64,000 bases of DNA from Deltaproteobacteria bacterium (GTDB taxonomy: Bacteria; Desulfobacterota; Binatia; UBA9968; JAJDTQ01). The stretch covers positions 1 through 64,000 of the forward strand of contig JAPPNE010000140.1 in assembly GCA_028818775.1 (NCBI GenBank). Reading direction: 5' to 3'. Under the pieces are notes generated by a model. The model was not told the DNA's origin and did no database searches. It worked only from the letters and a program-made list of their open reading frames with translations. The position numbers and the translations under genes were made by a program. Of the stretch, positions 1 through 64,000 are shown piece after piece (position 1 is the stretch's first letter; each line of letters starts with the position of its first letter).

Positions 1-2
1 AG

Positions 3-584
3 CCCGTGGGCTTCCGCCGCTGGGCCGCGGTGTGCGTCGGCCTCGCGGGCGTCATCGTGATACTTCGTCCCGGTGAAGGCGCCGTGCAACTGGTGGCGCT
101 GTTCCCCTTGGCCGCGGCCTGCTGCTACGCGGCCATGCAGATCATGACCCGCCGCCTCGGGACCACCGAGCGCGCCTCCACCATAGCCTTCTACTCCCAG
201 GTGGCCTTCATCGTCGCCAGCGTCACCATGGGGCTGGTGGCGGGCGACGGGCGGTTCGCGCCCGACGACGGCACGATCCTCGTGTTTCTGCTGCGGGCCT
301 GGACGGTCCCGTCGATCGCGGACGGCGCGCTGTTCCTCGGCATCGGCGCCTTGAACGGAGTCGCCGCCTACCTCATGTCCCAAGGCTACCGCGTCTCGGT
401 GCCCGCGGCACTCGCGCCGTTCGAGTACGTGGCGCTGCCCATGTCGGTGTTCTGGGGGGTGCTGTTCTTCGGCCACTGGCCGGACGCGGTGACATACGCC
501 GGGATGGCGCTGGTCTGCGGCGGCGGCCTCTACGTGCTGAACCACGAGCGAGTCCGCCGGTCCGGCGCCAGATCAAGCTCGTGA
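3..584 (+). CDS. DMT/EamA-family permease, C-terminal part (cut by window start)
   Basis: This is the C-terminal 193 residues of an integral membrane permease; the frame is open to the left edge, so the true start lies outside the window. It is almost entirely hydrophobic helices (for example around residues 10-20, 30-45, 65-80 and 110-125). It ends in a short basic tail, as in the second EamA repeat of drug/metabolite transporters. The family exports or imports small metabolites across the inner membrane, and the substrate cannot be read from sequence. It converges on gltX, with about 50 bases between the two stop codons. The family call is fairly secure; the substrate is unknown. Confidence 0.8.
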   Translation, partial: PVGFRRWAAVCVGLAGVIVILRPGEGAVQLVALFPLAAACCYAAMQIMTRRLGTTERASTIAFYSQVAFIVASVTMGLVAGDGRFAPDDGTILVFLLRAWTVPSIADGALFLGIGALNGVAAYLMSQGYRVSVPAALAPFEYVALPMSVFWGVLFFGHWPDAVTYAGMALVCGGGLYVLNHERVRRSGARSSS

Positions 585-635
585 CCGTACTTGAGTGGGT
601 CAAGGACAAGCCCGGGCCTTCCCCGGAAGTGCCGC

Positions 636-2069
636 TCAGCTTTCAGTTGACAGGCGGGCGTCGATGTACCGGACTCCCGCGGCCAGCCGCGCCAGGGTCA
701 CGTTCCGCCCGAGCACGTCGATGACCTCGTAGATGCCGGGGCTCACGGTTGACCCGGTCAACGCCACGCGCACGGGCTGAGCCACCCGGCCCAGCTTGAT
801 GTCCCGGTCCGCCACGATGTCGCCGAACACCTGCTCGATGCCGGACTGGTTGAAGTCGGCCAGATTCCCCAGCTTGACGGAAACCTCCTGGAGAAGGCTC
901 TTGGCTTCGGGAACGAGGTGCTTGCGGCCGGCCTTCTCGTCGATCTCCACCGTTTCGGCGAGGAAGTAGTGCGCCATGTCCGCCAGCTCCACCAGCGACT
1001 TGGCCCGTTCTCTCAGGGTCTTGACCATCTTCTCCAGCCACGGGCGGTCGCCGGGCACGGCGTAGCCCTTGGCCGTCAGGTAGGGGACTGCGTCTTCGGC
1101 CAGTTGGGCCGTCGGGCGGTTCTTGAGGTAATGGGCGTTGAGCCACAGGAGCTTCTCCGGGTTGAACACCGCCGAGGACTTGCCCACGGCGTCGATGTCG
1201 AACTTCTCCACCAGTTCGTGGGCGTCGAAGATCTCCTGGTCGCCGTGGGACCAGCCCAGCCGCACCAGGTAGTTGTTGAGCGCCTCGGGATAGTAGCCCA
1301 TGTCCCGGTAGGCCGTCACCGAGGTGGCGCCGTGGCGCTTGCTGAGGCGCTTCTTGTCCTCCCCCAGGATCAGCGGCACGTGGGCGAACACCGGTGGCTC
1401 CGCCCCCAGCGCCCGGTAGAGTTGCATCTGCCGCGGCGTGTTGGACAGGTGGTCGTCGCCGCGGACGATGTGGGTGATGCCCATGTCGATGTCGTCGCAC
1501 ACCACGCAGAAGTTGTAGGTCGGGTTCCCGTCCGAGCGCGCGAGGATCAGGTCGTCCAGCTCCGTGTTGTCGAACTCCACCCGCCCCTTGACCTTGTCCT
1601 CCACGACCGTGGCGCCGCTCTCTGGCGAACGGAACCGGATGGTAAAGGGAATCCCCTCCGGCAACGTCACCGCCGCCCGCTCCGCGGGCCGGCACGTGCC
1701 GTCGTACATCGGCTTGCGCTTCTCGGCCATCGCCGCCTGGCGCTTTGCGTCCAGGGTCTCGGGCGTGCACACGCAGGGGTAGGCGTCCCCGGCGCTCAAG
1801 AGGGCCCGGAGCCGGTCCTGGTACAGGTCCATCCGCTCCGTCTGGTAGAACGGCCCCTCGTCCCACTCCAACTCCAGCCATTCCATGCTCCGCAGGATCG
1901 CGTCGATGGCCTCCGGGGTTGAGCGCTGGCGGTCCGTGTCCTCGATGCGGAGCACAAACTTCCCGCCGCAGTGCCGTGCGTACAGGTAGTTGAACAGCGC
2001 CGTGCGCGCGCCGCCGATGTGCAGGTAGCCGGTGGGGCTGGGAGCGAAACGTGTTCGGACTTGGGGCAT
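636..2069 (-). CDS. gltX: glutamyl-tRNA synthetase
   Basis: A class I aminoacyl-tRNA synthetase of 477 residues, the usual bacterial length, which charges tRNA-Glu in the cytoplasm. The N-terminus carries the GluRS signature RFAPSPTGYLHIGGARTAL, with the HIGH-type motif at residues 17-20. The KMSKS-type loop KRLSKR is near residue 240. A CVC pair near residue 100 followed by YDGTC is consistent with the zinc-binding insert of many GluRS. The C-terminal anticodon-binding helical domain is complete. An ATG start at 2069 places the signature at the expected distance. It stands alone on this strand, about 200 bases from the small-protein/tRNA cluster. It could in principle be a non-discriminating GluRS, which sequence inspection does not settle. 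Confidence 0.97.
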   Translation of the reverse strand: MPQVRTRFAPSPTGYLHIGGARTALFNYLYARHCGGKFVLRIEDTDRQRSTPEAIDAILRSMEWLELEWDEGPFYQTERMDLYQDRLRALLSAGDAYPCVCTPETLDAKRQAAMAEKRKPMYDGTCRPAERAAVTLPEGIPFTIRFRSPESGATVVEDKVKGRVEFDNTELDDLILARSDGNPTYNFCVVCDDIDMGITHIVRGDDHLSNTPRQMQLYRALGAEPPVFAHVPLILGEDKKRLSKRHGATSVTAYRDMGYYPEALNNYLVRLGWSHGDQEIFDAHELVEKFDIDAVGKSSAVFNPEKLLWLNAHYLKNRPTAQLAEDAVPYLTAKGYAVPGDRPWLEKMVKTLRERAKSLVELADMAHYFLAETVEIDEKAGRKHLVPEAKSLLQEVSVKLGNLADFNQSGIEQVFGDIVADRDIKLGRVAQPVRVALTGSTVSPGIYEVIDVLGRNVTLARLAAGVRYIDARLSTES

Positions 2070-2287
2070 GAGTTCCGTGGTTCCGGATCTTTAGTGAAGT
2101 TGTGGCGTGCGGAGCGCCATGAGGGCGCGTCGCCGGACCACGCCCTCCACGCATCATTTGTAGAAGGCGCCGTCAGCGGTTGTCAAATCAAGGCCTGTAA
2201 CTGCTGGCGGGTATGAGCGAACGATGGAGGGCCGCTGGAGTGATGGGAGTTGCCAGCGGAGAAATCTGTGGGGCGGTGTCTTGCCGA

Positions 2288-2491
2288 CTAACCGAGGTAC
2301 CGCGTGATGCCGACGGCAACCGCGGCAATGCTGACGACGATACCCAGTATCCGCCATTCCCGGCTTGCCGCCCTGTGTTCCGACTCGCGCATGTCCCGTA
2401 CTAGCCGGGTCTCCAAAGCGCCGATGCGCTCCACGACACGGGTTTCAAGTTGCGCCAAGTCTTCACGGGTGGCGTAGTGTGCAATTTCCAT
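2288..2491 (-). CDS. small tail-anchored coiled-coil protein, paralog 1
   Basis: A 67-residue protein of unknown function. It opens with MEIAHYATREDLAQLETR, continues as a charged amphipathic helix (residues 5-45) likely to form a coiled coil, and ends in one hydrophobic segment (about residues 48-63). This suggests a membrane-tethered oligomer with the helix in the cytoplasm. Similar short xxHYATREDL proteins are seen in multiple copies in some bacterial genomes and vaguely resemble hemolysin XhlA/DUF1640-type proteins; that link is only suggestive. Two paralogs follow at 2788-2973 and 3022-3204. An SD-like GGGAGAA precedes the ATG, and a sigma70-like promoter is visible at 2523-2551. Conservation between paralogs in protein sequence, with many silent differences, argues that it is a real gene. 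Confidence 0.72.
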   Translation of the reverse strand: MEIAHYATREDLAQLETRVVERIGALETRLVRDMRESEHRAASREWRILGIVVSIAAVAVGITRYLG

Positions 2492-2522
2492 GAGCGGTTC
2501 TCCCGGTGAGATTCTGGACTGT

Positions 2523-2551
2523 ACGATATCCTAAATGGGAAGCTGGTTCAA
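2523..2551 (-). promoter_or_regulatory. predicted sigma70-type promoter of small paralog 1
   Basis: On the minus strand TTGAAC is followed after 17 bases by TATCGT, 32 bases before the start codon at 2491. The same arrangement (TTGAAT, 17 bases, TACCAT) with conserved intervening sequence recurs at 3333-3361 upstream of paralog 3. Conservation of the whole segment in two places supports a functional promoter, although it could also simply be part of a duplicated block. Confidence 0.5.
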
Positions 2552-2610
2552 CCGGCGATGTCATCAGAAATGCTGTAGTGGTGAGTCGGCCCGACGGGTC
2601 AGATGAAAAT

Positions 2611-2639
2611 TTGACCGAGTCGGCCCCGTGTGCCATAGT
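2611..2639 (+). promoter_or_regulatory. predicted promoter of tRNA-Ser(GCU)
   Basis: TTGACC, a 17-base spacer and CATAGT (4 of 6 matches to TATAAT) end 20 bases before the tRNA 5' end. This leaves a leader of about 14 bases, as is normal for a single tRNA transcription unit. Confidence 0.5.
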
Positions 2640-2659
2640 TCCGGTTCGGTACCGGCTTC

Positions 2660-2750
2660 GGAGAGATGGCCGAGCGGTCGAAGGCGCACGCCTGCTAAGC
2701 GTGTGTACCCCAAAAGGGTACCGAGGGTTCGAATCCCTCTCTCTCCGCCA
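2660..2750 (+). tRNA. tRNA-Ser(GCU), CCA encoded
   Basis: A type II tRNA with a long variable arm. Acceptor arms GGAGAGA and TCTCTCC pair perfectly, followed by discriminator G and an encoded CCA. The anticodon loop is CTGCTAA with anticodon GCT at 2694-2696. The variable arm GTACCCCAAAAGGGTAC folds into a stem, and the T-loop GGGTTCGAATCCC is canonical. It reads AGC/AGU serine codons. Confidence 0.97.
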
Positions 2751-2787
2751 CCCTTCCTTCAACAGCTTTTCTAGACAGTTTACGAGG

Positions 2788-2973
2788 TTAGCAGAGATGC
2801 CGCACCCTGGCGGCGATGCCGACCACGATGCCGAATATGCGCCATTCCCGGCTGGCCGCACGCCGTTCCGATTCGCTCATGTCCCGCACCAGACGGCTTT
2901 CGAGGGCGCCGATTCGCTCCACAACGCGGGTTCCCAGTTGCGCCAGGTCTTCACGTGTTGCGTAGTGGTTCAT
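2788..2973 (-). CDS. small tail-anchored coiled-coil protein, paralog 2 (altered C-terminus)
   Basis: A 61-residue paralog of the 2288-2491 product, starting MNHYATREDLAQLGTR. The charged helix and the block SREWRIFGIVVGIAA align closely with paralog 1. The last residues differ (ARVRHLC instead of the longer hydrophobic end and TRYLG), so the membrane segment is shortened; a small indel near 2808 may have caused this. A longer form from TTG at 2988 is possible, but ATG at 2973 matches the paralogs. It lies just downstream of paralog 3 on the same strand and may be co-transcribed with it. It faces tRNA-Ser tail to tail. Function is unknown and the copy may be decaying. Confidence 0.55.
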   Translation of the reverse strand: MNHYATREDLAQLGTRVVERIGALESRLVRDMSESERRAASREWRIFGIVVGIAARVRHLC

Positions 2974-3021
2974 TTCGAGCGCTGCCAAGAGTAATTCGTC
3001 GTGGTGCGTGTGGGCTGAACG

Positions 3022-3204
3022 CTACAGATACTTGACGAAGGCAACGGCGACCGCTGCAACGGCTGTCAACAAGCCGAGCAGGCGCCATGTGAGGTGAGAG
3101 ATCTGTGCCGTCAGACGGGTTTCAACGCCGGCTATCCGTTCCACCAACCGGGTTTCGAGTTTGGCCAAATCCTCGCGGGTTGCATAGTGCTGTGCTGTTT
3201 CCAT
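3022..3204 (-). CDS. small tail-anchored coiled-coil protein, paralog 3
   Basis: A 60-residue member of the same local family, starting METAQHYATREDLAKLETR. It has the same charged helix (residues 6-38) and a clean C-terminal hydrophobic segment (about 42-58, LLGLLTAVAAVAVAFVKYL). It is the most diverged of the three but keeps the HYATREDLA core and VERI block. GGGATCGGGT precedes the ATG. The conserved promoter segment lies further upstream at 3333-3361, giving a long leader of about 120 bases. No known function can be assigned. The layout suggests an oligomeric inner-membrane peptide. Confidence 0.65.
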   Translation of the reverse strand: METAQHYATREDLAKLETRLVERIAGVETRLTAQISHLTWRLLGLLTAVAAVAVAFVKYL

Positions 3205-3332
3205 ACCCGATCCCTTACGGCCGAACCGGTCAACGCTACGTCTCCGGAGGACTGGTCCGCAGTCTTCCGCAAACTCACGATTCGACCGTGTGCCATTCCG
3301 TGGTGGGTCTTGTCTCCCCGATACTGGACTGT

Positions 3333-3361
3333 ATGGTATCCTAAGGGCGAAGCCGATTCAA
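3333..3361 (-). promoter_or_regulatory. predicted promoter of small paralogs 3 and 2
   Basis: On the minus strand TTGAAT, 17 bases, then TACCAT, embedded in a segment clearly homologous to 2511-2553 (shared TTAGGAT, ACAGTCCAG and GCTTC blocks). It lies 129 bases before the paralog 3 start, so either the leader is long or this is a relic of the duplication. Confidence 0.4.
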
Positions 3362-3448
3362 CAGGAAGGGCTGCATCGCGATGACCGCTGAGGCGTTGCG
3401 GTTTCCCGGTCGGTATGGTTAATTGCTCAGTACTCCCCCCAGACACTT

Positions 3449-3525
3449 GCGCCCGTAGCTCAACTGGATAGAGCGCCAGACTACGGATCTGGAGGTTAGG
3501 GGTTCGACTCCCTTCGGGCGCGCCA
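3449..3525 (+). tRNA. tRNA-Arg(ACG), CCA encoded
   Basis: A 77-base cloverleaf. Acceptor GCGCCCG pairs with CGGGCGC, discriminator G, CCA encoded. The anticodon stem CCAGA/TCTGG encloses loop CTACGGA with anticodon ACG at 3483-3485 (A34 is normally deaminated to inosine by TadA to read CGN codons). The D-arm GCTCAACTGGATAGAGC and T-loop GGGTTCGACTCCC are canonical. A weak possible promoter (TTGCGG, 17 bases, TTAATT) ends at 3424. Confidence 0.97.
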
Positions 3526-3661
3526 CCTTGCATCTTGTAGTTTCCTCAACAGGTTTGAAGCAGAGAGGCTTCCGCAACGTATTCGCATTCGCCGGATTCT
3601 CGGGGCAAAAACCAAGAGTGATGGTTGATGTACGTAACCCGGACTGCTTGAGGACACGAAC

Positions 3662-4261
3662 ATGCAAGACCACATCGACGAAAGAAAGGCGCGCTACACG
3701 CGCATGGACGAGGGCACGGTGGAGGACTACGCGCTACTGAAGGAGCTTCGGAAGCCGTTCGAGGGCGCCGCCGTCGAGCGTGCGCTGGCGCACCTGGAGC
3801 TCTTGCGCGACAGCTACCCGGGCAATCACATCGACCGCTACCAACACTCGCTTCAGACCGCGACCCGCGCCGAGAACGCCGGTGAATGCGACGAGATTGT
3901 CGTGGCGGGGCTGCTGCACGACATCGGCGATACCATCTCCCTTTACAACCATGAGGAGATCGGCGCCCAGGTGCTGCGCCCATACGTGAGCCAGTACACC
4001 TACTGGATGCTCCGGCAACACGGCATCTTCCAGGGCTACTACTATTTCGACAAGATCGGACGGAACAAGGACGAGCGCGAGCAGTTTCGGGGTCATCCCG
4101 CCTTCGAGATGACCGAGCGCTTCTGCCGCGACTATGACCAGGTGTCCTTCGATCCGGACTACGAGACCCGGCCCGTCGAGCACTTCATGCCCAGGATGCG
4201 GACGATCTTCGGCCGCGAGCCCTGGGGGCCGTATACGCGGGAGCTCTGGCCGGTTGCCTGA
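3662..4261 (+). CDS. PhnZ-like HD-domain (mixed-valent diiron) oxygenase
   Basis: A 199-residue HD-domain protein. The stretch YPGNHIDRYQHSLQTA (52-67), GLLHDIGD (83-90), HEEIGAQVLR (97-106) and QHG (119-121) follows the order and spacing of PhnZ, the diiron oxygenase cleaving 2-amino-1-hydroxyethylphosphonate. Predicted metal ligands are His62, His86, Asp87, His97, His120 and a late Asp (probably Asp159). PhnZ has Tyr-x-x-Glu before the first His. Here Tyr52 is kept but the Glu position is Asn55, so the substrate may differ. No phosphonate genes lie nearby. An SD-like TTGAGGA precedes the ATG. It converges with the DUF1989 gene. The family is clear; the reaction is inferred only. Confidence 0.8.
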   Translation: MQDHIDERKARYTRMDEGTVEDYALLKELRKPFEGAAVERALAHLELLRDSYPGNHIDRYQHSLQTATRAENAGECDEIVVAGLLHDIGDTISLYNHEEIGAQVLRPYVSQYTYWMLRQHGIFQGYYYFDKIGRNKDEREQFRGHPAFEMTERFCRDYDQVSFDPDYETRPVEHFMPRMRTIFGREPWGPYTRELWPVA

Positions 4262-4279
4262 AGGGTACGGTGCCCCTCT

Positions 4280-4912
4280 TCATCCCTCCGCCAGCACCTC
4301 CACCCGTAACGGCCGGCTCTGCCATTCCGGAAAGCGGTTGCCGCGCCCGGGGCAGGACGACACGGCCACCAGGCAGTCCTTCTCCGCCCTGAGTTCAAGG
4401 TAGTCGCCGGCGGTCGACTCGGCCGGCTCCTCGAACAGGCGGTCGTCCTTGCCGATGCCGGTCTTCATGAAGATGTTGAAGGCGTCATGGACGTTGTGCG
4501 CGGTGAGCCCGTAGGATTCGATGGCTCGCACGAGGTTGTCCTGGCAGTTGGGGGCGTTGTCGACGCCACGGAGCTTCCACAGTCCCGAGCTGCAGCGCGC
4601 GTAGATGAGATCGTGGGAGATGCCGCCGAGTGGCGAGTCGACGCGTTTCACGGTGTCGTCGGTGATGGTGAACAGCACCTCCATGTTGGGCGAGGAAAAC
4701 AGGCGGTTGCCGGTGGAGAGGTGCGCTCCCTCCACGATCCGGGTGCGCCCGGACCAGAACTGCTCCTTGTAGTCGGGCAGCGTCCAGGCGTTGAAGTCGG
4801 CCACCTGACCGCCTTCGACGTCGACGACCCGTACGTACTGGCCGGTCTGCACCGTGCAGGCGGCGCCTCCGCCGGCGGGAACATCAACGGAGCTGATTTC
4901 GCGAAGTGCCAC
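4280..4912 (-). CDS. DUF1989 (urea carboxylase-associated / carboxyguanidine deiminase-like) protein
   Basis: A 210-residue soluble protein with the DUF1989 layout: N-terminal GQYVRVVDVEGGQVADFNA, central YARCSSGLWKLRG and NCQDNL, then NIFMKTG and the C-terminal SSCPGRGNRFPEW with its conserved Cys. Members include subunits of carboxyguanidine deiminase (CgdAB) in guanidine breakdown and urea-carboxylase-associated proteins. Those usually occur as pairs, and only one copy is present here with no urea carboxylase nearby. The GTG start at 4912 follows a strong GGGAGGG site. It is the last gene of a minus-strand run behind a deacetylase and an M20 peptidase, suggesting degradation of a nitrogen-rich small molecule. 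The family is secure, the substrate unknown. Confidence 0.85.
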   Translation of the reverse strand: MALREISSVDVPAGGGAACTVQTGQYVRVVDVEGGQVADFNAWTLPDYKEQFWSGRTRIVEGAHLSTGNRLFSSPNMEVLFTITDDTVKRVDSPLGGISHDLIYARCSSGLWKLRGVDNAPNCQDNLVRAIESYGLTAHNVHDAFNIFMKTGIGKDDRLFEEPAESTAGDYLELRAEKDCLVAVSSCPGRGNRFPEWQSRPLRVEVLAEG

Positions 4913-4974
4913 GGCTTCCCTCCCTTTCGACTATGTCGATCCGGTGATTGTCCTGATCATTGCTTCGCTGCGCC

Positions 4975-5892
4975 TTACTTGCCGGGTGCGGTCCGCGCCC
5001 CTTCTCGCAGTCGCGCCAGCGCATCCTCGTAGTAGTGTTCGTAGTACCAGTCCGAGATCTCCTCGGCGGTGGCGGCCCACACGCCGTCGTGCCCGAGGAT
5101 GTATTGCAGGCCCTTGTCGATCCACTTGGCGCGGTGCGCCTGGCCGCCGATGAAGGGGTGCAGGCAAAGGCCCAGGATGCGGCCCGTCTCCGCGCCTTCG
5201 GCGTGCAGCACGTCGAACTGGTCGCACATCATCCGATAGAAGCTTTCGCCGTCCATGCCGGCGCCCACGAAGGCGTAGATGTCGTTGACCTCCATGCAGT
5301 AGGGCACGCCGATGAGCCGGCCGCTGCTCACTTCGATGGGGTAGGGCTGGTCGTCGTTGCACCAGTCGGAGACGTACTCGATGCCGGCCTCGGCCAGGAT
5401 CTCCAGGGTGTTGAAGGTCTCCACGAGCCCGGGGCCGAGCCATCCCTTGGTGGGGCGCCCGGCGGCCGCGCTCAGCTTCGCCACGCTGGCTTGGATCACG
5501 GCGCGCTCGTCTTCGGGCGAGAGGCCGCCCAAGGTGTGCGAGTTGTTGAACCCGTGGCCCATGAGCTCCCACTCGCGCCGCACCGCCTCGCGGATGATCT
5601 CGGGATAATAGTCGCACACCTGGTCGTTGGTGGGGGCCGAGGCGCGAAGGCGGTAGCGGTCCAGCATCTCCATGAGCCGCCAGATACCGACCCGCGCGCC
5701 GTAGTCGCGCCAGCCGGCGTTCTTGGGGTCGGGGATGGGGCCGGGCGAGCGGCTCGGCGGCAGGCTCATGCCCGGGGCGTCGATCTCGAAGTGCTCCAGG
5801 TTCATCTGCACCCACAGCGCCACCCGGGCTTCGTCCGGCCAGCGCAGGGGAGGGCGCTCGATCAGGGCCGAATACCCGATGAGAGGTTCCAT
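4975..5892 (-). CDS. polysaccharide deacetylase / allantoinase PuuE-like protein
   Basis: About 305 residues with the NodB-type deacetylase fold as in the PuuE cofactor-independent allantoinase branch: LWVQMNLEHFE near the N-terminus, GHGFNNSHTLGGLS in the middle and CLHPFIGGQAHRAKWIDK near the C-terminus. Such proteins hydrolyse C-N bonds in small amides or remove acetyl groups. There is no signal peptide, so it is cytoplasmic and not a cell-wall enzyme. ATG at 5892 has the better SD (GGAGGAA); ATG at 5910 would add six residues. It sits between the M20 peptidase and DUF1989 genes on the same strand, in line with a nitrogen-compound catabolic operon. The exact substrate is unknown. Confidence 0.8.
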   Translation of the reverse strand: MEPLIGYSALIERPPLRWPDEARVALWVQMNLEHFEIDAPGMSLPPSRSPGPIPDPKNAGWRDYGARVGIWRLMEMLDRYRLRASAPTNDQVCDYYPEIIREAVRREWELMGHGFNNSHTLGGLSPEDERAVIQASVAKLSAAAGRPTKGWLGPGLVETFNTLEILAEAGIEYVSDWCNDDQPYPIEVSSGRLIGVPYCMEVNDIYAFVGAGMDGESFYRMMCDQFDVLHAEGAETGRILGLCLHPFIGGQAHRAKWIDKGLQYILGHDGVWAATAEEISDWYYEHYYEDALARLREGARTAPGK

Positions 5893-5926
5893 GCTCCGTT
5901 CCTCCGGCATCGCTGTCCCCTGTCCG

Positions 5927-7225
5927 CTACGACGTCGGGCCGCACAGTTCCAGGGCGGCCAGGGCGTATACGCCGGCGGCCTTGACCAGGTGCTCTATCT
6001 TCAGCACCTCGCTGTGTCTATGGGCCGGGTCGTAGTTGGCGAACTGGCCGCCGGTGGAGATGCCGCCGGGGCCGTAGGTCAGGCCCCGGATGCCGTACTC
6101 GAACATCGGTCCGGCGTCGCTGGAGACGGCATAGCGGTTGGGCGCGGCATAGGGGACGGGCTCGCCGTAGACGTTCTGATGGGCCCGCTCCATGGCCTTC
6201 ACCAGGGGCTCGTCGCGCTCGAGCTCGAAGCCGTTCCCCGTCAGGTACAACTCGACGTCGGTTTGCAACTCCGGGTCATCGGCCTTCAGTTCGTTCAGTA
6301 CCGCCTCGATTTCCTTTTTCACCTCCATGAAGCTCTGTCCCGGCACCACGCGCACGTCCACGTACAGGTTGCAGAAGGGCGCCGGGCACTTGGAGGGCTT
6401 GTAGGGGTGTCCGCCCTGGATGGCGCCGATGCCGATGCGGCCTTCCATGAAGGGATGCGGATGGCGTTCCCGGAACACGGGCTCCCACGCCTGCAGCGCG
6501 GTGAAGACGCGCATCATCTTCTCGATGGGGTCGATGCCGTGCTCCTTGGACCAGGTGTGCTGGGACCGGCCGTAGACCGTCACCTTGACGAAGCAGTAGC
6601 CGGTCTCGCCGATCTGCAGGCGCATGCCGGTGGGCTCGCCGATGACGGCGTAGTCGGCGGTGACGCCATGGGTCACCAGGAAACGCGAACCCACCTTGCC
6701 GCCGCGGAATTCCGCCCCCTGGTACTGGTCCACCGGCGCCTTCTCGGTCTCGCCCACCACGCCGGTTATGAGGAGATCGCCGGCCAGCTCCACGCCGGCC
6801 CGCTGGAGCGCCCGCACCGCGCCCCAGTAGGCGGCGAAGGCGCCCTTCATGTTGCTGGCGCCGAGCCCGTGGATCCACCCGTCGGCGGTGGTGGCCTGGG
6901 GCACGCCGCCGCCGACGATGTCGGCCGTATACCCGCTGCCCAACACCTCGGCCTCGCGTCCGGTGGTGCTGGTGTCGAAGTGTCCGCTGAAGAGCAGCGT
7001 GGGCGAGCCCTTGCTGCCGGGCAGCCGGCCCACCACGTTGTTGCGGCCCGGCTCCACCTCCTGGAGCTGCACGCGCATGCCCAGCTCCGCCAGCCGTCCG
7101 GCGAGATAGTCGCCGGCCGGCGCCTCCGCGCCCGGCGGGCTGGAAATGCTCACCAGGTCCATGGCCATGGTCACCAGTTCGTCCTCGCGGATCCCGGCCA
7201 GCACCTGCTTCTGAAGATCATCCAT
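5927..7225 (-). CDS. M20-family metallopeptidase / deacylase (ArgE/DapE type)
   Basis: About 432 residues of the M20 dizinc amidohydrolase family, which removes N-acyl groups or cleaves small peptides. Visible motifs are LFSGHFDTST (metal His and Asp), GLGASNMKGAFAA, GVVGETEKAP (catalytic Glu), VIGEPTG and the C-terminal AHRHSE. The normally invariant bridging Asp of the DMKG motif is Asn (near residue 125), a change seen in some M20 subgroups but worth noting. The frame extends upstream to 7306, but those residues (VRPERSVAKSKDA) are translated from a palindromic repeat. ATG at 7225 with GAGGA just ahead is the better start. It lies between a deacetylase and an amidohydrolase on the same strand. 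Confidence 0.88.
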   Translation of the reverse strand: MDDLQKQVLAGIREDELVTMAMDLVSISSPPGAEAPAGDYLAGRLAELGMRVQLQEVEPGRNNVVGRLPGSKGSPTLLFSGHFDTSTTGREAEVLGSGYTADIVGGGVPQATTADGWIHGLGASNMKGAFAAYWGAVRALQRAGVELAGDLLITGVVGETEKAPVDQYQGAEFRGGKVGSRFLVTHGVTADYAVIGEPTGMRLQIGETGYCFVKVTVYGRSQHTWSKEHGIDPIEKMMRVFTALQAWEPVFRERHPHPFMEGRIGIGAIQGGHPYKPSKCPAPFCNLYVDVRVVPGQSFMEVKKEIEAVLNELKADDPELQTDVELYLTGNGFELERDEPLVKAMERAHQNVYGEPVPYAAPNRYAVSSDAGPMFEYGIRGLTYGPGGISTGGQFANYDPAHRHSEVLKIEHLVKAAGVYALAALELCGPTS

Positions 7226-7245
7226 CGGCATCCTCATTGTCTTCG

Positions 7246-7354
7246 AGATGGCGTCCTTCGACTTCGCTACGCTACGCTCAGGACGAACGGTTGTAAGGAC
7301 AGCCACATCCCGTTCGTCCTGAGCGTAGCGAAGCGAAGTCGAAGGACGCCATCT
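7246..7354. repeat. large palindromic intergenic repeat, copy A (two 45-base arms)
   Basis: Arms 7246-7290 and 7310-7354 are reverse complements at 44 of 45 positions, around a 19-base centre. Each arm contains the cores GACGAACGG, GCTCAGGACG and GTCCTTCGACTTCG, and itself has a smaller palindrome (CGTCCT/AGGACG). Related arms occur at 29899-29943 and 44536-44648. The element fills the gap between the amidohydrolase stop and the M20 start and could fold into a very stable RNA stem. Confidence 0.9.
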
Positions 7355-7358
7355 AGTG

Positions 7359-9020
7359 CTACCCGGCCTCGTGCACGACCTTGCCGTCCACCACGGTCAT
7401 GTCCACGGTGATGTGCCGGATCTCCTCCGCCGGCGCCGTCAGGATGTCCCGGGACAACAAGGCCAGGTCGGCGAGCTTGCCTTCCTCGATGGAACCCTTG
7501 CTCTGCTCCTCGAAGTGCGCGTAGGCGCCGTTGTAGGTGTAGATCCGCATTGCCTCCATGACCGTCAGGCGCTCGTCGGGATTCAGCACCGTGCCCCCCG
7601 GGCTCGGGTCCAGGCGCCGGTTGACCAGGCAGTCGATGCCCACCATGGGGTTCGCGGTGACGATGGGCATGTCGGAGCCGCCCGAGGAGATCACTCCGCG
7701 GTCCAGCAGCGACTTCATGGGAAACGCGTACCGCGAGCGCTCCGCGCCCCAGGGCTCCAGGGTGCAGGCTTCGCCCAGCACCTCCAGGATCGGCGGCTGG
7801 GCGTTGTAGACGACGCCGAGGCCGGCGGCACGGTCCAGCAGCTCGGCGTTCCACAGGTAGGCGTGCTCCAGGCGGTGGCGCGCGTCCGGGCGTGGGAAGG
7901 CCTTCTGGGCCTTTTCGATGGCGTCCAGGGTCACGGTGATGCCGTGGTCGCCGTGGGGGATGGCGGCGATCTGGAAGCCGGCCTTGTGGGCTTCCAGGCA
8001 GAACTCGTCCGCCATCTCCTGGGAGCAGCGGAAGCTCCCGCGAAATTTTCCGTCGGGGTCGTTGGAGTAGGGCTCGAAGAGCGCCGCCGTCTGTCCCTGC
8101 ACGCCGCCGTCGATGCCGATGACCGCCGGCCCGAGGCGGAGCCAGTCGTCGCCGTAGCCGGTGCGCATGCCCGAGCGGAATATCCTGTAGGCTGCGGTCT
8201 CGATGTCCCACTGGGTGCCGTAGACCGGATAGATGTTGAGATAGATGCGCGCCGTGAGGCCGCCGCGGGCGCGCAGGAGCTGCCACGCGTGGGTCTCGTG
8301 CTCGTTGCGGATGGACGCCTCGTCCACGCTGGTGACCCCGAGCCCGTTCAGGTACTGGCACGCCCAACCGTAGCCTTCCGCGAGTTCTTCCAGCGTCGGC
8401 GGCGTGATGGTGGGGAAGATGTAGACCACCCGGCAGTTGTCCCACATGGGACCCAGGGGCGCTCCCTGCTGGTCCCGGAGCATGGGGCCGCCGGGAGGAT
8501 CCGGGGTGTCGTCCTCAATGCCCATGCGGCGCAGCGCGGCCGTGTTGGCGGTCCAGCTCATGGACTCGCGCTGGCGCAGCAGCACCGGGTGGTTGGGGGA
8601 GACCGGGTCCAGGTCGCGCCGCGTCGGGTAGCGCCGCTCCCGCAGCCGGTGGTGGTCGAAGCCCCAGCCCACGATCAGTTCGCCGGCGGGGGTCTGGTCC
8701 ACGCGTTGCTTCACGGCCGCGGCGACGTCGTCGATGGAGGAGGCGACCTCCGGGCCGCAGTTGATCCACTTGCGGTCCTCCACCGCGTTGATGATGTGCA
8801 TGTGGTTTTCCACGAACCCGGGAGTCAACGCGCGCCCCGCCAGGTTCACCACGCGGGTGTCGTTGCCGACCAATGCCTCCACGGATTCGTTGGAGCCCAC
8901 GCGGACGATGCGGTTGTCCGCCACCGCCACCGCCTCGACCACCTGGTCCCGCTGGTTCATCGTAATGACGCGTCCGTTGACGAACGCCAGATCCGCGTCG
9001 CGCCAAGCGTTGCTTGCCAT
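7359..9020 (-). CDS. YtcJ-like amidohydrolase (amidohydrolase 3 family), paralog 1
   Basis: A 553-residue metal-dependent hydrolase with an N-terminal composite beta domain (DLAFVNGRVITMNQRD) and TIM barrel. Metal-site motifs include VENHMHI (HxH), IGIDGGVQGQ, IPHGDHG, RHRLEHAYL and SGGSDMPI (late Asp). The end EGKLADLALLS is typical of the superfamily. The longer frame to 9083 is unlikely because ATG at 9020 has a perfect GGAAGGAGG site. A paralog is at 13087-14754, with the blocks DDTPDP, GGPM, LGPMWDN and ALFEPYSNDP in common. It heads the minus-strand run and is divergent from the ABC importer gene, so it may share regulation with it. It probably hydrolyses an amide, carbamate or cyclic imide. 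Confidence 0.88.
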   Translation of the reverse strand: MASNAWRDADLAFVNGRVITMNQRDQVVEAVAVADNRIVRVGSNESVEALVGNDTRVVNLAGRALTPGFVENHMHIINAVEDRKWINCGPEVASSIDDVAAAVKQRVDQTPAGELIVGWGFDHHRLRERRYPTRRDLDPVSPNHPVLLRQRESMSWTANTAALRRMGIEDDTPDPPGGPMLRDQQGAPLGPMWDNCRVVYIFPTITPPTLEELAEGYGWACQYLNGLGVTSVDEASIRNEHETHAWQLLRARGGLTARIYLNIYPVYGTQWDIETAAYRIFRSGMRTGYGDDWLRLGPAVIGIDGGVQGQTAALFEPYSNDPDGKFRGSFRCSQEMADEFCLEAHKAGFQIAAIPHGDHGITVTLDAIEKAQKAFPRPDARHRLEHAYLWNAELLDRAAGLGVVYNAQPPILEVLGEACTLEPWGAERSRYAFPMKSLLDRGVISSGGSDMPIVTANPMVGIDCLVNRRLDPSPGGTVLNPDERLTVMEAMRIYTYNGAYAHFEEQSKGSIEEGKLADLALLSRDILTAPAEEIRHITVDMTVVDGKVVHEAG

Positions 9021-9138
9021 GAGCGTCCTCCTTCCGGCAGGGGGCTGCCGCCAGTATGGTGTCTCATTCCCATGGAAACGCACGAGGAAAACGCACGAGA
9101 CAACCCGCCCATACGATTATTGGCCGCCTAGTGCAACC

Positions 9139-9168
9139 TTGACACTCCGAGAAATCCTGTGCGAGTAT
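9139..9168 (+). promoter_or_regulatory. possible promoter in the 284-base divergent region
   Basis: A perfect -35 TTGACA at 9139-9144 is followed, 18 bases on, by the weak -10 GAGTAT. It would drive the importer operon, with a leader of about 130 bases. Nothing else recognisable is seen between 9021 and 9304. Confidence 0.25.
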
Positions 9169-9304
9169 CGCGCCCGGAGCAGGGGTTGGAGGGCTGTGAC
9201 GGTCTGTTCGGAACGGTGCCGCTGGTGGCACCGGCGCAACGGGCGGTGTTTTCACCCTGTGCGCACGCTGTCGTCCTGGAGACGCCGCCGAGGAGGAAAT
9301 CACG

Positions 9305-10879
9305 ATGAGTAGGACGAACCTGACGAGAAGATCGGGCTGGTCTGATTCCTCGCCGAAACGGTGGTCTTTGGGACTCGCCATCGCGGCGGTCTTTGTCATT
9401 ACCTGCGTCTTCGCGATGCAGGCCACCGCGCAGAAATCCGGCGGCATCCTGCGTCTCGGAGGCGAGCGTGACGTGAACGATCTCGATCCGCACACCACGC
9501 GCGTGGGCTGGGACATCAACATCATGCAGAACGTGTACTCGGGGCTGGTGCGCGCCGGCACCGATATCCAGCCCAGGCCGGACCTGGCGACGAGCTGGGA
9601 GTTCACGTCGCCCACCCAGCTCGAGTTCACGCTGCGCGAGGGAGTGAAGTTCCACAACGGACGCGAGTTCACCTCGGCGGACGCCAAGTACTCGCTGCAG
9701 CGGATTCTCGACCCGAACGTTCCCGCAGGCTACGCGAGCACCATCGCGTCCATCGACTCCATCGAGACGCCGTCCAAGTACAAGCTCGTGCTGAAACTGA
9801 AGAGGCCCGACGCGGCCATCGTGACGAACCTGTCGCTGCCCGCCATGGCCATGGTGGCCGAGGAGGCGGTGAAGCCCATGCCGGTGGGGTTGAAGGATGG
9901 GATGATGGGCACCGGGCCGTACATGTTCAAGGAGCAGGTCAAGGGTCAGCGGCTGGTGCTGGTCAAGAACCCTAATTACTACGACAAGTCGGTGCCGTTG
10001 CTGGACGAGCTGCACTTCATTCCGCTCAAGGACCAGACCGCGCGCACCAACGCGTTGCGGGCGGGGCAGGTGGACTACATCGAGCCGGTGCCGCCCAAGG
10101 ACGTGAACGCCCTCAAGCGCGACCGCAGGATCAACGTCACCGGGGGGCCCAACATCAGCTTCGTCAACATCTCGCTCAACGTGAGCAAGAAGCCGCTGGA
10201 CGACGTGCGCGTGCGCCAGGCCATGGCCTACGCCATCGACCGCAAGGAGATGGTGGAGAAGGGCTTCGACGGCTTCGCGCAGCCGCTCTGGGGGCCGCCG
10301 CTGATCCCGCCGTACTGGGCGGGGAACGACGAGAAGTACTACAACCTGGATCGCGACAAGGCGAAGAAGCTCCTGGCGGACGCCGGGTATCCCAACGGCG
10401 TGGACATCGTGCTGCGCATCGGCACGACCTCGTACCACGCGGCCTTCGCCGCGGTGGTGCAGTCCGAGCTCAAGAAGGTCGGCATCCGCGTCGAGATCAA
10501 GGCGTCCGACAGCGCCACCGCGCAGCGCGACTGGCGCTCCGGCAACTTCCAGATGTATCCGATCCGCTGGTGGGGTTCGGATTTCGTCGATCCGGACGGC
10601 GCCCTGTCGCCGTTGTTCACCTGCAAGGGCAGCTACAACAACAGCCGGTTCTGCGACCCCGAGTTCGACAAGCTGTTGGCCAAGGGGGTGGTCGCCACCA
10701 GCATCGCGGAACGCAAGGAGGCCTACCGGGTTGCCATGAAGCGGCTGGCGGAACAGCAGCCGTGGGTCTTCCTCGTGGCCTTCGACCGTTTCCAGGCCAT
10801 GCGCAACCACGTGAAGGGTTACACGGCGTTCCCCAACGCCAGCCAGTACTCGTTCCGCGAGGTCTGGCTCGACAAGTAG
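9305..10879 (+). CDS. ABC transporter substrate-binding protein, DppA/OppA family
   Basis: A 524-residue extracytoplasmic binding protein (SBP_bac_5 type). The N-terminus has a basic stretch, a hydrophobic segment (about residues 22-38) and a likely cleavage after ATAQ, so it is secreted to the periplasm. Typical features are LRLGGERDVNDLDPHTTR, DLATSWEF, FTLREGVKFHNGREF, VRQAMAYAIDRKEMVEKGF and AKKLLADAGYPNG. The family binds peptides, opines, nickel complexes or glutathione; here an amide-containing substrate is plausible given the flanking amidohydrolases. SD GAGGAAAT precedes the ATG. It is the first gene of the plus-strand operon with two permeases, but no ATPase genes follow. Confidence 0.93.
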   Translation: MSRTNLTRRSGWSDSSPKRWSLGLAIAAVFVITCVFAMQATAQKSGGILRLGGERDVNDLDPHTTRVGWDINIMQNVYSGLVRAGTDIQPRPDLATSWEFTSPTQLEFTLREGVKFHNGREFTSADAKYSLQRILDPNVPAGYASTIASIDSIETPSKYKLVLKLKRPDAAIVTNLSLPAMAMVAEEAVKPMPVGLKDGMMGTGPYMFKEQVKGQRLVLVKNPNYYDKSVPLLDELHFIPLKDQTARTNALRAGQVDYIEPVPPKDVNALKRDRRINVTGGPNISFVNISLNVSKKPLDDVRVRQAMAYAIDRKEMVEKGFDGFAQPLWGPPLIPPYWAGNDEKYYNLDRDKAKKLLADAGYPNGVDIVLRIGTTSYHAAFAAVVQSELKKVGIRVEIKASDSATAQRDWRSGNFQMYPIRWWGSDFVDPDGALSPLFTCKGSYNNSRFCDPEFDKLLAKGVVATSIAERKEAYRVAMKRLAEQQPWVFLVAFDRFQAMRNHVKGYTAFPNASQYSFREVWLDK

Positions 10880-11051
10880 GCAAGCAGGTTCGTGGGCGTC
10901 GAAGGCTGGTTCCCGGCAACAAGGGTTCGTCGGGGACCAGCCGTCCGGCGTTCCGGAACAGGACAGTCACAGCTCCAGCCCGCACGTTGCATGAAGAGGC
11001 GTCACCTCGTGGACGCTGCGTCAACACTCATGAGTCGGGGACCCCACGAAT

Positions 11052-11079
11052 CGTCATTCCCGCGGAAGCGGGCATCCAG
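11052..11079 (+). repeat. short palindromic repeat (28 bases), copy 1
   Basis: A 28-base element with the core palindrome TTCCCGCGGAAGCGGG. It matches the element at 55109-55136 (opposite orientation) at 27 of 28 positions. If translated it gives the well-known junk peptide VIPAEAGIQ. It lies in the 255-base gap between the binding-protein and permease genes, where nothing else is evident. Confidence 0.8.
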
Positions 11080-11134
11080 GCGGGGTGAGGCGGGCGGTCC
11101 CACGCGGCTGCCGCGTTGACCTGACGGGTTTCCG

Positions 11135-12079
11135 GTGAGTCGATACATCGCGCAGAAGCTGGTCTCCCTGGTGCTGGTGCAGTTCGGCATCTCGGTGGTG
11201 GTGTTCTACATGATCCGCCTGGTGCCGGGCGATGCCGTGGACTTCATCTACGGCCTGTACATGGGCTCCGGGCGCATCGAGGAGATCCGCGCGCTGTGGG
11301 GCCTGGACCGCCCCATCGTGGTCCAGTACCTGGAATGGATGGGGCGGGTGCTGCAGCTCGATTTCGGCCGTTCCATCGTCTCCGGCTACCCCATAGCGGA
11401 CGAGATCTTCGCGCGGCTCCCGGTGACGCTGCACTTGTCGTTCATGGCGGGGACCTGGAGCGTCATCTTCGGCGTGACCCTGGGCGTCATCGCATCGCGC
11501 TATCCCAACGGCAAGATTGACGGCATCGTCACCACCACGGGAATCCTCGGGCTGGCCATGCCGCACTTCTGGCTGGCCACGTTGCTGGTGCTGGTGTTCG
11601 CCGTCTACCTCAACATCCTTCCTTCCGTCGGCTACATCCCGTTCTTTGAAGACCCCGTCGAGAGCACGCTCTCGCTGATGCTGCCGTCCCTTGCCCTGGG
11701 CACCACCATGGCGGCGGCGGTGATGCGCATGGCGCGTTCGGCCATGCTGGACGTGCTCGCCCATGACTACATCCGCACGGCCCGCGCCAAGGGAGTGCGC
11801 GAGCGCCGCGTGTACTCCAGCCACGCTCTCAAGAACGCGTTCATCCCGGTGCTGACGCTGATCGGCACCGAGACCGGCAAGCTGCTCGGCGGCTCGCTCA
11901 TCATCGAGCAGATCTTCGCCATCCCGGGCATTGGCCAGTACGCCGTGGAAGCCGTGCTCAGCCGGGACTACCCGGTGCTGCAGGCCACCATGATCGTCAT
12001 CGCCGGCAGCTACGTGATCATCAACACGCTGGCCGACCTCGGCTACGGGCTGCTCGACCCGCGCGTGCGGTACGACTAG
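11135..12079 (+). CDS. ABC transporter permease, DppB family
   Basis: A 314-residue inner-membrane permease with an N-terminal helix (about 9-29) and about five further helices. The conserved coupling loop RTARAKGVRERRVYSSHALKNAFIP, quoted here in part (RTARAKGVRERRV), contacts the ATPase. IIEQIFAIPGIGQYAVEAV is the usual DppB C-terminal signature. The GTG start at 11135 gives the family-typical beginning SRYIAQKL. It forms the importer with the neighbouring binding protein and DppC-like permease, ten bases before the next gene. Substrate is not determined by this subunit. Confidence 0.93.
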   Translation: MSRYIAQKLVSLVLVQFGISVVVFYMIRLVPGDAVDFIYGLYMGSGRIEEIRALWGLDRPIVVQYLEWMGRVLQLDFGRSIVSGYPIADEIFARLPVTLHLSFMAGTWSVIFGVTLGVIASRYPNGKIDGIVTTTGILGLAMPHFWLATLLVLVFAVYLNILPSVGYIPFFEDPVESTLSLMLPSLALGTTMAAAVMRMARSAMLDVLAHDYIRTARAKGVRERRVYSSHALKNAFIPVLTLIGTETGKLLGGSLIIEQIFAIPGIGQYAVEAVLSRDYPVLQATMIVIAGSYVIINTLADLGYGLLDPRVRYD

Positions 12080-12089
12080 CCCCTTACAG

Positions 12090-13001
12090 GTGAGTGACGC
12101 CGTGGCGGAATCCATCAACATCACCCATGCACGGCAGCCGGTCGCGCCCCGCCGAGAAGGGGCGGGGCGGGCTTGGCGCCGGTTCGCGCGCCACAAGCCC
12201 GCCCTGGTGGGGGCGGCGGTCATCCTCGTCTACCTGCTGGCGGCGCTGCTGGCGGACGTCCTGGCGCCCTACGACCCGCTCGACATGGGCGCCGGGTCAC
12301 GGTTGACCGGGCCGGACGCCGCTCACTGGTTCGGCACGGACGAGTACGGGCGCGATGTCCTCAGCCGGGTGATCTACGGCGCCCGGATCGCCTTCGTCGT
12401 GGGGGTCCTCTCGGCCTCGGGCGCCGCGGTCGTGGGCATGCTGATCGGGGTGCTCGGGGGCTATTTCGGCGGGTTGCTCGACCGCGGCGTGACCATGCTC
12501 ATCGACCTCGTCTTCGCGTTCCCGACGATCCTGCTGGCCATCGCGGTGGCGGCGTTCCTCACGGGCGGCGGGTTGCCGCCGGCGGTGCCGGTCATCATCG
12601 CGCTCTGCGTGGTGCAGGCGCCGCACTTCGCCAGGGTGGCGCGCGGGGCGACCATGGCGATCAAGGCGCAGCCGTTCGTGGAAGCCGCCCAGGTGCTGGG
12701 GGGCTCCCACCCGCGCATCATCCGCAGCCACATCGCCCCCAACGTGGTGGCGCCGCTGCTGGTGCAGTTCGCCCTGTCCTTCTCCTACGCCATCCTCGCG
12801 GAATCGTCCCTGAGCTTCCTCGGCGTGGGCCACCCGCCGCCAGCGCCTTCCTGGGGTGCCATGCTGACCGGCGCCTACGGCTACGTCGAGCGCGCGCCTT
12901 GGGCCGCCTTCTTCCCCGGAATGGCCATCACACTCCTCATCCTCGGCTTCAACATCCTGGGTGACGGCCTGCGCGATTTTTTCGATCCTACAAGACGTTA
13001 G
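12090..13001 (+). CDS. ABC transporter permease, DppC family
   Basis: A 303-residue permease. The cytoplasmic N-terminus has AWRRFARHKPALVGAAVI leading to the first helix, then GTDEYGRDVLSRVIYGAR (a strong DppC marker). The coupling loop is EAAQVLGGSHPRIIRSH and the late block is SFLGVGHPPPAPSWG. The GTG start lies ten bases after the dppB-like stop, implying one transcript. The operon then continues into an amidohydrolase rather than the DppD/DppF ATPases, so this importer must borrow ATPases encoded elsewhere or be incomplete. Confidence 0.93.
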   Translation: MSDAVAESINITHARQPVAPRREGAGRAWRRFARHKPALVGAAVILVYLLAALLADVLAPYDPLDMGAGSRLTGPDAAHWFGTDEYGRDVLSRVIYGARIAFVVGVLSASGAAVVGMLIGVLGGYFGGLLDRGVTMLIDLVFAFPTILLAIAVAAFLTGGGLPPAVPVIIALCVVQAPHFARVARGATMAIKAQPFVEAAQVLGGSHPRIIRSHIAPNVVAPLLVQFALSFSYAILAESSLSFLGVGHPPPAPSWGAMLTGAYGYVERAPWAAFFPGMAITLLILGFNILGDGLRDFFDPTRR

Positions 13002-13086
13002 GCGCCGGCTTGCGCATCCATCGGGGAGCGGCTATTGTCCATCAGGCTTGCCCCAGGTTCCTCAAGCGTTTCCACGGAGGTGTTCC

Positions 13087-14754
13087 ATGGCGGACTCGAA
13101 CGTGTCGACAGCGGTTTCCACCGCCGACGTCGTGTTTGTCGGTGGTCCCATCGTGACAGTCAACTCCCGGGACGATGTGGCCGAGGCACTGGCGGTCCGC
13201 GGCAGCAACATCCTGCGGGTAGGTGACCGCGCCTACGTCGAGCAGACCGTCGGGCGCGACACCGAGGTGGTGGATCTCAAGGGGCGGGCGCTGACCCCCG
13301 GTTTCATCGACAACCACATCCACATGACCAACGGTCCCCAGCGCCACTGGGTGGACTGTACCTACGCCGCCTGCCCGTCCATCGCCGACATCGTCGAGAG
13401 GATCAGGGAGCGGACCGCGAAGGCCAAGCCGGGCGACTGGATCCTGGGCCGGGGCTTCCAGGCGACGCGTCTCACCGACCGGCGCAACCCCAACCGTTTC
13501 GACCTCGATCCCGTATCGCCCGACAACCCGGTGGGCATCGCCAACCGCGAGTCCATGGGGTGGACCTTCAATACCCAGGGGTTGCGGCGCATGGGGGTCC
13601 AGGACGATACCCCCGACCCCGCCGGCGGCCCCATGGAACGGGACGATCAGGACCGTCCTCTGGGTCCCATGTGGGACAACACGCGCACGGTGTTCATCAC
13701 CCCCAACCTGCCCCAGTGGGACGTGGACGACATGATGGACGGCTATCGCTGGATGGCGAGTGAGCTGAACCGCAACGGCGTCACCACGGCGTTCGAGGCC
13801 GCCATCCGCAACCGCAGGGACACGGTGGGCTGGCAGCGGCTGCACCGCCAGGCGCCGCCGAGCCTCCAGGTGGTCATGGGCCCGTACCCGGTGCACGGCG
13901 AGGGATGGGACCTCGAGGGCACCGCCGGCAAGATCTTTGAGACCGGCTTCGCCACCAACTACGGCACGGAGTGGCTCAAGCTCGGGGCGCTCCAGGTCGG
14001 CATCGACGGCGGCGTCATCGGCCAGACCGCGGCCCTGTTCGAACCCTACAGCAACGACCCCGCGGGCAAGAAGCTCGGCAGCTTCCGCATCACCCAGGAG
14101 GTGGCCGACGACTTCATGGCCCAGTGCCAGGCCAGCGACTGGCAGGCCGGGCTCATCTGCCACGGCGACCATGGCATCCACCGGTCGCTGGAGGCCATCG
14201 CCAACGGCCGCGCCCAGGTGGCGGCGCACGACCTGCGCCACCGGCTGGAGCACGCCTACCTGTGGAACCCGCGGGTCATGGACCGCATGGCGGAGTTGGG
14301 CATCATCTGGAACACGCAGCCGCCGATCCTGGAGAGCATCGGCAGCGAGGGCATCCACGGGCAGTGGGGCGACCGCGCGCGCTACGCGTTCCCGTTCAAG
14401 TCCCTGACCGACCGGGGCGTCATCATCTCCGGCGGCTCCGACTGGCCGGTGGGCATGTACAATCCGTTGCAGGGCATCGACATCCTGGTGAACCACCGCT
14501 TCGGACCCGAGGAAGGCGGCGAGGTGCTCAACGCGGACGAGGGCGTGAGCGTGCTGCAGGCGATTCGCATCTACACCTACAACTGCGCCTACACGTCGTT
14601 CGACGAGACCCGCACGGGTTCCCTGGAAGAAGGCAAGAGAGCCGACCTAGCGGTGCTCTCGGAGGACATTCTCGGGGTGGCGCCGACCGCGATAAGGGAC
14701 ATCAAGGTCGACCGCACCTACGTGGACGGGCGCCTGGTGTTCGAACGGGCGTAG
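13087..14754 (+). CDS. YtcJ-like amidohydrolase, paralog 2
   Basis: A 555-residue paralog of the protein at 7359-9020, with the same order of motifs: FIDNHIHM (HxH), IGIDGGVIGQTAALFEPYS, ICHGDHGIHRS, RHRLEHAYLWNP and SGGSDWPV. The end EGKRADLAVLSEDIL is typical. ATG at 13087 with GGAGGT ahead is chosen over the open frame that begins at 12961 inside the permease gene. It has no signal peptide and is cytoplasmic. Two related hydrolases on either side of the importer suggest that the imported compound, or a pair of related ones, is hydrolysed at an amide-type bond. Substrate is unknown. Confidence 0.88.
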   Translation: MADSNVSTAVSTADVVFVGGPIVTVNSRDDVAEALAVRGSNILRVGDRAYVEQTVGRDTEVVDLKGRALTPGFIDNHIHMTNGPQRHWVDCTYAACPSIADIVERIRERTAKAKPGDWILGRGFQATRLTDRRNPNRFDLDPVSPDNPVGIANRESMGWTFNTQGLRRMGVQDDTPDPAGGPMERDDQDRPLGPMWDNTRTVFITPNLPQWDVDDMMDGYRWMASELNRNGVTTAFEAAIRNRRDTVGWQRLHRQAPPSLQVVMGPYPVHGEGWDLEGTAGKIFETGFATNYGTEWLKLGALQVGIDGGVIGQTAALFEPYSNDPAGKKLGSFRITQEVADDFMAQCQASDWQAGLICHGDHGIHRSLEAIANGRAQVAAHDLRHRLEHAYLWNPRVMDRMAELGIIWNTQPPILESIGSEGIHGQWGDRARYAFPFKSLTDRGVIISGGSDWPVGMYNPLQGIDILVNHRFGPEEGGEVLNADEGVSVLQAIRIYTYNCAYTSFDETRTGSLEEGKRADLAVLSEDILGVAPTAIRDIKVDRTYVDGRLVFERA

Positions 14755-14912
14755 TTCCGCGTCCGGCGGCGACCCGGAGGCCCGGCAGCCTGCGCCGCAG
14801 ACGCCACAGGGCGGGTATCGAACCCGCCCGCGTCCGCGCCGCGCCGGCGGCGATACGGGTATTCGGGGAGGCGTTTCGGCGGTTGGCCGGGCAGTGAAGA
14901 CAGGAGGAAATC

Positions 14913-16061
14913 ATGGCGCTGGCACTCGTGGGCGCCCGCATCATGACCGCGTCCAACGGCGCGATCGACGAGGGCACCCTGCTGATCGAAGGGCGGACCA
15001 TCGCGGCCGTCGGCGCCGGCGTTCCCACGCCCGAGGGCGCCGAGGTCTGGGACGTGAGCGGTAAGGTCCTCATTCCGGGGATGATCGACGCCCACACCCA
15101 CCTGGGGCTGTGCCAGGACGGGGTGGGGGCGAGCCAAAGCGATGAGGACGAAGTGGGCGACCCCGTGGTGCCGCACCTGCGCGCCCTGGACGCCATCAAC
15201 CCCGAGGACGTCGCGTTCCAGGACGCCCTCAGGGGCGGCGTCACCACGGTGGGCGTGATGCCCGGCAGCTACAACGTCATCTGCGGCCAGCCGGCCGCGG
15301 TGAAGGTGGTGGGGCGCACGCTGGAGGAGATGCTGGTGCGCGCCCCGGTGGGCATGAAGATCGCCTTCGGCGAACGCCCGAAGCAGGTGTACGGCGGCAT
15401 GAAGAAGAGCCCGATGACGCGCATGGGCATCGCCGCCATCCTGCGGGAGGGGCTGGTCCGGGCGCAGCACTACGCCGCCAACGGGGACGGCTCGCGGGAC
15501 CTGCGGCAGGAAGCCATGGTCCCGGTGGTGCGCAAACAGATCCCGCTGCGCGCCCATGCGCACCGGGCCGACGACATCATGACCGCCATCCGCATCGCGC
15601 AGGAGTTCGACCTCGACCTGATCATCGAGCACGGCACCGACGGGTACAAGGTGGCCGGGGAACTGGCGGAAGCCGGCGTCGGGGTGGTCCATGGGCCGTG
15701 GCTCAAGACCCGCGGCAACCTAGAGCAGTCGGGACGCAGTCCGCATTCGCCGCGCATGCTCATCGAGAGCGGCGTGCTCACGGCCTTTTCCACCGACCAC
15801 CCGGTGATCCCCATCCAGAACCACCGGATGCAGGGCATGACCGCGGTGGACCACGGGGTGAGCCCCAACGAGGCGCTCAAGGCGCTGACCCTCAACTCCG
15901 CGCGGCTCATGGGCATCGACGAGCGGGTGGGAAGCCTGGAGACGGGCAAGGACGCGGACGTGGTGGTGCTGTCGGGTTCGCCCTTTGACGCGGCGACACG
16001 GGTGGAAGGCGTCATCGTGAACGGGAGCATTGGCTGGAAAAGCGAGCCGGCGCGCATGTGA
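14913..16061 (+). CDS. amidohydrolase (imidazolonepropionase/prolidase-like branch)
   Basis: A 382-residue amidohydrolase of a different branch from its two neighbours. The N-terminal beta domain is followed by IDAHTHLG (HxH), RAHAHRADD, IIEHGTD and AFSTDHPVIP, which supply the usual metal-site His and Asp residues. The C-terminal GSLETGKDADVVVLSG is the standard family ending. SD AGGAGG precedes the ATG. The 158-base gap before it has no recognisable feature. It is in the same plus-strand operon as the importer and is followed directly by the dienelactone-hydrolase-like gene. It would act on a cyclic amide or dipeptide-like substrate in the cytoplasm; the substrate is unproven. Confidence 0.87.
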   Translation: MALALVGARIMTASNGAIDEGTLLIEGRTIAAVGAGVPTPEGAEVWDVSGKVLIPGMIDAHTHLGLCQDGVGASQSDEDEVGDPVVPHLRALDAINPEDVAFQDALRGGVTTVGVMPGSYNVICGQPAAVKVVGRTLEEMLVRAPVGMKIAFGERPKQVYGGMKKSPMTRMGIAAILREGLVRAQHYAANGDGSRDLRQEAMVPVVRKQIPLRAHAHRADDIMTAIRIAQEFDLDLIIEHGTDGYKVAGELAEAGVGVVHGPWLKTRGNLEQSGRSPHSPRMLIESGVLTAFSTDHPVIPIQNHRMQGMTAVDHGVSPNEALKALTLNSARLMGIDERVGSLETGKDADVVVLSGSPFDAATRVEGVIVNGSIGWKSEPARM

Positions 16062-16086
16062 GGGCCGCCGGCGAGGGAGAAGAGAC

Positions 16087-16860
16087 ATGAAACTTCAGAA
16101 AGCGTTCATTTGCACGGCATCCATCGTTTTCGCAATCCTCTTCGCGGCCGCGGCCGTCCACGCGCAGGCCATGAAGATCACCACCGCGGAGGTGGCCTAT
16201 GTCACGGGCAACGACAAGGTCAAGGGCTACCTCGCCAAGCCCGCGGACAAGAAGGCGCGTCCCGGCCTGATCCTTATCCACGAGTGGTGGGGCCTCAACG
16301 ACAACATCCGGGAGAACGCGCGTGCGTTCGCCGAGCTGGGCTACGTGGCCCTGGCGGTGGACCTCTACGACGGCGAGATGGCGACGACGCCGGACGGTGC
16401 CCGCAAGCTGGCGGGAAGCGTGCGCAAGAACACGGACGCGGCGTTCGCCAACCTGAAGCAGGCCGTGAGCTACCTGAGCGGCCTCAAGGGGGAGGTGGAC
16501 CCGGCGCGCATCGCCTCGGTGGGCTGGTGCTTCGGCGGCGGCTGGTCCTACCAGATGGCCAAGAACGACCTCGGCGTGAAGGCGTCGGTCATCTACTACG
16601 GCCGCTTCAACCCCGCCGACGACCTGAGCCGCATGCGCGCCACGATCCTCGGACACTTCGGCGAGACGGACAGGGGCATCAAGGTGGACAACGTCCGCGA
16701 GTTCCAGGCGAAGCTCAAGACCCTCAAGGGCGACCACATGGTCTTCATCTATCCCAACGCGGGGCATGCCTTCGCCAATGCCGACAGCCGCAACTATGAC
16801 AAGACGGCGGCGGAGACGGCCTGGAAGCGGACCATGGAGTTCTTCCAGAAACACCTGTAG
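16087..16860 (+). CDS. exported dienelactone hydrolase family protein
   Basis: A 257-residue alpha/beta hydrolase. The N-terminus MKLQKAF plus a hydrophobic run ending VHAQA is a Sec signal peptide, so the mature protein is periplasmic. Core motifs are LILIHEWWGLNDNIRE (oxyanion region), VGWCFGGGW with the Cys nucleophile typical of dienelactone hydrolases, and AGHAFAN with the catalytic His. The start at 16087 is chosen because the longer frame begins inside the previous gene. Classical dienelactone hydrolases work on chlorocatechol breakdown products in the cytoplasm. Exported members have broader ester or lactone substrates, so a specific role is not claimed. Confidence 0.88.
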   Translation: MKLQKAFICTASIVFAILFAAAAVHAQAMKITTAEVAYVTGNDKVKGYLAKPADKKARPGLILIHEWWGLNDNIRENARAFAELGYVALAVDLYDGEMATTPDGARKLAGSVRKNTDAAFANLKQAVSYLSGLKGEVDPARIASVGWCFGGGWSYQMAKNDLGVKASVIYYGRFNPADDLSRMRATILGHFGETDRGIKVDNVREFQAKLKTLKGDHMVFIYPNAGHAFANADSRNYDKTAAETAWKRTMEFFQKHL

Positions 16861-16907
16861 CGTGCCGATCAACCGGACACCACACTAGCCACAGGGAGGA
16901 AATCGAC

Positions 16908-17276
16908 ATGGCGCGCATCCGTCACATCGCCATACTCACGGACGACAAGGAGAAGCTGGTGGAGTACTACACCGGCGTGTTCGGGCTCAAGGTGGTCAAG
17001 GGAGTGGGCACCGCCACCTACCTCTCGGACGGGCACGTGAACCTGGCCATCATCCCCAAGGGCCCGGAGGAGCGGGTCGAGGGACGCGCCCTGGACAGCG
17101 GCCTCAACCACATCGGTTTCGAGGTGGACGACGTACAGGCCTTGAAGTCGGTGTCGGACCGGATGGGGGCGGCGGACGACGTGAGGAAGAGGCCGCCCAA
17201 TCGCGAGGCGGAGTACCGGGTACAGGACCCCGACGGCAACCTCATCGACCTGTCACAGCACGGCTGGCCGGTCTGA
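16908..17276 (+). CDS. VOC-family (glyoxalase/epimerase-like) protein
   Basis: A 122-residue single-domain vicinal-oxygen-chelate protein. It begins ARIRHIAILTDDKEKLVEYY (first beta-alpha module with a candidate metal His) and has LNHIGFEVDD in the second module, ending EYRVQDPDGNLIDL, the usual final metal-Glu region. Family members isomerise, epimerise or cleave C-C or C-O bonds using a divalent metal, often in methylmalonyl-CoA, methylglyoxal or catechol pathways. SD GGAGGAAAT precedes the ATG. It lies between hydrolase and aminopeptidase genes; the reaction cannot be told from sequence. Confidence 0.85.
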   Translation: MARIRHIAILTDDKEKLVEYYTGVFGLKVVKGVGTATYLSDGHVNLAIIPKGPEERVEGRALDSGLNHIGFEVDDVQALKSVSDRMGAADDVRKRPPNREAEYRVQDPDGNLIDLSQHGWPV

Positions 17277-17306
17277 CAGTGGCATCGCGAGCAGGAGAAG
17301 GAGTGC

Positions 17307-19889
17307 ATGGCTGAACAGGAACGGGTGCTGTTGCCCGACGACGTTGAACCCAGGCGTTATGACATAACCCTCAGGCCCGACCTCGAACGTTTCACCTTCG
17401 GCGGCAGCGAGACCGTCGACATCGACGTGAAATCGGCCACGCGCCGGATCGTGCTGCATGCCACCGAGCTGGAGCTGCACTCGGTGGCGCTGGAGCGGAA
17501 CGGGGCGTCGTGCGTGCCGTCGCGCATCGAGTCCGACGAGGAGGAAGAGACGGTCGCGTTCGTATTCGACGCCCGGCTCGATCCGGGGCCGGCGCGACTG
17601 CGCATCGAGTTCACCGGACAGCTTAACGACAAGATGCACGGGTTCTACCGCGGCGTCTATCAGGTGGACGGCGAGAAGCGGATCATGGCCGCGACCCAGT
17701 TCGAGGCCACGGACGCGCGGCGCGCGTTTCCCTGCTGGGACGAGCCCGCGCGCAAGGCCGTGTTCGCGGTGGCGCTGGTGGTGCCGGAGGACCGGGTGGC
17801 GGTGTCGAACATGCCGCCGGCTCACACCGAGACCGGGACGGACCGCCTCAGGACCGTACGCTTCGCCGAGACCCCGGTGATGTCCACGTATCTGCTGGCG
17901 TTCATCGTCGGCGAGTTCGATTACGTCGAGACCGAGACCCCCGAAGGCGTCACCGTGCGGGTGTACACGCCGCTGGGACGGCAGGAGCAGGGGCGGTTCG
18001 CGCTGGACGTGGCCGCCCGGACGCTCTCCTTCTTCCACGAGTATTTCGGCATCGCCTATCCGCTGCCCAAGATGGACCTGCTGGCCATCCCGGACTTCGC
18101 CGCCGGGGCCATGGAGAACTGGGGCGCGGTGACCTATCGCGAGACGGCCATCCTTGTGGACCCCGAGGAGTCTTCGGCGGGGACGCGCCAGCGTGTGGCC
18201 ATCATCGTCGCGCACGAGCTGGCGCACCAGTGGTTCGGCAACCTGGTCACCATGGAGTGGTGGACCCACCTGTGGCTCAACGAGGGGTTCGCCTCGTGGA
18301 TCGAGTTCATGGCCGTGGACCACCTGTTCCCCGAGTGGGACATGTGGACGCAGTTCGTCTACACCGACTTCGGCCGCGCCCTGTCCCTGGACGGGCTGAA
18401 AAGCTCACATCCCATCGAGATTGAGGTGCAGAGTCCCAAGCAGATCAGCGAGATCTTCGACGGCATCAGCTACAGCAAGGGCGCCTCGGTGATTCGCATG
18501 CTGGACGCCTATCTGGGCGCGGACACGTTCCGCAACGGTCTGCGGCGCTACCTCGAGCGGCACCAGTACGGCAACGCCACCACCGAGGACCTGTGGCAGG
18601 CCCTGGCGGAGGAGTCCGGACAGCCGGTGAAGCGGATCATGGACACCTGGACCAAGCAGACCGGTTATCCGCTGCTGTCCGTGGACGCCGGCGGGGGAGA
18701 GGTGGCGCTGCAACAGACGCGCTTCTTCCTGAGCGGCGTGCCGGATCGAAGCGACCCGAGCCGGTGGTCGGTTCCGTTGGGAATCCGCACGGAGGGGGCC
18801 GGCGACACCTTCCAGGTGTTCGAGGGCGAGCGGGCGAACATAGAAGTGAGCGTCGGCCGCGGCGGCTGGCTCAAGGTCAACCCGGACCAGACCGGCTTCT
18901 ATCGCAGCAACTACAGCGCGGAGTTGTGGGACCGGCTGGGCGCCGCGGTGCAGGCGGGAGAGCTTTCATCGGCCAGGGACCGTCTCGGCCTTGAGAACGA
19001 CGCCTTTGCCTTGGCCCGCGCCGGCTACCTGGACGCGTCGCGACCGTTGGCGCTGGCGCCGGCCTATCGCAACGAGACGGATTACACGGTGTGGGCGGAC
19101 CTGTCGGAGAATCTCCGGGCCTACGACGTGCTCCTTTCGGACCAGCCTTGTCACGACTCGTTCCGTTCCTTCGCGCGCAGCCTGTACCAGACGATCTACG
19201 GGAGTCTCGGGTGGGACGTCCGGCCGGGTGAGAGCCACTTGACGCGGCTGCTCAGGCCGCTGGTGATCGGCATCCTGGCTCGCTACGCCGACCCGGAGGT
19301 GGCCGCCGAAGCCCTGCGCCGGTTCGACGAGGGGACGCGCGCCGGGACGCCGGTGGCGCCGGACGTGCGCGGGGCGGTGTACGGTCTGGTGGTGGAAGGG
19401 CGCGGCGCCGAGGGGTACGAAACGGTGCTGCGGGTCTACCGCGAAGCCGAGCTTCACGAAGAGAAGAACCGCTGCCTGCGGGCGTTGGGCTGCAGCACCG
19501 ACACGGACCTGCTGCGGCGCACGCTGGAGTTCTCCCTGTCGGACGAGGTGCGCGGGCAGGACACCCCGTTGTGCGTGGCCGGTGTCGCCACGAATCCGCT
19601 GGGGCGGGACTTGGCATGGGACTTCCTGCGGGAGAAGTGGGGCGAGTTCGACGCCCGCTACGGGCAGGGCGGGTTCATCATCGCGCGCATCGTGTCCATC
19701 ACCACCGAAGATTTCACCACCCTGGAGAAGGCCGCCGAGGTGGAGGCGTTCTTCGAGGCGCATCCGGCGCCGGCTGCGACGCGCACGATACGCCAGTCCC
19801 TGGAACGGATCCGCTCCAACGCGTTGTGGCTGGAGCGGGACGGCGACGCCATCGCCGGCTGGCTCGACGCGTACCGGCCGCCGTCGTGA
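17307..19889 (+). CDS. M1-family zinc aminopeptidase
   Basis: An 860-residue metalloaminopeptidase with the complete M1 architecture. There is an N-terminal beta saddle, a catalytic domain with GAMEN (about residue 267) and HELAHQWFGN (zinc site HExxH, about residue 303), then NEGFAS supplying the third ligand Glu, and a long C-terminal helical ERAP1-like domain. There is no signal peptide, so it is a cytoplasmic exopeptidase releasing N-terminal residues from peptides. SD AGAAGGAG precedes the ATG at 17307. It is about 30 bases after the VOC gene in an operon headed by a peptide-type importer, consistent with imported peptide degradation. It resembles the tricorn-associated/ERAP type rather than PepN, judging by length. 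Confidence 0.95.
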   Translation: MAEQERVLLPDDVEPRRYDITLRPDLERFTFGGSETVDIDVKSATRRIVLHATELELHSVALERNGASCVPSRIESDEEEETVAFVFDARLDPGPARLRIEFTGQLNDKMHGFYRGVYQVDGEKRIMAATQFEATDARRAFPCWDEPARKAVFAVALVVPEDRVAVSNMPPAHTETGTDRLRTVRFAETPVMSTYLLAFIVGEFDYVETETPEGVTVRVYTPLGRQEQGRFALDVAARTLSFFHEYFGIAYPLPKMDLLAIPDFAAGAMENWGAVTYRETAILVDPEESSAGTRQRVAIIVAHELAHQWFGNLVTMEWWTHLWLNEGFASWIEFMAVDHLFPEWDMWTQFVYTDFGRALSLDGLKSSHPIEIEVQSPKQISEIFDGISYSKGASVIRMLDAYLGADTFRNGLRRYLERHQYGNATTEDLWQALAEESGQPVKRIMDTWTKQTGYPLLSVDAGGGEVALQQTRFFLSGVPDRSDPSRWSVPLGIRTEGAGDTFQVFEGERANIEVSVGRGGWLKVNPDQTGFYRSNYSAELWDRLGAAVQAGELSSARDRLGLENDAFALARAGYLDASRPLALAPAYRNETDYTVWADLSENLRAYDVLLSDQPCHDSFRSFARSLYQTIYGSLGWDVRPGESHLTRLLRPLVIGILARYADPEVAAEALRRFDEGTRAGTPVAPDVRGAVYGLVVEGRGAEGYETVLRVYREAELHEEKNRCLRALGCSTDTDLLRRTLEFSLSDEVRGQDTPLCVAGVATNPLGRDLAWDFLREKWGEFDARYGQGGFIIARIVSITTEDFTTLEKAAEVEAFFEAHPAPAATRTIRQSLERIRSNALWLERDGDAIAGWLDAYRPPS

Positions 19890-19951
19890 TTCGAGCGCGG
19901 CCGGGTCCCACGGCGGCGTGACGCAACCAGAAGCGAAGAAGGAGAGCATTC

Positions 19952-20794
19952 ATGTCAGGAAACGCGGAGCTTCTTTCGTTCACCACGGCCGACGGCGAAA
20001 CCCTGCACGGGCTCCTGTTCCGCCCGGACGCGTCGCCGCGTCCCGATCTCGCGCTGATCCTGATTCACGGGGTCGCCATGAGCTTCTACACCGGCCCGCT
20101 CCCCGTGTTCGCCGAGGCCCTGGCCGGACGCGGCCACCACGCCTTCTCCATCAACTGCCGCGGCCACGACTGGATCGCCCGGGGCGGGGACCTCACGGCT
20201 TTCCGCGGCGCCACCTACGAGAACTTCGAGGACTGCGTGCTCGACATCGACGCCGCCATCCACCGGATGAAGGAGGCGGGTTACGCGCGCTTCGTGCTCG
20301 TGGGGCACAGCCTGGGCTCGATCAAGTCCCTCTACTACCAGGGTACGCGCCAACGCGACGACGTCGCCGGCGTGATCTCATGCTCCGCCCCGAGGCAGTT
20401 CTACTCTGCCAGGGCGGCCGAGGACCCGGAGTTCGAGGCACGCATGGCGGAAGCCGAGCGTCGAATGGCCGGAGGAGAAGGGGAGGAGTACCTGTGGGCG
20501 CCGGCCAGCGGCGCCATCGGCCCGTTCACCTACAGGACCTACGTCAGCAAGTACGGGCGCGACGAGACCAACGACGTCCGCCCCCACGCAGCAAGGCTGA
20601 ACTGCCCGCTGCTCGTGACGGCGGGCGAGATCGAGGCCGCCTACTTCCGTGAACTGGCCCGCGAACTGGCCGACTCCGCCGGACCCGACAACTGCACCTG
20701 CATCATCGTCCCCGGCGCCAACCACTTCTACGCGGGTTGCGAGGCATTCATGATCGATGCCCTCGACGGGTGGCTGAAGGAGAAGGTTGGGTAG
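19952..20794 (+). CDS. alpha/beta hydrolase
   Basis: A 280-residue serine hydrolase of the alpha/beta fold. LILIHGVAMSFY is the oxyanion segment, LVGHSLGSIKS the nucleophile elbow (Ser), and PGANHFYAG carries the catalytic His. The N-terminal FTTADGETLHGLLF is typical of esterase/lipase-like members. No signal peptide is seen. SD GAAGGAG precedes the ATG. It is the last gene of the plus-strand run and converges with the AMDase-like gene. It probably hydrolyses an ester or thioester of a small acid; nothing fixes the substrate. Confidence 0.85.
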   Translation: MSGNAELLSFTTADGETLHGLLFRPDASPRPDLALILIHGVAMSFYTGPLPVFAEALAGRGHHAFSINCRGHDWIARGGDLTAFRGATYENFEDCVLDIDAAIHRMKEAGYARFVLVGHSLGSIKSLYYQGTRQRDDVAGVISCSAPRQFYSARAAEDPEFEARMAEAERRMAGGEGEEYLWAPASGAIGPFTYRTYVSKYGRDETNDVRPHAARLNCPLLVTAGEIEAAYFRELARELADSAGPDNCTCIIVPGANHFYAGCEAFMIDALDGWLKEKVG

Positions 20795-20878
20795 CGATTC
20801 GCTTCCTCATCGTCGTTGCCTTGCGAGTTTTGCCGCAGCCTGTTTCGCGGGAATTACGGGTGCGGACAGGAGCCCGCT

Positions 20879-21586
20879 TCAAAGCCGTGCCAGCAGCCTG
20901 CCGTAACCCTCCACCGGCTCGTTCAGCTTCATCGCCTTGAGCGCGGTCCAGATCCAGGCTTGGGTGTTGGTGACCACGGGCTTGCCGAACTCCTGCTCCA
21001 ACTGGTCGATGATGGGAGTGATGCGCCACTTGTTGCAGGGCATGTAGAGGCCGTCGACGTCCGGGTGGTCGCGCAGCAACGGACGCGCGACTTCCAGGCC
21101 CGACTCCGGCGGCAGCGCCCAGATGACCTTGGAGTTTTCATATGCCAGGCCCCGGTAGGCGGCGACGTGGATGTCGTCGTGTTCGAGGAAGCGGGCCAGC
21201 CGGGCATCCTGGTCCTCGGGGAAGGGCGACGCCATCACCACACGCTTCAGACCCAGCTCGCGGCAGGCGTCCACCACCGCTGTTAGGACCGTCGAGGCGG
21301 GCACGGGCGTGACCTCACCCACGGCGGCCAGGAGCTGGCGGTCCGAGCCGGGGCCCTTGTAGGACAGGAACAGTTCGCCGGTAACCATGAGGAAGTCGAG
21401 AGGGTATTCGGTCAATTCCCGCACCAAGCCAAAGAACTCGCTTTCGGCCCGGGCGAACTCCTCGTCGGTGAACTCGCGCACCCGGAGCCCGCGTCCTTCC
21501 ACTGTGATATCCGGCGGCAGTATCCGGTAGACGTCCGCGAGCACCTCTTCGCTCATGTTCGGCGATATCAGGCCGATGCGTTTCAT
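20879..21586 (-). CDS. Asp/Glu-racemase superfamily protein, arylmalonate-decarboxylase-like
   Basis: A 235-residue protein. Racemases and maleate isomerases of this superfamily use two Cys; here only Cys184 (YMPCNKW) is present. The first site reads LMVTGELFLSYKG, with Gly70 where the first Cys would be. This matches my recollection of arylmalonate decarboxylase (Gly74/Cys188, GTSLSFYRG), and the C-terminal EGYGRLL also fits. The enzyme may therefore decarboxylate a malonate-type acid, or be a single-Cys isomerase. The ATG at 21586 begins MKRIGLISPN; a longer frame to 21619 lacks an SD. It is followed upstream by an ABM protein and a ThDP enzyme on the same strand. Confidence 0.8.
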   Translation of the reverse strand: MKRIGLISPNMSEEVLADVYRILPPDITVEGRGLRVREFTDEEFARAESEFFGLVRELTEYPLDFLMVTGELFLSYKGPGSDRQLLAAVGEVTPVPASTVLTAVVDACRELGLKRVVMASPFPEDQDARLARFLEHDDIHVAAYRGLAYENSKVIWALPPESGLEVARPLLRDHPDVDGLYMPCNKWRITPIIDQLEQEFGKPVVTNTQAWIWTALKAMKLNEPVEGYGRLLARL

Positions 21587-21643
21587 GTGAATTCCGCCTT
21601 CGAAAAGCCGCCGCCCCACTTGTCGGGCGACGGCACTTCCCGC

Positions 21644-21961
21644 TTATACGTTGCCCAATGACAGGAGCGACAGCGACGTCACCTCGAAGTCCTTGACCCA
21701 GTACTCGCCGGTGTACATGCCTTCGGCGCCCTTGGCGATGTTGGCCCGGGCCGGACTGGTGACGTAGTTCTGCATGTCTTCCTTGGTTTCCCAGAAGGTG
21801 AGGGATATCCCTTCGTCCGGATTCTCGGAACTCCGGAGCAGTTGGCGGCCGCGAAAGCCCGGCATGTTCGCGGTGGCGGGCACCACCACCTCGTTGTAGT
21901 ACCGCTCGTATTCCGTCCATTTCCCGAGTCGAAGCTTGCCCCAGAAAATTCGGCAGACCAT
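21644..21961 (-). CDS. ABM-type dimeric alpha/beta-barrel protein
   Basis: A 105-residue protein starting MVCRIFWGKLRLGKWTEYE, with NMPGFRGRQLLRS and GISLTFWETKEDMQNYV. This is the ferredoxin-like fold of antibiotic-biosynthesis-monooxygenase/EthD-like small proteins that dimerise. A perfect AGGAGGAA precedes the ATG at 21961, so the longer frame to 22120 is rejected. It sits between the AMDase-like and ThDP enzyme genes on the same strand. Such proteins act as cofactor-free monooxygenases, heme-degrading enzymes or accessory proteins in small-molecule catabolism. No catalytic residue can be assigned here. Confidence 0.8.
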   Translation of the reverse strand: MVCRIFWGKLRLGKWTEYERYYNEVVVPATANMPGFRGRQLLRSSENPDEGISLTFWETKEDMQNYVTSPARANIAKGAEGMYTGEYWVKDFEVTSLSLLSLGNV

Positions 21962-22223
21962 GGGTTCCTCCTGACAGAAGCGATTTGAACAGGCCGCGGG
22001 TTGCGAGAACCGCACGGCCGGCTCAGTCTTTCGGTATTGTAGACCTGAAGCCCCGCGGCTCGCAATCCGCCCGCTCAAAGAGGCGGGATGATGCCGCCGC
22101 GATGCTGGCGACCAGGGCATGGACAGGATGCATCCGCGCTTCCGTCACAAGGTAGGCCACGATGAAGAGCGGCGGGACCACGAACATCCCCAGCAGAAAC
22201 GGCGAGCGTGTGTTTGTTCCGGC

Positions 22224-23978
22224 TCAGCCGGCCGGGTTGCGGCAAATCACGTTCAGAAGGGCTTGGCGCCCCTCCTCCTTGACGGCCTTGAGGCCGCGCT
22301 GCAGGGCGGAGGGGAGGTCCGCCGGGTCGTCCACGCGTTCGGCGTAGGCGCCGCATGCCTGGGCGGTAAGCTCGAATTGCGGCGACGGCGACAGGTCCGT
22401 GCCCGGGAAGTTCCCGCTCTGGTGGGCGACGCCGTCGGGATACAACTCGCGCACCGTGCTGAGCGTCGCGTTCCATGCCTGGTTGTTGTAGATGACGGTG
22501 AGGAACGGCACTTGGTACTTCTGCGCGGTGAAGTGGCAGGCGGTGGGGACGCAGAACATGTAGGAGCCGTCGCCTTCGCAGGCGATGACCGTGTGGTCCG
22601 GCGCGGCCAGCTTGGCGCCGATGGCGGCGCCCATGCCCCATCCCAGGTGCCCGGCGGGTGCCTGGTCGAAGAACGATCCGGGCCGTTCCAGTCCCAGCAC
22701 CGGCCCCAGCGGTGAGGTCACGGCCTCGCCCATGACGATGGTCTTTTCGTCCACCACGTCGGCGATGCAGCGCGACACCCACAGGGGATGGATGGGGCGC
22801 TCGTCCTTTACCTTCTCGATGCGGGCGGCGAGTTCCGCCCGGTTGCTGTCGTGAACCGCGTTGATGCGGCTCCGCCGCTCGTCGACGCGTTTCCGTAGCG
22901 CCTCCGAGCCGTCGAGCCCCTCCCGGATCAGGCCGTTCAGCACCGGCAGCGTCACGTCCGACGATCCGGTCATGGCGTGGTCCACCGGGAAGCCCCACAC
23001 AGGGATGGAGGAGAACAGCGGGTCCACTTCCAGTTGCAGCACCGTGGCGTCGGGCCGCAGGTTGTCCCGGGTCGCCGGCGTCCACGGCACGTCGACGTCG
23101 ATGAGAAAGACCACGTCCGCCCCCTTCACGTGGGCGGCGACGTCGTGGCCGGCATGGCACGGGTGGCTCGACGGGAAGTTCATGTAGGGCGACTGCGGAT
23201 GCTGCACCACGGGAACAGCCAGCAGGTCCGCCAGCTCCACCAGCGGCGCCACCGCCGCGGGGGTCTTGCCGACGTAGCGCGTCACGATCACCGGGTCGGA
23301 CGCGCCCATGAGGATCTCCGCCGCCCGCTCAAGGTCCCCCACGGGGGTCTGGATCTTGCTCGGCGGCTCGAACACCTCCGCGGACACACGAGTCGTCTCC
23401 ATGGACTCGTACAGCCACTCGCGCGGCAGCGACAGGTACACCGGTCCGCGCGGCTCGGCCATGGCGATCTTGAAGGCGCGCGGGACGATGGCGCCGAGCT
23501 GCTCGTTGGCGCGGTTCTCGAAATCCCACTTCACGAACTCGCGCACGATGCTGCCCTGGTCCCGGGATTCCTGGCGCCAGTGGATGTGGCGGCTCTTGCC
23601 GCCCGCCACCTCGCCCTCGGTCACCGGGGTGCGTCCGGCCACGAACAGCATCGGCACTTGGCATGCCTTGGCGTTCATGAGCCCGCCCAGGCCGTTGGCG
23701 GTGCCGGGCAGGGTGTGCACCAGCACCACCTGCGGCTTGCCCGACGCGCAGTAGTAGCCGTGGGCCATGGACACCGCGGCCTGCTCGTGGGGCACGACCA
23801 CGATCTCCGCTCCCTTGGACTCGCTGCGGTGCATCTTGGCCAGCGCCTCCAGGATCGGGCCGTGGTCCGTCCCGGTATTGGCGAAGATGTAGTCGACGTC
23901 GGGATTGGCGTTAAGCTGCGCCAGAAAGGCTTCGGCCCCGTTGGCCACGGTCACGTCTTCGAATTGAGGTCCCGGCAT
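22224..23978 (-). CDS. thiamine-diphosphate-dependent enzyme (acetolactate synthase/decarboxylase-like), 1
   Basis: A 584-residue ThDP enzyme with three domains. The N-terminal Pyr domain has VVVPHEQAAVSMAHGYY with the cofactor-activating Glu. The central domain is around residues 200-330. The C-terminal PP domain has the ThDP motif CEGDGSYMFC followed about 20 residues later by VIYNN. It resembles acetolactate synthase-like, benzoylformate or phenylpyruvate decarboxylases, which decarboxylate 2-oxo acids. No small regulatory subunit gene is present, so biosynthetic acetolactate synthase is less likely. Divergent from ligA-like gene across 207 bases, it probably acts in the same aromatic/keto-acid pathway. 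A second ThDP enzyme lies at 28051-29877. Confidence 0.88.
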   Translation of the reverse strand: MPGPQFEDVTVANGAEAFLAQLNANPDVDYIFANTGTDHGPILEALAKMHRSESKGAEIVVVPHEQAAVSMAHGYYCASGKPQVVLVHTLPGTANGLGGLMNAKACQVPMLFVAGRTPVTEGEVAGGKSRHIHWRQESRDQGSIVREFVKWDFENRANEQLGAIVPRAFKIAMAEPRGPVYLSLPREWLYESMETTRVSAEVFEPPSKIQTPVGDLERAAEILMGASDPVIVTRYVGKTPAAVAPLVELADLLAVPVVQHPQSPYMNFPSSHPCHAGHDVAAHVKGADVVFLIDVDVPWTPATRDNLRPDATVLQLEVDPLFSSIPVWGFPVDHAMTGSSDVTLPVLNGLIREGLDGSEALRKRVDERRSRINAVHDSNRAELAARIEKVKDERPIHPLWVSRCIADVVDEKTIVMGEAVTSPLGPVLGLERPGSFFDQAPAGHLGWGMGAAIGAKLAAPDHTVIACEGDGSYMFCVPTACHFTAQKYQVPFLTVIYNNQAWNATLSTVRELYPDGVAHQSGNFPGTDLSPSPQFELTAQACGAYAERVDDPADLPSALQRGLKAVKEEGRQALLNVICRNPAG

Positions 23979-24185
23979 GTTCGCATTCTCCGTGTGTTGT
24001 GGGGGTCACCAAGAGGGCGCAAGTCCGCAGACTTAACAACCGTCTCGTCGGCATGTCAAGTCAACGTTCGAACGAAGCAATGCTCCAACGGTCGAACCCA
24101 GGAAGCGGAGTTGACCGGCCACACGAAGCATTTTAAGCTCGGTGTTCACATGGGCGAAACAGACTGTTTCGGGGAGGACGCGGCC

Positions 24186-24548
24186 ATGAGCGAGTCTCGG
24201 GAGGATTCGGCGAAGATCGAGGGCACCTACGTGTTCGACGGAGCTCAGTCGCGCAAGGGCTACCGTCTCAACAAGTTCTTCTTCTCCCTCAACGAGGCCG
24301 AGAACCGTGCGGCCTACAAGGAGGATGCCGAGGCGCTCATGGACCGCTTCGGCCTGTCCGAGTGGGAGAAGGAGAAGTTGCGGGAGAAGGACTGGCTGGC
24401 GCTGGCGCGCGAGGGCGGCGCCAACATCTACTTCATGTACAAGATGGGCTCGGTGACGGGCGACAGCCTGCAGCACATCGGCGCGGCGTTCCGCGGCGAG
24501 ACGCTGGAGGAGTTCCTGAGCACGCGCAAGGTGAAGGGGGCGAGGTAG
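24186..24548 (+). CDS. ligA: LigA-like alpha subunit of extradiol dioxygenase (protocatechuate 4,5-dioxygenase type)
   Basis: A 120-residue small helical subunit: GTYVFDGAQSRKGYRLNKF, FFSLNEAENRAAYKEDAEAL, LSEWEKEKL and GGANIYFMYKMG are characteristic of LigA, which caps the active site of LigB. ATG at 24186 has GGGGAGG ahead; ATG at 24150 would give a slightly longer form. It is followed one base later by the LigB-like gene, confirming a two-subunit enzyme that opens protocatechuate or a related catechol. A weak -35 TTGACC at 24111 lies upstream. The open frame extending back to 22977 is a chance extension. Confidence 0.88.
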   Translation: MSESREDSAKIEGTYVFDGAQSRKGYRLNKFFFSLNEAENRAAYKEDAEALMDRFGLSEWEKEKLREKDWLALAREGGANIYFMYKMGSVTGDSLQHIGAAFRGETLEEFLSTRKVKGAR

Positions 24549-24549
24549 C

Positions 24550-25398
24550 ATGGGCAGGATCGTTGCAGGGATCGGGTCGTCGCACGTGCCCGCGGCGGGA
24601 GCGGCGTTCGACCAGGGCAAGCAGGACGCTCCGGAGTGGAAGCCGCTGTTCGACGGCTACCGGCCGGCCATGGACTGGCTGCGGGAGGCCCGCGTCGACG
24701 TGGCCGTCTTCATCTACAACGACCACGGCTCGGACTTCTTCTTTGACAAGTACCCGACCTTCGCCATGGGGGTGGCCGGGAGCTATGCGCCGGCGGACGA
24801 GGGCTGGGGCCCGCGCCCGCTGGCGCCGGTTCCGGGCGATCCCGAGTTCTCCTGGCACATGGCCGAGTCGCTGATCCGGGAAAGCGAGTTCGATATGACC
24901 GTGTGCCAGGAGCTGTCCGTCGACCACGGGCTGCTCACGCCGCTGCCGATGCTCTGGGCGCACGAGCCGCAATGGGACATCCGGGTGGTGCCCGTGGCGG
25001 TCAACGTCGTGCAGCACCCGCTGCCCACGGCGCGCCGTTTGTGGAAGCTGGGGCGGGCGCTGCGCACCGCGGTGGAGAGCTATCCCAGGGACATCCGCGT
25101 GGCGGTCCTGGGTACCGGCGGGCTGTCGCATCAGCTCCACGGGGAGCGCTTCGGCTTCCGCAACGAGGAGTGGGACCGCAGCTTCATGGAGCGCATCGTG
25201 AGCCGGCCCGAGGAGCTGGTGGAGCTGTCGCACCATGACTACATGGTGCAGGGGGGCGCCGAGGCGGTGGAGATGATCATGTGGCTGGGCATGCGCGGCG
25301 CCATGTCGCCGGAAGTGCGGCTGGTGCACCAGAACTACTACGCACCCATGCTGACGGGCATGGGCCTGCTGCTCCTGGAAGACACCGCGAATTCGTGA
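24550..25398 (+). CDS. ligB: LigB-like catalytic subunit of class III extradiol dioxygenase
   Basis: A 282-residue non-heme Fe(II) dioxygenase catalytic subunit. The metal ligands known from LigB (His12, His61, Glu242) correspond to His12 (SSHVP), His59 (YNDHG) and Glu241 (AVEMIMW). The acid/base His195 corresponds to His194 (GLSHQLH). Spacing is therefore almost exactly that of protocatechuate 4,5-dioxygenase. It cleaves the aromatic ring next to the diol, giving a hydroxymuconate semialdehyde. The start lies one base after the ligA-like stop. Substrate could be protocatechuate, gallate or a related catechol. Downstream genes LigC, LigI and LigJ are not in this window. Confidence 0.92.
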   Translation: MGRIVAGIGSSHVPAAGAAFDQGKQDAPEWKPLFDGYRPAMDWLREARVDVAVFIYNDHGSDFFFDKYPTFAMGVAGSYAPADEGWGPRPLAPVPGDPEFSWHMAESLIRESEFDMTVCQELSVDHGLLTPLPMLWAHEPQWDIRVVPVAVNVVQHPLPTARRLWKLGRALRTAVESYPRDIRVAVLGTGGLSHQLHGERFGFRNEEWDRSFMERIVSRPEELVELSHHDYMVQGGAEAVEMIMWLGMRGAMSPEVRLVHQNYYAPMLTGMGLLLLEDTANS

Positions 25399-25519
25399 AC
25401 ATGGAGCGCGATCGGGTAGCAACGGACGCGCTCCGGGTGACGCTCCTGGTTACAGGCAGGCCCAAGCCGCAGCCGGGACACACGAGCCCGGCCACGTTGG
25501 TGGAGGCCGATCCCGTTTA

Positions 25520-26320
25520 CTATCCATTATAATTCCCTTCTCGTTCTTCCGCGGGCAACCCCACCGTATCCGCCACGCGCTGAGCGTAGTGGTTCCAGGT
25601 CCACTCGTAGACCTTCGACACGGCGGCCTGAAGGCCTCCCTCCACCACGAAGGCGAAGGCATCCAGGTCCGCCTGGGAGAGGGTAGGCGGGCGAGCACCG
25701 CCGGTGGCGCGGGCGGCGTCCAGGGTGACCCTGGCCAGGGTTTCCAGGCGTATGCCCAGCAGGGTCACGGCTTCCACGGTAGGGCCGATGACGGTGAGGC
25801 CGTGGCCGCGCATCAGGCAGCAGTCCCGGTCGCCCATGGTGGCGATCAGGTCGGCCGCCAGCTCCGGGCTGTCGATGAGCACCGATCTGGGATAGAGCGG
25901 GATCCCCTGAATCGCGGCGCTCAGACTCAAGGGGTCGTAGCAGCCGTAGATGGGCCGAAGCGGGAGCCCGGCGATAGTGGCGACGAGGCAGTGGTACGGA
26001 TGGGCGTGCAGCACGGCCCGGGCCTCGGGGCGCGCCTTGTACAGCTCGCCGTGGATCGGCAGCTCGATGGGCAGACGGTATCCGTCCACCTGTTCCACGG
26101 TGCGGTCGAAACCGACCCGGCGCACGTGGTGCACGTCGGTGTACAGCAGCCCCTTTTCCGGCGCGGTCTCGTCGCCACCGAGGCAGCGGAGGAACATCTC
26201 GTCCGAGTCGGGAATACGCACCGACAGGTGTCCGAGAATGTCGCCGAGGCAGCCCTGGCTGGCCAGAATGCGGGTCCCCAGCGCGACCTTGCGCCGGAGG
26301 GTCAGCAGCGATGCGTCCAT
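25520..26320 (-). CDS. class II aldolase/adducin-domain protein
   Basis: A 266-residue zinc aldolase-fold protein. AVLHAHPYHCLVA carries the HxH metal ligands, LMRGHGLTVIG the third His region, and the N-terminal LASQGCLGDILGHLSVR resembles the substrate-binding S/G-N-x-S region. Family members are fuculose/ribulose phosphate aldolases and decarboxylases of hydroxy aromatic acids. Given the LigAB and PcaGH neighbours, an oxaloacetate/4-carboxy-4-hydroxy-2-oxoadipate type or aromatic-acid decarboxylase role is possible but inferred. ATG at 26320 follows AAAGGACGG. It converges on ligB and is divergent from the acyl-CoA synthetase gene. Confidence 0.88.
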   Translation of the reverse strand: MDASLLTLRRKVALGTRILASQGCLGDILGHLSVRIPDSDEMFLRCLGGDETAPEKGLLYTDVHHVRRVGFDRTVEQVDGYRLPIELPIHGELYKARPEARAVLHAHPYHCLVATIAGLPLRPIYGCYDPLSLSAAIQGIPLYPRSVLIDSPELAADLIATMGDRDCCLMRGHGLTVIGPTVEAVTLLGIRLETLARVTLDAARATGGARPPTLSQADLDAFAFVVEGGLQAAVSKVYEWTWNHYAQRVADTVGLPAEEREGNYNG

Positions 26321-26403
26321 AACCGTCCTTTCGCTTCGCCGGTTTCGTCCGGCCGCATATGCTCACGTGTAAACCGCCTGCGCCCCGGAGTGTCAACCCG
26401 CAA

Positions 26404-26432
26404 TTGAAACCACTGCGGCCTTCATCTATGGT
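26404..26432 (+). promoter_or_regulatory. possible promoter of the acyl-CoA synthetase gene
   Basis: TTGAAA, a 17-base spacer and TATGGT lie directly before the ATG at 26444. The expected transcript start would be only a few bases from the start codon, implying a nearly leaderless message, so confidence is low. Confidence 0.3.
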
Positions 26433-26443
26433 CAGGCTGTTTC

Positions 26444-28030
26444 ATGACCGCTTACGTCACCATCCACGAGTTGCTGTCCCACCAGGTCGCTGAGCGGCCG
26501 GACCGTCCTTGCCTGATTTACGAAGACCGGCAGTGGAGCTACGCGGAGTTGGCCGCGGAAGTGGAGCGGGTGGCGCACGCGTTCGCGGCTCTCGGGCTCC
26601 GGCCCGGGCAGCGTGTCGCCATCCTGCTGCCCAATTGTTCGGAGTTCCTCTGCGCGGTGTTCGCCATGGCCCGCACCGGCGGCGTGTTCGTGCCCCTCAA
26701 CACGGCACAGACCGCGGACGAGCTTCAGTACCTCCTGTCCCACTCCGAAGCACGCTGCCTGCTGACCGCCGATGCCTTCATGCCGCTCATCCAGGGCATC
26801 CGCGGGGATTGTCCTAAGCTGGAGCAGGTGATCACGCTCGATCCCCCCGGCGGGAGCGGCGTCCTGGGCTGGGACGAATTCATCCGCGGCGCCGAGCGCC
26901 GCCCGGCGCTCACGGAAGTCTCGCCCGAGGACATGGCGTCCATCATCTACACGTCCGGCACCACGGACCGGCCCAAGGGCGTGATGCTCAAGCACTCCGC
27001 CTTCGCCTTCGCCCCGAGCCACCGCGCGCGGGCGCTGGGCTGGACCGGTGACGATCGGGTGCTGGTGGTGATGCCGCTGTTCCACGTCAACGCGCTGTGC
27101 CACATGACCCTCGCGATGATGTCCGTGGGCGGCGGCGTGGTGCTGAAGGATCGGTTCAGCGCGTCGCGTTTCTGGGACGACGTAAAGCGCCACGGCGTCA
27201 CCACCTCGAGCATCATGCAGACGATTCCGCGTATCCTGCTGAACCTGCCGCCGGACCCGGCGGACGCGGATACGCCGTTGCGGCAGGCAATGGCGCTCTT
27301 GCCGCCCGACGTGCACCTGGAGTTCGAGCGGCGTTTCGGCGTCACCGCCATCCCCACCTACAGCCTCACCGAGGACCTGCTGAGCGTTCTCGGGCCCTTG
27401 GACGTGTCGCGCCGGAAGCTCGGCAGTTGCGGCGTGCCCATCGCTCCGGAGGTGCACCGGGTGCGCATCGTGAACGAGGAAGGGGAGAACTGCGCGCCCG
27501 GCGAATTCGGGGAGATCGTCAAGCAGAGTCCGGCGGTGATGATGGGCTACTACAAGAACCCCGACGCCACCGCCGCGGCCCTTCGCGACGGCTGGCTCCA
27601 CACCGGTGACCTGGGCTACCTGGACGAGGACGGTTTCCTGTACTTCGTCGACCGCAAGAAGGACATCATCAAGCGCGGCGGCGAGAACATCGCCTCGGCC
27701 GAGGTGGAGCGCGTGCTCAACTCCCACCCGCTCATTGCCGAGTCCGCCGCGGTCGCGGTGCCGGACATCATTCGCCAGGAGGAAGTGAAGGCGTGCATCG
27801 TGCTGGCCGCCAACGCCTCCCCTGAGGACCTGCCGCCGGAACGGCTATGGGAGTTCTGCGCCGATCACTTGGCGGCCTTCAAGATACCGCGCTATCTCGA
27901 CTACCGGCCGGAACTTCCCAAGACGCCGAGTTCGAAGGTGCAGAAGAACCTTCTTCGGGACGAGGGCGTGGGGCCGGAGGTGGCGGACAGGACCGCCTTG
28001 ACAAATATCACCGGCGCGGCCAAAAGATGA
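26444..28030 (+). CDS. AMP-dependent acyl-CoA synthetase/ligase
   Basis: A 528-residue member of the ANL adenylating superfamily. Visible motifs are the phosphate-binding IIYTSGTTDRPKGVM, YSLTED (usually YGxTE; here Ser replaces Gly), WLHTGDLGYLDEDG, DRKKDIIKRGGENIAS, and the C-terminal PKTPSSKVQKN with the adenylation Lys. It activates a carboxylic acid to its CoA thioester through an acyl-adenylate. The stop codon overlaps a possible ATG of the following ThDP gene, so the two are likely translationally coupled. Size and motifs fit medium-chain or aromatic acid:CoA ligases; the acid is not determined. Confidence 0.93.
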   Translation: MTAYVTIHELLSHQVAERPDRPCLIYEDRQWSYAELAAEVERVAHAFAALGLRPGQRVAILLPNCSEFLCAVFAMARTGGVFVPLNTAQTADELQYLLSHSEARCLLTADAFMPLIQGIRGDCPKLEQVITLDPPGGSGVLGWDEFIRGAERRPALTEVSPEDMASIIYTSGTTDRPKGVMLKHSAFAFAPSHRARALGWTGDDRVLVVMPLFHVNALCHMTLAMMSVGGGVVLKDRFSASRFWDDVKRHGVTTSSIMQTIPRILLNLPPDPADADTPLRQAMALLPPDVHLEFERRFGVTAIPTYSLTEDLLSVLGPLDVSRRKLGSCGVPIAPEVHRVRIVNEEGENCAPGEFGEIVKQSPAVMMGYYKNPDATAAALRDGWLHTGDLGYLDEDGFLYFVDRKKDIIKRGGENIASAEVERVLNSHPLIAESAAVAVPDIIRQEEVKACIVLAANASPEDLPPERLWEFCADHLAAFKIPRYLDYRPELPKTPSSKVQKNLLRDEGVGPEVADRTALTNITGAAKR

Positions 28031-28050
28031 GGTCAAAGGAGGGACATACA

Positions 28051-29877
28051 GTGGCAAGACGCAGCACAAGTACGGCATTGAAGCACCGTCCGGAGGACCT
28101 GGGGACCCCCAGGATGCGCTGGGGCAGCGACGTCGTCGCGGCGGTGGCGCGCGAACTCGACTTCAAGTACATCGCGCTGGTTCCTGGGGCCAGCTACCGA
28201 GGTTTCCACGACAGCCTGGTGAACTTCCTGGGCAATGAGAACCCGCAGATGGTCACGTGCCTGCACGAGGAACACGCGGTGTCCATCGCGGACGGCTACG
28301 GCAAGGCCACGGACGAACCCATGGCGGTGGCGCTGCACTCGAACGTGGGGCTGATGCATGCCACCATGACCATCTTCAATGCCTGGTGCGACCGGACGCC
28401 CATGGTCATCTTCGGCGCCACGGGTCCGGTGGACGCGCACAAGCGGCGTCCCTGGATCGACTGGATCCACACCGCCGCGGACCAAGGCGCGATCATCCGG
28501 AACTACATCAAGTGGGACGACCAACCGGCGTCGCCGCAGGCGGCCGTCGAGTCGGTGCTGCGGGCCAATCAGATCGCCCGCACCGCCCCCTTCGGGCCGG
28601 TCTACGTTTGCCTTGACGTGGGTCTGCAGGAGGAGTCGCTGCACGAGGACGTGCGCATCCCGGACGCCTCGCGGTATGCGGCGCCGAAGGCCCCCTTCGC
28701 ACCCTCGGCCGTGGTCAAGCAGGCGCGGGAAGTCCTCAAGAAGGCCAAGTTCCCGGTCATCCTCATGGGACGGATGTCCCGCGGCCAAGCCGACTGGGAT
28801 CGCCGCGTCAAGCTCGCGGAGGCCCTGAACGCCCCGGTGCTCACCAGCTCCAACGACCCCTCGTCCTTTCCCACCACCCATCCGTTGCACTTGGCCGCGC
28901 CGGCACTGCGTCCGTCGAAGCAGGCCGTGGCGCTGGTCAAGAAGGCGGATGTCATCCTCAGTCTCGACTGGCTGGACCTGGCCGGGTATCTGCGCGGTTG
29001 CCTGGGGGCATCGCAGACACAGACGCCGGCCGACAAGACCATCATCCACTGCTCCATGGACACCTATCGCACCAACGGCTGGAGCATGGACCACCAGGCG
29101 CTGCCCGCCGCGGACATCCCGGTGGCGGCATGCCCGGACACCCTCGTGGAACAGATGCTGGAGGGTTTCGGCCGCAAGCGGCCCGCCGCGGGGTTGAAGG
29201 CCATCACCCACTGGACGCGCACCCCTGTCGGCCGGGCACGGCCCAAGGAGGGCGTCCCCATGACGTTGATGGACATGGCGCTGACGGTGCGGGAGTTCGC
29301 CCGCAGCCGGCCCGTGAGCTTCGCGCGCCTGCCCATCGGCTGGCCCGGCGAGGCCGCGGAGTTCAGCGGTCCGTTGAGTTTCATGGGCAACGACGGCGGC
29401 GGCGGCGTGGGCAGCGGCCCCGGCCATGCCGTCGGCACCGCGCTGGCCCTCCAGGGCAAGGGCCGCCTGGTCACGGGTGTCCTGGGCGACGGCGACTATC
29501 TGATGGGCTGCAACGCGCTCTGGACCGCCACGCACATGGATCTGCCGCTGCTCATCGTCATCGCGGACAACCGCTCCTACTACAACGACGAGATGCACCA
29601 GGAACGGGTCGCGGTGATGCGCGAGCGGCCGGTGCAGAACCGCTGGATCGGGCAACGGCTGGACGATCCGCCCGTGGACCTCATCGCCATGGGACGGGCC
29701 CAGGGCTTCGACGGCGAGGCGCCGGTGTCCACCGCCGAGGACTTGGCCGCCGCCCTGGAGCGGGGCGCCCAAGTGGTGTCCAAGGGGGGCCGCTACGTCA
29801 TCGACGCCTTGGTGGAACCGGGCTATGCCGACACCGGCGCCGACCAGCGCGCGGACATGAGCAAGAAGAAGAAGTGA
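28051..29877 (+). CDS. thiamine-diphosphate-dependent enzyme, 2
   Basis: A 608-residue ThDP enzyme of the acetolactate-synthase-like family. The Pyr domain has VTCLHEEHAVSIADGYG with the activating Glu. The PP domain has LGDGDYLMGCNALWTATH followed by IVIADN. GTG at 28051 is preferred because a strong AAAGGAGGG lies seven bases ahead; ATG at 28027, overlapping the previous stop, would add eight residues. It is only moderately similar to the ThDP enzyme at 22224-23978, and the two are not recent duplicates. Location directly behind an acyl-CoA synthetase suggests 2-oxo acid decarboxylation or an oxalyl-CoA-decarboxylase-like step. The exact reaction is not settled. Confidence 0.87.
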   Translation: MARRSTSTALKHRPEDLGTPRMRWGSDVVAAVARELDFKYIALVPGASYRGFHDSLVNFLGNENPQMVTCLHEEHAVSIADGYGKATDEPMAVALHSNVGLMHATMTIFNAWCDRTPMVIFGATGPVDAHKRRPWIDWIHTAADQGAIIRNYIKWDDQPASPQAAVESVLRANQIARTAPFGPVYVCLDVGLQEESLHEDVRIPDASRYAAPKAPFAPSAVVKQAREVLKKAKFPVILMGRMSRGQADWDRRVKLAEALNAPVLTSSNDPSSFPTTHPLHLAAPALRPSKQAVALVKKADVILSLDWLDLAGYLRGCLGASQTQTPADKTIIHCSMDTYRTNGWSMDHQALPAADIPVAACPDTLVEQMLEGFGRKRPAAGLKAITHWTRTPVGRARPKEGVPMTLMDMALTVREFARSRPVSFARLPIGWPGEAAEFSGPLSFMGNDGGGGVGSGPGHAVGTALALQGKGRLVTGVLGDGDYLMGCNALWTATHMDLPLLIVIADNRSYYNDEMHQERVAVMRERPVQNRWIGQRLDDPPVDLIAMGRAQGFDGEAPVSTAEDLAAALERGAQVVSKGGRYVIDALVEPGYADTGADQRADMSKKKK

Positions 29878-29898
29878 CGCGGGGACCGCAACTTTTCG

Positions 29899-29943
29899 CC
29901 GTTCGTCCTGAGCGTAGCGAAGCGAAGTCGAAGGACGCCATCT
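29899..29943. repeat. palindromic intergenic repeat, copy B (single arm)
   Basis: A 45-base arm identical to the right arm of the 7246-7354 element, here without its partner. Its last two bases are part of the reversed stop codon of the pcaG-like gene, so the element abuts the gene end exactly. It lies in the 64-base gap between convergent genes and may work as a transcript-end stem. Confidence 0.88.
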
Positions 29944-30526
29944 ACACGTCGAAGAACACGGTTTCACGCGGACCCTGCAGGCGGATCTCGAAGTCGTAGA
30001 CCGGCGGTGCGCCGCCGGATGCGCGCGGGACCGCCAGCAGGGTCTCGCGCCGCCCGGCCTCGGTGATGGTCCGCAGGACCGGGTCCCGGTCATTGGCGGC
30101 TGTTTCGTCCGCGAAGTACATCCGCGTCACCAGTTGCTTCAGCAGGCCGCGCGCGAACACCGACAGGGAGATGTGCGGCGCCTGCACCGTCTCCTCGGGT
30201 CCGGGCACGCCCCCCGGCTTGACCGTGACGATGTTGAAACGGCCGTCGCCGTCGGTGATGGCGCGGCCGAATCCCTGGAACCCCGCCACCAGCGGCACCT
30301 CCCGCGTGTCCTCGGCGTGCGCGTAGCGGCCGTGGACGTTGGCCTGCCACACCTCGATGACGCAGTCGTCCACGGGCTGGCCGGCGCCGTCGACGATGCG
30401 TCCCTGAATGCGGATGGCGCCGGCATCGTCCGTCGCCGCCAGTTCCGCGCCGCCTTCCCACGGCACCATGATGCGGTGAAACGGACCGATGGTCTGGGAG
30501 GGAGTGGTTCCATGCCGGCCTGACAC
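29942..30526 (-). CDS. pcaG: protocatechuate 3,4-dioxygenase alpha subunit
   Basis: A 194-residue intradiol dioxygenase alpha subunit. TPSQTIGPFHR near the N-terminus and IEVWQANVHGRYAHAED are typical. APHISLSVFARGLLKQL takes the place of the catalytic HIH segment of the beta chain, as expected for the non-iron-binding alpha subunit. MYFADETAANDRDPVL and the C-terminal YDFEIRLQGPRETVFFDV complete the fold. It pairs with PcaH just upstream (three bases between genes) to convert protocatechuate to 3-carboxy-cis,cis-muconate in the cytoplasm. Its stop abuts a palindromic repeat. Confidence 0.95.
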   Translation of the reverse strand: MSGRHGTTPSQTIGPFHRIMVPWEGGAELAATDDAGAIRIQGRIVDGAGQPVDDCVIEVWQANVHGRYAHAEDTREVPLVAGFQGFGRAITDGDGRFNIVTVKPGGVPGPEETVQAPHISLSVFARGLLKQLVTRMYFADETAANDRDPVLRTITEAGRRETLLAVPRASGGAPPVYDFEIRLQGPRETVFFDV

Positions 30527-30529
30527 GAT

Positions 30530-31234
30530 TCAACCCTCCATCGGCGTGGCGTCCCGGCCCCGCAACACGATGTCGAACTCGTAGGCGAGGGCCCACTCCG
30601 GTTCGGTCTTCTCGAGGTCGAGCCTGCACACCAGCCGTTGCCTCGCCCCGGCGTCGGCGGTCGAATTGAAGATGGGATCGCAGTCGAGCAGCGGATCCCC
30701 CGGGAAATACATCTGCGTGATCAAGCGCGTGACGAACGCGGTGCCGAAGAGCGAGAGGTGGATGTGCGCCGGGCGCCAGGCGTTGGGGTCGTTGCCCCAG
30801 GGATACGCCGCCGGCTTGATGGTCACGAAACGGTAACGGCCCTCCGTGTCGGTGGCGCAGCGTCCGCCACCGCTGAAGTTGGGGTCGAGCGGGGCGGGGT
30901 GGTTGTCGGCGTCGTGGCGGTAGCGGCCCGCCGAGTTGGCCTGCCAGATCTCCATGAGGGCATCCGGCAACGGTCTGCCGTGGGTGTCCATGACCCGCCC
31001 ATGGACGATGATGCGCTCGCCCAGGGGCTCCCCTTCGTGCTGCCGGGTGAGGTCGTGGTCCAACGGACCGACCTTCTCGTGGCCGTACACCGGTCCGGTG
31101 ATTTCCGACAGCGTGTGCGGCAACGGCACCAGGGGCCGCTTGGGCGCCCGCAGCACCGTGGAGCGGTAGTCGGGGTAGAGGTAGGGCGGCTGTTCCGCCG
31201 CTGGGTCGCGCTTGTATCCGGTCGGCTGATCCAT
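30530..31234 (-). CDS. pcaH: protocatechuate 3,4-dioxygenase beta subunit
   Basis: A 234-residue catalytic subunit binding Fe(III). The ligands known from Pseudomonas (Tyr408, Tyr447, His460, His462) map to Tyr105 (GRYRHDA), Tyr144 (AAYPWGN), His157 and His159 (RPAHIHLSL), with identical spacing of 39, 13 and 2. This supports an active intradiol enzyme. ATG at 31234 is preceded by GCGAGGAG; an eight-codon longer form from a TTG is less likely. It is immediately downstream of the MFS permease on the same strand, suggesting an operon with dioxygenase 32446-33450 at its head. Confidence 0.96.
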   Translation of the reverse strand: MDQPTGYKRDPAAEQPPYLYPDYRSTVLRAPKRPLVPLPHTLSEITGPVYGHEKVGPLDHDLTRQHEGEPLGERIIVHGRVMDTHGRPLPDALMEIWQANSAGRYRHDADNHPAPLDPNFSGGGRCATDTEGRYRFVTIKPAAYPWGNDPNAWRPAHIHLSLFGTAFVTRLITQMYFPGDPLLDCDPIFNSTADAGARQRLVCRLDLEKTEPEWALAYEFDIVLRGRDATPMEG

Positions 31235-31261
31235 GTTGCTCCTCGCTTTTTCCAAGACGAA

Positions 31262-32410
31262 TTACGCCGTATGCCGGGCCTTGTAAAGCAGCGCCAGAAA
31301 AGCCCCTGCAAGGGTGAGGGCCCCGACCCAGACGAAGCCCATGTCGAAGGCGCCCAGGTCGCCGCACAGGCCCAGGAACCAGGGGGTGGCGCCGCCGCCG
31401 ATGACGAACGCCATGGGGACCACAAGGGACACGGCGGTGCCGCGGGTCTGCATGTCGCCCAGGGTGGACAGGGCGGTAAAGCCCGCGGGGAAGAAGCCCA
31501 CTGCCACCATGGGCTGGATGAAGACGGCCACCGTCACCCAGGAATCCGGGACCAGCCCCACGAGGGCCACGGTGACGCTGCTCAGGGCCAGCGTTGTTGA
31601 CAGGGTGCGGCGGACGCCGAAACGGTCCGCCGCCCATCCTGCCACCAGGGCCAGGACCGGACAGGCGCCCCGGGAAAGCCCCACCAGCGTGTTGGCCCAG
31701 CCTTCCCCCAGGCCGCGTTCCGACACCAGGTAGAGGGGGAGCATCGTGAACACGCCCAGGGTGATGGCGACTCCCAGGATGAAGAGCGCGAGGATGATCC
31801 ACAGCATGGGGTCCTTCAGGAACCGCCGGATCACGGCCGGGACCGGGGGTTCGCCGGCGAACCTGCCGCCGCGGCCGAGTACGGCGTAGAGCCCGCTGGC
31901 CAGGAAGTTGACGAGGCCGAAGTAGAACAGGATGGCCCGCCAGGAGAGACTTCTGAGCAGCAGCTCACCGAGCAACGGCACGATGACGAAGCTCGTGTTG
32001 GGCGCCAGCTCGTGGATGGAGATGGCCTTGCCCCAGTGGGGACGGGTAACCAGCGAGGTGATGGTGGCGATGGCCGACGGAAGGTATAGGCCGGCCCCGA
32101 GGCCCATGGCGAAGAGTCCGAGCCGGATGCCCGTCAAGGTGGAGGCTTGGGCCACCGCGAGGGTCGATAGTCCCAGAAGCGCGAAGGACAGCACGATGGT
32201 CCGGTGGTGCAGCAAGCGGGCGGATACGTAACCGGCCCCGGACATGGCGGTCAAGTACCCGGCGGAGATGAACAGGAAGAACATGCCGGCCTGGGCGTGG
32301 GTGATGCCGAGATCCGCCTCCACCGTCGGCAGCAGCGGCGCCAGGATGACGCGACCGGTGAAGTTCAGCAGGAAGATCACCGCCATCAGCAGCACGGCGG
32401 GAGCCTGCAT
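31262..32410 (-). CDS. MFS transporter
   Basis: A 382-residue permease of the major facilitator superfamily with twelve predicted helices, including MAVIFLLNFTGRVILAPLL, GMFFLFISAGYLTAMSGAG (N-terminal half) and VAGWAADRFGVRRTLSTTL with the conserved basic loop between helices 8 and 9. It would import an aromatic acid or export a product; sequence does not tell which. The ATG at 32410 lies 36 bases after the reversed stop of the upstream dioxygenase gene. Its own SD is not obvious, so translation may be coupled to the preceding gene. It is followed by pcaH within 28 bases. An aromatic-acid uptake role is suggested by context only. Confidence 0.85.
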   Translation of the reverse strand: MQAPAVLLMAVIFLLNFTGRVILAPLLPTVEADLGITHAQAGMFFLFISAGYLTAMSGAGYVSARLLHHRTIVLSFALLGLSTLAVAQASTLTGIRLGLFAMGLGAGLYLPSAIATITSLVTRPHWGKAISIHELAPNTSFVIVPLLGELLLRSLSWRAILFYFGLVNFLASGLYAVLGRGGRFAGEPPVPAVIRRFLKDPMLWIILALFILGVAITLGVFTMLPLYLVSERGLGEGWANTLVGLSRGACPVLALVAGWAADRFGVRRTLSTTLALSSVTVALVGLVPDSWVTVAVFIQPMVAVGFFPAGFTALSTLGDMQTRGTAVSLVVPMAFVIGGGATPWFLGLCGDLGAFDMGFVWVGALTLAGAFLALLYKARHTA

Positions 32411-32445
32411 GCGGAAGTCGGCGTCGATGGAGGTGCGCGGGAGGC

Positions 32446-33450
32446 CTATGGCCGGCCTCCGTCCTTGAGCGTTGCTCCGGTGTCGTTGCCGGCCGAGGTG
32501 CGGGGAATCGGTTTCCAGTAGGCGAAGCCCATGCCGCAGCCCGTGCCCGCGGGCGAACGGTATCCGGGAACGTAGTCCACCAGCGTCATTTCCATGGGCT
32601 CGGCGAACCCGCCCAGGGCGATCCAGTTGAGGATCTCGGAAGTGCCGCTCCTGAGCTTCTCGCGCGGAAGCCCACGGAGCGCGCCGGCGTCCTTGTCGGC
32701 CAGGGCCTTCAGCATGGCCTGGTCGATGTCTTCGTCGACCACGAAGTGGCTCAGGCCGCCGGAGGCCATGACGGCCACCCGGGCGTCCGAGTCCCACGAC
32801 TCGATGGCCTCGCGGACGCATTGCCCCAGCGCGTAGCAGCGTCCCGGCGTCGGCTGGTTGGGCGGGTAGTAGGTATTGACCATCACCGGCACCATGGGCA
32901 GCGTGCTTCCGGGGAGGAGGCGGCGGTACAAGAAGCTGAACGCGTGCCCGATGCCCTCGCGCAGCCGGTTGGTCCGGGCGATGTCGAAATCGTGGTCCGA
33001 GAGCCAGGCAATCAGGTGCTCGGCCAGCTCCGTGTGGTTGCAATAGAGCGGCGCGGTCTCCGCCCAGCCCCGCTGCTCGGACTTCTTCCACTCGGGCAGC
33101 GGTCCGGTGCGCGGCGCGATGGTCATGTCCGGCCCGTGGTAGACCGCGAAGGTCGGCATGTTGTCGTCGAGGAACTGTTCGTGCTGGTCGTCGCCGAAGG
33201 CGACCACCACGTCCGCGCGCGCTTCCCGGAGCGTGTCGCCCAGCACCTTCAGTGCGTCCTGACACGCCTGGAACCGCTCCCGGTACTTTTCCGGCGTGAT
33301 CTCACGGCCGATGTCCGCTTTCGCCGCGGCCGTCAGCGCCGGGTAGTCGAGGGTCGGATCGGTCTCGTCCTTGGTCTGCAGCAGGCGCCAGTCGGTGACG
33401 CTCAATTGCGGGGTGTGAGAGGTAGCGAGCGCCAGGACGATCCTTGCCAT
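32446..33450 (-). CDS. LigB-domain class III extradiol dioxygenase, second copy
   Basis: A 334-residue catalytic-domain protein beginning MARIVLALATSHTPQLS. His12 and His90 (GDDQHEQF) match the first two LigB metal ligands, GGLSHFVVD supplies the acid/base His, and GTSEILNW the Glu. It is longer than the 24550-25398 enzyme and has its own insertions (residues 20-75). No separate LigA-like gene is adjacent, so it is probably self-sufficient, as in gallate or homoprotocatechuate-type enzymes. ATG at 33450 matches the family start; a longer frame to 33489 is rejected. It is first in an apparent operon with the MFS permease and pcaHG. The substrate is unknown. Confidence 0.87.
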   Translation of the reverse strand: MARIVLALATSHTPQLSVTDWRLLQTKDETDPTLDYPALTAAAKADIGREITPEKYRERFQACQDALKVLGDTLREARADVVVAFGDDQHEQFLDDNMPTFAVYHGPDMTIAPRTGPLPEWKKSEQRGWAETAPLYCNHTELAEHLIAWLSDHDFDIARTNRLREGIGHAFSFLYRRLLPGSTLPMVPVMVNTYYPPNQPTPGRCYALGQCVREAIESWDSDARVAVMASGGLSHFVVDEDIDQAMLKALADKDAGALRGLPREKLRSGTSEILNWIALGGFAEPMEMTLVDYVPGYRSPAGTGCGMGFAYWKPIPRTSAGNDTGATLKDGGRP

Positions 33451-33543
33451 GGCGCCCTTTGTACCAGATGCAAGACGCCATGGCACCATTTGGCGGTAGT
33501 GTCGCGGTTTGCGGACCGGGACACCAACCTTTGGGCCGGCCGC

Positions 33544-33573
33544 TTGACACTCCCGGAGGTCCGGGGATACATT
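33544..33573 (+). promoter_or_regulatory. predicted promoter of the TTT binding-protein genes
   Basis: A perfect -35 TTGACA, an 18-base spacer and TACATT (4 of 6) end 38 bases before the start at 33612. Its SD is AGGAGGTG. This is the best promoter match in the window. Confidence 0.5.
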
Positions 33574-33611
33574 CGCGCGGTGCGAGAAAACAACCCTATC
33601 AGGAGGTGCAG

Positions 33612-34640
33612 ATGAGATTCTTTACGGCCATGGCCGCCTTGCTGCTGGCTGTCGTGATATCCGGCCCGGTGCATGGGGCGGACGATTTTTACAAGGGCAA
33701 GAAGATCCGTCTGATCGTGTCGTCGAGCCCGGGCGGCGGCAACGACACCTACTCCCGGCTCATCGCGCGGCACATCCCCCGGCACATTCCGGGCAATCCC
33801 ACCGTCATCGTCCAGAACATGCCCGGTGCCGGCGGAATCATGGCCGCGGACTACCTTTACCGGAAGGCCAAGCGGGACGGCACGGTGTTGGAGCAGATCA
33901 ACTGGGGCGTGTGGTTCCACCAGGTCGTCGGGTCCAAGCGGGCGCGCTTCGACTTCAACAAGATCAACGCCGTCGGCGTCGCCGCCATCGAGAGCGCGAT
34001 CCTCTTCACCCGCAAGTCCGAGTTTCCCGATTGGAAGTCCGTGCTGGCCTCCAAGAAGCTGATCACCAGCGGAAACAGCGGACGTCAATCCCTGGGCTAC
34101 ACCATGGGCAAGGTGATGGAAGTGATAGAAGGGAGGCGGATCTTCGACTACGTCTTCGGTTATCCGGGCGCGCGGCAGTACAGTCTCGCGTTTCGCCAGG
34201 GTGAGGTCCAGTCGTCCGGAAACACCCCGGGCTCGTTCGCCGATCAGCTCGGCGACATGTGGGACGAAGGCAAGGTCGCCATGCTGGCGCAGGCACCGAC
34301 GCCCGAAGGCGGCAGGACCAAGGAGTTCCCGGATACGCCCACGTTGCTGGAATACGCCAAGACCGACGCGCATCGTGAAGTGATAAAGGTCGCCTTCGAT
34401 CTCACCCACTACGGCCGTCCGTATGCGCTTCCCCCGGGCGTGCCCAAGGACCGTGTCCAGATCATGCGCGATGCCTTCGACGCGACCATGAAGGACCCGA
34501 AGTTCCTGGCCGAGGCCAAGAGGATCAAGCGGGTCATCATTCCGTCCACCGGCGCAAAACTCCAGCAACTCTGGAAGAACGTTCTCAACGCGTCCCCCGA
34601 GAACCTGGCCATCTTCAAGGAGATATTCGGCGAATCGTAG
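33612..34640 (+). CDS. TTT (Bug-type) substrate-binding protein, copy 1
   Basis: A 342-residue periplasmic binding protein of the tripartite tricarboxylate transporter family. A signal peptide (residues 1-22, ending VHGA) precedes DDFYKGKKIRLIVSSSPGGG, the classical TctC beginning. NMPGAGGIMAADYLYRKA and GARQYSLAFRQGE follow. This copy is more diverged from the next two than they are from each other. It captures a carboxylate for import by TctAB. The next copy follows after 70 bases. It may bind an aromatic or di/tricarboxylic acid; the ligand is unknown. Confidence 0.93.
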   Translation: MRFFTAMAALLLAVVISGPVHGADDFYKGKKIRLIVSSSPGGGNDTYSRLIARHIPRHIPGNPTVIVQNMPGAGGIMAADYLYRKAKRDGTVLEQINWGVWFHQVVGSKRARFDFNKINAVGVAAIESAILFTRKSEFPDWKSVLASKKLITSGNSGRQSLGYTMGKVMEVIEGRRIFDYVFGYPGARQYSLAFRQGEVQSSGNTPGSFADQLGDMWDEGKVAMLAQAPTPEGGRTKEFPDTPTLLEYAKTDAHREVIKVAFDLTHYGRPYALPPGVPKDRVQIMRDAFDATMKDPKFLAEAKRIKRVIIPSTGAKLQQLWKNVLNASPENLAIFKEIFGES

Positions 34641-34710
34641 TGCCGGACCGGGCAGGCGGGGGCTCCGTGTGCTGGGGGTCCCGAACATCGGCAGAAACCT
34701 GGAGGTAACA

Positions 34711-35751
34711 ATGAAGGCAGTATTGGGTCTCGTGACGCTCGCGTTGTTTTTGTTCGGAGCAGGCTCGGCAGCGGCGGCCGACTTCTACGAGGGCAAGAAG
34801 ATCCGGCTGATCGTCTCGTCCTCGCCCGGCGGCGGCAACGACACCTACTCGCGGTTGCTGGCGCGCCACATCGGCAGGCACATTCCGGGCAACCCGACGA
34901 TCATCGTGCAGAACATGCCGGGAGCCGGCGGCGTCCGCGCGGCCAGCTACATCTACAACAAGGCCAGACGCGACGGCACCGTCATGGAGCAGATCAACTG
35001 GGGGGTGTGGAACTGGCAGGTGGTGGGCGACAAGGCTCGCGGCAGCCAGTTCGACTTCAACAAGATGCAGGCCATCGGCGTGATCGTCATCGAGAACGGC
35101 CTGCTCTACAGCCGCAAGGACCGTTTCAAGACGCTGGACGAGATCAAGAACTCGGGCAAGCTGGCCCGGGTCGGCATCAGCGGCAACCAGTCCAGCGGAT
35201 TCGTGCTCGGGAACATCGTCGAGAAGCTGCGCGGCGAAAAGCTGTTCGAGTACGTCTTCGGCTATCCCGGCGCGCGCCAGTACAGCCTCGCGTTCCGGCA
35301 GGGCGAGGTGGACGTCTCGGGCAACGTGACCTCTTCGTTCATGGATCAGCTCGGGGACATGTGGAAGGCGGGGGACATCATCATGCTCGCCCAGACCGGC
35401 ACGGTGGAGGGCAAGAAGAGTCCGGAGTTCCCCGACGCGCCGTTGCTGGAGGACATGGCCAAGACCGAGAAGCAGAAGAATCTGGTGCGGGCGACCTTCC
35501 TGCTCTCGCGCTACGGACGTCCGTACGCCATGCCCCCCGGAGTTCCCGCGGACCGCGTGGCGCTTGTGCGCAAGGCTTTCGACAACACCATGAAGGACCC
35601 GAAGTTCCTGGCCGAGGCCAAGAAGCTGAAGCGGCCCGTGAGGCCGACGAGCGGTCCAGCCCTTCAGAAGATGTGGAAGGATTCGCTTGGCGCTTCACCG
35701 GAAGACAAGGCCATCGTCAAGCAGATCTTCAATCCCCCCGGCAAGAAGTAA
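34711..35751 (+). CDS. TTT (Bug-type) substrate-binding protein, copy 2
   Basis: A 346-residue tandem paralog of the preceding protein. The signal peptide ends SAAAA; the mature part starts DFYEGKKIRL. NMPGAGGVRAASYIYNKARR, GVWNWQVVGDKARG and SQFDFNKM are almost shared with copy 3, and nucleotide similarity to copy 3 is also high, indicating recent duplication. Differences concentrate around residues 110-150 and in the C-terminal third. A CTGGAGGT SD precedes the ATG at 34711. Its role is carboxylate capture in the periplasm, possibly for a ligand close to but not the same as copy 3. Confidence 0.93.
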   Translation: MKAVLGLVTLALFLFGAGSAAAADFYEGKKIRLIVSSSPGGGNDTYSRLLARHIGRHIPGNPTIIVQNMPGAGGVRAASYIYNKARRDGTVMEQINWGVWNWQVVGDKARGSQFDFNKMQAIGVIVIENGLLYSRKDRFKTLDEIKNSGKLARVGISGNQSSGFVLGNIVEKLRGEKLFEYVFGYPGARQYSLAFRQGEVDVSGNVTSSFMDQLGDMWKAGDIIMLAQTGTVEGKKSPEFPDAPLLEDMAKTEKQKNLVRATFLLSRYGRPYAMPPGVPADRVALVRKAFDNTMKDPKFLAEAKKLKRPVRPTSGPALQKMWKDSLGASPEDKAIVKQIFNPPGKK

Positions 35752-35820
35752 GACAGGATGCTTGATGCAGGGTTCGTGCGTGACGAACCCTGCAGGATTT
35801 CTCAAAGCTGGGAGGTTACC

Positions 35821-36858
35821 ATGCGGACTGTATTGAGTCTCGTGATGCTCGTGCTGCTCCTGTTCGGCGCGGGCTGGGCAGGGGCGGCGGATTTCTACGA
35901 CGGCAAGAAGATCCGCCTGATCGTCTCGTCATCGCCGGGCGGCGGCAACGACACGTACTCGCGGTTGCTGGCGCGCCATCTCGGGCGCAACATTCCCGGA
36001 AACCCGACCATCATCGTGCAGAACATGCCGGGAGCCGGCGGGGTCCGGGCGGCGAGCTATCTCTACAACAAGGCGCGGCGCGACGGCACGGTCATGGAGC
36101 AGATCAACTGGGGGGTGTGGAACTGGCAGGTGGTGGGGGACAAGAGCCGCGGCGGTCAGTTCGACTTCAACAAGATGAACGCCGTCGGCGTGATCGTCAT
36201 CGAGAACGGCCTATTCTACACCCGCAAGGACCGGTTCAAGTCGCTGGATGAGGTCGAGAAGTCGGCCAAGCCGGCCAGGGTCGGCATCAGCGGCAATCAG
36301 TCGGGCGGATTCGTGATGGGCAACATCATCGAAAAGCTTCGCGGCAAGAAGCTGTTCGAGTACGTCTTCGGCTACCCCGGCGCGCGCCAGTACAGCCTGG
36401 CGTTGCGGCAGGGGGAGGTGGACGCCTCGGGCAACGTGACGTCGTCGTTCCTGGATCAGCTCGGGGACATGTGGAAGGCGGGGGAGTTGGTCATGATCGC
36501 GCAGACCGGTACGGTGGAAGGCAAGAAGGCCCCGGAGTTCCCCGACGCGCCTTTGCTGGAGGACATGGCCAAGACAGAGAAGCAGAAGAACCTCGTGCGC
36601 GCGACCTTCCTGCTCTCCCGCTACGGGCGTCCGTACACCCTTCCTCCGGGAGTCCCGGCGGAACGGGTCGCGCTCATCCGCAAGGCCTTCGACGCCACCA
36701 TGAAGGACGAGAAGTTCCTGGCCGAGGCCAAGAAGCTCAAGCGGCCCGTCAACCCCACGAGCGGCGCGGACTTGCAGAAGATGTGGAAGGACTCGCTCAA
36801 CGCCTCGCCGGAAGACAAGGCGATCGTGGCGCAGATCTTCAACCCCAAGGGGAAATAG
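35821..36858 (+). CDS. TTT (Bug-type) substrate-binding protein, copy 3
   Basis: A 345-residue tandem paralog closest to copy 2, with a signal peptide ending AGA and the mature start ADFYDGKKIRLIVSS. It keeps the NMPGAGGVRAASYLYNKARR and GARQYSLALRQGE blocks. GGGAGGTT precedes the ATG at 35821. It is the last of three and is followed by a bidirectional terminator, facing tctBA on the opposite strand. Having three binding proteins for one apparent TctAB pair is a known way of widening the substrate range in this family, but here it is inferred from arrangement only. Confidence 0.93.
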   Translation: MRTVLSLVMLVLLLFGAGWAGAADFYDGKKIRLIVSSSPGGGNDTYSRLLARHLGRNIPGNPTIIVQNMPGAGGVRAASYLYNKARRDGTVMEQINWGVWNWQVVGDKSRGGQFDFNKMNAVGVIVIENGLFYTRKDRFKSLDEVEKSAKPARVGISGNQSGGFVMGNIIEKLRGKKLFEYVFGYPGARQYSLALRQGEVDASGNVTSSFLDQLGDMWKAGELVMIAQTGTVEGKKAPEFPDAPLLEDMAKTEKQKNLVRATFLLSRYGRPYTLPPGVPAERVALIRKAFDATMKDEKFLAEAKKLKRPVNPTSGADLQKMWKDSLNASPEDKAIVAQIFNPKGK

Positions 36859-36890
36859 CAGCGCCGGTCCGAACCGCCTTGTGTTGAAAC

Positions 36891-36934
36891 AAAAGGGCGC
36901 CGGGGACATCCGATCCCCCGGCGCCCTTTTTGTC
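36891..36934. terminator. bidirectional intrinsic terminator
   Basis: The arms AGGGCGCCGGGG and CCCCGGCGCCCT form a perfect stem of about twelve pairs around a short loop. A T-run (TTTTT) follows on the plus strand and TTTTGTTT on the minus strand. It serves the third binding-protein gene and the convergent tctB gene. Confidence 0.85.
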
Positions 36935-36965
36935 TTGAGAGAGCGGGAACGATCCGGCGCGGCCG

Positions 36966-37481
36966 TCACCCCAGCCAGGGCATGAGGCTCTTGAGGAAAT
37001 TCTCGGGCCCGGCAATGAGCGGCTCAAGCCAATGGATGTGCAGGATCTGATCGAAAACGCCGACGAAGAAGACCAGCATGCCGCCGGTGAGCCAGAGCGT
37101 CAACGGCCAGCCCTCCCTGGCCTGGTACTTCAGGTACAAGAGGGTGAACACCGGTACCGTGATGAAGAACCCGAACAGCAGAATGCTGAAGAACATGCCC
37201 AGGAGCCACGCCGCAAAGGTCAGCCCGGCCGCTGCCACCTCGGCCGTGGACATGGTCCAGTCCACCTGCAGGTCGCCGGTTTCCCGCTCCTGGCTCGCGG
37301 TTGTCCTCATGCTGCGGTAGCCGTCCATGACCAGTTGGATCAGCGCCATCACCAGGACCGGCACGCCGACGGAGCGGGGAAACAGGCCCGTGCCCAGTGG
37401 CCAATCCTTGGCGGTGTAGACCATGCCGGCGGCGACCAGGGCGACGAACAGAGTGAACACCAGCGAAGGTGTGACGCGCAT
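36966..37481 (-). CDS. tctB: TTT transporter small membrane subunit TctB
   Basis: A 171-residue integral protein with about four helices (residues 8-24, 80-98, 100-118, 130-150). This is the size and layout of TctB, the small permease subunit. The segment WPLGTGLFPRSVG is typical. It lies three bases downstream of tctA on the same strand, and the pair is co-transcribed. It works with TctA and periplasmic binding proteins to import carboxylates using the proton or sodium gradient. TctB sequences diverge quickly, so the call rests partly on context. Confidence 0.87.
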   Translation of the reverse strand: MRVTPSLVFTLFVALVAAGMVYTAKDWPLGTGLFPRSVGVPVLVMALIQLVMDGYRSMRTTASQERETGDLQVDWTMSTAEVAAAGLTFAAWLLGMFFSILLFGFFITVPVFTLLYLKYQAREGWPLTLWLTGGMLVFFVGVFDQILHIHWLEPLIAGPENFLKSLMPWLG

Positions 37482-37483
37482 GG

Positions 37484-38983
37484 CTACTCTCCCTCCCCCG
37501 TGATTCCCGTGAGCTGCCGGACCTTACGCTCCTGCTTGACGCTGTAGTAGATGGTCGCGATGGTGACCGCGAGCACCACCAGGACCAGCGGCCGGATGAG
37601 AAACGCGGCGCCGTAGGCACGGACGGAAATGAAGAGGTACCGCTCGATGAGCCCGCCCAGCAGAAATCCCAGGAGCAGCGGCGGCCGGGGCCATCCGCAC
37701 CGTTTCATGATCCATCCCAGCAGCCCGAAGAGCAGCACCGTCACCAGGTCGAAGATGCTGGCGGTGGCTTGATAGGCGGCGAGGAACACCACCACCGTCA
37801 CCAGCGGCGCCAGGATGTTGATCCGTACCGAAGAGATCTTGGCGAGCTGGTTGGTGAAGCAAAGCGCGATGACCGTGGCCATGATGTTGGCGATGGCCGT
37901 GCTCCACACGATGGAGTAGGTGAGATCCAGGTGCTCGTTCAGCATGGAGGGGCCCGGTTGCAGGCCGTGGATCATGAAGGCGCCGATGAGGAGCGCCATG
38001 GATGCACTGCCGGGAATGCCGAAGGCCAGCGTGGGCACCAGGGCGCCGCCCTGCTTGGCGTTGTTGGCGCTTTCCGGGGCGATGACGCCGCGGACGTCGC
38101 CCGAGCCGAAGGTCAGGGCGGCGTCCTTGCACGTAGACTTGGCGTGTCCGTAGGCGAGCCAGTCCACCACCGCGGAGCCCAGGCCCGGGATGATGCCGAC
38201 CCAGGTGCCCAGGAAGGCGCAGCGGAGCATCAGCCACCAGTTGGCGAAGACGTCCCGGATGCCGTGCCCCACGCCCTTCATGGCCTGTTTGGGCACGCTG
38301 CTGATCTGCTTGCCCTCGATCACCATGTCCGCCAGCTCGGGCAGCGCGAAGATCCCCAGGCTCACCACGATGATGTTGAGACCGTCGAACAGGTAGAGCG
38401 AATCGAAGGTCCAGCGCAGGAGCCCTTCCTGCTTGTCGATCCCGATCATCGACAGCAACAGGCCCATGCCGCCGGCGACGATGCCCTTGAGGGGGACGCG
38501 GCCGCTCAGGATGGCGACCATGGAAATGCCCATGATGCCCAGGGAGAAGAGCTCCGGCGCGGCGAACAGGAGCACGAGCGGCTTCAGAATGGGAATCAGC
38601 ATTCCCAGGATGACGGCACCGACGACGCCGCCCAGGAGCGACGAGAAGTAGGCGGCGCCGAAGGCCCGCCCCGCCTCCCCCTTGCGGGCCATGGGGTGGC
38701 CGTCCAGGATCGTGGCCTGGGAACCCACCGTTCCCGGAACCGCGAACAGCACCGAGGGGATGGTGTCGGTGGTCACCGGCACCGAGGAGAGGGCCACCAG
38801 CATGGCGATGGCCGCGGTCGGGTCCATGTCGAACGTGAACGGCAGCAACAGTGCCAGGCCGACGACGCCGCCCAGTCCCGGGATGGCTCCCAGCGCCATG
38901 CCCACCACGACTCCGAAAGTTATGAAGAGAAACCGTTCCACGCTGAACAGCGCGGTCAGGCCATCGGCCATTGCTTCGAACAC
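37484..38983 (-). CDS. tctA: TTT transporter large permease subunit TctA
   Basis: A 499-residue multispan permease with about twelve helices. Family hallmarks are GVVVGMALGAIPGLGGVVGLALLLP (partly quoted as GAIPGLGGVVG), PSVLFAVPGTVGSQATILDG, GIIPGLGSAVVDWLAYGHAK and VIAPESANNAKQGGALVPTL. It starts with GTG at 38983 after an AGGAG site. It forms an operon with tctB. Three matching binding proteins are encoded convergently beyond the terminator. It transports the carboxylate delivered by those proteins. Confidence 0.95.
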   Translation of the reverse strand: MFEAMADGLTALFSVERFLFITFGVVVGMALGAIPGLGGVVGLALLLPFTFDMDPTAAIAMLVALSSVPVTTDTIPSVLFAVPGTVGSQATILDGHPMARKGEAGRAFGAAYFSSLLGGVVGAVILGMLIPILKPLVLLFAAPELFSLGIMGISMVAILSGRVPLKGIVAGGMGLLLSMIGIDKQEGLLRWTFDSLYLFDGLNIIVVSLGIFALPELADMVIEGKQISSVPKQAMKGVGHGIRDVFANWWLMLRCAFLGTWVGIIPGLGSAVVDWLAYGHAKSTCKDAALTFGSGDVRGVIAPESANNAKQGGALVPTLAFGIPGSASMALLIGAFMIHGLQPGPSMLNEHLDLTYSIVWSTAIANIMATVIALCFTNQLAKISSVRINILAPLVTVVVFLAAYQATASIFDLVTVLLFGLLGWIMKRCGWPRPPLLLGFLLGGLIERYLFISVRAYGAAFLIRPLVLVVLAVTIATIYYSVKQERKVRQLTGITGEGE

Positions 38984-39054
38984 GTGACGCTCCTGGTTCG
39001 TGTATTGGAGCCCAAGTTTATAGATGAAAAATCAGTATTTCTGAACAGTGGGGC

Positions 39055-41880
39055 TCACGGCTTGTATTCATACGCCTCGGCCGCCGGCTTGTACGCCCGC
39101 GGCAGCCACAGCGGGCGGCGCAGGTTCTGCGGCCCGGGCGCCGGCCGGGTCAGCTTGAGCCAGCGCTTGTACACCTCGTGCGACTTGTTGGTGTCGACGA
39201 AGATGTCGCCGTAGCGGTCGTCTCCCGTGGGCCTCTCCACCCGCACCTTCTGGTGCCAGCAGTGCTGTCCGCTGATGTTGTCGGGCTGCACCGGGAAGGT
39301 CAGGTTCTGATGCACCCCGGCCTCCTGCCACCATACCCGGCCGGAGTCCTTGTCGGCGCTCTCGAAGGGCTGGACGCCGTGGACCTGCCGCATCATCCAC
39401 TGGCCCGGCGCCAGTTGCTCCAGGTTCACCAGGGCGGTGGCGAAACGGCCGCCGCCGGTTTCCTCCTTGAGGCGCCAGCGCCCCAGGTGGTGCGAGCACG
39501 CCACCACGCCCGGGCGGATGCCCTCGGTGACCCACACCCGGTCCACGAACCAGCCGATCTCGGTGTGCACCTTGACGAGGTCGCCGGTGCCGACCCCGAG
39601 GCGTTCGGCGTCGCTCGGATGCAGCCACACCGGGTTCTTGTGCGAGATCTCGTAGAGCCACTTGGCGTTGGCCGAGCGGCTGTGGATCAGCGTGGGCAGG
39701 CGGAAGGTGGGCAGCAGCAGCATCTCGCCCTTGGCGGCGTCGATGTTGGAGCGGTGCACGTGGCTCTTGATGTAGCCGGGGTAGCGGTGCTCCGGCCACT
39801 TCCAGTCCTTCAGCGTCGCGGAATAGAACTCCATCTTGCGCGACGGCGTGGGGAAGCCGGCGTAGCCCTTGCCGTCGACCTCCACGCCGATGACGGCGCC
39901 GCCCTTGGAGACGACCCTGGTGACCGGGTCCACCGCGGCCTCGGCCATGTCGGCTTCCTTGATCTCGTTGGCGTGGCTGCTGTAGATGTTCTCGGCCACC
40001 AGGAAGGCGCCGTAGCGGCGCATGTACTCCAGCGGCGAGATGTTTTCCCTGGCCGCGGCTTCAGGCAGTCCCGGCACGCTGTTCTCGAACATCCACTGGT
40101 AGTACTCGGAAACCGTGAGCTTCTCGCCCGGCCGGTAGGGCGACTCGAAGTACTTGCGGATGCCCAGGGAGCCGTCGGGGTCGATGCGCCAGGACAGCTC
40201 GATCCAGAACTCGTCCTCCTCCCATACCTCGCCGAGCCCGGCCTCCGCGTGCGCTTCCCAGGTGGTGTCGAAGGTCTTGCCCCGCCGCTCCAGCGCCACC
40301 CGCAGCACCGGCTGGCGGAAGCCGATCCAGCGCGCCGAGTGAGTCTCCTGGCTCATGAGGTCGTGGCGCTCGGACGCCAGCCCCATGGGCAGCACGTAGT
40401 CCGCGAACCACGCGGTCTCGCTCCAGGTGGGCGTCAGGCACGCGTGGCGCTCCACCTTGGCCTCGTCGCTCAGCATCTCGATCCAGCTCATGCCGTCCGG
40501 GTTGGTCCACACCGGGTTGTAGACCCGGGTGAAGTACACCGCCAGCTTGCCCCGGCCCTCCTTCACCAGGTGGGGCAGGAGAAAGCTCATCTCGAAGAAG
40601 GCCAGCGGGTATTCGGGCGGGTACATGAGCGTGTTCCACACCTTGGCCGGCGGCGGCATCATCGGCGGCGCCGGGATGAACTTGTTCCAGGCATTGGGGG
40701 TCGTGCCCCCGGGAGTGCCCACGGCGCCCGCCAGCACCACCAGGAACTCCAGCGCCCGCGCCACTTCCCAGCCGCCCAGGTTGCCGGCGGCGGCGTTGCG
40801 CCACACGTGGGTGGCCAGGGCCGAGCCGGCGCGGGCTACCTCGTGGGCGACTTCCACAATCATCGCCGCGTCCACCCCGGACTCGGCCGCCGCGAACTCC
40901 GGCGTGTACTGTCCGTAAAGGGTCTTCAGCTCCTCCTCGAACCGTTCGAAGGTCTGCGGGGCGTCCGGATGCTCCTGGCGCAGGAACTGCTCCCAGTTGA
41001 CCCACTTCCTCACGAACTCCCGGTCGTAGAGGCCTTCCTGCAGCAGCACGTTGCAGATCGCCAGCAGCACCGCGGCTTCGGTGCCGGGCCAGGTGGGGAG
41101 CCAGTAGTCGGCCTTGGACGCGGTATTGGACAGCCGCGTGTCGATGACGGCGACCTTGGCGCCGCGCTCCTTGGCCTCGATGATGCGCTGGGCGTGAGGG
41201 TTGAAGTAGTGGCCGGTCTCCAGGTGCGAGCTCAGCAGCAGCATGAAGCGCGCGTTGGCGTGGTCGGGCGAGGGGCGGTCGATGCCGCACCAGAAGGCGT
41301 AGCCCGTGCGCGCGCCGGCGGAGCAGACGTTGGTGTGGCTGTTGTGGGCGTCGATGCCCCAGGCGTGCATGATGCGCTGGTGGTAGAGCAGCTCATGCCC
41401 GGGCCGCCCCACGTGGTACATGATCTCGTTGCGCCGGTCCTCCTCCAGGGCCTTGCGAATGCGCCCGGCCATGTCGTCCAGCACCTCGTCCCAGGTGACC
41501 CGCTCCCACTGGCCGCCGCCCCGATGTCCCACCCGCTTCATGGGATAGAGGATGCGCTCGGGGTCGTTTACCTGGTTGATGGTGGCCGGCCCCTTGGCGC
41601 AGTTCCGCCCCCGGCTGCCGGGGTGTTCCGGATTGCCCTCGAACTTGCGGATCTTGAGGGTCTCCTTGTCCACGTAGGCCAGCAGCCCGCACGCGGCCTC
41701 GCAGTTGAAGCAGATGGTGGGGACCAGGTCGTAGCGCCGCTCCACCCGCCTGGGCCACGCCGCCGCGTCGTACTCGGTCCAGTCCAGCCAGCGCTCGCGC
41801 GGCGGGAAGTTGCGCAGGCCGCCCTGGGGCGGCTCCAGGTTGGCGGCGTCGGGGCTCAGGGGTTGCGGTTCGTTTTTCAT
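39055..41880 (-). CDS. molybdopterin oxidoreductase catalytic subunit (DMSO-reductase superfamily), no Tat signal
   Basis: A 941-residue Mo/W-bis-MGD enzyme. The N-terminal [4Fe-4S] site is Cys57, Cys60, Cys64 and Cys94 (CFNCEAAC, RNCAKG). A likely metal ligand is Cys187 (HTNVCSAG). A molybdopterin-dinucleotide-binding C-terminal domain (LPTFRLPTLIHSRSANAK, HLGRWRLKE) is complete. There is no Tat signal peptide, so unlike most relatives it should face the cytoplasm. It is just downstream of a ferredoxin-NrfD fusion on the same strand; together they resemble the cytoplasm-facing SoeABC sulfite dehydrogenase or related two-gene complexes. No maturation chaperone is adjacent. The substrate is not determined. 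Confidence 0.85.
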   Translation of the reverse strand: MKNEPQPLSPDAANLEPPQGGLRNFPPRERWLDWTEYDAAAWPRRVERRYDLVPTICFNCEAACGLLAYVDKETLKIRKFEGNPEHPGSRGRNCAKGPATINQVNDPERILYPMKRVGHRGGGQWERVTWDEVLDDMAGRIRKALEEDRRNEIMYHVGRPGHELLYHQRIMHAWGIDAHNSHTNVCSAGARTGYAFWCGIDRPSPDHANARFMLLLSSHLETGHYFNPHAQRIIEAKERGAKVAVIDTRLSNTASKADYWLPTWPGTEAAVLLAICNVLLQEGLYDREFVRKWVNWEQFLRQEHPDAPQTFERFEEELKTLYGQYTPEFAAAESGVDAAMIVEVAHEVARAGSALATHVWRNAAAGNLGGWEVARALEFLVVLAGAVGTPGGTTPNAWNKFIPAPPMMPPPAKVWNTLMYPPEYPLAFFEMSFLLPHLVKEGRGKLAVYFTRVYNPVWTNPDGMSWIEMLSDEAKVERHACLTPTWSETAWFADYVLPMGLASERHDLMSQETHSARWIGFRQPVLRVALERRGKTFDTTWEAHAEAGLGEVWEEDEFWIELSWRIDPDGSLGIRKYFESPYRPGEKLTVSEYYQWMFENSVPGLPEAAARENISPLEYMRRYGAFLVAENIYSSHANEIKEADMAEAAVDPVTRVVSKGGAVIGVEVDGKGYAGFPTPSRKMEFYSATLKDWKWPEHRYPGYIKSHVHRSNIDAAKGEMLLLPTFRLPTLIHSRSANAKWLYEISHKNPVWLHPSDAERLGVGTGDLVKVHTEIGWFVDRVWVTEGIRPGVVACSHHLGRWRLKEETGGGRFATALVNLEQLAPGQWMMRQVHGVQPFESADKDSGRVWWQEAGVHQNLTFPVQPDNISGQHCWHQKVRVERPTGDDRYGDIFVDTNKSHEVYKRWLKLTRPAPGPQNLRRPLWLPRAYKPAAEAYEYKP

Positions 41881-41955
41881 GGAGGTGGATTTCCTAACGG
41901 TCTTCGAGGTTCGATGTTCGCCGAAGCCAACGCTTCAACGCGTCGCGCGGTTTTC

Positions 41956-43491
41956 CTAGCTGAGGGGTACGGATTGGCCGGCCTCGACCCACAGGCTCTC
42001 GAACGCCCAGAGTCCGGCGAGGGCCAGCAGCGCGGCCAGAGGGTTCAGGAACCAGGAGGCCTCCGCCTGCGCCCCGGCCCATACGAGGAAGATCACCGGT
42101 AGGACGATGCCCACGGCCATGAACAGGCCCCAGAACTTCTCCTTGAGCGCACCGCGGGTGAGCAGTTCGGTGGCGCGCCGCACGTCCTCGCTGATGGGTG
42201 TCAGCGCGACCTCTCCAAGCACCAGACCGCCGGTGATGATCAGCGAGACCATGAGCACGGTGGTCAGGGCCGCCATCGCACCGCCGTCGAGTCCGCCGGC
42301 GAGGCCCACCAGGATCAGCACGGCGGCGCCGGCGGTGACCGCCTGGACGATGAGGTGCCAGAAGAACAGCGGGCTCTGCCACAGGTCCCGCCCCTTGGCC
42401 TGCGCGAACAGGAACGCGGTGTACCCGGCGGCACCGATGCCGAAAACGACGCAGGCCGCCACCACCCATCCGGGCACGGCCGCGCCGCCGATCCCGTACG
42501 CGAGCCACACGAGGCTGACCAGCGAGTAGGCCATCAGGATGTAGCCGCCCAGCACCAGCCATGAGCGCGGGTTGGGCTTGGTGAGCAGGTAGTAGAAGCG
42601 GTCGGGCCGCTTGAGGTCGAATACGAGAAGGCCTGTGGTGAGGCCGGTGAACACCAGCGCCAGCACCGGGCCCGTGATGTTCAGCAGCGGCCCGTCCTGG
42701 AGCCGTCCCAGGACCATCAGCAGCGCCGCCACCAGCAGCACGCCGGCGCCGATGGACTTGGTCCAGAGATAGGCGGCGATCTTCGACCCCCAGGGCCGCG
42801 GGTGCGGCACGTCGTAGACTTCGCGCGCGCCGCCGGGGACCGGGCTGCCGTGTCTCGAGGCCGAGAGGGCGTAGAGGTCTTCCCCCGGGTACTTGTCGGC
42901 CCAGAAGTGGGTGTCGGCGGTCTCGGTCATGGTGGGCTGGAGCGCGTCCTCCTCCACGCCGACGTAGAAGAGCTTGGGGTGGGTGCCCTTGTGCGGCTTG
43001 CGCAGCGACACCTTGCGCGTGGCCACGGTGCGGGAGATTCGGCTTTCCGGGTCGTCCAGATCGCCCGACAGGATGGCCTGGGTGGGGCACACCACCTCGC
43101 ACGCGGGCTGCAGCCCCAGCTCGACGCGGTGCGCGCAGAAGTTGCACTTGGCCGCGGTGTTGTGGTCGGGGTCGATGTACAGGGCGTCGTAGGGGCAGGC
43201 CTGCATGCACGACTTGCAGCCGATGCAGCGGTCGTTGTCGAAGTCGACGATGCCGTTGGGGCTGCGGTAGAGCGCCACCGTGGGACAGATCTCGATGCAC
43301 GGCGCGTCGTCGCAGTGGTTGCACCGGAGCACCGCGAAGTGGCGGCTCGTGGCCGGGAAGGCCCCCTTCTCGATGTACTTCACCCAAGTGCGGTTCACCC
43401 CCACGGGCACGTCGTGCTCGTCCTTGCACGCCACGGTGCAGGCGTGGCAGCCGATGCAGCGGTCCTGGTCGATGACGAATCCGTAACGCAT
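41956..43491 (-). CDS. ferredoxin-NrfD fusion, membrane anchor and electron-transfer subunit
   Basis: A 511-residue fusion. Residues 1-190 hold four [4Fe-4S] Cys groups: CIGCHACTVAC, CNHCDDAPCIEIC, CIGCKSCMQAC and CNFCAHRVELGLQPAC. Residues about 245-500 are eight hydrophobic helices of the NrfD/PsrC quinone-binding type. The family normally uses separate NrfC-like and NrfD-like genes. The ATG at 43491 has a GGAGGGA site and a good promoter (43511-43540). It passes electrons between the molybdoenzyme encoded just downstream and the quinone pool. Together the two genes form the whole complex in this window. Confidence 0.9.
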   Translation of the reverse strand: MRYGFVIDQDRCIGCHACTVACKDEHDVPVGVNRTWVKYIEKGAFPATSRHFAVLRCNHCDDAPCIEICPTVALYRSPNGIVDFDNDRCIGCKSCMQACPYDALYIDPDHNTAAKCNFCAHRVELGLQPACEVVCPTQAILSGDLDDPESRISRTVATRKVSLRKPHKGTHPKLFYVGVEEDALQPTMTETADTHFWADKYPGEDLYALSASRHGSPVPGGAREVYDVPHPRPWGSKIAAYLWTKSIGAGVLLVAALLMVLGRLQDGPLLNITGPVLALVFTGLTTGLLVFDLKRPDRFYYLLTKPNPRSWLVLGGYILMAYSLVSLVWLAYGIGGAAVPGWVVAACVVFGIGAAGYTAFLFAQAKGRDLWQSPLFFWHLIVQAVTAGAAVLILVGLAGGLDGGAMAALTTVLMVSLIITGGLVLGEVALTPISEDVRRATELLTRGALKEKFWGLFMAVGIVLPVIFLVWAGAQAEASWFLNPLAALLALAGLWAFESLWVEAGQSVPLS

Positions 43492-43510
43492 GAAGTCCCT
43501 CCAAAGCGGG

Positions 43511-43540
43511 TATATATCCGCCGGAACTCGGGACAGTCAA
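43511..43540 (-). promoter_or_regulatory. predicted promoter of the molybdoenzyme operon
   Basis: On the minus strand TTGACT, an 18-base spacer and TATATA (4 of 6 to TATAAT) lie 20 bases before the start at 43491. The gap is the 99-base divergent space with the CoA-transferase gene. Confidence 0.5.
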
Positions 43541-43590
43541 ACCGCCATGCGGCTTGCTTGACCGGGGCCAACCCGCTAGAACCCTCTGCC

Positions 43591-44502
43591 ATGCCCAAGC
43601 TCCGCAGCCTCAGAGACGCCATCGCCCAGGAGGTCGAGGACGGCATGTCCGTGTTCATGGGGGCGGCTCTGGAGTCGCTGATTCCCTTTGCCGCCGGTTA
43701 CGAGATCATCCGTCAGCGCAAGCGCGGACTGACGCTGATGACCACCATCTCGGACATGCAGTTCGACCAGCTCATCGGCGCGGGGTGCGCGGACAAGGTG
43801 TGCGGTGCCTGGGTGGGCAACGTGGCGGCGGGCCTCGGGCACAACTACCGGCGCGCGGTGGAACGCGGCGAGCCGGGGCCGCTGGCGGTGGAGAACCATT
43901 CCAACTTCTCCATGGCCCTGGGCCTCAAGGCGGCGGCCATGGGCGTGCCGTATCTGCCCACAAGAACACTCATGGGCAGCGACTTCGGGGAGGAGGCTTC
44001 GTTCGCCGGCGTGCGGTGTCCGTTCACCGGAGAGCGCTTGCTGGCGGTGCGGGCGGTGAAGCCCGACGTTGCGATTCTGCACGTGCAGCGGACCGACGAG
44101 GAGGGCAACGCCCACGTGTGGGGCAACCTGGGGGTCACCCAGGACGCGGCCATGGCGGCGGGCAAGGTGGTGCTTACCTGCGAGGAGATCGTGCCGCACG
44201 AGGTGATATTAAGCGACCCCAACCGCACGTTGATCCCGGGTTTCCTGGTGGCGGCGGTGGCCTGTGTTCCTTTCGGCTCCCACCCGTCGCCGACCCAGGG
44301 GTACAGCCGCCGCGACGACGACTTCTACTTCGACTATCATGCCAAGTCACGGGACCGTGCCGGATTCGAAGAGTGGCTGAACCACTGGGTGCTGGGGGTG
44401 GAAGGCCAAGACGGTTATATCGAGCGGCTCGGCACCGAACGGGTCGCGCGCCTCAAACCCGATAGCGACTCCATGGCGGCGCCGGTGAGCTATGGGTACT
44501 AG
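43591..44502 (+). CDS. CoA-transferase subunit A (GctA/IpdA-like)
   Basis: A 303-residue family I CoA-transferase alpha-type subunit. GMSVFMGAALESLIPFAAGYE, LIGAGCADKVCGAWVGN and LLAVRAVKPDVAILHVQRTDEEGN are the usual blocks. It needs a beta subunit, which follows at 44772-45527. The enzyme moves CoA between a short acid and an aromatic or dicarboxylic acid; IpdAB in steroid/hydrolysis pathways and glutaconate CoA-transferase are the closest families. The ATG at 43591 is used rather than the long open frame that starts at 42802. A palindromic repeat separates it from subunit B. Confidence 0.87.
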   Translation: MPKLRSLRDAIAQEVEDGMSVFMGAALESLIPFAAGYEIIRQRKRGLTLMTTISDMQFDQLIGAGCADKVCGAWVGNVAAGLGHNYRRAVERGEPGPLAVENHSNFSMALGLKAAAMGVPYLPTRTLMGSDFGEEASFAGVRCPFTGERLLAVRAVKPDVAILHVQRTDEEGNAHVWGNLGVTQDAAMAAGKVVLTCEEIVPHEVILSDPNRTLIPGFLVAAVACVPFGSHPSPTQGYSRRDDDFYFDYHAKSRDRAGFEEWLNHWVLGVEGQDGYIERLGTERVARLKPDSDSMAAPVSYGY

Positions 44503-44535
44503 TGCCGCGTTCCAGGAAAGCTCCGATCGCCTGGG

Positions 44536-44648
44536 AATGGCGTCCTTCGACTTCGCTCCGCTACGCTCAGGACGAACGGAAAGAACTTCCACGCACCGTT
44601 CGTCCTGAGCGTAGCGGAGCGTCAGAGGAGCGAAGTCGAAGGGCCATT
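44536..44648. repeat. palindromic intergenic repeat, copy C (two arms)
   Basis: Left arm 44536-44579 and right arm 44596-44648 are reverse complements apart from an 11-base insertion (GTCAGAGGAGC) in the right arm. The shared cores GACGAACGG, GCTCAGGACG and CTTCGACTTCG identify it with the elements at 7246-7354 and 29899-29943. It lies within the 269-base gap between the two CoA-transferase genes; the rest of the gap shows nothing definite. Confidence 0.88.
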
Positions 44649-44771
44649 GAATCGCGGCGCTGGGAATGCTACCGGGTCTGGATCGGCGGCGGCGGAGGCA
44701 TCGCGACCCTTCCGTGACGGCCCCGGATTAAGCTTGCCCCGGGTTTGACTTGGGGTCCGGGGTGACGACCC

Positions 44772-45527
44772 ATGGACTACACGCGGCGAGAGCTCATGGT
44801 CATTGCAGCGGCGCGCGAGATTCGCGACGGCGAACGTGTCTTCGTGGGCATGCGCCTGCCGTTGCTGGGGTTCGCGGTGGCCAAGGAGTTGCACGCGCCC
44901 GCCGCCATCGGCATCTTCGAGAGCGGCGTGGTGCGGGACTGGCCGGCGTTGAAGCCCATCTTCACCATGAGCGATCCGCCCAACGTGGCCGGAGCGCTCT
45001 TCTGCTGCGGCCTCATCGAGGTCATGAGCCTGCTCCAGAGCGGGCGCGTGGAGATGGGGTTCATCGGTGGCGCCGAGGTCGATCGCCACGGCAACCTCAA
45101 CACCCATTGGGTGGGAGACGACGGACGGCGGCTGCGGCTTCCGGGTAGCGGAGGGGCCGCGGACATCGCCACCCTGGCGGGACGGTGCGTCATCATCATG
45201 AACCACGAGCGGCGCCGTTTCGTGCCCCGGGTGCAATACATCACCTCCCCGGGTTACGGCGACGGCGCCGGCTGGCGCGAGCGGCGCGGCCTTTCGGGCG
45301 GTGGCCCGAGCCGCACCATCACCAGCCTCGGCATCTTCTCCTTCGACCCGGCGACGCGGGAGATGCAGATCGAGACGTATCATCCCGGTGTCACCGTGCA
45401 GGAGATCCGGGACGAGACCGATTGGCCGCTGAAAGCGGTACCGGACGTCAGGGAGACTCCGGAACCGTCCCGGGAGGAGATCCTGGCCGTGAGAAAGTAC
45501 GACCCCGACGGCGTCTGGACATCCTGA
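44772..45527 (+). CDS. CoA-transferase subunit B (GctB/IpdB-like)
   Basis: A 251-residue beta-type subunit completing the enzyme with 43591-44502. GERVFVGMRLPLLGFAVAKE, IGIFESGVVRDWP (carrying the candidate catalytic Glu), GFIGGAEVDRHGNLNTHW and GGAADIATLAGRCVIIMNHE are family blocks. The gene follows its partner after 269 bases containing a large palindrome, an unusual distance for a tight heterodimer. Its substrate acid is unknown; nearby genes give no clear pointer beyond carboxylate metabolism. Confidence 0.87.
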   Translation: MDYTRRELMVIAAAREIRDGERVFVGMRLPLLGFAVAKELHAPAAIGIFESGVVRDWPALKPIFTMSDPPNVAGALFCCGLIEVMSLLQSGRVEMGFIGGAEVDRHGNLNTHWVGDDGRRLRLPGSGGAADIATLAGRCVIIMNHERRRFVPRVQYITSPGYGDGAGWRERRGLSGGGPSRTITSLGIFSFDPATREMQIETYHPGVTVQEIRDETDWPLKAVPDVRETPEPSREEILAVRKYDPDGVWTS

Positions 45528-45557
45528 CGCACGCTACGGACTCCTGATCGAAACACC

Positions 45558-47852
45558 ATGATCTTCGCCGTCCTCTCCGGTTTCGTCCTGGCCCTGCTGG
45601 CGCCGACCCTGTATCGGCTGAGCCCGCGCTGGTCGGGTGCCGTCTTCTCGATCTTCCCGGCGGTCCTGGCGCTCTATTTCCTGAGCCACATGGAAGCCGT
45701 GGTGGGCGGCGAAGCGGTCCGCGTCGCCTATCCCTGGATGCCGGCCATGGGGCTGGAGCTGTCGTTCAACCTGGACGGCCTCGGGCTCCTCTTCGCCCTG
45801 GCCATCACGGTGGTGGGGACGCTGATCATCGCCTACGCCGGCAGCTACCTTCACGGCCACCCGTCGCTGGCGCGCTTCTACCTGTTCATCCTAATGTTCA
45901 TGGCGTCCATGCTGGGCGTCGTGCTGTCCGACAACCTCATCGCGCTGTTCATCTTCTGGGAGCTGACCAGCGTCACCTCCTACTTCCTCATCGGTTTCGA
46001 GCACGACAAGGACACCGCGCGGGCGGCGGCCCTGCAGGCGCTGATCGTCACCGGCAGCGGCGGCCTGGCGCTCATGGCCGGCGTGCTGCTCATGGGGCAG
46101 ATCGGCGGCAGCTTCGAGATTTCTACCTTGGCCGCGGACAACGCCGCGCTGCAGGGACACCGGCTCTACCCGCTGGTGCTGGCGCTGGTGTTCGCCGGCG
46201 CGTTCACCAAGTCGGCGCAGGTGCCGTTCCACTTCTGGCTGCCGTCGGCCATGGAGGCGCCCACGCCGGTGAGCGCCTACCTGCACTCCGCCACCATGGT
46301 GAAGGCGGGAGTCTACCTGCTGGCGCGCCTGAGCCCGGTGCTGGGCGGCAGCGACATCTGGCTCTACGTGGTGACGGGCTTCGGCGCGGCCACCATGCTG
46401 GCGAGCGCGTACCAGGCGCTCTACCAGACCGACCTCAAGAAGATCCTCGCCTACTCCACGGTGAGCGTGCTGGGCACCCTCACCATGCTCATCGGCCTGG
46501 GCGACAAGCTGGCCATCAAGGCGGCCATGGTGTTCCTCATGGCCCACGTGCTCTACAAGGCCGCGCTCTTCCTGGTGGCCGGTTCCATCGACCACGAGAC
46601 CGGCACGCGCGACATCCGGCAACTCGGCGGGCTGCGCAAGACCATGCCCATCATCTGCGCCGGCGCGGCGGTGGGCGCCCTGTCCATGGCCGGGCTGCCG
46701 CCGTTCTTCGGCTTCGTCGGCAAGGAGACGCTCTACGAGGCGGTCACCCACGGCAACCTGCCGGTGACCGTGGTCGCCGTGCTCACCAGCATGCTGCTGT
46801 TCGCGGTGGCGTGGCTGGCGGGAATCCGGCCGTTCTCGGGCGCGGAGACCCACACGCCGAAGCATCCCCACGACCCGCCCTGGACCATGTGGCTGGGGCC
46901 GGTTTTCCTGGGCTGCCTCAGCGTCCTGTTCGGCCTGGTGCCGGTCCTCCCCGAGGCGCTCCTGTCCGCGGCGGCGGGGTCGGTGCTCGGCAAGCCCGTG
47001 AGCTTCCATCTCGCCCTGTGGCACGGCTTCAACGCGGTGCTGGTGCTGAGCCTCGCGACCTTCGGCCTGGGCGTGCTGGTCTACTGGCAACTCGAGAACC
47101 TCAAGCGGGTGACCGAGTTCGCGTTGCCCGCGGTGCGTCGCGGACCGTCCCACTGGTACGCGTTGTGGCTGCGCTTCCTGAACTGGTCGGCGGTGGGCCA
47201 GACCCGGGTACTGCAGAACGGCTACCTGCGGCTGTATCTCGCCACCATCATGACCGTGACCGCGGTGCTCGCCTGGTACACCTTCCTGACGTACGGAGAC
47301 GTCGCGGTGGTGGCCATGGACTGGGGCGACATCGGCGTGCACGAGTGGGTGGTGGGGCTGGTGGCGCTGGTGGGCGCCATCGCCACGGTGCGGGCGCAGA
47401 CGTTCCTGCGCGCGGTCATGGCCCTGGGCGTGGTGGGCTACAGCGTGGCGCTGATCTTCGTGCTCTACGGCGCCCCCGACCTGGCCATGACGCAGTTCCT
47501 GATCGAGACCCTGTCGCTGATCCTGTTCGTGTTCGTGTTCTACTACATGCCCCCGTTCAAGCGGTTCTCCAGGCGCGTGGTGATGGTGCGGCATGCGGTG
47601 ATCGGCACCGCGGTGGGCGCGTTCTTCACGCTGCTGGTGCTGGTGGCCACGTCGGTGCAGTGGCATCCCACCATCTCCACCTACTTCTCGGACAACTCGT
47701 ACCTGATGGGGCAGGGGCGCAACATCGTCAACGTGATCCTGGTGGACTTCCGGGGCTTCGACACGCTGGGTGAGATCACCGTGCTGGCGGTGGCCGGCAT
47801 CGGCGTGTACTCGCTCATCCGGTTGCGGCTCGGCAAGGGGAGGGGGTCGTGA
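45558..47852 (+). CDS. mrpA: Mrp Na+/H+ antiporter subunit A
   Basis: A 764-residue membrane protein related to NuoL. Its first part has the proton-pumping antiporter fold ([54 protein letters not shown], quoted in part: [12 protein letters not shown]). The C-terminal part carries the MrpA-specific added helices ([40 protein letters not shown]). With B-G it exchanges Na+ for H+, maintaining cytoplasmic pH and sodium balance. The start is ATG at 45558. The next gene begins within its stop (4-base overlap), indicating coupled translation. Confidence 0.94.
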
Positions 47853-48274
47853 ACTCGCTGATTCTCAGGACGGCCAGCCGGTTCCTGCTGATCCTGCTGT
47901 TCCAGTTCTCCATCTTCCTGCTGCTGCGGGGACACAACGACCCCGGCGGCGGCTTCGTCGGCGGGCTGGTGCTGGCTGCGGCGCTGACGCTTTACGCCAT
48001 CGCCTACGACGTGCGCTCCATGCGCCGCTTCCTGCCGTGCCGGGCGCAGACCATCATCGCCTGGGGGCTCTTGGCCGCGGCCCTGAGCGGCGTCTTCTCG
48101 ATGTTCAAGGGGCAGCCGTTCATGACCGGCCAGTGGACGCACGTCTACATCTTCGGCCTGGACCTCCACCTGGGCACGCCGCTGCTGTTCGACATCGGCG
48201 TCTACCTGACGGTGGTGGGCGTGGTGCTCATCGTCATCATCAGCCTGGCGGAGGAAGTGGAGGAGGACGACTGA
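47849..48274 (+). CDS. mrpB: Mrp antiporter subunit B
   Basis: A 141-residue integral subunit with four helices, carrying [20 protein letters not shown], the MrpB signature, and an acidic C-terminus EEVEEDD. The GTG start overlaps the mrpA stop by four bases, and its stop TGA overlaps the next ATG (TGATG). It is needed for the assembly of the antiporter complex. Confidence 0.94.
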
Positions 48275-48618
48275 TGGAAGCGCTCCTCGCCATCGTCATC
48301 GGCGTGCTCTATGCCTCGGGCGTCTACATGCTCATGCGCCGGAGCATCGTGAAGCTGATCATCGGGCTGGCGCTCCTGGCCCACGGCGCGAGCCTGCTGG
48401 TGTTCACCGCCGCGGGGCTGACGCGCGCGGTGCCGCCGGTGATCCCCTACGGAGAAAAGGCCGTCACCGGAGTGGCGGACCCGCTGCCCCAGGCGCTGAT
48501 CCTCACGGCCATCGTCATCAGCTTCGGCGTGCAGGCGTTCGCCATGGTGCTGGCCTACCGCGCGTACCAGACCGTGGGCACGGACGACCTCGACGACATG
48601 AAGGCAACGGACACGTGA
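48274..48618 (+). CDS. mrpC: Mrp antiporter subunit C
   Basis: A 114-residue NuoK-like three-helix subunit: [37 protein letters not shown] and [20 protein letters not shown] are characteristic. ATG at 48274 overlaps the mrpB stop by one base; the longer open frame is ignored. The TGA overlaps the GTG of mrpD. It contributes to the membrane core between A and D. Confidence 0.94.
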
Positions 48619-50114
48619 ACTCGCTCATCGTCCTGCCCATATTGCTCCCGCTGCTGGTGGGGGCGGCCTGCGTCGTGGCGTGGCGCTACGTGGCCGCGCA
48701 GCGCATCCTCACCCTGGCGGGCAGCATCGTCTACCTCGCGGTCTCCGTCGTCCTGCTCGAACGCGTGGCCAGCGAGGGCATCCAGGCGGTGCAGAAGGGC
48801 GACTGGATGGCGCCCTTCGGCATCACGCTGGTGGCCGACATGTTCAGCGCCGCCATGGTGGCCACCACCGGCGTGGTGACGCTCGTGATCGTGGTCTACT
48901 CGCTGGGCAGCATGGACCGCCCCCGGGAGGCTTGGGGTTACTACCCGCTGTTCAACATCCTCATCATGGGCGTGTCCGGCGCCTTCCTCACCGGCGACAT
49001 CTTCAACCTGTTCGTGTGGTTCGAGGTGCTGCTGATCTCGTCCTTCGTGCTGCTGGCGCTGGGAGGCGAGCGCGCCCAGCTCGAGGGCGCCATCAAGTAC
49101 GTCACCTTGAACCTGGTGGCGTCGGCGTTCTTCCTGGCGGCGGTGGGAATCCTCTACGCCATGGCGGGGTCCCTCAACATGGCGGACCTGTCGGTGCGGC
49201 TCGGGGACGTGGCGCAGCCGGGGCTGGTGACCACCCTGGCGATCCTGTTCCTGGTGGCCTTCGGCATAAAGGGGGCCATCTTCCCGTTGTTCTTCTGGCT
49301 GCCGGCCTCCTACCACACGCCGCCGGTGGCGATCTCCGGCATCTTCGGCGGGCTGCTGACCAAGGTGGGCGTCTACGCGCTGATCCGCGTCTTCACGCTG
49401 CTGTTCCTGAACAACGTCGACTACACCCACACGATCATCCTCTGGGTCGGCGCCATCACCATGGTGACGGGCGTGCTCGGAGCCGTGGCCCAGTACGAGT
49501 TCCGCCGCCTGCTGTCCTTCCACATCGTGAGCCAGATCGGCTACATGGTCATGGGGCTCGGGTTCTTCACCCCGCTGGCGCTGAGCGGCACGGTGTTCTT
49601 CATCGTCCACAACATCTTCGTCAAGACCAACCTGTTCCTGGTGAGCGGGGTCTCGCACCGCATTCACGGCACCTACGACCTCAAGAAGCTGGGCGGCCTC
49701 TACCGCGCCCACCCGTGGGTGGGCATGCTGTTCCTGCTGTCGGCGTTGTCGCTGGCCGGGGTGCCGCCCCTGTCCGGGTTCTTCGGCAAGCTGGTGCTGG
49801 TCAAGGCCGGTCTCGGCATCGAGCAGTTCGTGGTGGTGGCCGCGGCCCTGGGGGTTAGCCTGCTGACGCTCTTCTCCATGACCAAGATCTGGGCCGAGGC
49901 GTTCTGGAAGCCCTTGCCGGAGGGCACCGAGACGCATGCGCCGGGCGCGGGCATGGGGCTCATGCTGGGCGGCATCGTGACCCTGGCCGTGCTCGCGGTG
50001 GTCATGGGCGTGGCCGCGGGACCGTTCTTCACGCTGGCGCAACAGGCGGGCGAGCAGTTGACGAACCCGGCGCCGTACATCGAGGCGGTGCTGCGGGTGA
50101 GGGGAGGGTCATGA
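48615..50114 (+). CDS. mrpD: Mrp antiporter subunit D
   Basis: A 499-residue NuoM/N-like antiporter subunit with about fourteen helices: [41 protein letters not shown] and [21 protein letters not shown] include the conserved charged residues (Glu and Lys) used in ion movement. The GTG start overlaps the mrpC stop. It forms the second ion-translocating half together with MrpA. Confidence 0.95.
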
Positions 50115-50584
50115 CCGTCCTCTTGTGGAACATCATGCTGGCGCTGAGCTGGGCGGCGTTGACCGAGGAGGTGTCGGCGCTGAACCTCGCCGTCGGTTTC
50201 GTCATAGGCTTCGCGATCCTGTACGCGGTGCGCCGGCTGCTGCGGCCGTCGCGGTACTTCGAGAAGCTGTGGCAGGGAGTCCGGCTCGGCTCGCTGTTCG
50301 CCTGGGAGCTGCTGCTGGCGAACCTGCGCATCGCCTACGAGGTGGTGACGCCGTCGCACAGCATGAAGCCCGGCGTGGTGGCGATCCCGCTGGACGCGGA
50401 GACCGACGCCGAGATCACGTTGCTGGCGAACCTCATAACCCTGACTCCGGGCACCCTGAGCCTGGACGTGTCGGACGACCGGCGCGTGCTCTACATTCAC
50501 GCCATGTACGTGGACGATGCCGAGGAGCTGCGCCGGTCCATCAAGGACGGTTTCGAGAAACGCGTCCTGGAGTTGCTGCGATGA
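50111..50584 (+). CDS. mrpE: Mrp antiporter subunit E
   Basis: A 157-residue subunit with two N-terminal helices ([12 protein letters not shown] between) and a soluble C-terminal part: [20 protein letters not shown] and [20 protein letters not shown] are the MrpE signature. The ATG overlaps the mrpD stop by four bases and the stop overlaps mrpF's ATG. Confidence 0.94.
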
Positions 50585-50850
50585 CGACCCTGGCCTTCGT
50601 TCTGCTCGGGGTGCTGAGTCTGGGCATCGTGCTGGCGTTCGTCCGACTCCTGCGCGGTCCCAACATCCCGGACCGGCTGGTGGCGCTGGACCTGCTGACC
50701 ACCGTGGGCGTGGGCATCGCCGCCCTCTACTCCATCGCCTTCGACGAGCCGGTCTACCTGGACGTGGCCATCGTGCTGGCGCTGGTGGCGTTCCTGGGGA
50801 CGGTGACGTTCTCTCGCTACATCGAGAAATGGGCACACCATGGCGACTGA
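50581..50850 (+). CDS. mrpF: Mrp antiporter subunit F
   Basis: An 89-residue three-helix subunit with LLRGPNIPDRLVALDLLTTV and AIVLALVAFLGTVTFSRYIE, both typical of MrpF. ATG at 50581 overlaps the mrpE stop (ATGA), so the longer open frame upstream is not used. It overlaps mrpG by eleven bases. Confidence 0.93.
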   Translation: MTTLAFVLLGVLSLGIVLAFVRLLRGPNIPDRLVALDLLTTVGVGIAALYSIAFDEPVYLDVAIVLALVAFLGTVTFSRYIEKWAHHGD

Positions 50851-51187
50851 CATCATCTGCGCCGCGTTCATGATCATCGGCACCGCCTTCATGTTCCTGG
50901 GGTGCGTGGGCATCCTGCGCATGCCGGACCTGCTCACCCGCATGCAGACCGCCACCAAGCCTCCTACCCTGGGCGTGTTCTGCCTGATGGTTTCCGCGGC
51001 GATCTACTTTCCGGAAATCGGCGTCACCATCCGGGTCCTGGCCATCACGCTCTTCGTCTTCCTCACCGCCCCCGTGGCCGCGCACATGATCGGGCGGGCC
51101 GGCTACCAGGTGGGCGTCAAGTTCTGGAAGGGGACGGTGATGGACGAGCTGAAGGACAAGTACCGCGGCACGTCCATCGACTCGTGA
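50840..51187 (+). CDS. mrpG: Mrp antiporter subunit G
   Basis: A 115-residue three-helix subunit. FMFLGCVGILRMPDLLTRMQ and ATKPPTLGVFCLMVSAA are the MrpG signature, and the C-terminus is charged. It completes the seven-gene operon A-G in the standard order. It converges on the CaCA exchanger gene. Confidence 0.94.
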   Translation: MATDIICAAFMIIGTAFMFLGCVGILRMPDLLTRMQTATKPPTLGVFCLMVSAAIYFPEIGVTIRVLAITLFVFLTAPVAAHMIGRAGYQVGVKFWKGTVMDELKDKYRGTSIDS

Positions 51188-51208
51188 CGGCGGGACCCGC
51201 TTGTCCGA

Positions 51209-52150
51209 TCAGACGTTGGTGAGCGGACCGTACTCCATGACGATGTACAGGGTGTAGACGACGAGGCAGAGCGCGCCCGCCAACCGTCCGAGCCGCCCGC
51301 GAAACGCCAGCCACGAGATCAGCACGACCGTCGCGCCCAACATCGTCCAGATGGCGAGGTGGAGCAGGTGCGGCGGAACGTCCAGCGGATGGACGGTGGC
51401 GACCAGGCCGCCGATGGCCAGGAGGTTGAAGATGTTGGCGCCGAGCACGTTGCCCACCGCCACCTCCGAATGCCCGCGATAGGCGGAGACCACCGCCGTG
51501 GCAAGCTCCGGCAGCGACGTGCCGACGGCGACCACCGTCACGCCGATGACCGCCTCCGACACTCCCAGCAGGCGCGCGAGCCCGATGGCGCCTTCCACCA
51601 GCAGGTGCGATCCCGCGACCAGGCAGCCGAGCCCGACGGCAAGCGTGCCCACAGTCATCCAGACCGGACGGTCGGCGGCATCCTCGTCCGTCCCCGCCTC
51701 GGGAGGGTTGCGGCGGGCGCGGCGGACGGAAATCACCGTGAACGCGACGAGGCAGGCCAGCAGCAGCACGCCGTCGATCCGGCTCAGACTGCCCGCCATC
51801 CCGAGTATGATGAAGAGCGCCGCCACCCCGGTGGCGACGGCCCCTTCGAAGCGCACCTCGCGCGGGTTCACCACCATCGGGCAGACGCAGGCGGCGGCCC
51901 CGAGGATCAGCAGCAGGTTGCAGATATTGCTGCCGACGATGTTCCCGATGGAGATGCCGGGGGCGCCGCGAAGGGCTGCATCCAGGCTCACCAGCAGCTC
52001 CGGCATGGTGGTGCAATAGGCCACCACGGTGAGCCCGATGATCAGGGGCGAGACGCCGAAGCGCCGCGCAAGCTGGACCGCGCCCCGCAACACGAACTCC
52101 GCCCCGCCCATGAGCAGGACGAAGCCACCGGCCAGTTCGAGATAAATCAT
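51209..52150 (-). CDS. CaCA-family Na+/Ca2+ exchanger (YrbG-like)
   Basis: A 313-residue exchanger with about ten helices and two alpha repeats. The second, GVTVVAVGTSLPELATAVVS with GNVLGANIFN, is canonical. The first reads GLTVVAYCTTMPELLVSLDA with GNIVGSNICN, where the usual GTS is CTT. The acidic residue of each PEL, essential for Ca2+ binding, is kept. ATG at 52150 is chosen because the further upstream frame lacks similarity. It removes Ca2+ using Na+ or H+ and sits next to the sodium-extruding Mrp operon, so their cation roles may be linked. The altered first motif is unusual but seen occasionally. Confidence 0.88.
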   Translation of the reverse strand: MIYLELAGGFVLLMGGAEFVLRGAVQLARRFGVSPLIIGLTVVAYCTTMPELLVSLDAALRGAPGISIGNIVGSNICNLLLILGAAACVCPMVVNPREVRFEGAVATGVAALFIILGMAGSLSRIDGVLLLACLVAFTVISVRRARRNPPEAGTDEDAADRPVWMTVGTLAVGLGCLVAGSHLLVEGAIGLARLLGVSEAVIGVTVVAVGTSLPELATAVVSAYRGHSEVAVGNVLGANIFNLLAIGGLVATVHPLDVPPHLLHLAIWTMLGATVVLISWLAFRGRLGRLAGALCLVVYTLYIVMEYGPLTNV

Positions 52151-52349
52151 GAGGGTCTTCGGGCCTGTCTCGCAGGATCGGGCGGTTCGAGGTTGAGTTC
52201 GCGGGACCGGGACGGCCCGAGGTTGATCTTCAATAGTCCGATAACCGGCGTGAGTCAAATCCGCGAATCCACCAGGAGAGGCAAGGGGGCGCTGGAAGAT
52301 GCACCGTGCCATCTGGTAGTGTCAGTAACGGACAAGGAGACGGAAGGAC

Positions 52350-53270
52350 ATGGGAATCGGCATCGGCATCGGCTTCACCGGCTGGCCCTTCGGAGAGCCC
52401 AACCCCGAGGCATTCTGGAGCGCCGTGGACCTGGCGGAAAACCTGGCCATCGACTCGCTGTGGCTGAGTGATCGCGTGGTGTCGGAAACCCTGAGCCTCG
52501 AGCCCGTGGTGGCGCTCTCGTGGGTGGCCGCGCGTACCCGCAAGATGAAGTTCGGCACCAGCGTCATGGCCCTCCCGCTCAGGAACCCCACCGTGCTGGC
52601 CAAGGAGCTCGCCACCCTGGACTTCCTGTCGGGCGGACGGCTGCTGCTGGCCGTGGGTCTCGGCCGCGACGACGACACCGAGCTTCAGGCCTGCGGCATC
52701 CACCGCGCCGAGCGCGCCGGCCGCACCGAGGAAATGGTGCATCTTCTGCGCGCCCTGTGGTCCGGCAACAACGTCAGTTTCGAGGGGAAGTACTACCACC
52801 TCGAGGACGTCTCCATTCAGCCCAAGCCCGCCCAGGCCGATCCGCCCATCTGGGTCGGCGGACGAAGCGGCCCCGCCTTCCGCCGCACCGCCCGCCTGGC
52901 CGACGGCTGGCTGGCCTCCCAGATGCTGCCCGCGGAAGTGGAGACCGCCATCGCGCGCATCCGGAAACACGCCGACGACTACGGCCGCCGCATCGACCAC
53001 GACCATTTCGGCGTGCTCTTCAACTACTGCTTCGCCAAGGATTCAGAGGAAGCCGCCCGCATCGCCCGCCCCCACGCCCTGCGCAACCGCACCGACGTGG
53101 AGTTCACCGAAACCTCCGCCCTGGGCACGGCTCAGGACATCACCGCCGCCATCCAGCGCTTCATCGACGCCGGCGCCTCCAAGTTCGTCGCCCGCCCCGC
53201 CTGCCCCCCCGAAGCCATCCACGACCAACTCCGCCGCCTCGGCACGGAGATCATCCCGCGGTTCGCCTGA
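52350..53270 (+). CDS. LLM-class (luciferase-like) flavin-dependent oxidoreductase
   Basis: A 306-residue luciferase-like monooxygenase-fold protein. SLWLSDRVVS, FGTSVMALPLRNPTVLAKELATLD (quoted in part: FGTSVMALPLRNP), FLSGGRLLLAVGLGRDD, GKYYHLEDVSIQPKP and PPIWVGGRS are typical of the F420/FMN-dependent branch. It would oxidise or reduce a small molecule with FMNH2 or coenzyme F420; which cofactor cannot be told. A GGAAGGA site precedes the ATG. It stands alone between convergent genes. Confidence 0.85.
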   Translation: MGIGIGIGFTGWPFGEPNPEAFWSAVDLAENLAIDSLWLSDRVVSETLSLEPVVALSWVAARTRKMKFGTSVMALPLRNPTVLAKELATLDFLSGGRLLLAVGLGRDDDTELQACGIHRAERAGRTEEMVHLLRALWSGNNVSFEGKYYHLEDVSIQPKPAQADPPIWVGGRSGPAFRRTARLADGWLASQMLPAEVETAIARIRKHADDYGRRIDHDHFGVLFNYCFAKDSEEAARIARPHALRNRTDVEFTETSALGTAQDITAAIQRFIDAGASKFVARPACPPEAIHDQLRRLGTEIIPRFA

Positions 53271-53297
53271 CGACTGTCATTCCTCCAAAAACGCGGC

Positions 53298-54692
53298 CTA
53301 CCGCACTTCCGCGATCTTGTTGAACCCGTCGTAGGCGGCGACCTTGTAGGCTTCGGCGAAGGTGGGGTAGTTGAAGACGTTGTCGCGGAAGTACTCGATG
53401 GTGCCGCCGAGGGCGATGACGGCGTGGCCGATGTGGATGATCTCGGTGGCTTCCTCGCCGATGGCGTGGACGCTGAGGAGCTTCAAGGTGTCGGGGTCGA
53501 AGATCAGCTTCAGCATGCCGGCGCGGTCGCCCACCATCTGGGCCTTGGAGACGTCCTCGTAGAGGGCCTTGCCCACCTCGTAGGGCACGCGCTCGGCGGT
53601 AAGCTCCTGCTCGGTGCGGCCCACCATGGAAATCTCCGGGATGGAGTAGATGCCGTAGGGGAAGAAGGGCGCGGGCTTGAGCGACGGCCCGTCGAACATG
53701 TGGGTGCTGGCGAGACGCCCTTGCTCCATGGAGGTGGAGGCCAGCGCGGGGAAGCCGATGCAGTCGCCCACCGCGTAGATGTGCGGCCGCACGGTCTGGA
53801 AGTTCTCGTTCACGGTAACACGCCCGCGCGCGTCGGTGTCGATGCCGATGCGGTCGAGCCCAAGCTGGTCGGCGTTGGACTGCCGGCCCACGGTGTACAG
53901 GAGGGCGTCGCCGGTGACGCGCTTGCCGCTCTCCAGCTCGGCGCGCACCAGGCCGTTGTCCTGAATGCGCACGCCGGTCACGTGTTCCCCCAGGCGGAAG
54001 ATGGCGTCGCGCCGGCGCATGTGGTAGCGCAGCGCCTCGATGATCTCCCGGTCCACGAAGTCCAGCATGGTGTCGCGGCTTTCGATGAGCGTCACGCGCA
54101 CGCCCAGGGCGGAGAGCATGGAGGCGTATTCCAGGCCGATGACTCCGGCGCCCACCACGATCACACGCCGGGGGATATCGCCGTGGCCCGAGCTGCCGAG
54201 ATCTTCCGCCAACATGACCTTCCGGCCGTCATAGGGGATTTCCGGGTCCCGCGCCGAGCGCGTGCCGCAGGCGATGAGGATGTGGTCGCCCCGCACCTGA
54301 TGTCCGTCCTCCACCTGCAAGGTATGGGGGTCGACGAAGCGCGCCCAGCCGTTCACCAGGGTCACGTCGTTGCGCTGGAGCTGATCGGTTATCTGGGCTT
54401 GTTCCCGCTCGACTACGGTGCGCACACGGAACATGAGGTCGTCCACCGTGACGTGCGACTTGGGCGAGTAGGCTTGCCCGTAGAACGACTTCTGCTGGAA
54501 GCCCGTGAGGTAGAGCACCGCCAGCCGCAAGGTCTTGCTGGGGATGGTGCCGGCATGCAGGCACACGCCGCCGAGCATGTCGTAGCGGTCGATGACCGCC
54601 ACGCGCTTGCCCATCTTGGCGGCCGCGATGGCGCCCTTCTGCCCGGCCGGGCCGCTGCCGATGACCACCAGGTCGTAGGATGTTGGCTCCAT
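53298..54692 (-). CDS. sthA: soluble pyridine nucleotide transhydrogenase (Si-specific)
   Basis: A 464-residue FAD flavoprotein of the pyridine nucleotide-disulfide oxidoreductase fold. GSGPAGQKGA binds FAD. The CxxxxC disulfide pair of relatives is reduced to Cys44 only, with Thr49 in the second position (GGVCLHAGTIPSKT), as in SthA, which does not use a disulfide. VVGAGVIGLEYASMLSALG is the NAD-binding site. It moves hydride between NADPH and NAD+. The ATG has an SD-like ACGGAACC. It is 40 bases downstream of the 2Fe-2S gene on the same strand, possibly one redox transcript. Confidence 0.92.
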   Translation of the reverse strand: MEPTSYDLVVIGSGPAGQKGAIAAAKMGKRVAVIDRYDMLGGVCLHAGTIPSKTLRLAVLYLTGFQQKSFYGQAYSPKSHVTVDDLMFRVRTVVEREQAQITDQLQRNDVTLVNGWARFVDPHTLQVEDGHQVRGDHILIACGTRSARDPEIPYDGRKVMLAEDLGSSGHGDIPRRVIVVGAGVIGLEYASMLSALGVRVTLIESRDTMLDFVDREIIEALRYHMRRRDAIFRLGEHVTGVRIQDNGLVRAELESGKRVTGDALLYTVGRQSNADQLGLDRIGIDTDARGRVTVNENFQTVRPHIYAVGDCIGFPALASTSMEQGRLASTHMFDGPSLKPAPFFPYGIYSIPEISMVGRTEQELTAERVPYEVGKALYEDVSKAQMVGDRAGMLKLIFDPDTLKLLSVHAIGEEATEIIHIGHAVIALGGTIEYFRDNVFNYPTFAEAYKVAAYDGFNKIAEVR

Positions 54693-54732
54693 GGTTCCGT
54701 CGTCCTGTCGCGTGCGGAAACGGTTCCGGTGC

Positions 54733-55086
54733 TCACAGCTTCTCGTCGTCGGGTACGGTGTCGGTCACGAGGTCGCGGATCAGCGGCCGCTTGGGCAAGG
54801 GTTCCACCCGGGCTCCCTCGGGTGCGAGGCGCGCGGTGCACAGGTAGGCGACCTGTCCGTCCACCAATGCCATGCAGGTCTTGCACGCGTTGGCGTTGAC
54901 GCAACCGTAACGGAACGCCAGGCTCGAGTCCACGTGGGCGCGCACCCACACGAGCGCGTCGAGGACGGACATGCCTTCCTCGTAGGGTACACGGTACATG
55001 TCGTACCGTTCGGGGTCTCCGCCGCCGCCGCGCCGCACGCGCAACTCGGTCGTCGTGTGGCTGGTCCGCGCTGTCGTGCCGCTCAT
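54733..55086 (-). CDS. stand-alone 2Fe-2S domain protein (SdhB/FrdB N-terminal type)
   Basis: A 117-residue protein equal to only the N-terminal [2Fe-2S] half of succinate dehydrogenase/fumarate reductase iron-sulfur subunits. Cys62, Cys68, Cys71 and Cys83 (GCVNANACKTC, YLC) form a C-x5-C-x2-C-x11-C group, one residue wider than the usual C-x4-C-x2-C. The C-terminal [4Fe-4S]/[3Fe-4S] domain is absent, so electrons cannot pass to a membrane anchor in the usual way. It sits between sthA and an SdhA-like flavoprotein on the same strand, with a short repeat in the gap, so it likely receives electrons from the flavoprotein. No membrane anchor is present. Confidence 0.8.
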   Translation of the reverse strand: MSGTTARTSHTTTELRVRRGGGGDPERYDMYRVPYEEGMSVLDALVWVRAHVDSSLAFRYGCVNANACKTCMALVDGQVAYLCTARLAPEGARVEPLPKRPLIRDLVTDTVPDDEKL

Positions 55087-55108
55087 TTTGATTTCGCCCT
55101 CGCCACCC

Positions 55109-55136
55109 CTGGATTCCCGCTTCCGCGGGAATGACG
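55109..55136 (-). repeat. short palindromic repeat (28 bases), copy 2
   Basis: The reverse orientation of the 11052-11079 element (27 of 28 bases alike), with the palindrome TTCCCGCTTCCGCGGGAA. It lies in the 81-base gap between the flavoprotein and 2Fe-2S genes. Confidence 0.8.
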
Positions 55137-55167
55137 GTCCACGGCGTCGGGTGTCTTGCTCCCCATC

Positions 55168-56823
55168 CTACCAGCGCGCCGCCACTTCTTCGGCCTTCAT
55201 TTCGATCACTTGGTTCCGCACGAGTCCCGGGTCGCTCTCCGGGAAGTCCAGGCGCTGGTGGGCGCCGCGGCTCTCGGTGCGGCCCAAGGCGGCCCGGGTT
55301 ACCGCCTCGGCGGTGGCGAGCATGGCGTACAGCTCCAGCCGGTCCTGCAGGTCGAGGTTGTAGCCGCCGCCGGCGTGCACCGTGACGGGAGTCTCCCGGA
55401 TTTCGCGGATGCCGTCGAGCGCGCGCCGGAGTCGGTCGCCGGTCCGGAAGGGTCCGACGTCCTCCCACATGAGGTCCTGCAGCCGGCGTTGCAGGACATT
55501 GGCCGGGACGCCGTCGTCCGAAAACGTCTCCGCGGCACACCGCAGACGCGCCACCGCGTCCTCGGCCGCCGCATCGTTCCAACCCGAGGAGGTGCCGGCC
55601 GCGGCGCCGGCCGCGCGCCCCGCGCATTCGCCGAAAACCAGCGCCTCGGTGATGGCGTTGCCGGACAGGCGGTTGGCGCCGTTGGCGCCGCCCACGGCCT
55701 CACCGGCGGCATAGAGGCCCGGCACGCGGGTCTCCATGCGCTGGTCCACGCGGATCCCGCCCATGTGGTAGTGCGCCGTCGGCGCCACCTCCACCGGCGT
55801 CTTCGTGAGGTCGATGCCGTTCGTCGCCAGCCGGTCGATGACCGGGCCGAAGGCGTCCCGCAGGGCCGCGTCGGGAACGTGCCGGAAGTCCAGGTAGACG
55901 CCGCCGTGGGGCGAGCCCCGGCCCGCCTCCACCTCCTTGAGGATGGCGTAGGAGGCCTGGTCGCGCACCGTGGTGTACTTGCCGCTGTCCTGGCCGCCGT
56001 AGCGGTGCATGAACTCCTCGAAGTCCCCGTTCAGCAGCCTGCCGCCAAGCTTGTAGCGGAAGGGGTCCCACATGATGGGGTCCATGCCCACGAGCCGGGG
56101 CGCCAGGTGGGCGATGGGGAAGAACTGCACGAACTCCATGTCGATGAGGTCGGCACCGGCCCGCAACGCGAGGGCGTAGGCCTCGCCGCCCATGTTGGTG
56201 GAAGCGCTGTTGCGCCGGAAGATCTTGGTGAGCCCGCCCGCCGCCAGGACGATCGCCTCGGCCGCAAAGGTGACGATGTCGCCGGAGACCACGTCCAGGC
56301 CCACCGCTCCCACCGCGCGGCCGTCGGCTACCACCACGTCCGTGACCGTCACGTTGCTGACCCGGCGCACGCCGCTCATGGTGCTCACCTGGCGCCGCAG
56401 CGTCCCCGCCACTCCCGGCCCGGTGTTGAGGAAATCCACGTAGCAGCAGCGCGCGCGGCCGTGGCCGGGCGCCTGGACCTGGCGGATGCGCCCGCCCGCG
56501 GCGCGCGCCCAGTGGGCGCCCCAGCGGTCCATCTCGAAGATCCGGGCGGGGCCGTTCTCGCACAGGAGGCGCGCGAGCTTCTCGTCGCACAGTTCGCGGC
56601 CCGCGGCGAGCGTGTCGTCGAGGTGGTCGGCCCAGTGGTCGCGCTCTTCGTGCCCGATGGCGGCGGCCACGGTCATCTGCGCCATGATGGTGGCGCCGCC
56701 GCGTCCCACGAGCGACTTGTCCAGCAGCAGCACGGAGGCATCCTGTCTGGCCGCGGCGATGGCCGCGTACATGCCCGCGCCGCCCGCTCCCACCACCAGG
56801 ACGTCTGCCGACAAATGAGTCAC
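55168..56823 (-). CDS. FAD-dependent SdhA/FrdA/AprA-like flavoprotein
   Basis: A 551-residue flavoprotein. LVVGAGGAGMYAAIAAARQD is the FAD fold, SLVGRGGATIMAQMTVA resembles the covalent-FAD His region but lacks the usual His-Ser-x-x-Ala. APTAHYHMGGI and NRLSGNAITEALVFGECAG are the conserved substrate and FAD segments of succinate dehydrogenase/fumarate reductase flavoproteins. The GTG at 56823 begins VTHLSADVLVV; the longer frame is not used. With the small 2Fe-2S partner it may form a soluble fumarate-reductase-like or 2-enoate reductase unit. Substrate is unknown. Confidence 0.87.
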   Translation of the reverse strand: MTHLSADVLVVGAGGAGMYAAIAAARQDASVLLLDKSLVGRGGATIMAQMTVAAAIGHEERDHWADHLDDTLAAGRELCDEKLARLLCENGPARIFEMDRWGAHWARAAGGRIRQVQAPGHGRARCCYVDFLNTGPGVAGTLRRQVSTMSGVRRVSNVTVTDVVVADGRAVGAVGLDVVSGDIVTFAAEAIVLAAGGLTKIFRRNSASTNMGGEAYALALRAGADLIDMEFVQFFPIAHLAPRLVGMDPIMWDPFRYKLGGRLLNGDFEEFMHRYGGQDSGKYTTVRDQASYAILKEVEAGRGSPHGGVYLDFRHVPDAALRDAFGPVIDRLATNGIDLTKTPVEVAPTAHYHMGGIRVDQRMETRVPGLYAAGEAVGGANGANRLSGNAITEALVFGECAGRAAGAAAGTSSGWNDAAAEDAVARLRCAAETFSDDGVPANVLQRRLQDLMWEDVGPFRTGDRLRRALDGIREIRETPVTVHAGGGYNLDLQDRLELYAMLATAEAVTRAALGRTESRGAHQRLDFPESDPGLVRNQVIEMKAEEVAARW

Positions 56824-56995
56824 GCGGACGAGTCTAGTCAAAAGCGGGAAGACCGTCCAGCCGGAACGCACGGGCGTCTCGGGAAGCGTGGCCGTGATGG
56901 TTGCAGGTGGGCCTTTCCTTGACGCGATGCGGACTTTCGGTCTAACTAGGGGAGTCGGACAAGCATATTCCACACTTGGCAAAAGGGGGAGAACC

Positions 56996-58669
56996 ATGGC
57001 GCATGATCTGGTCGTAAAGAACGGGCTGGTTGTCGACGGTACCGGAAGCCCCGGCTTCGAGGCGGACGTGGCGATCGCTGGAGGAACCATCGCGGACATC
57101 GGCAAGAACGTCGGGCCGGGCACGACCGAGATCGACGCCCGCGGCCAGGTGGTGGCGCCGGGATTCATCGACTCCCATACCCACATGGACCTCTTCATCG
57201 TGCAGTATCCCCACGGCAATCCCGTGGTCAACTACGGTGTCACCTCCATCGTTATCGGCGACTGCGGCGCCTCCATCGCGCCGGTGCCGCCCGTGGGCGA
57301 GCCGCGTGACGTGCTGATCAAGTACCTGCGGCGTGTGCTCGACGACTACGTCAACGACGACGACTGGAAGTGGACGACCTTCCCCGAGTACCTGGACTAC
57401 CTGGAGGGCCGGGTGGGGGTGAACGTGGCCGCCCTGGTGCCCCACTCCCCGGTGCGGCTGGTGGTCATGGGCGAGGCGGCCTACCAGCGCGAAGCCACGC
57501 CCGAGGAGCTGGAGGCCATGAAGCAGATGGTGCGCGAAGGGATGGAGGCCGGCGGCATCGGCTTTTCGTCCAGCCCGCGCGGCGGCCCGGCCATCCACGC
57601 CGGCACACCGAGCACCCTGGCTACCCAGGAGGAGATGGCGGCCCTTGCCAACGTCGCCGGCGAGTACGGCGGCTGCTTCCAGTTCAACGGGTTCGGCAAC
57701 CTGCTGAAGCCCGAGAGCGGCTTCCCCGAACTGGTGGAGAAGATCAACGTGCCGATGATCGGCAACGAGTTCCGCGTGCGGCCGGGCGAGAAGGCAGACG
57801 GGGAACGCGCCATCGAGTACATGAAGGAGGCGCGGGAACGGGGCAAGGACATCTACGGCGTGGTGATTCCGTATTCGCATATCCGGCGGTTCGACGTGGA
57901 CGACTGCTTCATCTTCGACGGCCTGCCCCTGTGGGAAGAGATCAAGCAGGACCGCGGCGAGCTGGCGCGCAAGCTTCAGGATCCCGACGTGCGCCGCAGG
58001 CTGGACGAGCAGCGGCGCGAGAACGCTGGCGAGCCCGCCTACATCGAGTGGCTCGGATGGCAAGGCGTGTACTTCGACGTGATGCAGCGCGAGGACCTCA
58101 GGTCGCGCGAGGGACAGAACGTCGCGGAGATCGCCGCGGCCAGCGGCAAATCCGAGTCGGACGCCTTCTTCGATACCTGGCTCGAGGACGGGCTGGCGTC
58201 GAAGCTCTACTACCAGGGTTTCGCCAACGGCCACATGGGCCTGCTTGCCGACATGATCAAGACCACCGAGGGGCTCATCGGCACCGACGCGGGCGCGCAC
58301 CTGGACCGTTTCTTCTGGCACGGCGCCCCCACACGGGTGCTCGGCCACTGGCGCCGCGACAAGGGCCTCTTCAACCTGGAGGAGGCGGTGCACAAGGTGA
58401 CCGGCCATCCCGCGGCCAAGCTGCGAATGAACCGGGGCATCCTCAAGACCGGCCTGCCGGCCGACGTCACCGTGTTCGACCCGGACAAGGTCGACGACCT
58501 CGCCAGCAAGCGCATGCCGAAGAAGCTCGACGAGAACGAGATCTTCCGCCATCCGCCGGGTATCGGCGCGGTGGTGGTCAACGGCGAGGTCGTGCTGGAG
58601 GACGGCGAGTGCAAGGACGTCTTCCCCGGCCAGGTGCGGCGCCAGCAGCTCTTCGTCCCCGGCCAGTAG
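56996..58669 (+). CDS. D-aminoacylase-like amidohydrolase (amidohydrolase 3 family)
   Basis: A 557-residue metal-dependent hydrolase. The N-terminal beta domain ([20 protein letters not shown]) precedes FIDSHTHMDL (HxH), VIGDCGASIAP (a D-aminoacylase hallmark), VIPYSHIRRF, GTDAGAHLDRFFWHG and LPADVTVFDPDKVDD. N-acyl-D-amino-acid deacylases are the closest family; D-hydantoin or dipeptide substrates are possible. An AAGGGGGAG site precedes the ATG at 56996; the longer frame from 56888 is not used. It is divergent from the flavoprotein gene and is followed 23 bases later by the diiron protein. Confidence 0.9.
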   Translation: MAHDLVVKNGLVVDGTGSPGFEADVAIAGGTIADIGKNVGPGTTEIDARGQVVAPGFIDSHTHMDLFIVQYPHGNPVVNYGVTSIVIGDCGASIAPVPPVGEPRDVLIKYLRRVLDDYVNDDDWKWTTFPEYLDYLEGRVGVNVAALVPHSPVRLVVMGEAAYQREATPEELEAMKQMVREGMEAGGIGFSSSPRGGPAIHAGTPSTLATQEEMAALANVAGEYGGCFQFNGFGNLLKPESGFPELVEKINVPMIGNEFRVRPGEKADGERAIEYMKEARERGKDIYGVVIPYSHIRRFDVDDCFIFDGLPLWEEIKQDRGELARKLQDPDVRRRLDEQRRENAGEPAYIEWLGWQGVYFDVMQREDLRSREGQNVAEIAAASGKSESDAFFDTWLEDGLASKLYYQGFANGHMGLLADMIKTTEGLIGTDAGAHLDRFFWHGAPTRVLGHWRRDKGLFNLEEAVHKVTGHPAAKLRMNRGILKTGLPADVTVFDPDKVDDLASKRMPKKLDENEIFRHPPGIGAVVVNGEVVLEDGECKDVFPGQVRRQQLFVPGQ

Positions 58670-58692
58670 CCGAGGCGGAGTCGGGAGGAAGT

Positions 58693-59439
58693 ATGGAAGT
58701 GCTCGCGCCGGAAGCGCTGATCGACGACCTCCGTGGTGTCCTGCGGGGCCGGTATCCGGTGCATCCGGTCCGGCGACTGCTCCTGGGTGGAGATCTCACC
58801 CGGGAGCAGTTGCAGGGTTGGGCCAAGAACCAGTTTCACGAGTTCCGCAACATCCATCGGTTCTTCGGCATCCGCTACCAGAAGTGCCCCATCCAGGCGC
58901 TGCGGCGCATGCTGCTGGAGAACATGGTGGAGGAGGAGGGTGAGGATCTGTTCGGCGGCGAGTACCCCAGCCACGCGGAGTTGTGGACCCGTTTCGGCGA
59001 GGGTCTGGGCATTCCGCGCGAAGAGATGCAGGGCTACGAACCCCTGCCGGGAATCAAGGCGGCCCTGGAGATGTACGTGCAACTGGTGCAGCAAAGCCAC
59101 TGGGCCGTGGCCATCGGCACCGGACTGGTCTTCGAAGGGGAAGGTCCCAAGCGCATGGGCGAAGAGCGCCAGGCACTTGAAACGAACTACCCCTGGATTC
59201 CCTCGGAGGCTCTGGCGTTCTTCCGGGCACACGAGTACCATGACGAAGGACACGGAAACTTCATCGTGGAAGTGATCAAGGAACACATCATGGACGCGGG
59301 GCTTCAGGAGGAGATGCGCGCGGCCGTGAGAACCCGGGTGGACATCATGTGGCTGCAGAACGAGTCCATCTATCAGGCTTTCGTGCGCCCCCAACTCAGC
59401 CCCGAAGCCGCCGGCCGGCTGGAGGCCGCGGCCAACTGA
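58693..59439 (+). CDS. heme-oxygenase-like diiron (HDO/CADD/PqqC-fold) protein
   Basis: A 248-residue helical protein of the TENA/PqqC/HDO fold. Candidate metal ligands are a Glu in LLENMVEEEG (76-83), His94 (YPSHAEL), Glu148 (VFEGEG) and the HxxxDxxH triplet His180, Asp184, His187. The last five are all six residues later than the CADD ligands as I recall them (His88, Glu142, His174, Asp178, His181). The Tyr27 and Lys152 used by CADD for pABA synthesis are not evident here. It therefore looks like a true diiron oxygenase/oxidase with a small-molecule substrate. GGGAGGA precedes the ATG. It sits right after the D-aminoacylase-like gene, which may supply its substrate. Confidence 0.82.
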   Translation: MEVLAPEALIDDLRGVLRGRYPVHPVRRLLLGGDLTREQLQGWAKNQFHEFRNIHRFFGIRYQKCPIQALRRMLLENMVEEEGEDLFGGEYPSHAELWTRFGEGLGIPREEMQGYEPLPGIKAALEMYVQLVQQSHWAVAIGTGLVFEGEGPKRMGEERQALETNYPWIPSEALAFFRAHEYHDEGHGNFIVEVIKEHIMDAGLQEEMRAAVRTRVDIMWLQNESIYQAFVRPQLSPEAAGRLEAAAN

Positions 59440-59475
59440 CCCGGCGGCCGGAGCCGGCCGCCGGAGACCACGCCG

Positions 59476-60339
59476 ATGAGTTCGCTGTTCGGCAAGACGA
59501 TTGCATTCCTGGTACTCGTGGCGGCCACGGTGGCGCTGGGGTACACCGCGTGGGAGATTCGCGACCTGAAGGCGTCTCTCGCCCGGACGGCCCAGGGCAA
59601 CGAATCCAACCTGACCGAGATGATGATCTCGCTCGCCCATGCCGAAGGGCAGCTCGCGCGGGTGCGCGAGACGGTGGAGCTGCTCGGAGCCAGCGGCTTG
59701 TCGGAGAACTCGGACGGCACCGCGTTGGAGGGCAAGCTCACGGCGGCCCTGTCATCTGCGCAGCGGGAGGTGTTGCAGCAGGAATTGAAGAAGTGGACGC
59801 AACAGCTCAGGGAACAGCGGGACAAGAGTCTGGCCGCGGTACGGGAAAGTCTCGAGCAGGAAGTGGGCCGCAGCGTCGCGCAAGGTAACCAGCAGTTGTC
59901 CGCGCTCGTGGAAAGGAACCAGGGGAGCCTGACCGAGCAACTGAAGGACCTGGGAACGAATCTCGCCAAGCCCTCGGGGTCCACCGTGCAGCAGGGCCAG
60001 ACTTTGGCGAATCTGGAAAAGCGTCTGGCGGCGGTGGCGGATACGGTAAGGGAGCAGGGGCAGGCTCTCGCTCAACGCAACGAACGTGACGACAAGCGCT
60101 GGGATGAGCTTTCCCTGGCGTTGGAAGAGAGCATGAAGGCTACCCAGCGGCGTTACGCCGAGGTAGCCGCGCTCCTGAAGGCGCAAAACGACGGCGCAGC
60201 GAAGCCCGACAATGCGACGACAGGGTCGGGGCAGGCAGGGCAGGGGACACAGTCGCCGGCGGGCGACCGTGCGCAGCAGGAGCGGTTGGCGGAATTCTGC
60301 GCCGAAGTGCCTCAATCCGCCCTGTGCCGGAATCGGTAG
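59476..60339 (+). CDS. membrane-anchored coiled-coil protein, function unknown
   Basis: A 287-residue protein with a single N-terminal hydrophobic segment (residues 7-25) acting as an uncleaved anchor. A long charged, Gln/Glu/Arg-rich region (30-235) with heptad-like pattern follows, then a Gly/Thr/Ser/Gln-rich stretch (235-265) and a short Cys-containing end (EFCAEVPQSALCRNR). It resembles no enzyme family I recognise; such tethered coiled coils often act as structural or assembly proteins at the inner membrane. The final pair of Cys may be disulfide-linked in the periplasm. It lies between the diiron and cyclase genes with 36 and 21 base gaps. Confidence 0.72.
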   Translation: MSSLFGKTIAFLVLVAATVALGYTAWEIRDLKASLARTAQGNESNLTEMMISLAHAEGQLARVRETVELLGASGLSENSDGTALEGKLTAALSSAQREVLQQELKKWTQQLREQRDKSLAAVRESLEQEVGRSVAQGNQQLSALVERNQGSLTEQLKDLGTNLAKPSGSTVQQGQTLANLEKRLAAVADTVREQGQALAQRNERDDKRWDELSLALEESMKATQRRYAEVAALLKAQNDGAAKPDNATTGSGQAGQGTQSPAGDRAQQERLAEFCAEVPQSALCRNR

Positions 60340-60360
60340 CGGCGCCCGGCAAGAAACGAC

Positions 60361-60984
60361 ATGCAGTACTACGACATCTCACTCAAGCTGAGCCCCGCCA
60401 CCGCGCGCTGGGTGACCGGTACGCCGTTCGAGCTGGTGGACCGCAGGCGCATGCAGCGTGGCGACCACAACAACTCGTCGAGCGTGAACATGAGCGTCCA
60501 CAGCGGCACGCACATGGATGCGCCGTTCCACTTCGTTGCCGAGGGCGCGTCCATCGACGAGCTGCCGTTGGAGCTTTTCATCGGGCCGGCCCTGGTGCAC
60601 GAGGTGGACGCGCACCGCTACATCACCGCCGAGCATGTCGCGCCACTCCCGCCGGGCGAGCGCATCCTGTTCAAGACGAGCAACTCGGAACTCCTTCGGC
60701 GCGCCGCGTATGATCCCGACTTCGTGGCCTTCTCGGTGGAGGCGGCGGACGCCCTGGTGGCCAAGGGTTACGGCCTCGTCGGACTCGACTACCTTTCGGT
60801 CGCCCACGCGGACGAGCAGGTGCCGGTGCACCGGGCCTTCCTGGATCACGGGCTCGCCCTGCTGGAGGGCGTCGACCTGACGGACATTCGCCCGGGGATG
60901 TACGAGTTGATCTGCTTCCCTGTCTGCATCGCCGGCGCGGACGGAGCTCCCTGCCGCGCCGTTCTCCGCGACCTCGCGTCTTGA
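60361..60984 (+). CDS. cyclase-family (kynurenine formamidase-like) metal hydrolase
   Basis: A 207-residue member of the cyclase/arylformamidase family. VHSGTHMDAPFHF is the family's metal-binding core (HSGTHMDxPxHF), with MQYYDISLKLSP at the N-terminus and GYGLVGLDYLSV later. It hydrolyses N-formyl or cyclic amide bonds or an ester using Zn or Mn. Kynurenine formamidase (KynB) is the best-known member, but kynurenine genes are not nearby. It is followed after 126 bases by a 2-hydroxyacid dehydrogenase. Confidence 0.88.
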   Translation: MQYYDISLKLSPATARWVTGTPFELVDRRRMQRGDHNNSSSVNMSVHSGTHMDAPFHFVAEGASIDELPLELFIGPALVHEVDAHRYITAEHVAPLPPGERILFKTSNSELLRRAAYDPDFVAFSVEAADALVAKGYGLVGLDYLSVAHADEQVPVHRAFLDHGLALLEGVDLTDIRPGMYELICFPVCIAGADGAPCRAVLRDLAS

Positions 60985-61110
60985 AGAACCTGTGGGACTT
61001 CCTGCCCTGTCCTGTTTTCATTGGCGTGCCCGGCCGCACCGTCGACGCCTGGCGCGACGAACGCAGGGGCGGTCCGCGCGCCCGCGGGTGAAGCACCCTG
61101 AAAGGTACAA

Positions 61111-62070
61111 ATGAGCAAGTTGCAAGCCGCCTTCCTGGATGACTATCAGAACGTCGCCCAGTCGCTCCTGGAAGCGCGGGAAATTCCGGAAGGCCTGGAG
61201 GTGACGGTCTTCCACGACCATCTGAGTGACGACGACGCCCTGGCCGAACGGCTGCGGCCGTTCGACGTGGTATGCGTCATGCGCGAGCGCACGCCCTTCA
61301 GGCGCACGCTCCTGGAACGCCTGCCCAACCTGCGGCTGCTGGTCACGAGCGGCATGCGCAACGCGTCCATCGACCTGGACTGCGCGCGCGAGAGAGGGGT
61401 GACGGTGTGCGGCACGCCCAGCGTGGGCGCGCCCACGGCGGAGCTCACCTGGGGCCTCATCCTGGGACTCCTGCGGCACATCCCGCGAGAAGACCGGGCC
61501 ACGCGTGCGGGAGGCTGGCAGGAGACCGTGGGCACGGGCCTCCCGGGCAAGACCCTGGGCGTGGCCGGTCTGGGCAAGCTCGGCGCCCGCGTGGCGCGGG
61601 TGGGGCTCGCCTTCGACATGGACGTGATCGCGTGGAGCCAGAACCTGACCGAGGAACGTTGCGGAGAGGTGGGCGTGACCCTGGTGAGCAAGGAAGAATT
61701 GCTGGCGCGATCCGACATCCTCACCATCCACCTGGTGCTGAGCGACCGCACCCGCGGGCTGTTCCGGAGCGCCGACTTGGCGCGGATGAAGCCCACGGCC
61801 CTGATCGTCAACACCTCCCGCGGCCCCATCATCGACGAGGCCGCCCTGGTGGACGCCTTGCGGCGCGGGGCCATCGGCGGCGCGGGCCTGGACGTCTTCG
61901 ACACCGAGCCTTTGCCGCCGGACCATCCGCTACGGAATTGCGACAACACGATCATCACGCCGCACCTGGGCTACGTGGAGGAGGCGAACTACGGCGCCTA
62001 CTTCGACGGCTACCTCGCCGCCATCAAGGGCTACATGGACGGCTCTCCGGTGAACGTGGTGAAGAGGTGA
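61111..62070 (+). CDS. D-2-hydroxyacid dehydrogenase family protein
   Basis: A 319-residue NAD(P)-dependent dehydrogenase. The cofactor site is LGVAGLGKLGARVARVGLAF. The catalytic Arg is in NTSRGPIIDEAAL, and the catalytic His in IITPHLGYVEE. The N-terminal catalytic domain has VVCVMRERTPFRRTLLERLP. It interconverts a D-2-hydroxy acid and a 2-oxo acid. GAAAGG precedes the ATG. The next gene begins three bases after the stop, so they are likely co-transcribed. Substrate is not determined by sequence. Confidence 0.9.
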   Translation: MSKLQAAFLDDYQNVAQSLLEAREIPEGLEVTVFHDHLSDDDALAERLRPFDVVCVMRERTPFRRTLLERLPNLRLLVTSGMRNASIDLDCARERGVTVCGTPSVGAPTAELTWGLILGLLRHIPREDRATRAGGWQETVGTGLPGKTLGVAGLGKLGARVARVGLAFDMDVIAWSQNLTEERCGEVGVTLVSKEELLARSDILTIHLVLSDRTRGLFRSADLARMKPTALIVNTSRGPIIDEAALVDALRRGAIGGAGLDVFDTEPLPPDHPLRNCDNTIITPHLGYVEEANYGAYFDGYLAAIKGYMDGSPVNVVKR

Positions 62071-62073
62071 GCG

Positions 62074-62970
62074 GTGGCTGAAAAGAACCAGAACGACAAC
62101 GTGGCACAGACCGAAAACCTGGCGCTCTACTGCGACTTCGAGAATATCGCCATCGGCGTACGCGACGCACGCTACGCCAGTTTCGACATGCGCAAGGTCC
62201 TCGACCGCCTGCTGGTCAAAGGCAAGATCGTCGTCAAGAAGGCCTACTGCGACTGGGAGCGCTACCGCGAGTACAAGCCGGTCATGCACGAGGCCTCCTT
62301 CGAGCTGATCGAGATTCCCCACGTGCGCCAGTCGGGCAAGAACTCGGCGGACATCCGCATGGTGGTGGACGCCCTGGACCTCTGCTACACGAAGTCGCAC
62401 GTGGACACCTTCGTGATCATCAGCGGCGACTCCGACTTCTCCGCGCTGGTGAGCAAGCTGCGCGAGAACAACAAGGTGGTCATCGGCGTCGGCGTGAAGA
62501 ACTCCACGTCAGACCTGCTCATCGCCAACTGCGACGAGTTCATCTACTACGACGACCTCGTGCGCGAGTCGAAGCGCCGGGGCGGCGCCAAGCGCGGGCG
62601 CACCGGGCGCGCGTCACGCAAGACCGCCGCCACGCCGGCGGAGGAAAAGGCGCCGGCAGAGGAGAAGGCGCCACCGGAGGAGAAGGCTCCGGCCGAGGAA
62701 ACGGAGAAGCAGGAGGCTCAGGAGGCCCTGGACCTGGTGGTGGAAACGGTCGCCCATCTCTTCGACGAGCGCGGCGCCAAGGACACCATCTGGGGCTCCA
62801 TGGTCAAGCAGACCCTCAAGCGCCGCAAGCCGGGCTTCAACGAGCGCTACCACGGCTTCCGCTCCTTCGGGAAGCTGCTGGAAGAGGCCCAGTCCCTGAA
62901 CCTTCTGGACCTGGAGGCGGACGAGAAGTCCGGCGACTACGTGGTCAAGGGAGTCGTCCAGGACGACTGA
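62074..62970 (+). CDS. NYN-domain (PIN-like) protein with C-terminal LOTUS/OST-HTH-like domain
   Basis: A 298-residue protein with two folded parts. Residues 16-165 are a NYN/LabA-type ribonuclease-like domain: ALYCDFENIAIG (Asp21), KNSADIRMVVDALD, FVIISGDSDFSALVSKLREN. Residues 218-298 (DLVVETVAHLFDERGAKDTIWGS, quoted in part: HLFDERGAKDTIWGS) resemble the OST-HTH/LOTUS RNA-binding fold that often accompanies NYN. Between them lies a low-complexity linker of the repeated unit AEEKAP (about 193-210). It may process or bind RNA; no partner is known. The GTG start follows a short GAAGAGG site. Confidence 0.87.
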   Translation: MAEKNQNDNVAQTENLALYCDFENIAIGVRDARYASFDMRKVLDRLLVKGKIVVKKAYCDWERYREYKPVMHEASFELIEIPHVRQSGKNSADIRMVVDALDLCYTKSHVDTFVIISGDSDFSALVSKLRENNKVVIGVGVKNSTSDLLIANCDEFIYYDDLVRESKRRGGAKRGRTGRASRKTAATPAEEKAPAEEKAPPEEKAPAEETEKQEAQEALDLVVETVAHLFDERGAKDTIWGSMVKQTLKRRKPGFNERYHGFRSFGKLLEEAQSLNLLDLEADEKSGDYVVKGVVQDD

Positions 62971-62989
62971 CGCATGTGCGGCTGGGAAC

Positions 62990-64000
62990 ATGCGGGCCGG
63001 GGCTCGTGAAATCCGGGTGTTGAGCGTCCTTTCCGCCGGCACCTTCCTGTTCTTCAACAGCTACGGCAGCATCAACGTCTCGGTCCCCATGATCCAGGCC
63101 GAGTTCGGCAGCAGCCTGTCGGCGGTGCAGTGGATCGCCACCATGGGGCTGGTGCTGTCTTCCAGCGTGGCCCTGTGTCTGGGCAGGGCGGGGGACATCC
63201 TCGGCCGCAACCGGCTGTACAGGATAGGAGTGACCCTCTACGGCGCGGGCGCGGCGCTGGTCGCCGCCTCGCAGACGTTCGCGCAACTCATGGCGTGCCG
63301 GTTGGTCATGACCGTGGGCCTGGCCATGGCCAACCCCATGTCGACGGCCATCACGGCCACCGTCGCCCGGCCGGAACGCACCGGCTGGAGCCTGGGCGTC
63401 CTGTTGTCGGCGGCCGGCATCGGACGCGCCACCGGACCGGCCCTGGGCGGCTTCTTCATCCATATGGCGGGCTGGCGCGCGGTGTTCCTGGCCAACGCCG
63501 CCATCGGCATGGCGGTCAGCGCCGCCGTCTGGCTCCTGCTTCGAGACAAGGATCAGCGGAGCCGCGAGGCCTTCGACTACCCTGGGGCGGCGGCCCTGAT
63601 CCTGGGGTTTCCGTCCGTCCTGGTGGGGTTGAGCCTCGGTGCCAACAGCGGCTGGCGCTCGCCCTTCATCGCCGGTTGGTTCCTTCTCGGCGGCGCCGGC
63701 ATGGCGGCCTTCGTGCTGCGCCAGTTCCGGGCGCGGCGGCCACTGATCCCGTTGCCGGTGATGACGAACGTCCCCCTGGTGTTGGCATTCCTCAGCATGG
63801 TGCTGTTCTCGGCGGCCTATTTCCCCATCTTCCTGCTGTCGCCGCTCTACATGCGCAACGTGCTGGACGTGACGCCGCTTGCTCTCGGGCTCATCCTGAC
63901 GACGTTGCCGGTGGTGGCCGCGGTCTGTTCCCCGGTGAGCGGACGTCTCTCGGATCGCGTGCAGCCCTGGATGCTGGTGGCGGGGGGACTGGTGGCGGGC
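62990..64000 (+). CDS. MFS transporter, N-terminal part (cut by window end)
   Basis: An open frame of 337 residues from ATG at 62990 to the last base with no stop, so the C-terminus is missing. SYGSINVSVPMIQAEFGSSL and AVQWIATMGLVLSSSVALCLG are the first helices of a drug-efflux-type (DHA2) MFS permease. GRAGDILGRNRLYRIGVTLY is the signature loop between helices 2 and 3, and the 14-helix layout is suggested by DYPGAAALILGF and later helices. It likely exports a hydrophobic compound. It follows the NYN gene after 19 bases. Confidence 0.88.
   Translation, partial: MRAGAREIRVLSVLSAGTFLFFNSYGSINVSVPMIQAEFGSSLSAVQWIATMGLVLSSSVALCLGRAGDILGRNRLYRIGVTLYGAGAALVAASQTFAQLMACRLVMTVGLAMANPMSTAITATVARPERTGWSLGVLLSAAGIGRATGPALGGFFIHMAGWRAVFLANAAIGMAVSAAVWLLLRDKDQRSREAFDYPGAAALILGFPSVLVGLSLGANSGWRSPFIAGWFLLGGAGMAAFVLRQFRARRPLIPLPVMTNVPLVLAFLSMVLFSAAYFPIFLLSPLYMRNVLDVTPLALGLILTTLPVVAAVCSPVSGRLSDRVQPWMLVAGGLVAG

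Follow-up and report, generated by a model that had tools for sequence, protein, structure and literature searches.

A branch of the HDO superfamily from uncultured Binatia with Arg and Glu at the sites of CADD's sacrificed Tyr and Lys

What does an HDO-fold protein do if it retains all metal ligands of CADD, yet carries an invariant Arg and an invariant Glu at the sites where CADD consumes itself? This question is raised by a gene in a 64,000-nucleotide stretch of DNA from a Deltaproteobacteria bacterium (contig JAPPNE010000140.1), referred to here as the window (Table 1). In CADD, Tyr27 is the sacrificed residue, Lys152 is the amine donor and Tyr43 is essential. A protein with the same metal ligands and different residues at these positions would lend itself to comparing an oxygenase that works catalytically with one that consumes itself in a single turnover. 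The superfamily is known, but the branch is new and uncharacterised. About a dozen of more than 10,000 HDOs have been characterised (PMC13108848), and we found no description of this branch in the open PMC literature.

Table 1. Features of the HDO locus, in window coordinates
Feature	Position	Strand	Basis or remark
Amidohydrolase of D-aminoacylase type (PF07969)	56996..58669	+	next to the HDO gene only in f79 and the window's genus
HDO-fold protein P0001, 248 aa	58693..59439	+	Pfam, predicted structure, orthologue alignment
Arg27, site of CADD sacrificed Tyr27	58771..58773	+	invariant in 21 orthologues
Glu81, predicted metal ligand (CADD E81)	58933..58935	+	
His94, predicted metal ligand (CADD H88)	58972..58974	+	
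Glu148, predicted metal ligand (CADD E142)	59134..59136	+	
Glu158, site of CADD amine donor Lys152	59164..59166	+	invariant in 21 orthologues
H180-x3-D184-x2-H187, predicted metal ligands (CADD H174, D178, H181)	59230..59253	+	
287-aa protein, no Pfam match	59476..60339	+	between HDO and cyclase genes; poorly conserved
PF04199 cyclase / kynurenine-formamidase-like hydrolase	60361..60984	+	TIGR03035 142.8 bits, cut-off 223

Fold, metal ligands and the sites of the consumed residues

The bounds of the HDO reading frame are exact, with an ATG start and, shortly 5' of it, a ribosome-site-like GGGAGGA stretch. The encoded protein matches the Pfam families TENA_THI-4 (78.4 bits, cut-off 22) and Haem_oxygenas_2 (52.5 bits, cut-off 28.9). 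Its scores against the NCBIfam models of PqqC (TIGR02111, 93.6 bits), CADD (TIGR04305, 82.6 bits) and BesC (22.2 bits) stay far below the respective cut-offs of 240, 200 and 500. AlphaFold, supplied with 24 aligned sequences, predicted the seven-helix heme-oxygenase fold (pLDDT 92.2, pTM 0.87). The solved structure closest to this model is PqqC (VIA-align Z 28.3, rmsd 1.8 over 228 residues), followed by CADD (Z 25.8, rmsd 1.9 over 213 residues). FlcD, HrmI, UndA (Z 21.8) and BesC (Z 20.5) rank after these two, at Z 20–23. As a group BesC, UndA, HrmI, FlcD and PolF share the fold at Z scores of about 17–24 and act mostly on amino or fatty acids, but they are only 11–18% identical to the model in the structural alignments.

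Against an oxygenase assignment, proteins of the heme-oxygenase fold need not be oxygenases, and PqqC, which is also the best single-sequence match in the PDB (phmmer E 6e-20), is metal-independent (PMC13108848). The present protein differs from PqqC in having the metal ligands, and a test of eight neighbouring genes revealed no pqq gene.

We next consider these ligands in the profile alignment of the orthologues and five paralogues to CADD (1rcw), which spans the whole ligand region. The common metal-ligand set of HDOs consists of three histidines and three carboxylates. CADD residues E81, H88, E142, H174, D178 and H181, as counted by hand on the alignment to 1rcw, fall on E81, H94, E148, H180, D184 and H187. 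Every one of 21 orthologues carries all six, as does each of the 13 rows in a mixed alignment of HDOs; the last three form the HxxxDxxH motif (H180-EYH-D184-EG-H187). A sequence-only reading of the locus had proposed an HDO fold, metal ligands at a constant six-residue offset from those of CADD, and the absence of the sacrificed Tyr and Lys. Structure prediction and the alignment to CADD confirm the fold, the ligands and the missing pair. The offset needs correction: it applies to five ligands and is zero for E81, because six residues that CADD does not have fall between E81 and H94.

CADD Tyr27, Tyr43 and Lys152 correspond to R27, W43 and E158, each of them invariant in the 21 aligned orthologues. 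In contrast to this R/W/E pattern, two TIGR04305 members that score over the cut-off, found in other families of the same class, show Y/Y/K at the same sites. Since the consumed Tyr and Lys are replaced by Arg27 and Glu158, the protein is not a self-sacrificing p-aminobenzoate (pABA) synthase of the CADD type. The Tyr/Lys pair is also absent from all seven aligned HDO paralogue rows from the window's own genome (G000) and a relative, G207. Across the 13 rows of the mixed alignment, which is loose in this region, sites 27 and 158 tend to be either both charged or polar (R/E, Y/K, D/D) or both mostly hydrophobic, and this paired character is consistent with a contact between them. In SznF-type 3H/4C N-oxygenase HDOs, an auxiliary helix contributes a further Glu as the seventh ligand. 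Glu84 and Glu158, both invariant among the 21 orthologues, may be candidates for such a residue.

Phe147 and Phe176 stand at the sites of CADD Tyr141 and Tyr170. NePabS from N. europaea, a self-sacrificing pABA synthase like CADD that resembles our protein in fold and in the six aligned ligands, likewise has Phe at both metal-side sites and prefers Fe/Fe, and the exchange F148Y/F177Y switches it to Mn/Fe (PMC11965152). Because the same two Tyr residues are replaced by Phe, an Fe/Fe rather than a Mn/Fe center is predicted for the window protein.

Distribution and loss of the gene

A scan of GTDB contigs returned 23 loci of the HDO orthologue, 20 of which are long enough to align with the window copy. 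One of the source titles names a Tectomicrobia, and all others are MAGs of uncultured Binatia, 'Deltaproteobacteria' or the like; the branch is so far confined to one order of uncultured Binatia and a single Tectomicrobia genome. The orthologues form one clade (support 100/99), separate from the rows of CADD and of paralogues from the same genome; branches outside this clade are long, and only the clade and its inner forks are used here. The window's own genome contains nine HDO-like matches at E 0.01. A phylum-wide draw of 198 genomes returned at E 1e-60 the own copy alone, because this draw contains few close relatives. The gene is under strong purifying selection, as four in-frame comparisons within the window's genus gave dN values of 0.014–0.053, dS values of 0.23–0.86 and dN/dS ratios of about 0.05–0.08. 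The Tectomicrobia copy (L022, 10001-12202) groups with the clade of f79 and the window (support 95/88), a placement which suggests that the gene crossed between phyla or that the contig was misbinned.

Among 25 genomes searched from the sister family f80, 15 contain a full copy, two (G225 and G228) a fragment at a contig end, and eight no match at the threshold used. C-terminal relics of 44, 38 and 29 amino acids remain at L031, L030 and L071 (G227), respectively. The first of these is 86% identical to L018 and was assigned to G207 by the matching coordinates of the neighbouring aldolase gene. These relics, together with the genomes without a match, indicate that the HDO gene is accessory and was lost more than once.

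Neighbouring genes and candidate reactions

The explanation we prefer, and consider reasonably probable, is that the protein is a catalytic, non-self-sacrificing dimetal oxygenase or oxidase of the HDO superfamily that acts on a free, amino-acid-like substrate, probably with an Fe/Fe center. In the predicted structure, E81, H94, E148, H180, D184 and H187 would hold two metals at which O2 would be activated. Arg27 and Glu158 may bind or orient a free substrate bearing a carboxylate or an amine; an amino acid or a compound closely derived from one is most likely. Metal binding, O2 use, substrate class and Fe/Fe preference are inferred. Characterised HDOs oxidise mainly amino or fatty acids and use two metals to activate O2 (PMC13108848). 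An amino-acid-like substrate, also anticipated by the sequence-only reading, is favoured because the recurrent neighbours (threonine aldolase, D-aminoacylase-like and formamidase-like proteins) come from families whose substrates are amino acids or N-acyl amino acids. No single partner names this substrate, since the window's genus does not pair the gene with the aldolase and f80 does not pair it with the D-aminoacylase. The partners differ by lineage, which points to a probable role in amino-acid metabolism as an accessory step that can be lost.

The neighbourhood in f80 offers a more specific proposal. In 13 of the 15 full-HDO loci the HDO gene is followed directly, on its own strand, by an orthologous threonine aldolase gene, and in 14 of 15 a divergent ABC ATPase gene lies 5' of it. 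The aldolase is GntG-type, belongs to PF01212, scores over the cut-off of NF041359 and matches an L-allo-threonine aldolase in the PDB (E 9e-105). In guanitoxin synthesis GntG is named as the enzyme of the retro-aldol step (PMC10367076), which provides a chemical parallel for a pathway in which the HDO β-hydroxylates a free amino acid, possibly an aromatic one, and the aldolase then breaks the Cα–Cβ bond to give an aldehyde and glycine. At L018/L042 (L018 10680-11318) and L031 (4399-5418), a different threonine aldolase, 39–43% identical, occupies the slot on the opposite or convergent strand; at L042 it is 43% identical and lies next to the HDO gene on the opposite strand. This different enzyme adjoins the HDO gene or its relic in some f80 genomes. 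The remaining full-HDO locus, L045, is on a short contig without an aldolase.

Several observations weigh against this proposal. Within the window's genus the two genes are unlinked, the nearest threonine aldolase (43% identical) being encoded on another contig. Four f80 genomes (G212, G216, G222 and G227) contain the aldolase without the HDO gene, and at L071 and L072 the ABC and aldolase genes do not flank a full HDO gene. Furthermore, no HDO is described as a β-hydroxylase in the consulted sections of PMC13108848. We therefore regard coupled hydroxylation and aldol cleavage as unlikely. The aldolase neighbour gives a concrete substrate class to consider first. If the proposal were true, the side-chain cleavage of CADD would in effect be shared between two catalytic enzymes. 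The boldest version, in which CADD-like oxidative side-chain removal has in these Binatia become a two-enzyme pathway, with the Arg/Glu pair binding the substrate of a β-hydroxylating HDO and the aldolase releasing aldehyde and glycine, appears quite improbable.

A different partner is found in the window itself, where the HDO reading frame begins 23 bp past the stop codon of the amidohydrolase gene on the same strand. The sequence-only reading had called this neighbour a D-aminoacylase and had proposed that the HDO oxidises its product. The amidohydrolase matches PF07969 (Amidohydro_3, 92.6 bits) and its best PDB match is indeed the solved D-aminoacylase 1v4y (E 4.5e-47); since no NCBIfam cut-off is reached among the 25 families shown, the assignment extends to the family level only. 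The gene directly precedes the HDO gene in nine of nine genomes of the window's genus and in the one genome of the neighbouring family f79. A formamidase-like gene follows two genes 3' of the HDO gene in eight of the nine, the ninth contig ending too early. One may thus imagine that the HDO oxidises an amino acid freed by the hydrolase, or that the hydrolase takes the HDO product, with the formamidase-like enzyme as third step. In favour of such coupling, an HDO paralogue on contig C84 of the same genome lies in the similar order Amidohydro_2 – HDO – PF04199 cyclase – DHDPS-like (L066, 6786-10378), and of only five PF04199 genes in this genome two are within two genes of an HDO gene.

Descent alone may, however, account for an arrangement common to nine members of a single genus. 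An amidohydrolase orthologue (59–71% identical) occurs in 13 of the 15 full-HDO f80 genomes, and in all 13 it is on a different contig from the HDO gene. Searching nine f80 amidohydrolase stretches for a close HDO gene returned none, apart from one weak match (E 2e-7) in L079. Together these findings speak against the D-aminoacylase as a general conserved partner, a reading that was rejected. The pairing noted in the sequence-only reading is real and conserved within the genus and f79, but does not extend to f80, and its suggestion that the HDO acts on the hydrolase product finds no support. Coupling to the hydrolase is accordingly unlikely. The Tectomicrobia copy is accompanied by neither a D-aminoacylase-like nor a threonine aldolase partner.

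That copy does have a gene for 3-hydroxyanthranilate 3,4-dioxygenase, over its cut-off, about 0.9 kb 3' of the HDO gene. Combined with the KynB-like gene two genes 3' of the HDO in the window, and with a heme tryptophan dioxygenase in only one of 18 genomes, this arrangement recalls a kynurenine-type role, in which the HDO would replace heme tryptophan 2,3-dioxygenase and pass an N-formyl product to the KynB-like enzyme. Against this idea, the KynB match is under its cut-off (TIGR03035), the HDO gene of f80 has no KynB-like gene close by, and the remaining pathway is absent, because kynureninase scores over the cut-off in none of the 18 genomes. With the two key models at one and zero of 18, the kynurenine pathway was rejected, and we consider this role very improbable. 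The sole tryptophan 2,3-dioxygenase (G204:C181:6231-7007) is a split match that lacks model positions 178-266. In the Tectomicrobia genome, neither tryptophan dioxygenase nor kynureninase was found despite the 3-hydroxyanthranilate dioxygenase.

Finally, production of pABA for the host is scarcely credible. In its favour, among 35 genomes of the order (the window's own and 34 relatives) neither PabB nor CADD exceeds its cut-off in any while dihydropteroate synthase (FolP) exceeds its own in 32, and the two chorismate-binding homologues of the own genome are TrpE and isochorismate synthase. Against it, the Tyr and Lys are replaced and G207, listed as 100% complete, has FolP, no PabB and, of the HDO gene, nothing beyond the C-terminal relic, so that the order cannot depend on the HDO gene for pABA; CADD-type synthesis by this gene was rejected. 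The PabC model TIGR03461 was little informative, exceeding its cut-off in none of 44 genomes, PabB-bearing ones included.

Two further observations concern the surrounding genes. A relative of the C84 paralogue in G207 (L074) also adjoins a PF04199 cyclase gene, and the probability that two of five PF04199 genes in the window's genome lie near an HDO gene by chance is about 1 in 1000 by a rough, post hoc hand estimate. Upstream in the window (54733-56916, minus strand), a gene for a fumarate-reductase-like flavoprotein lies beside one for a 117-aa 2Fe-2S protein whose match to the usual iron–sulfur subunit is confined to the first half of that subunit; both are divergent from the amidohydrolase and HDO genes.
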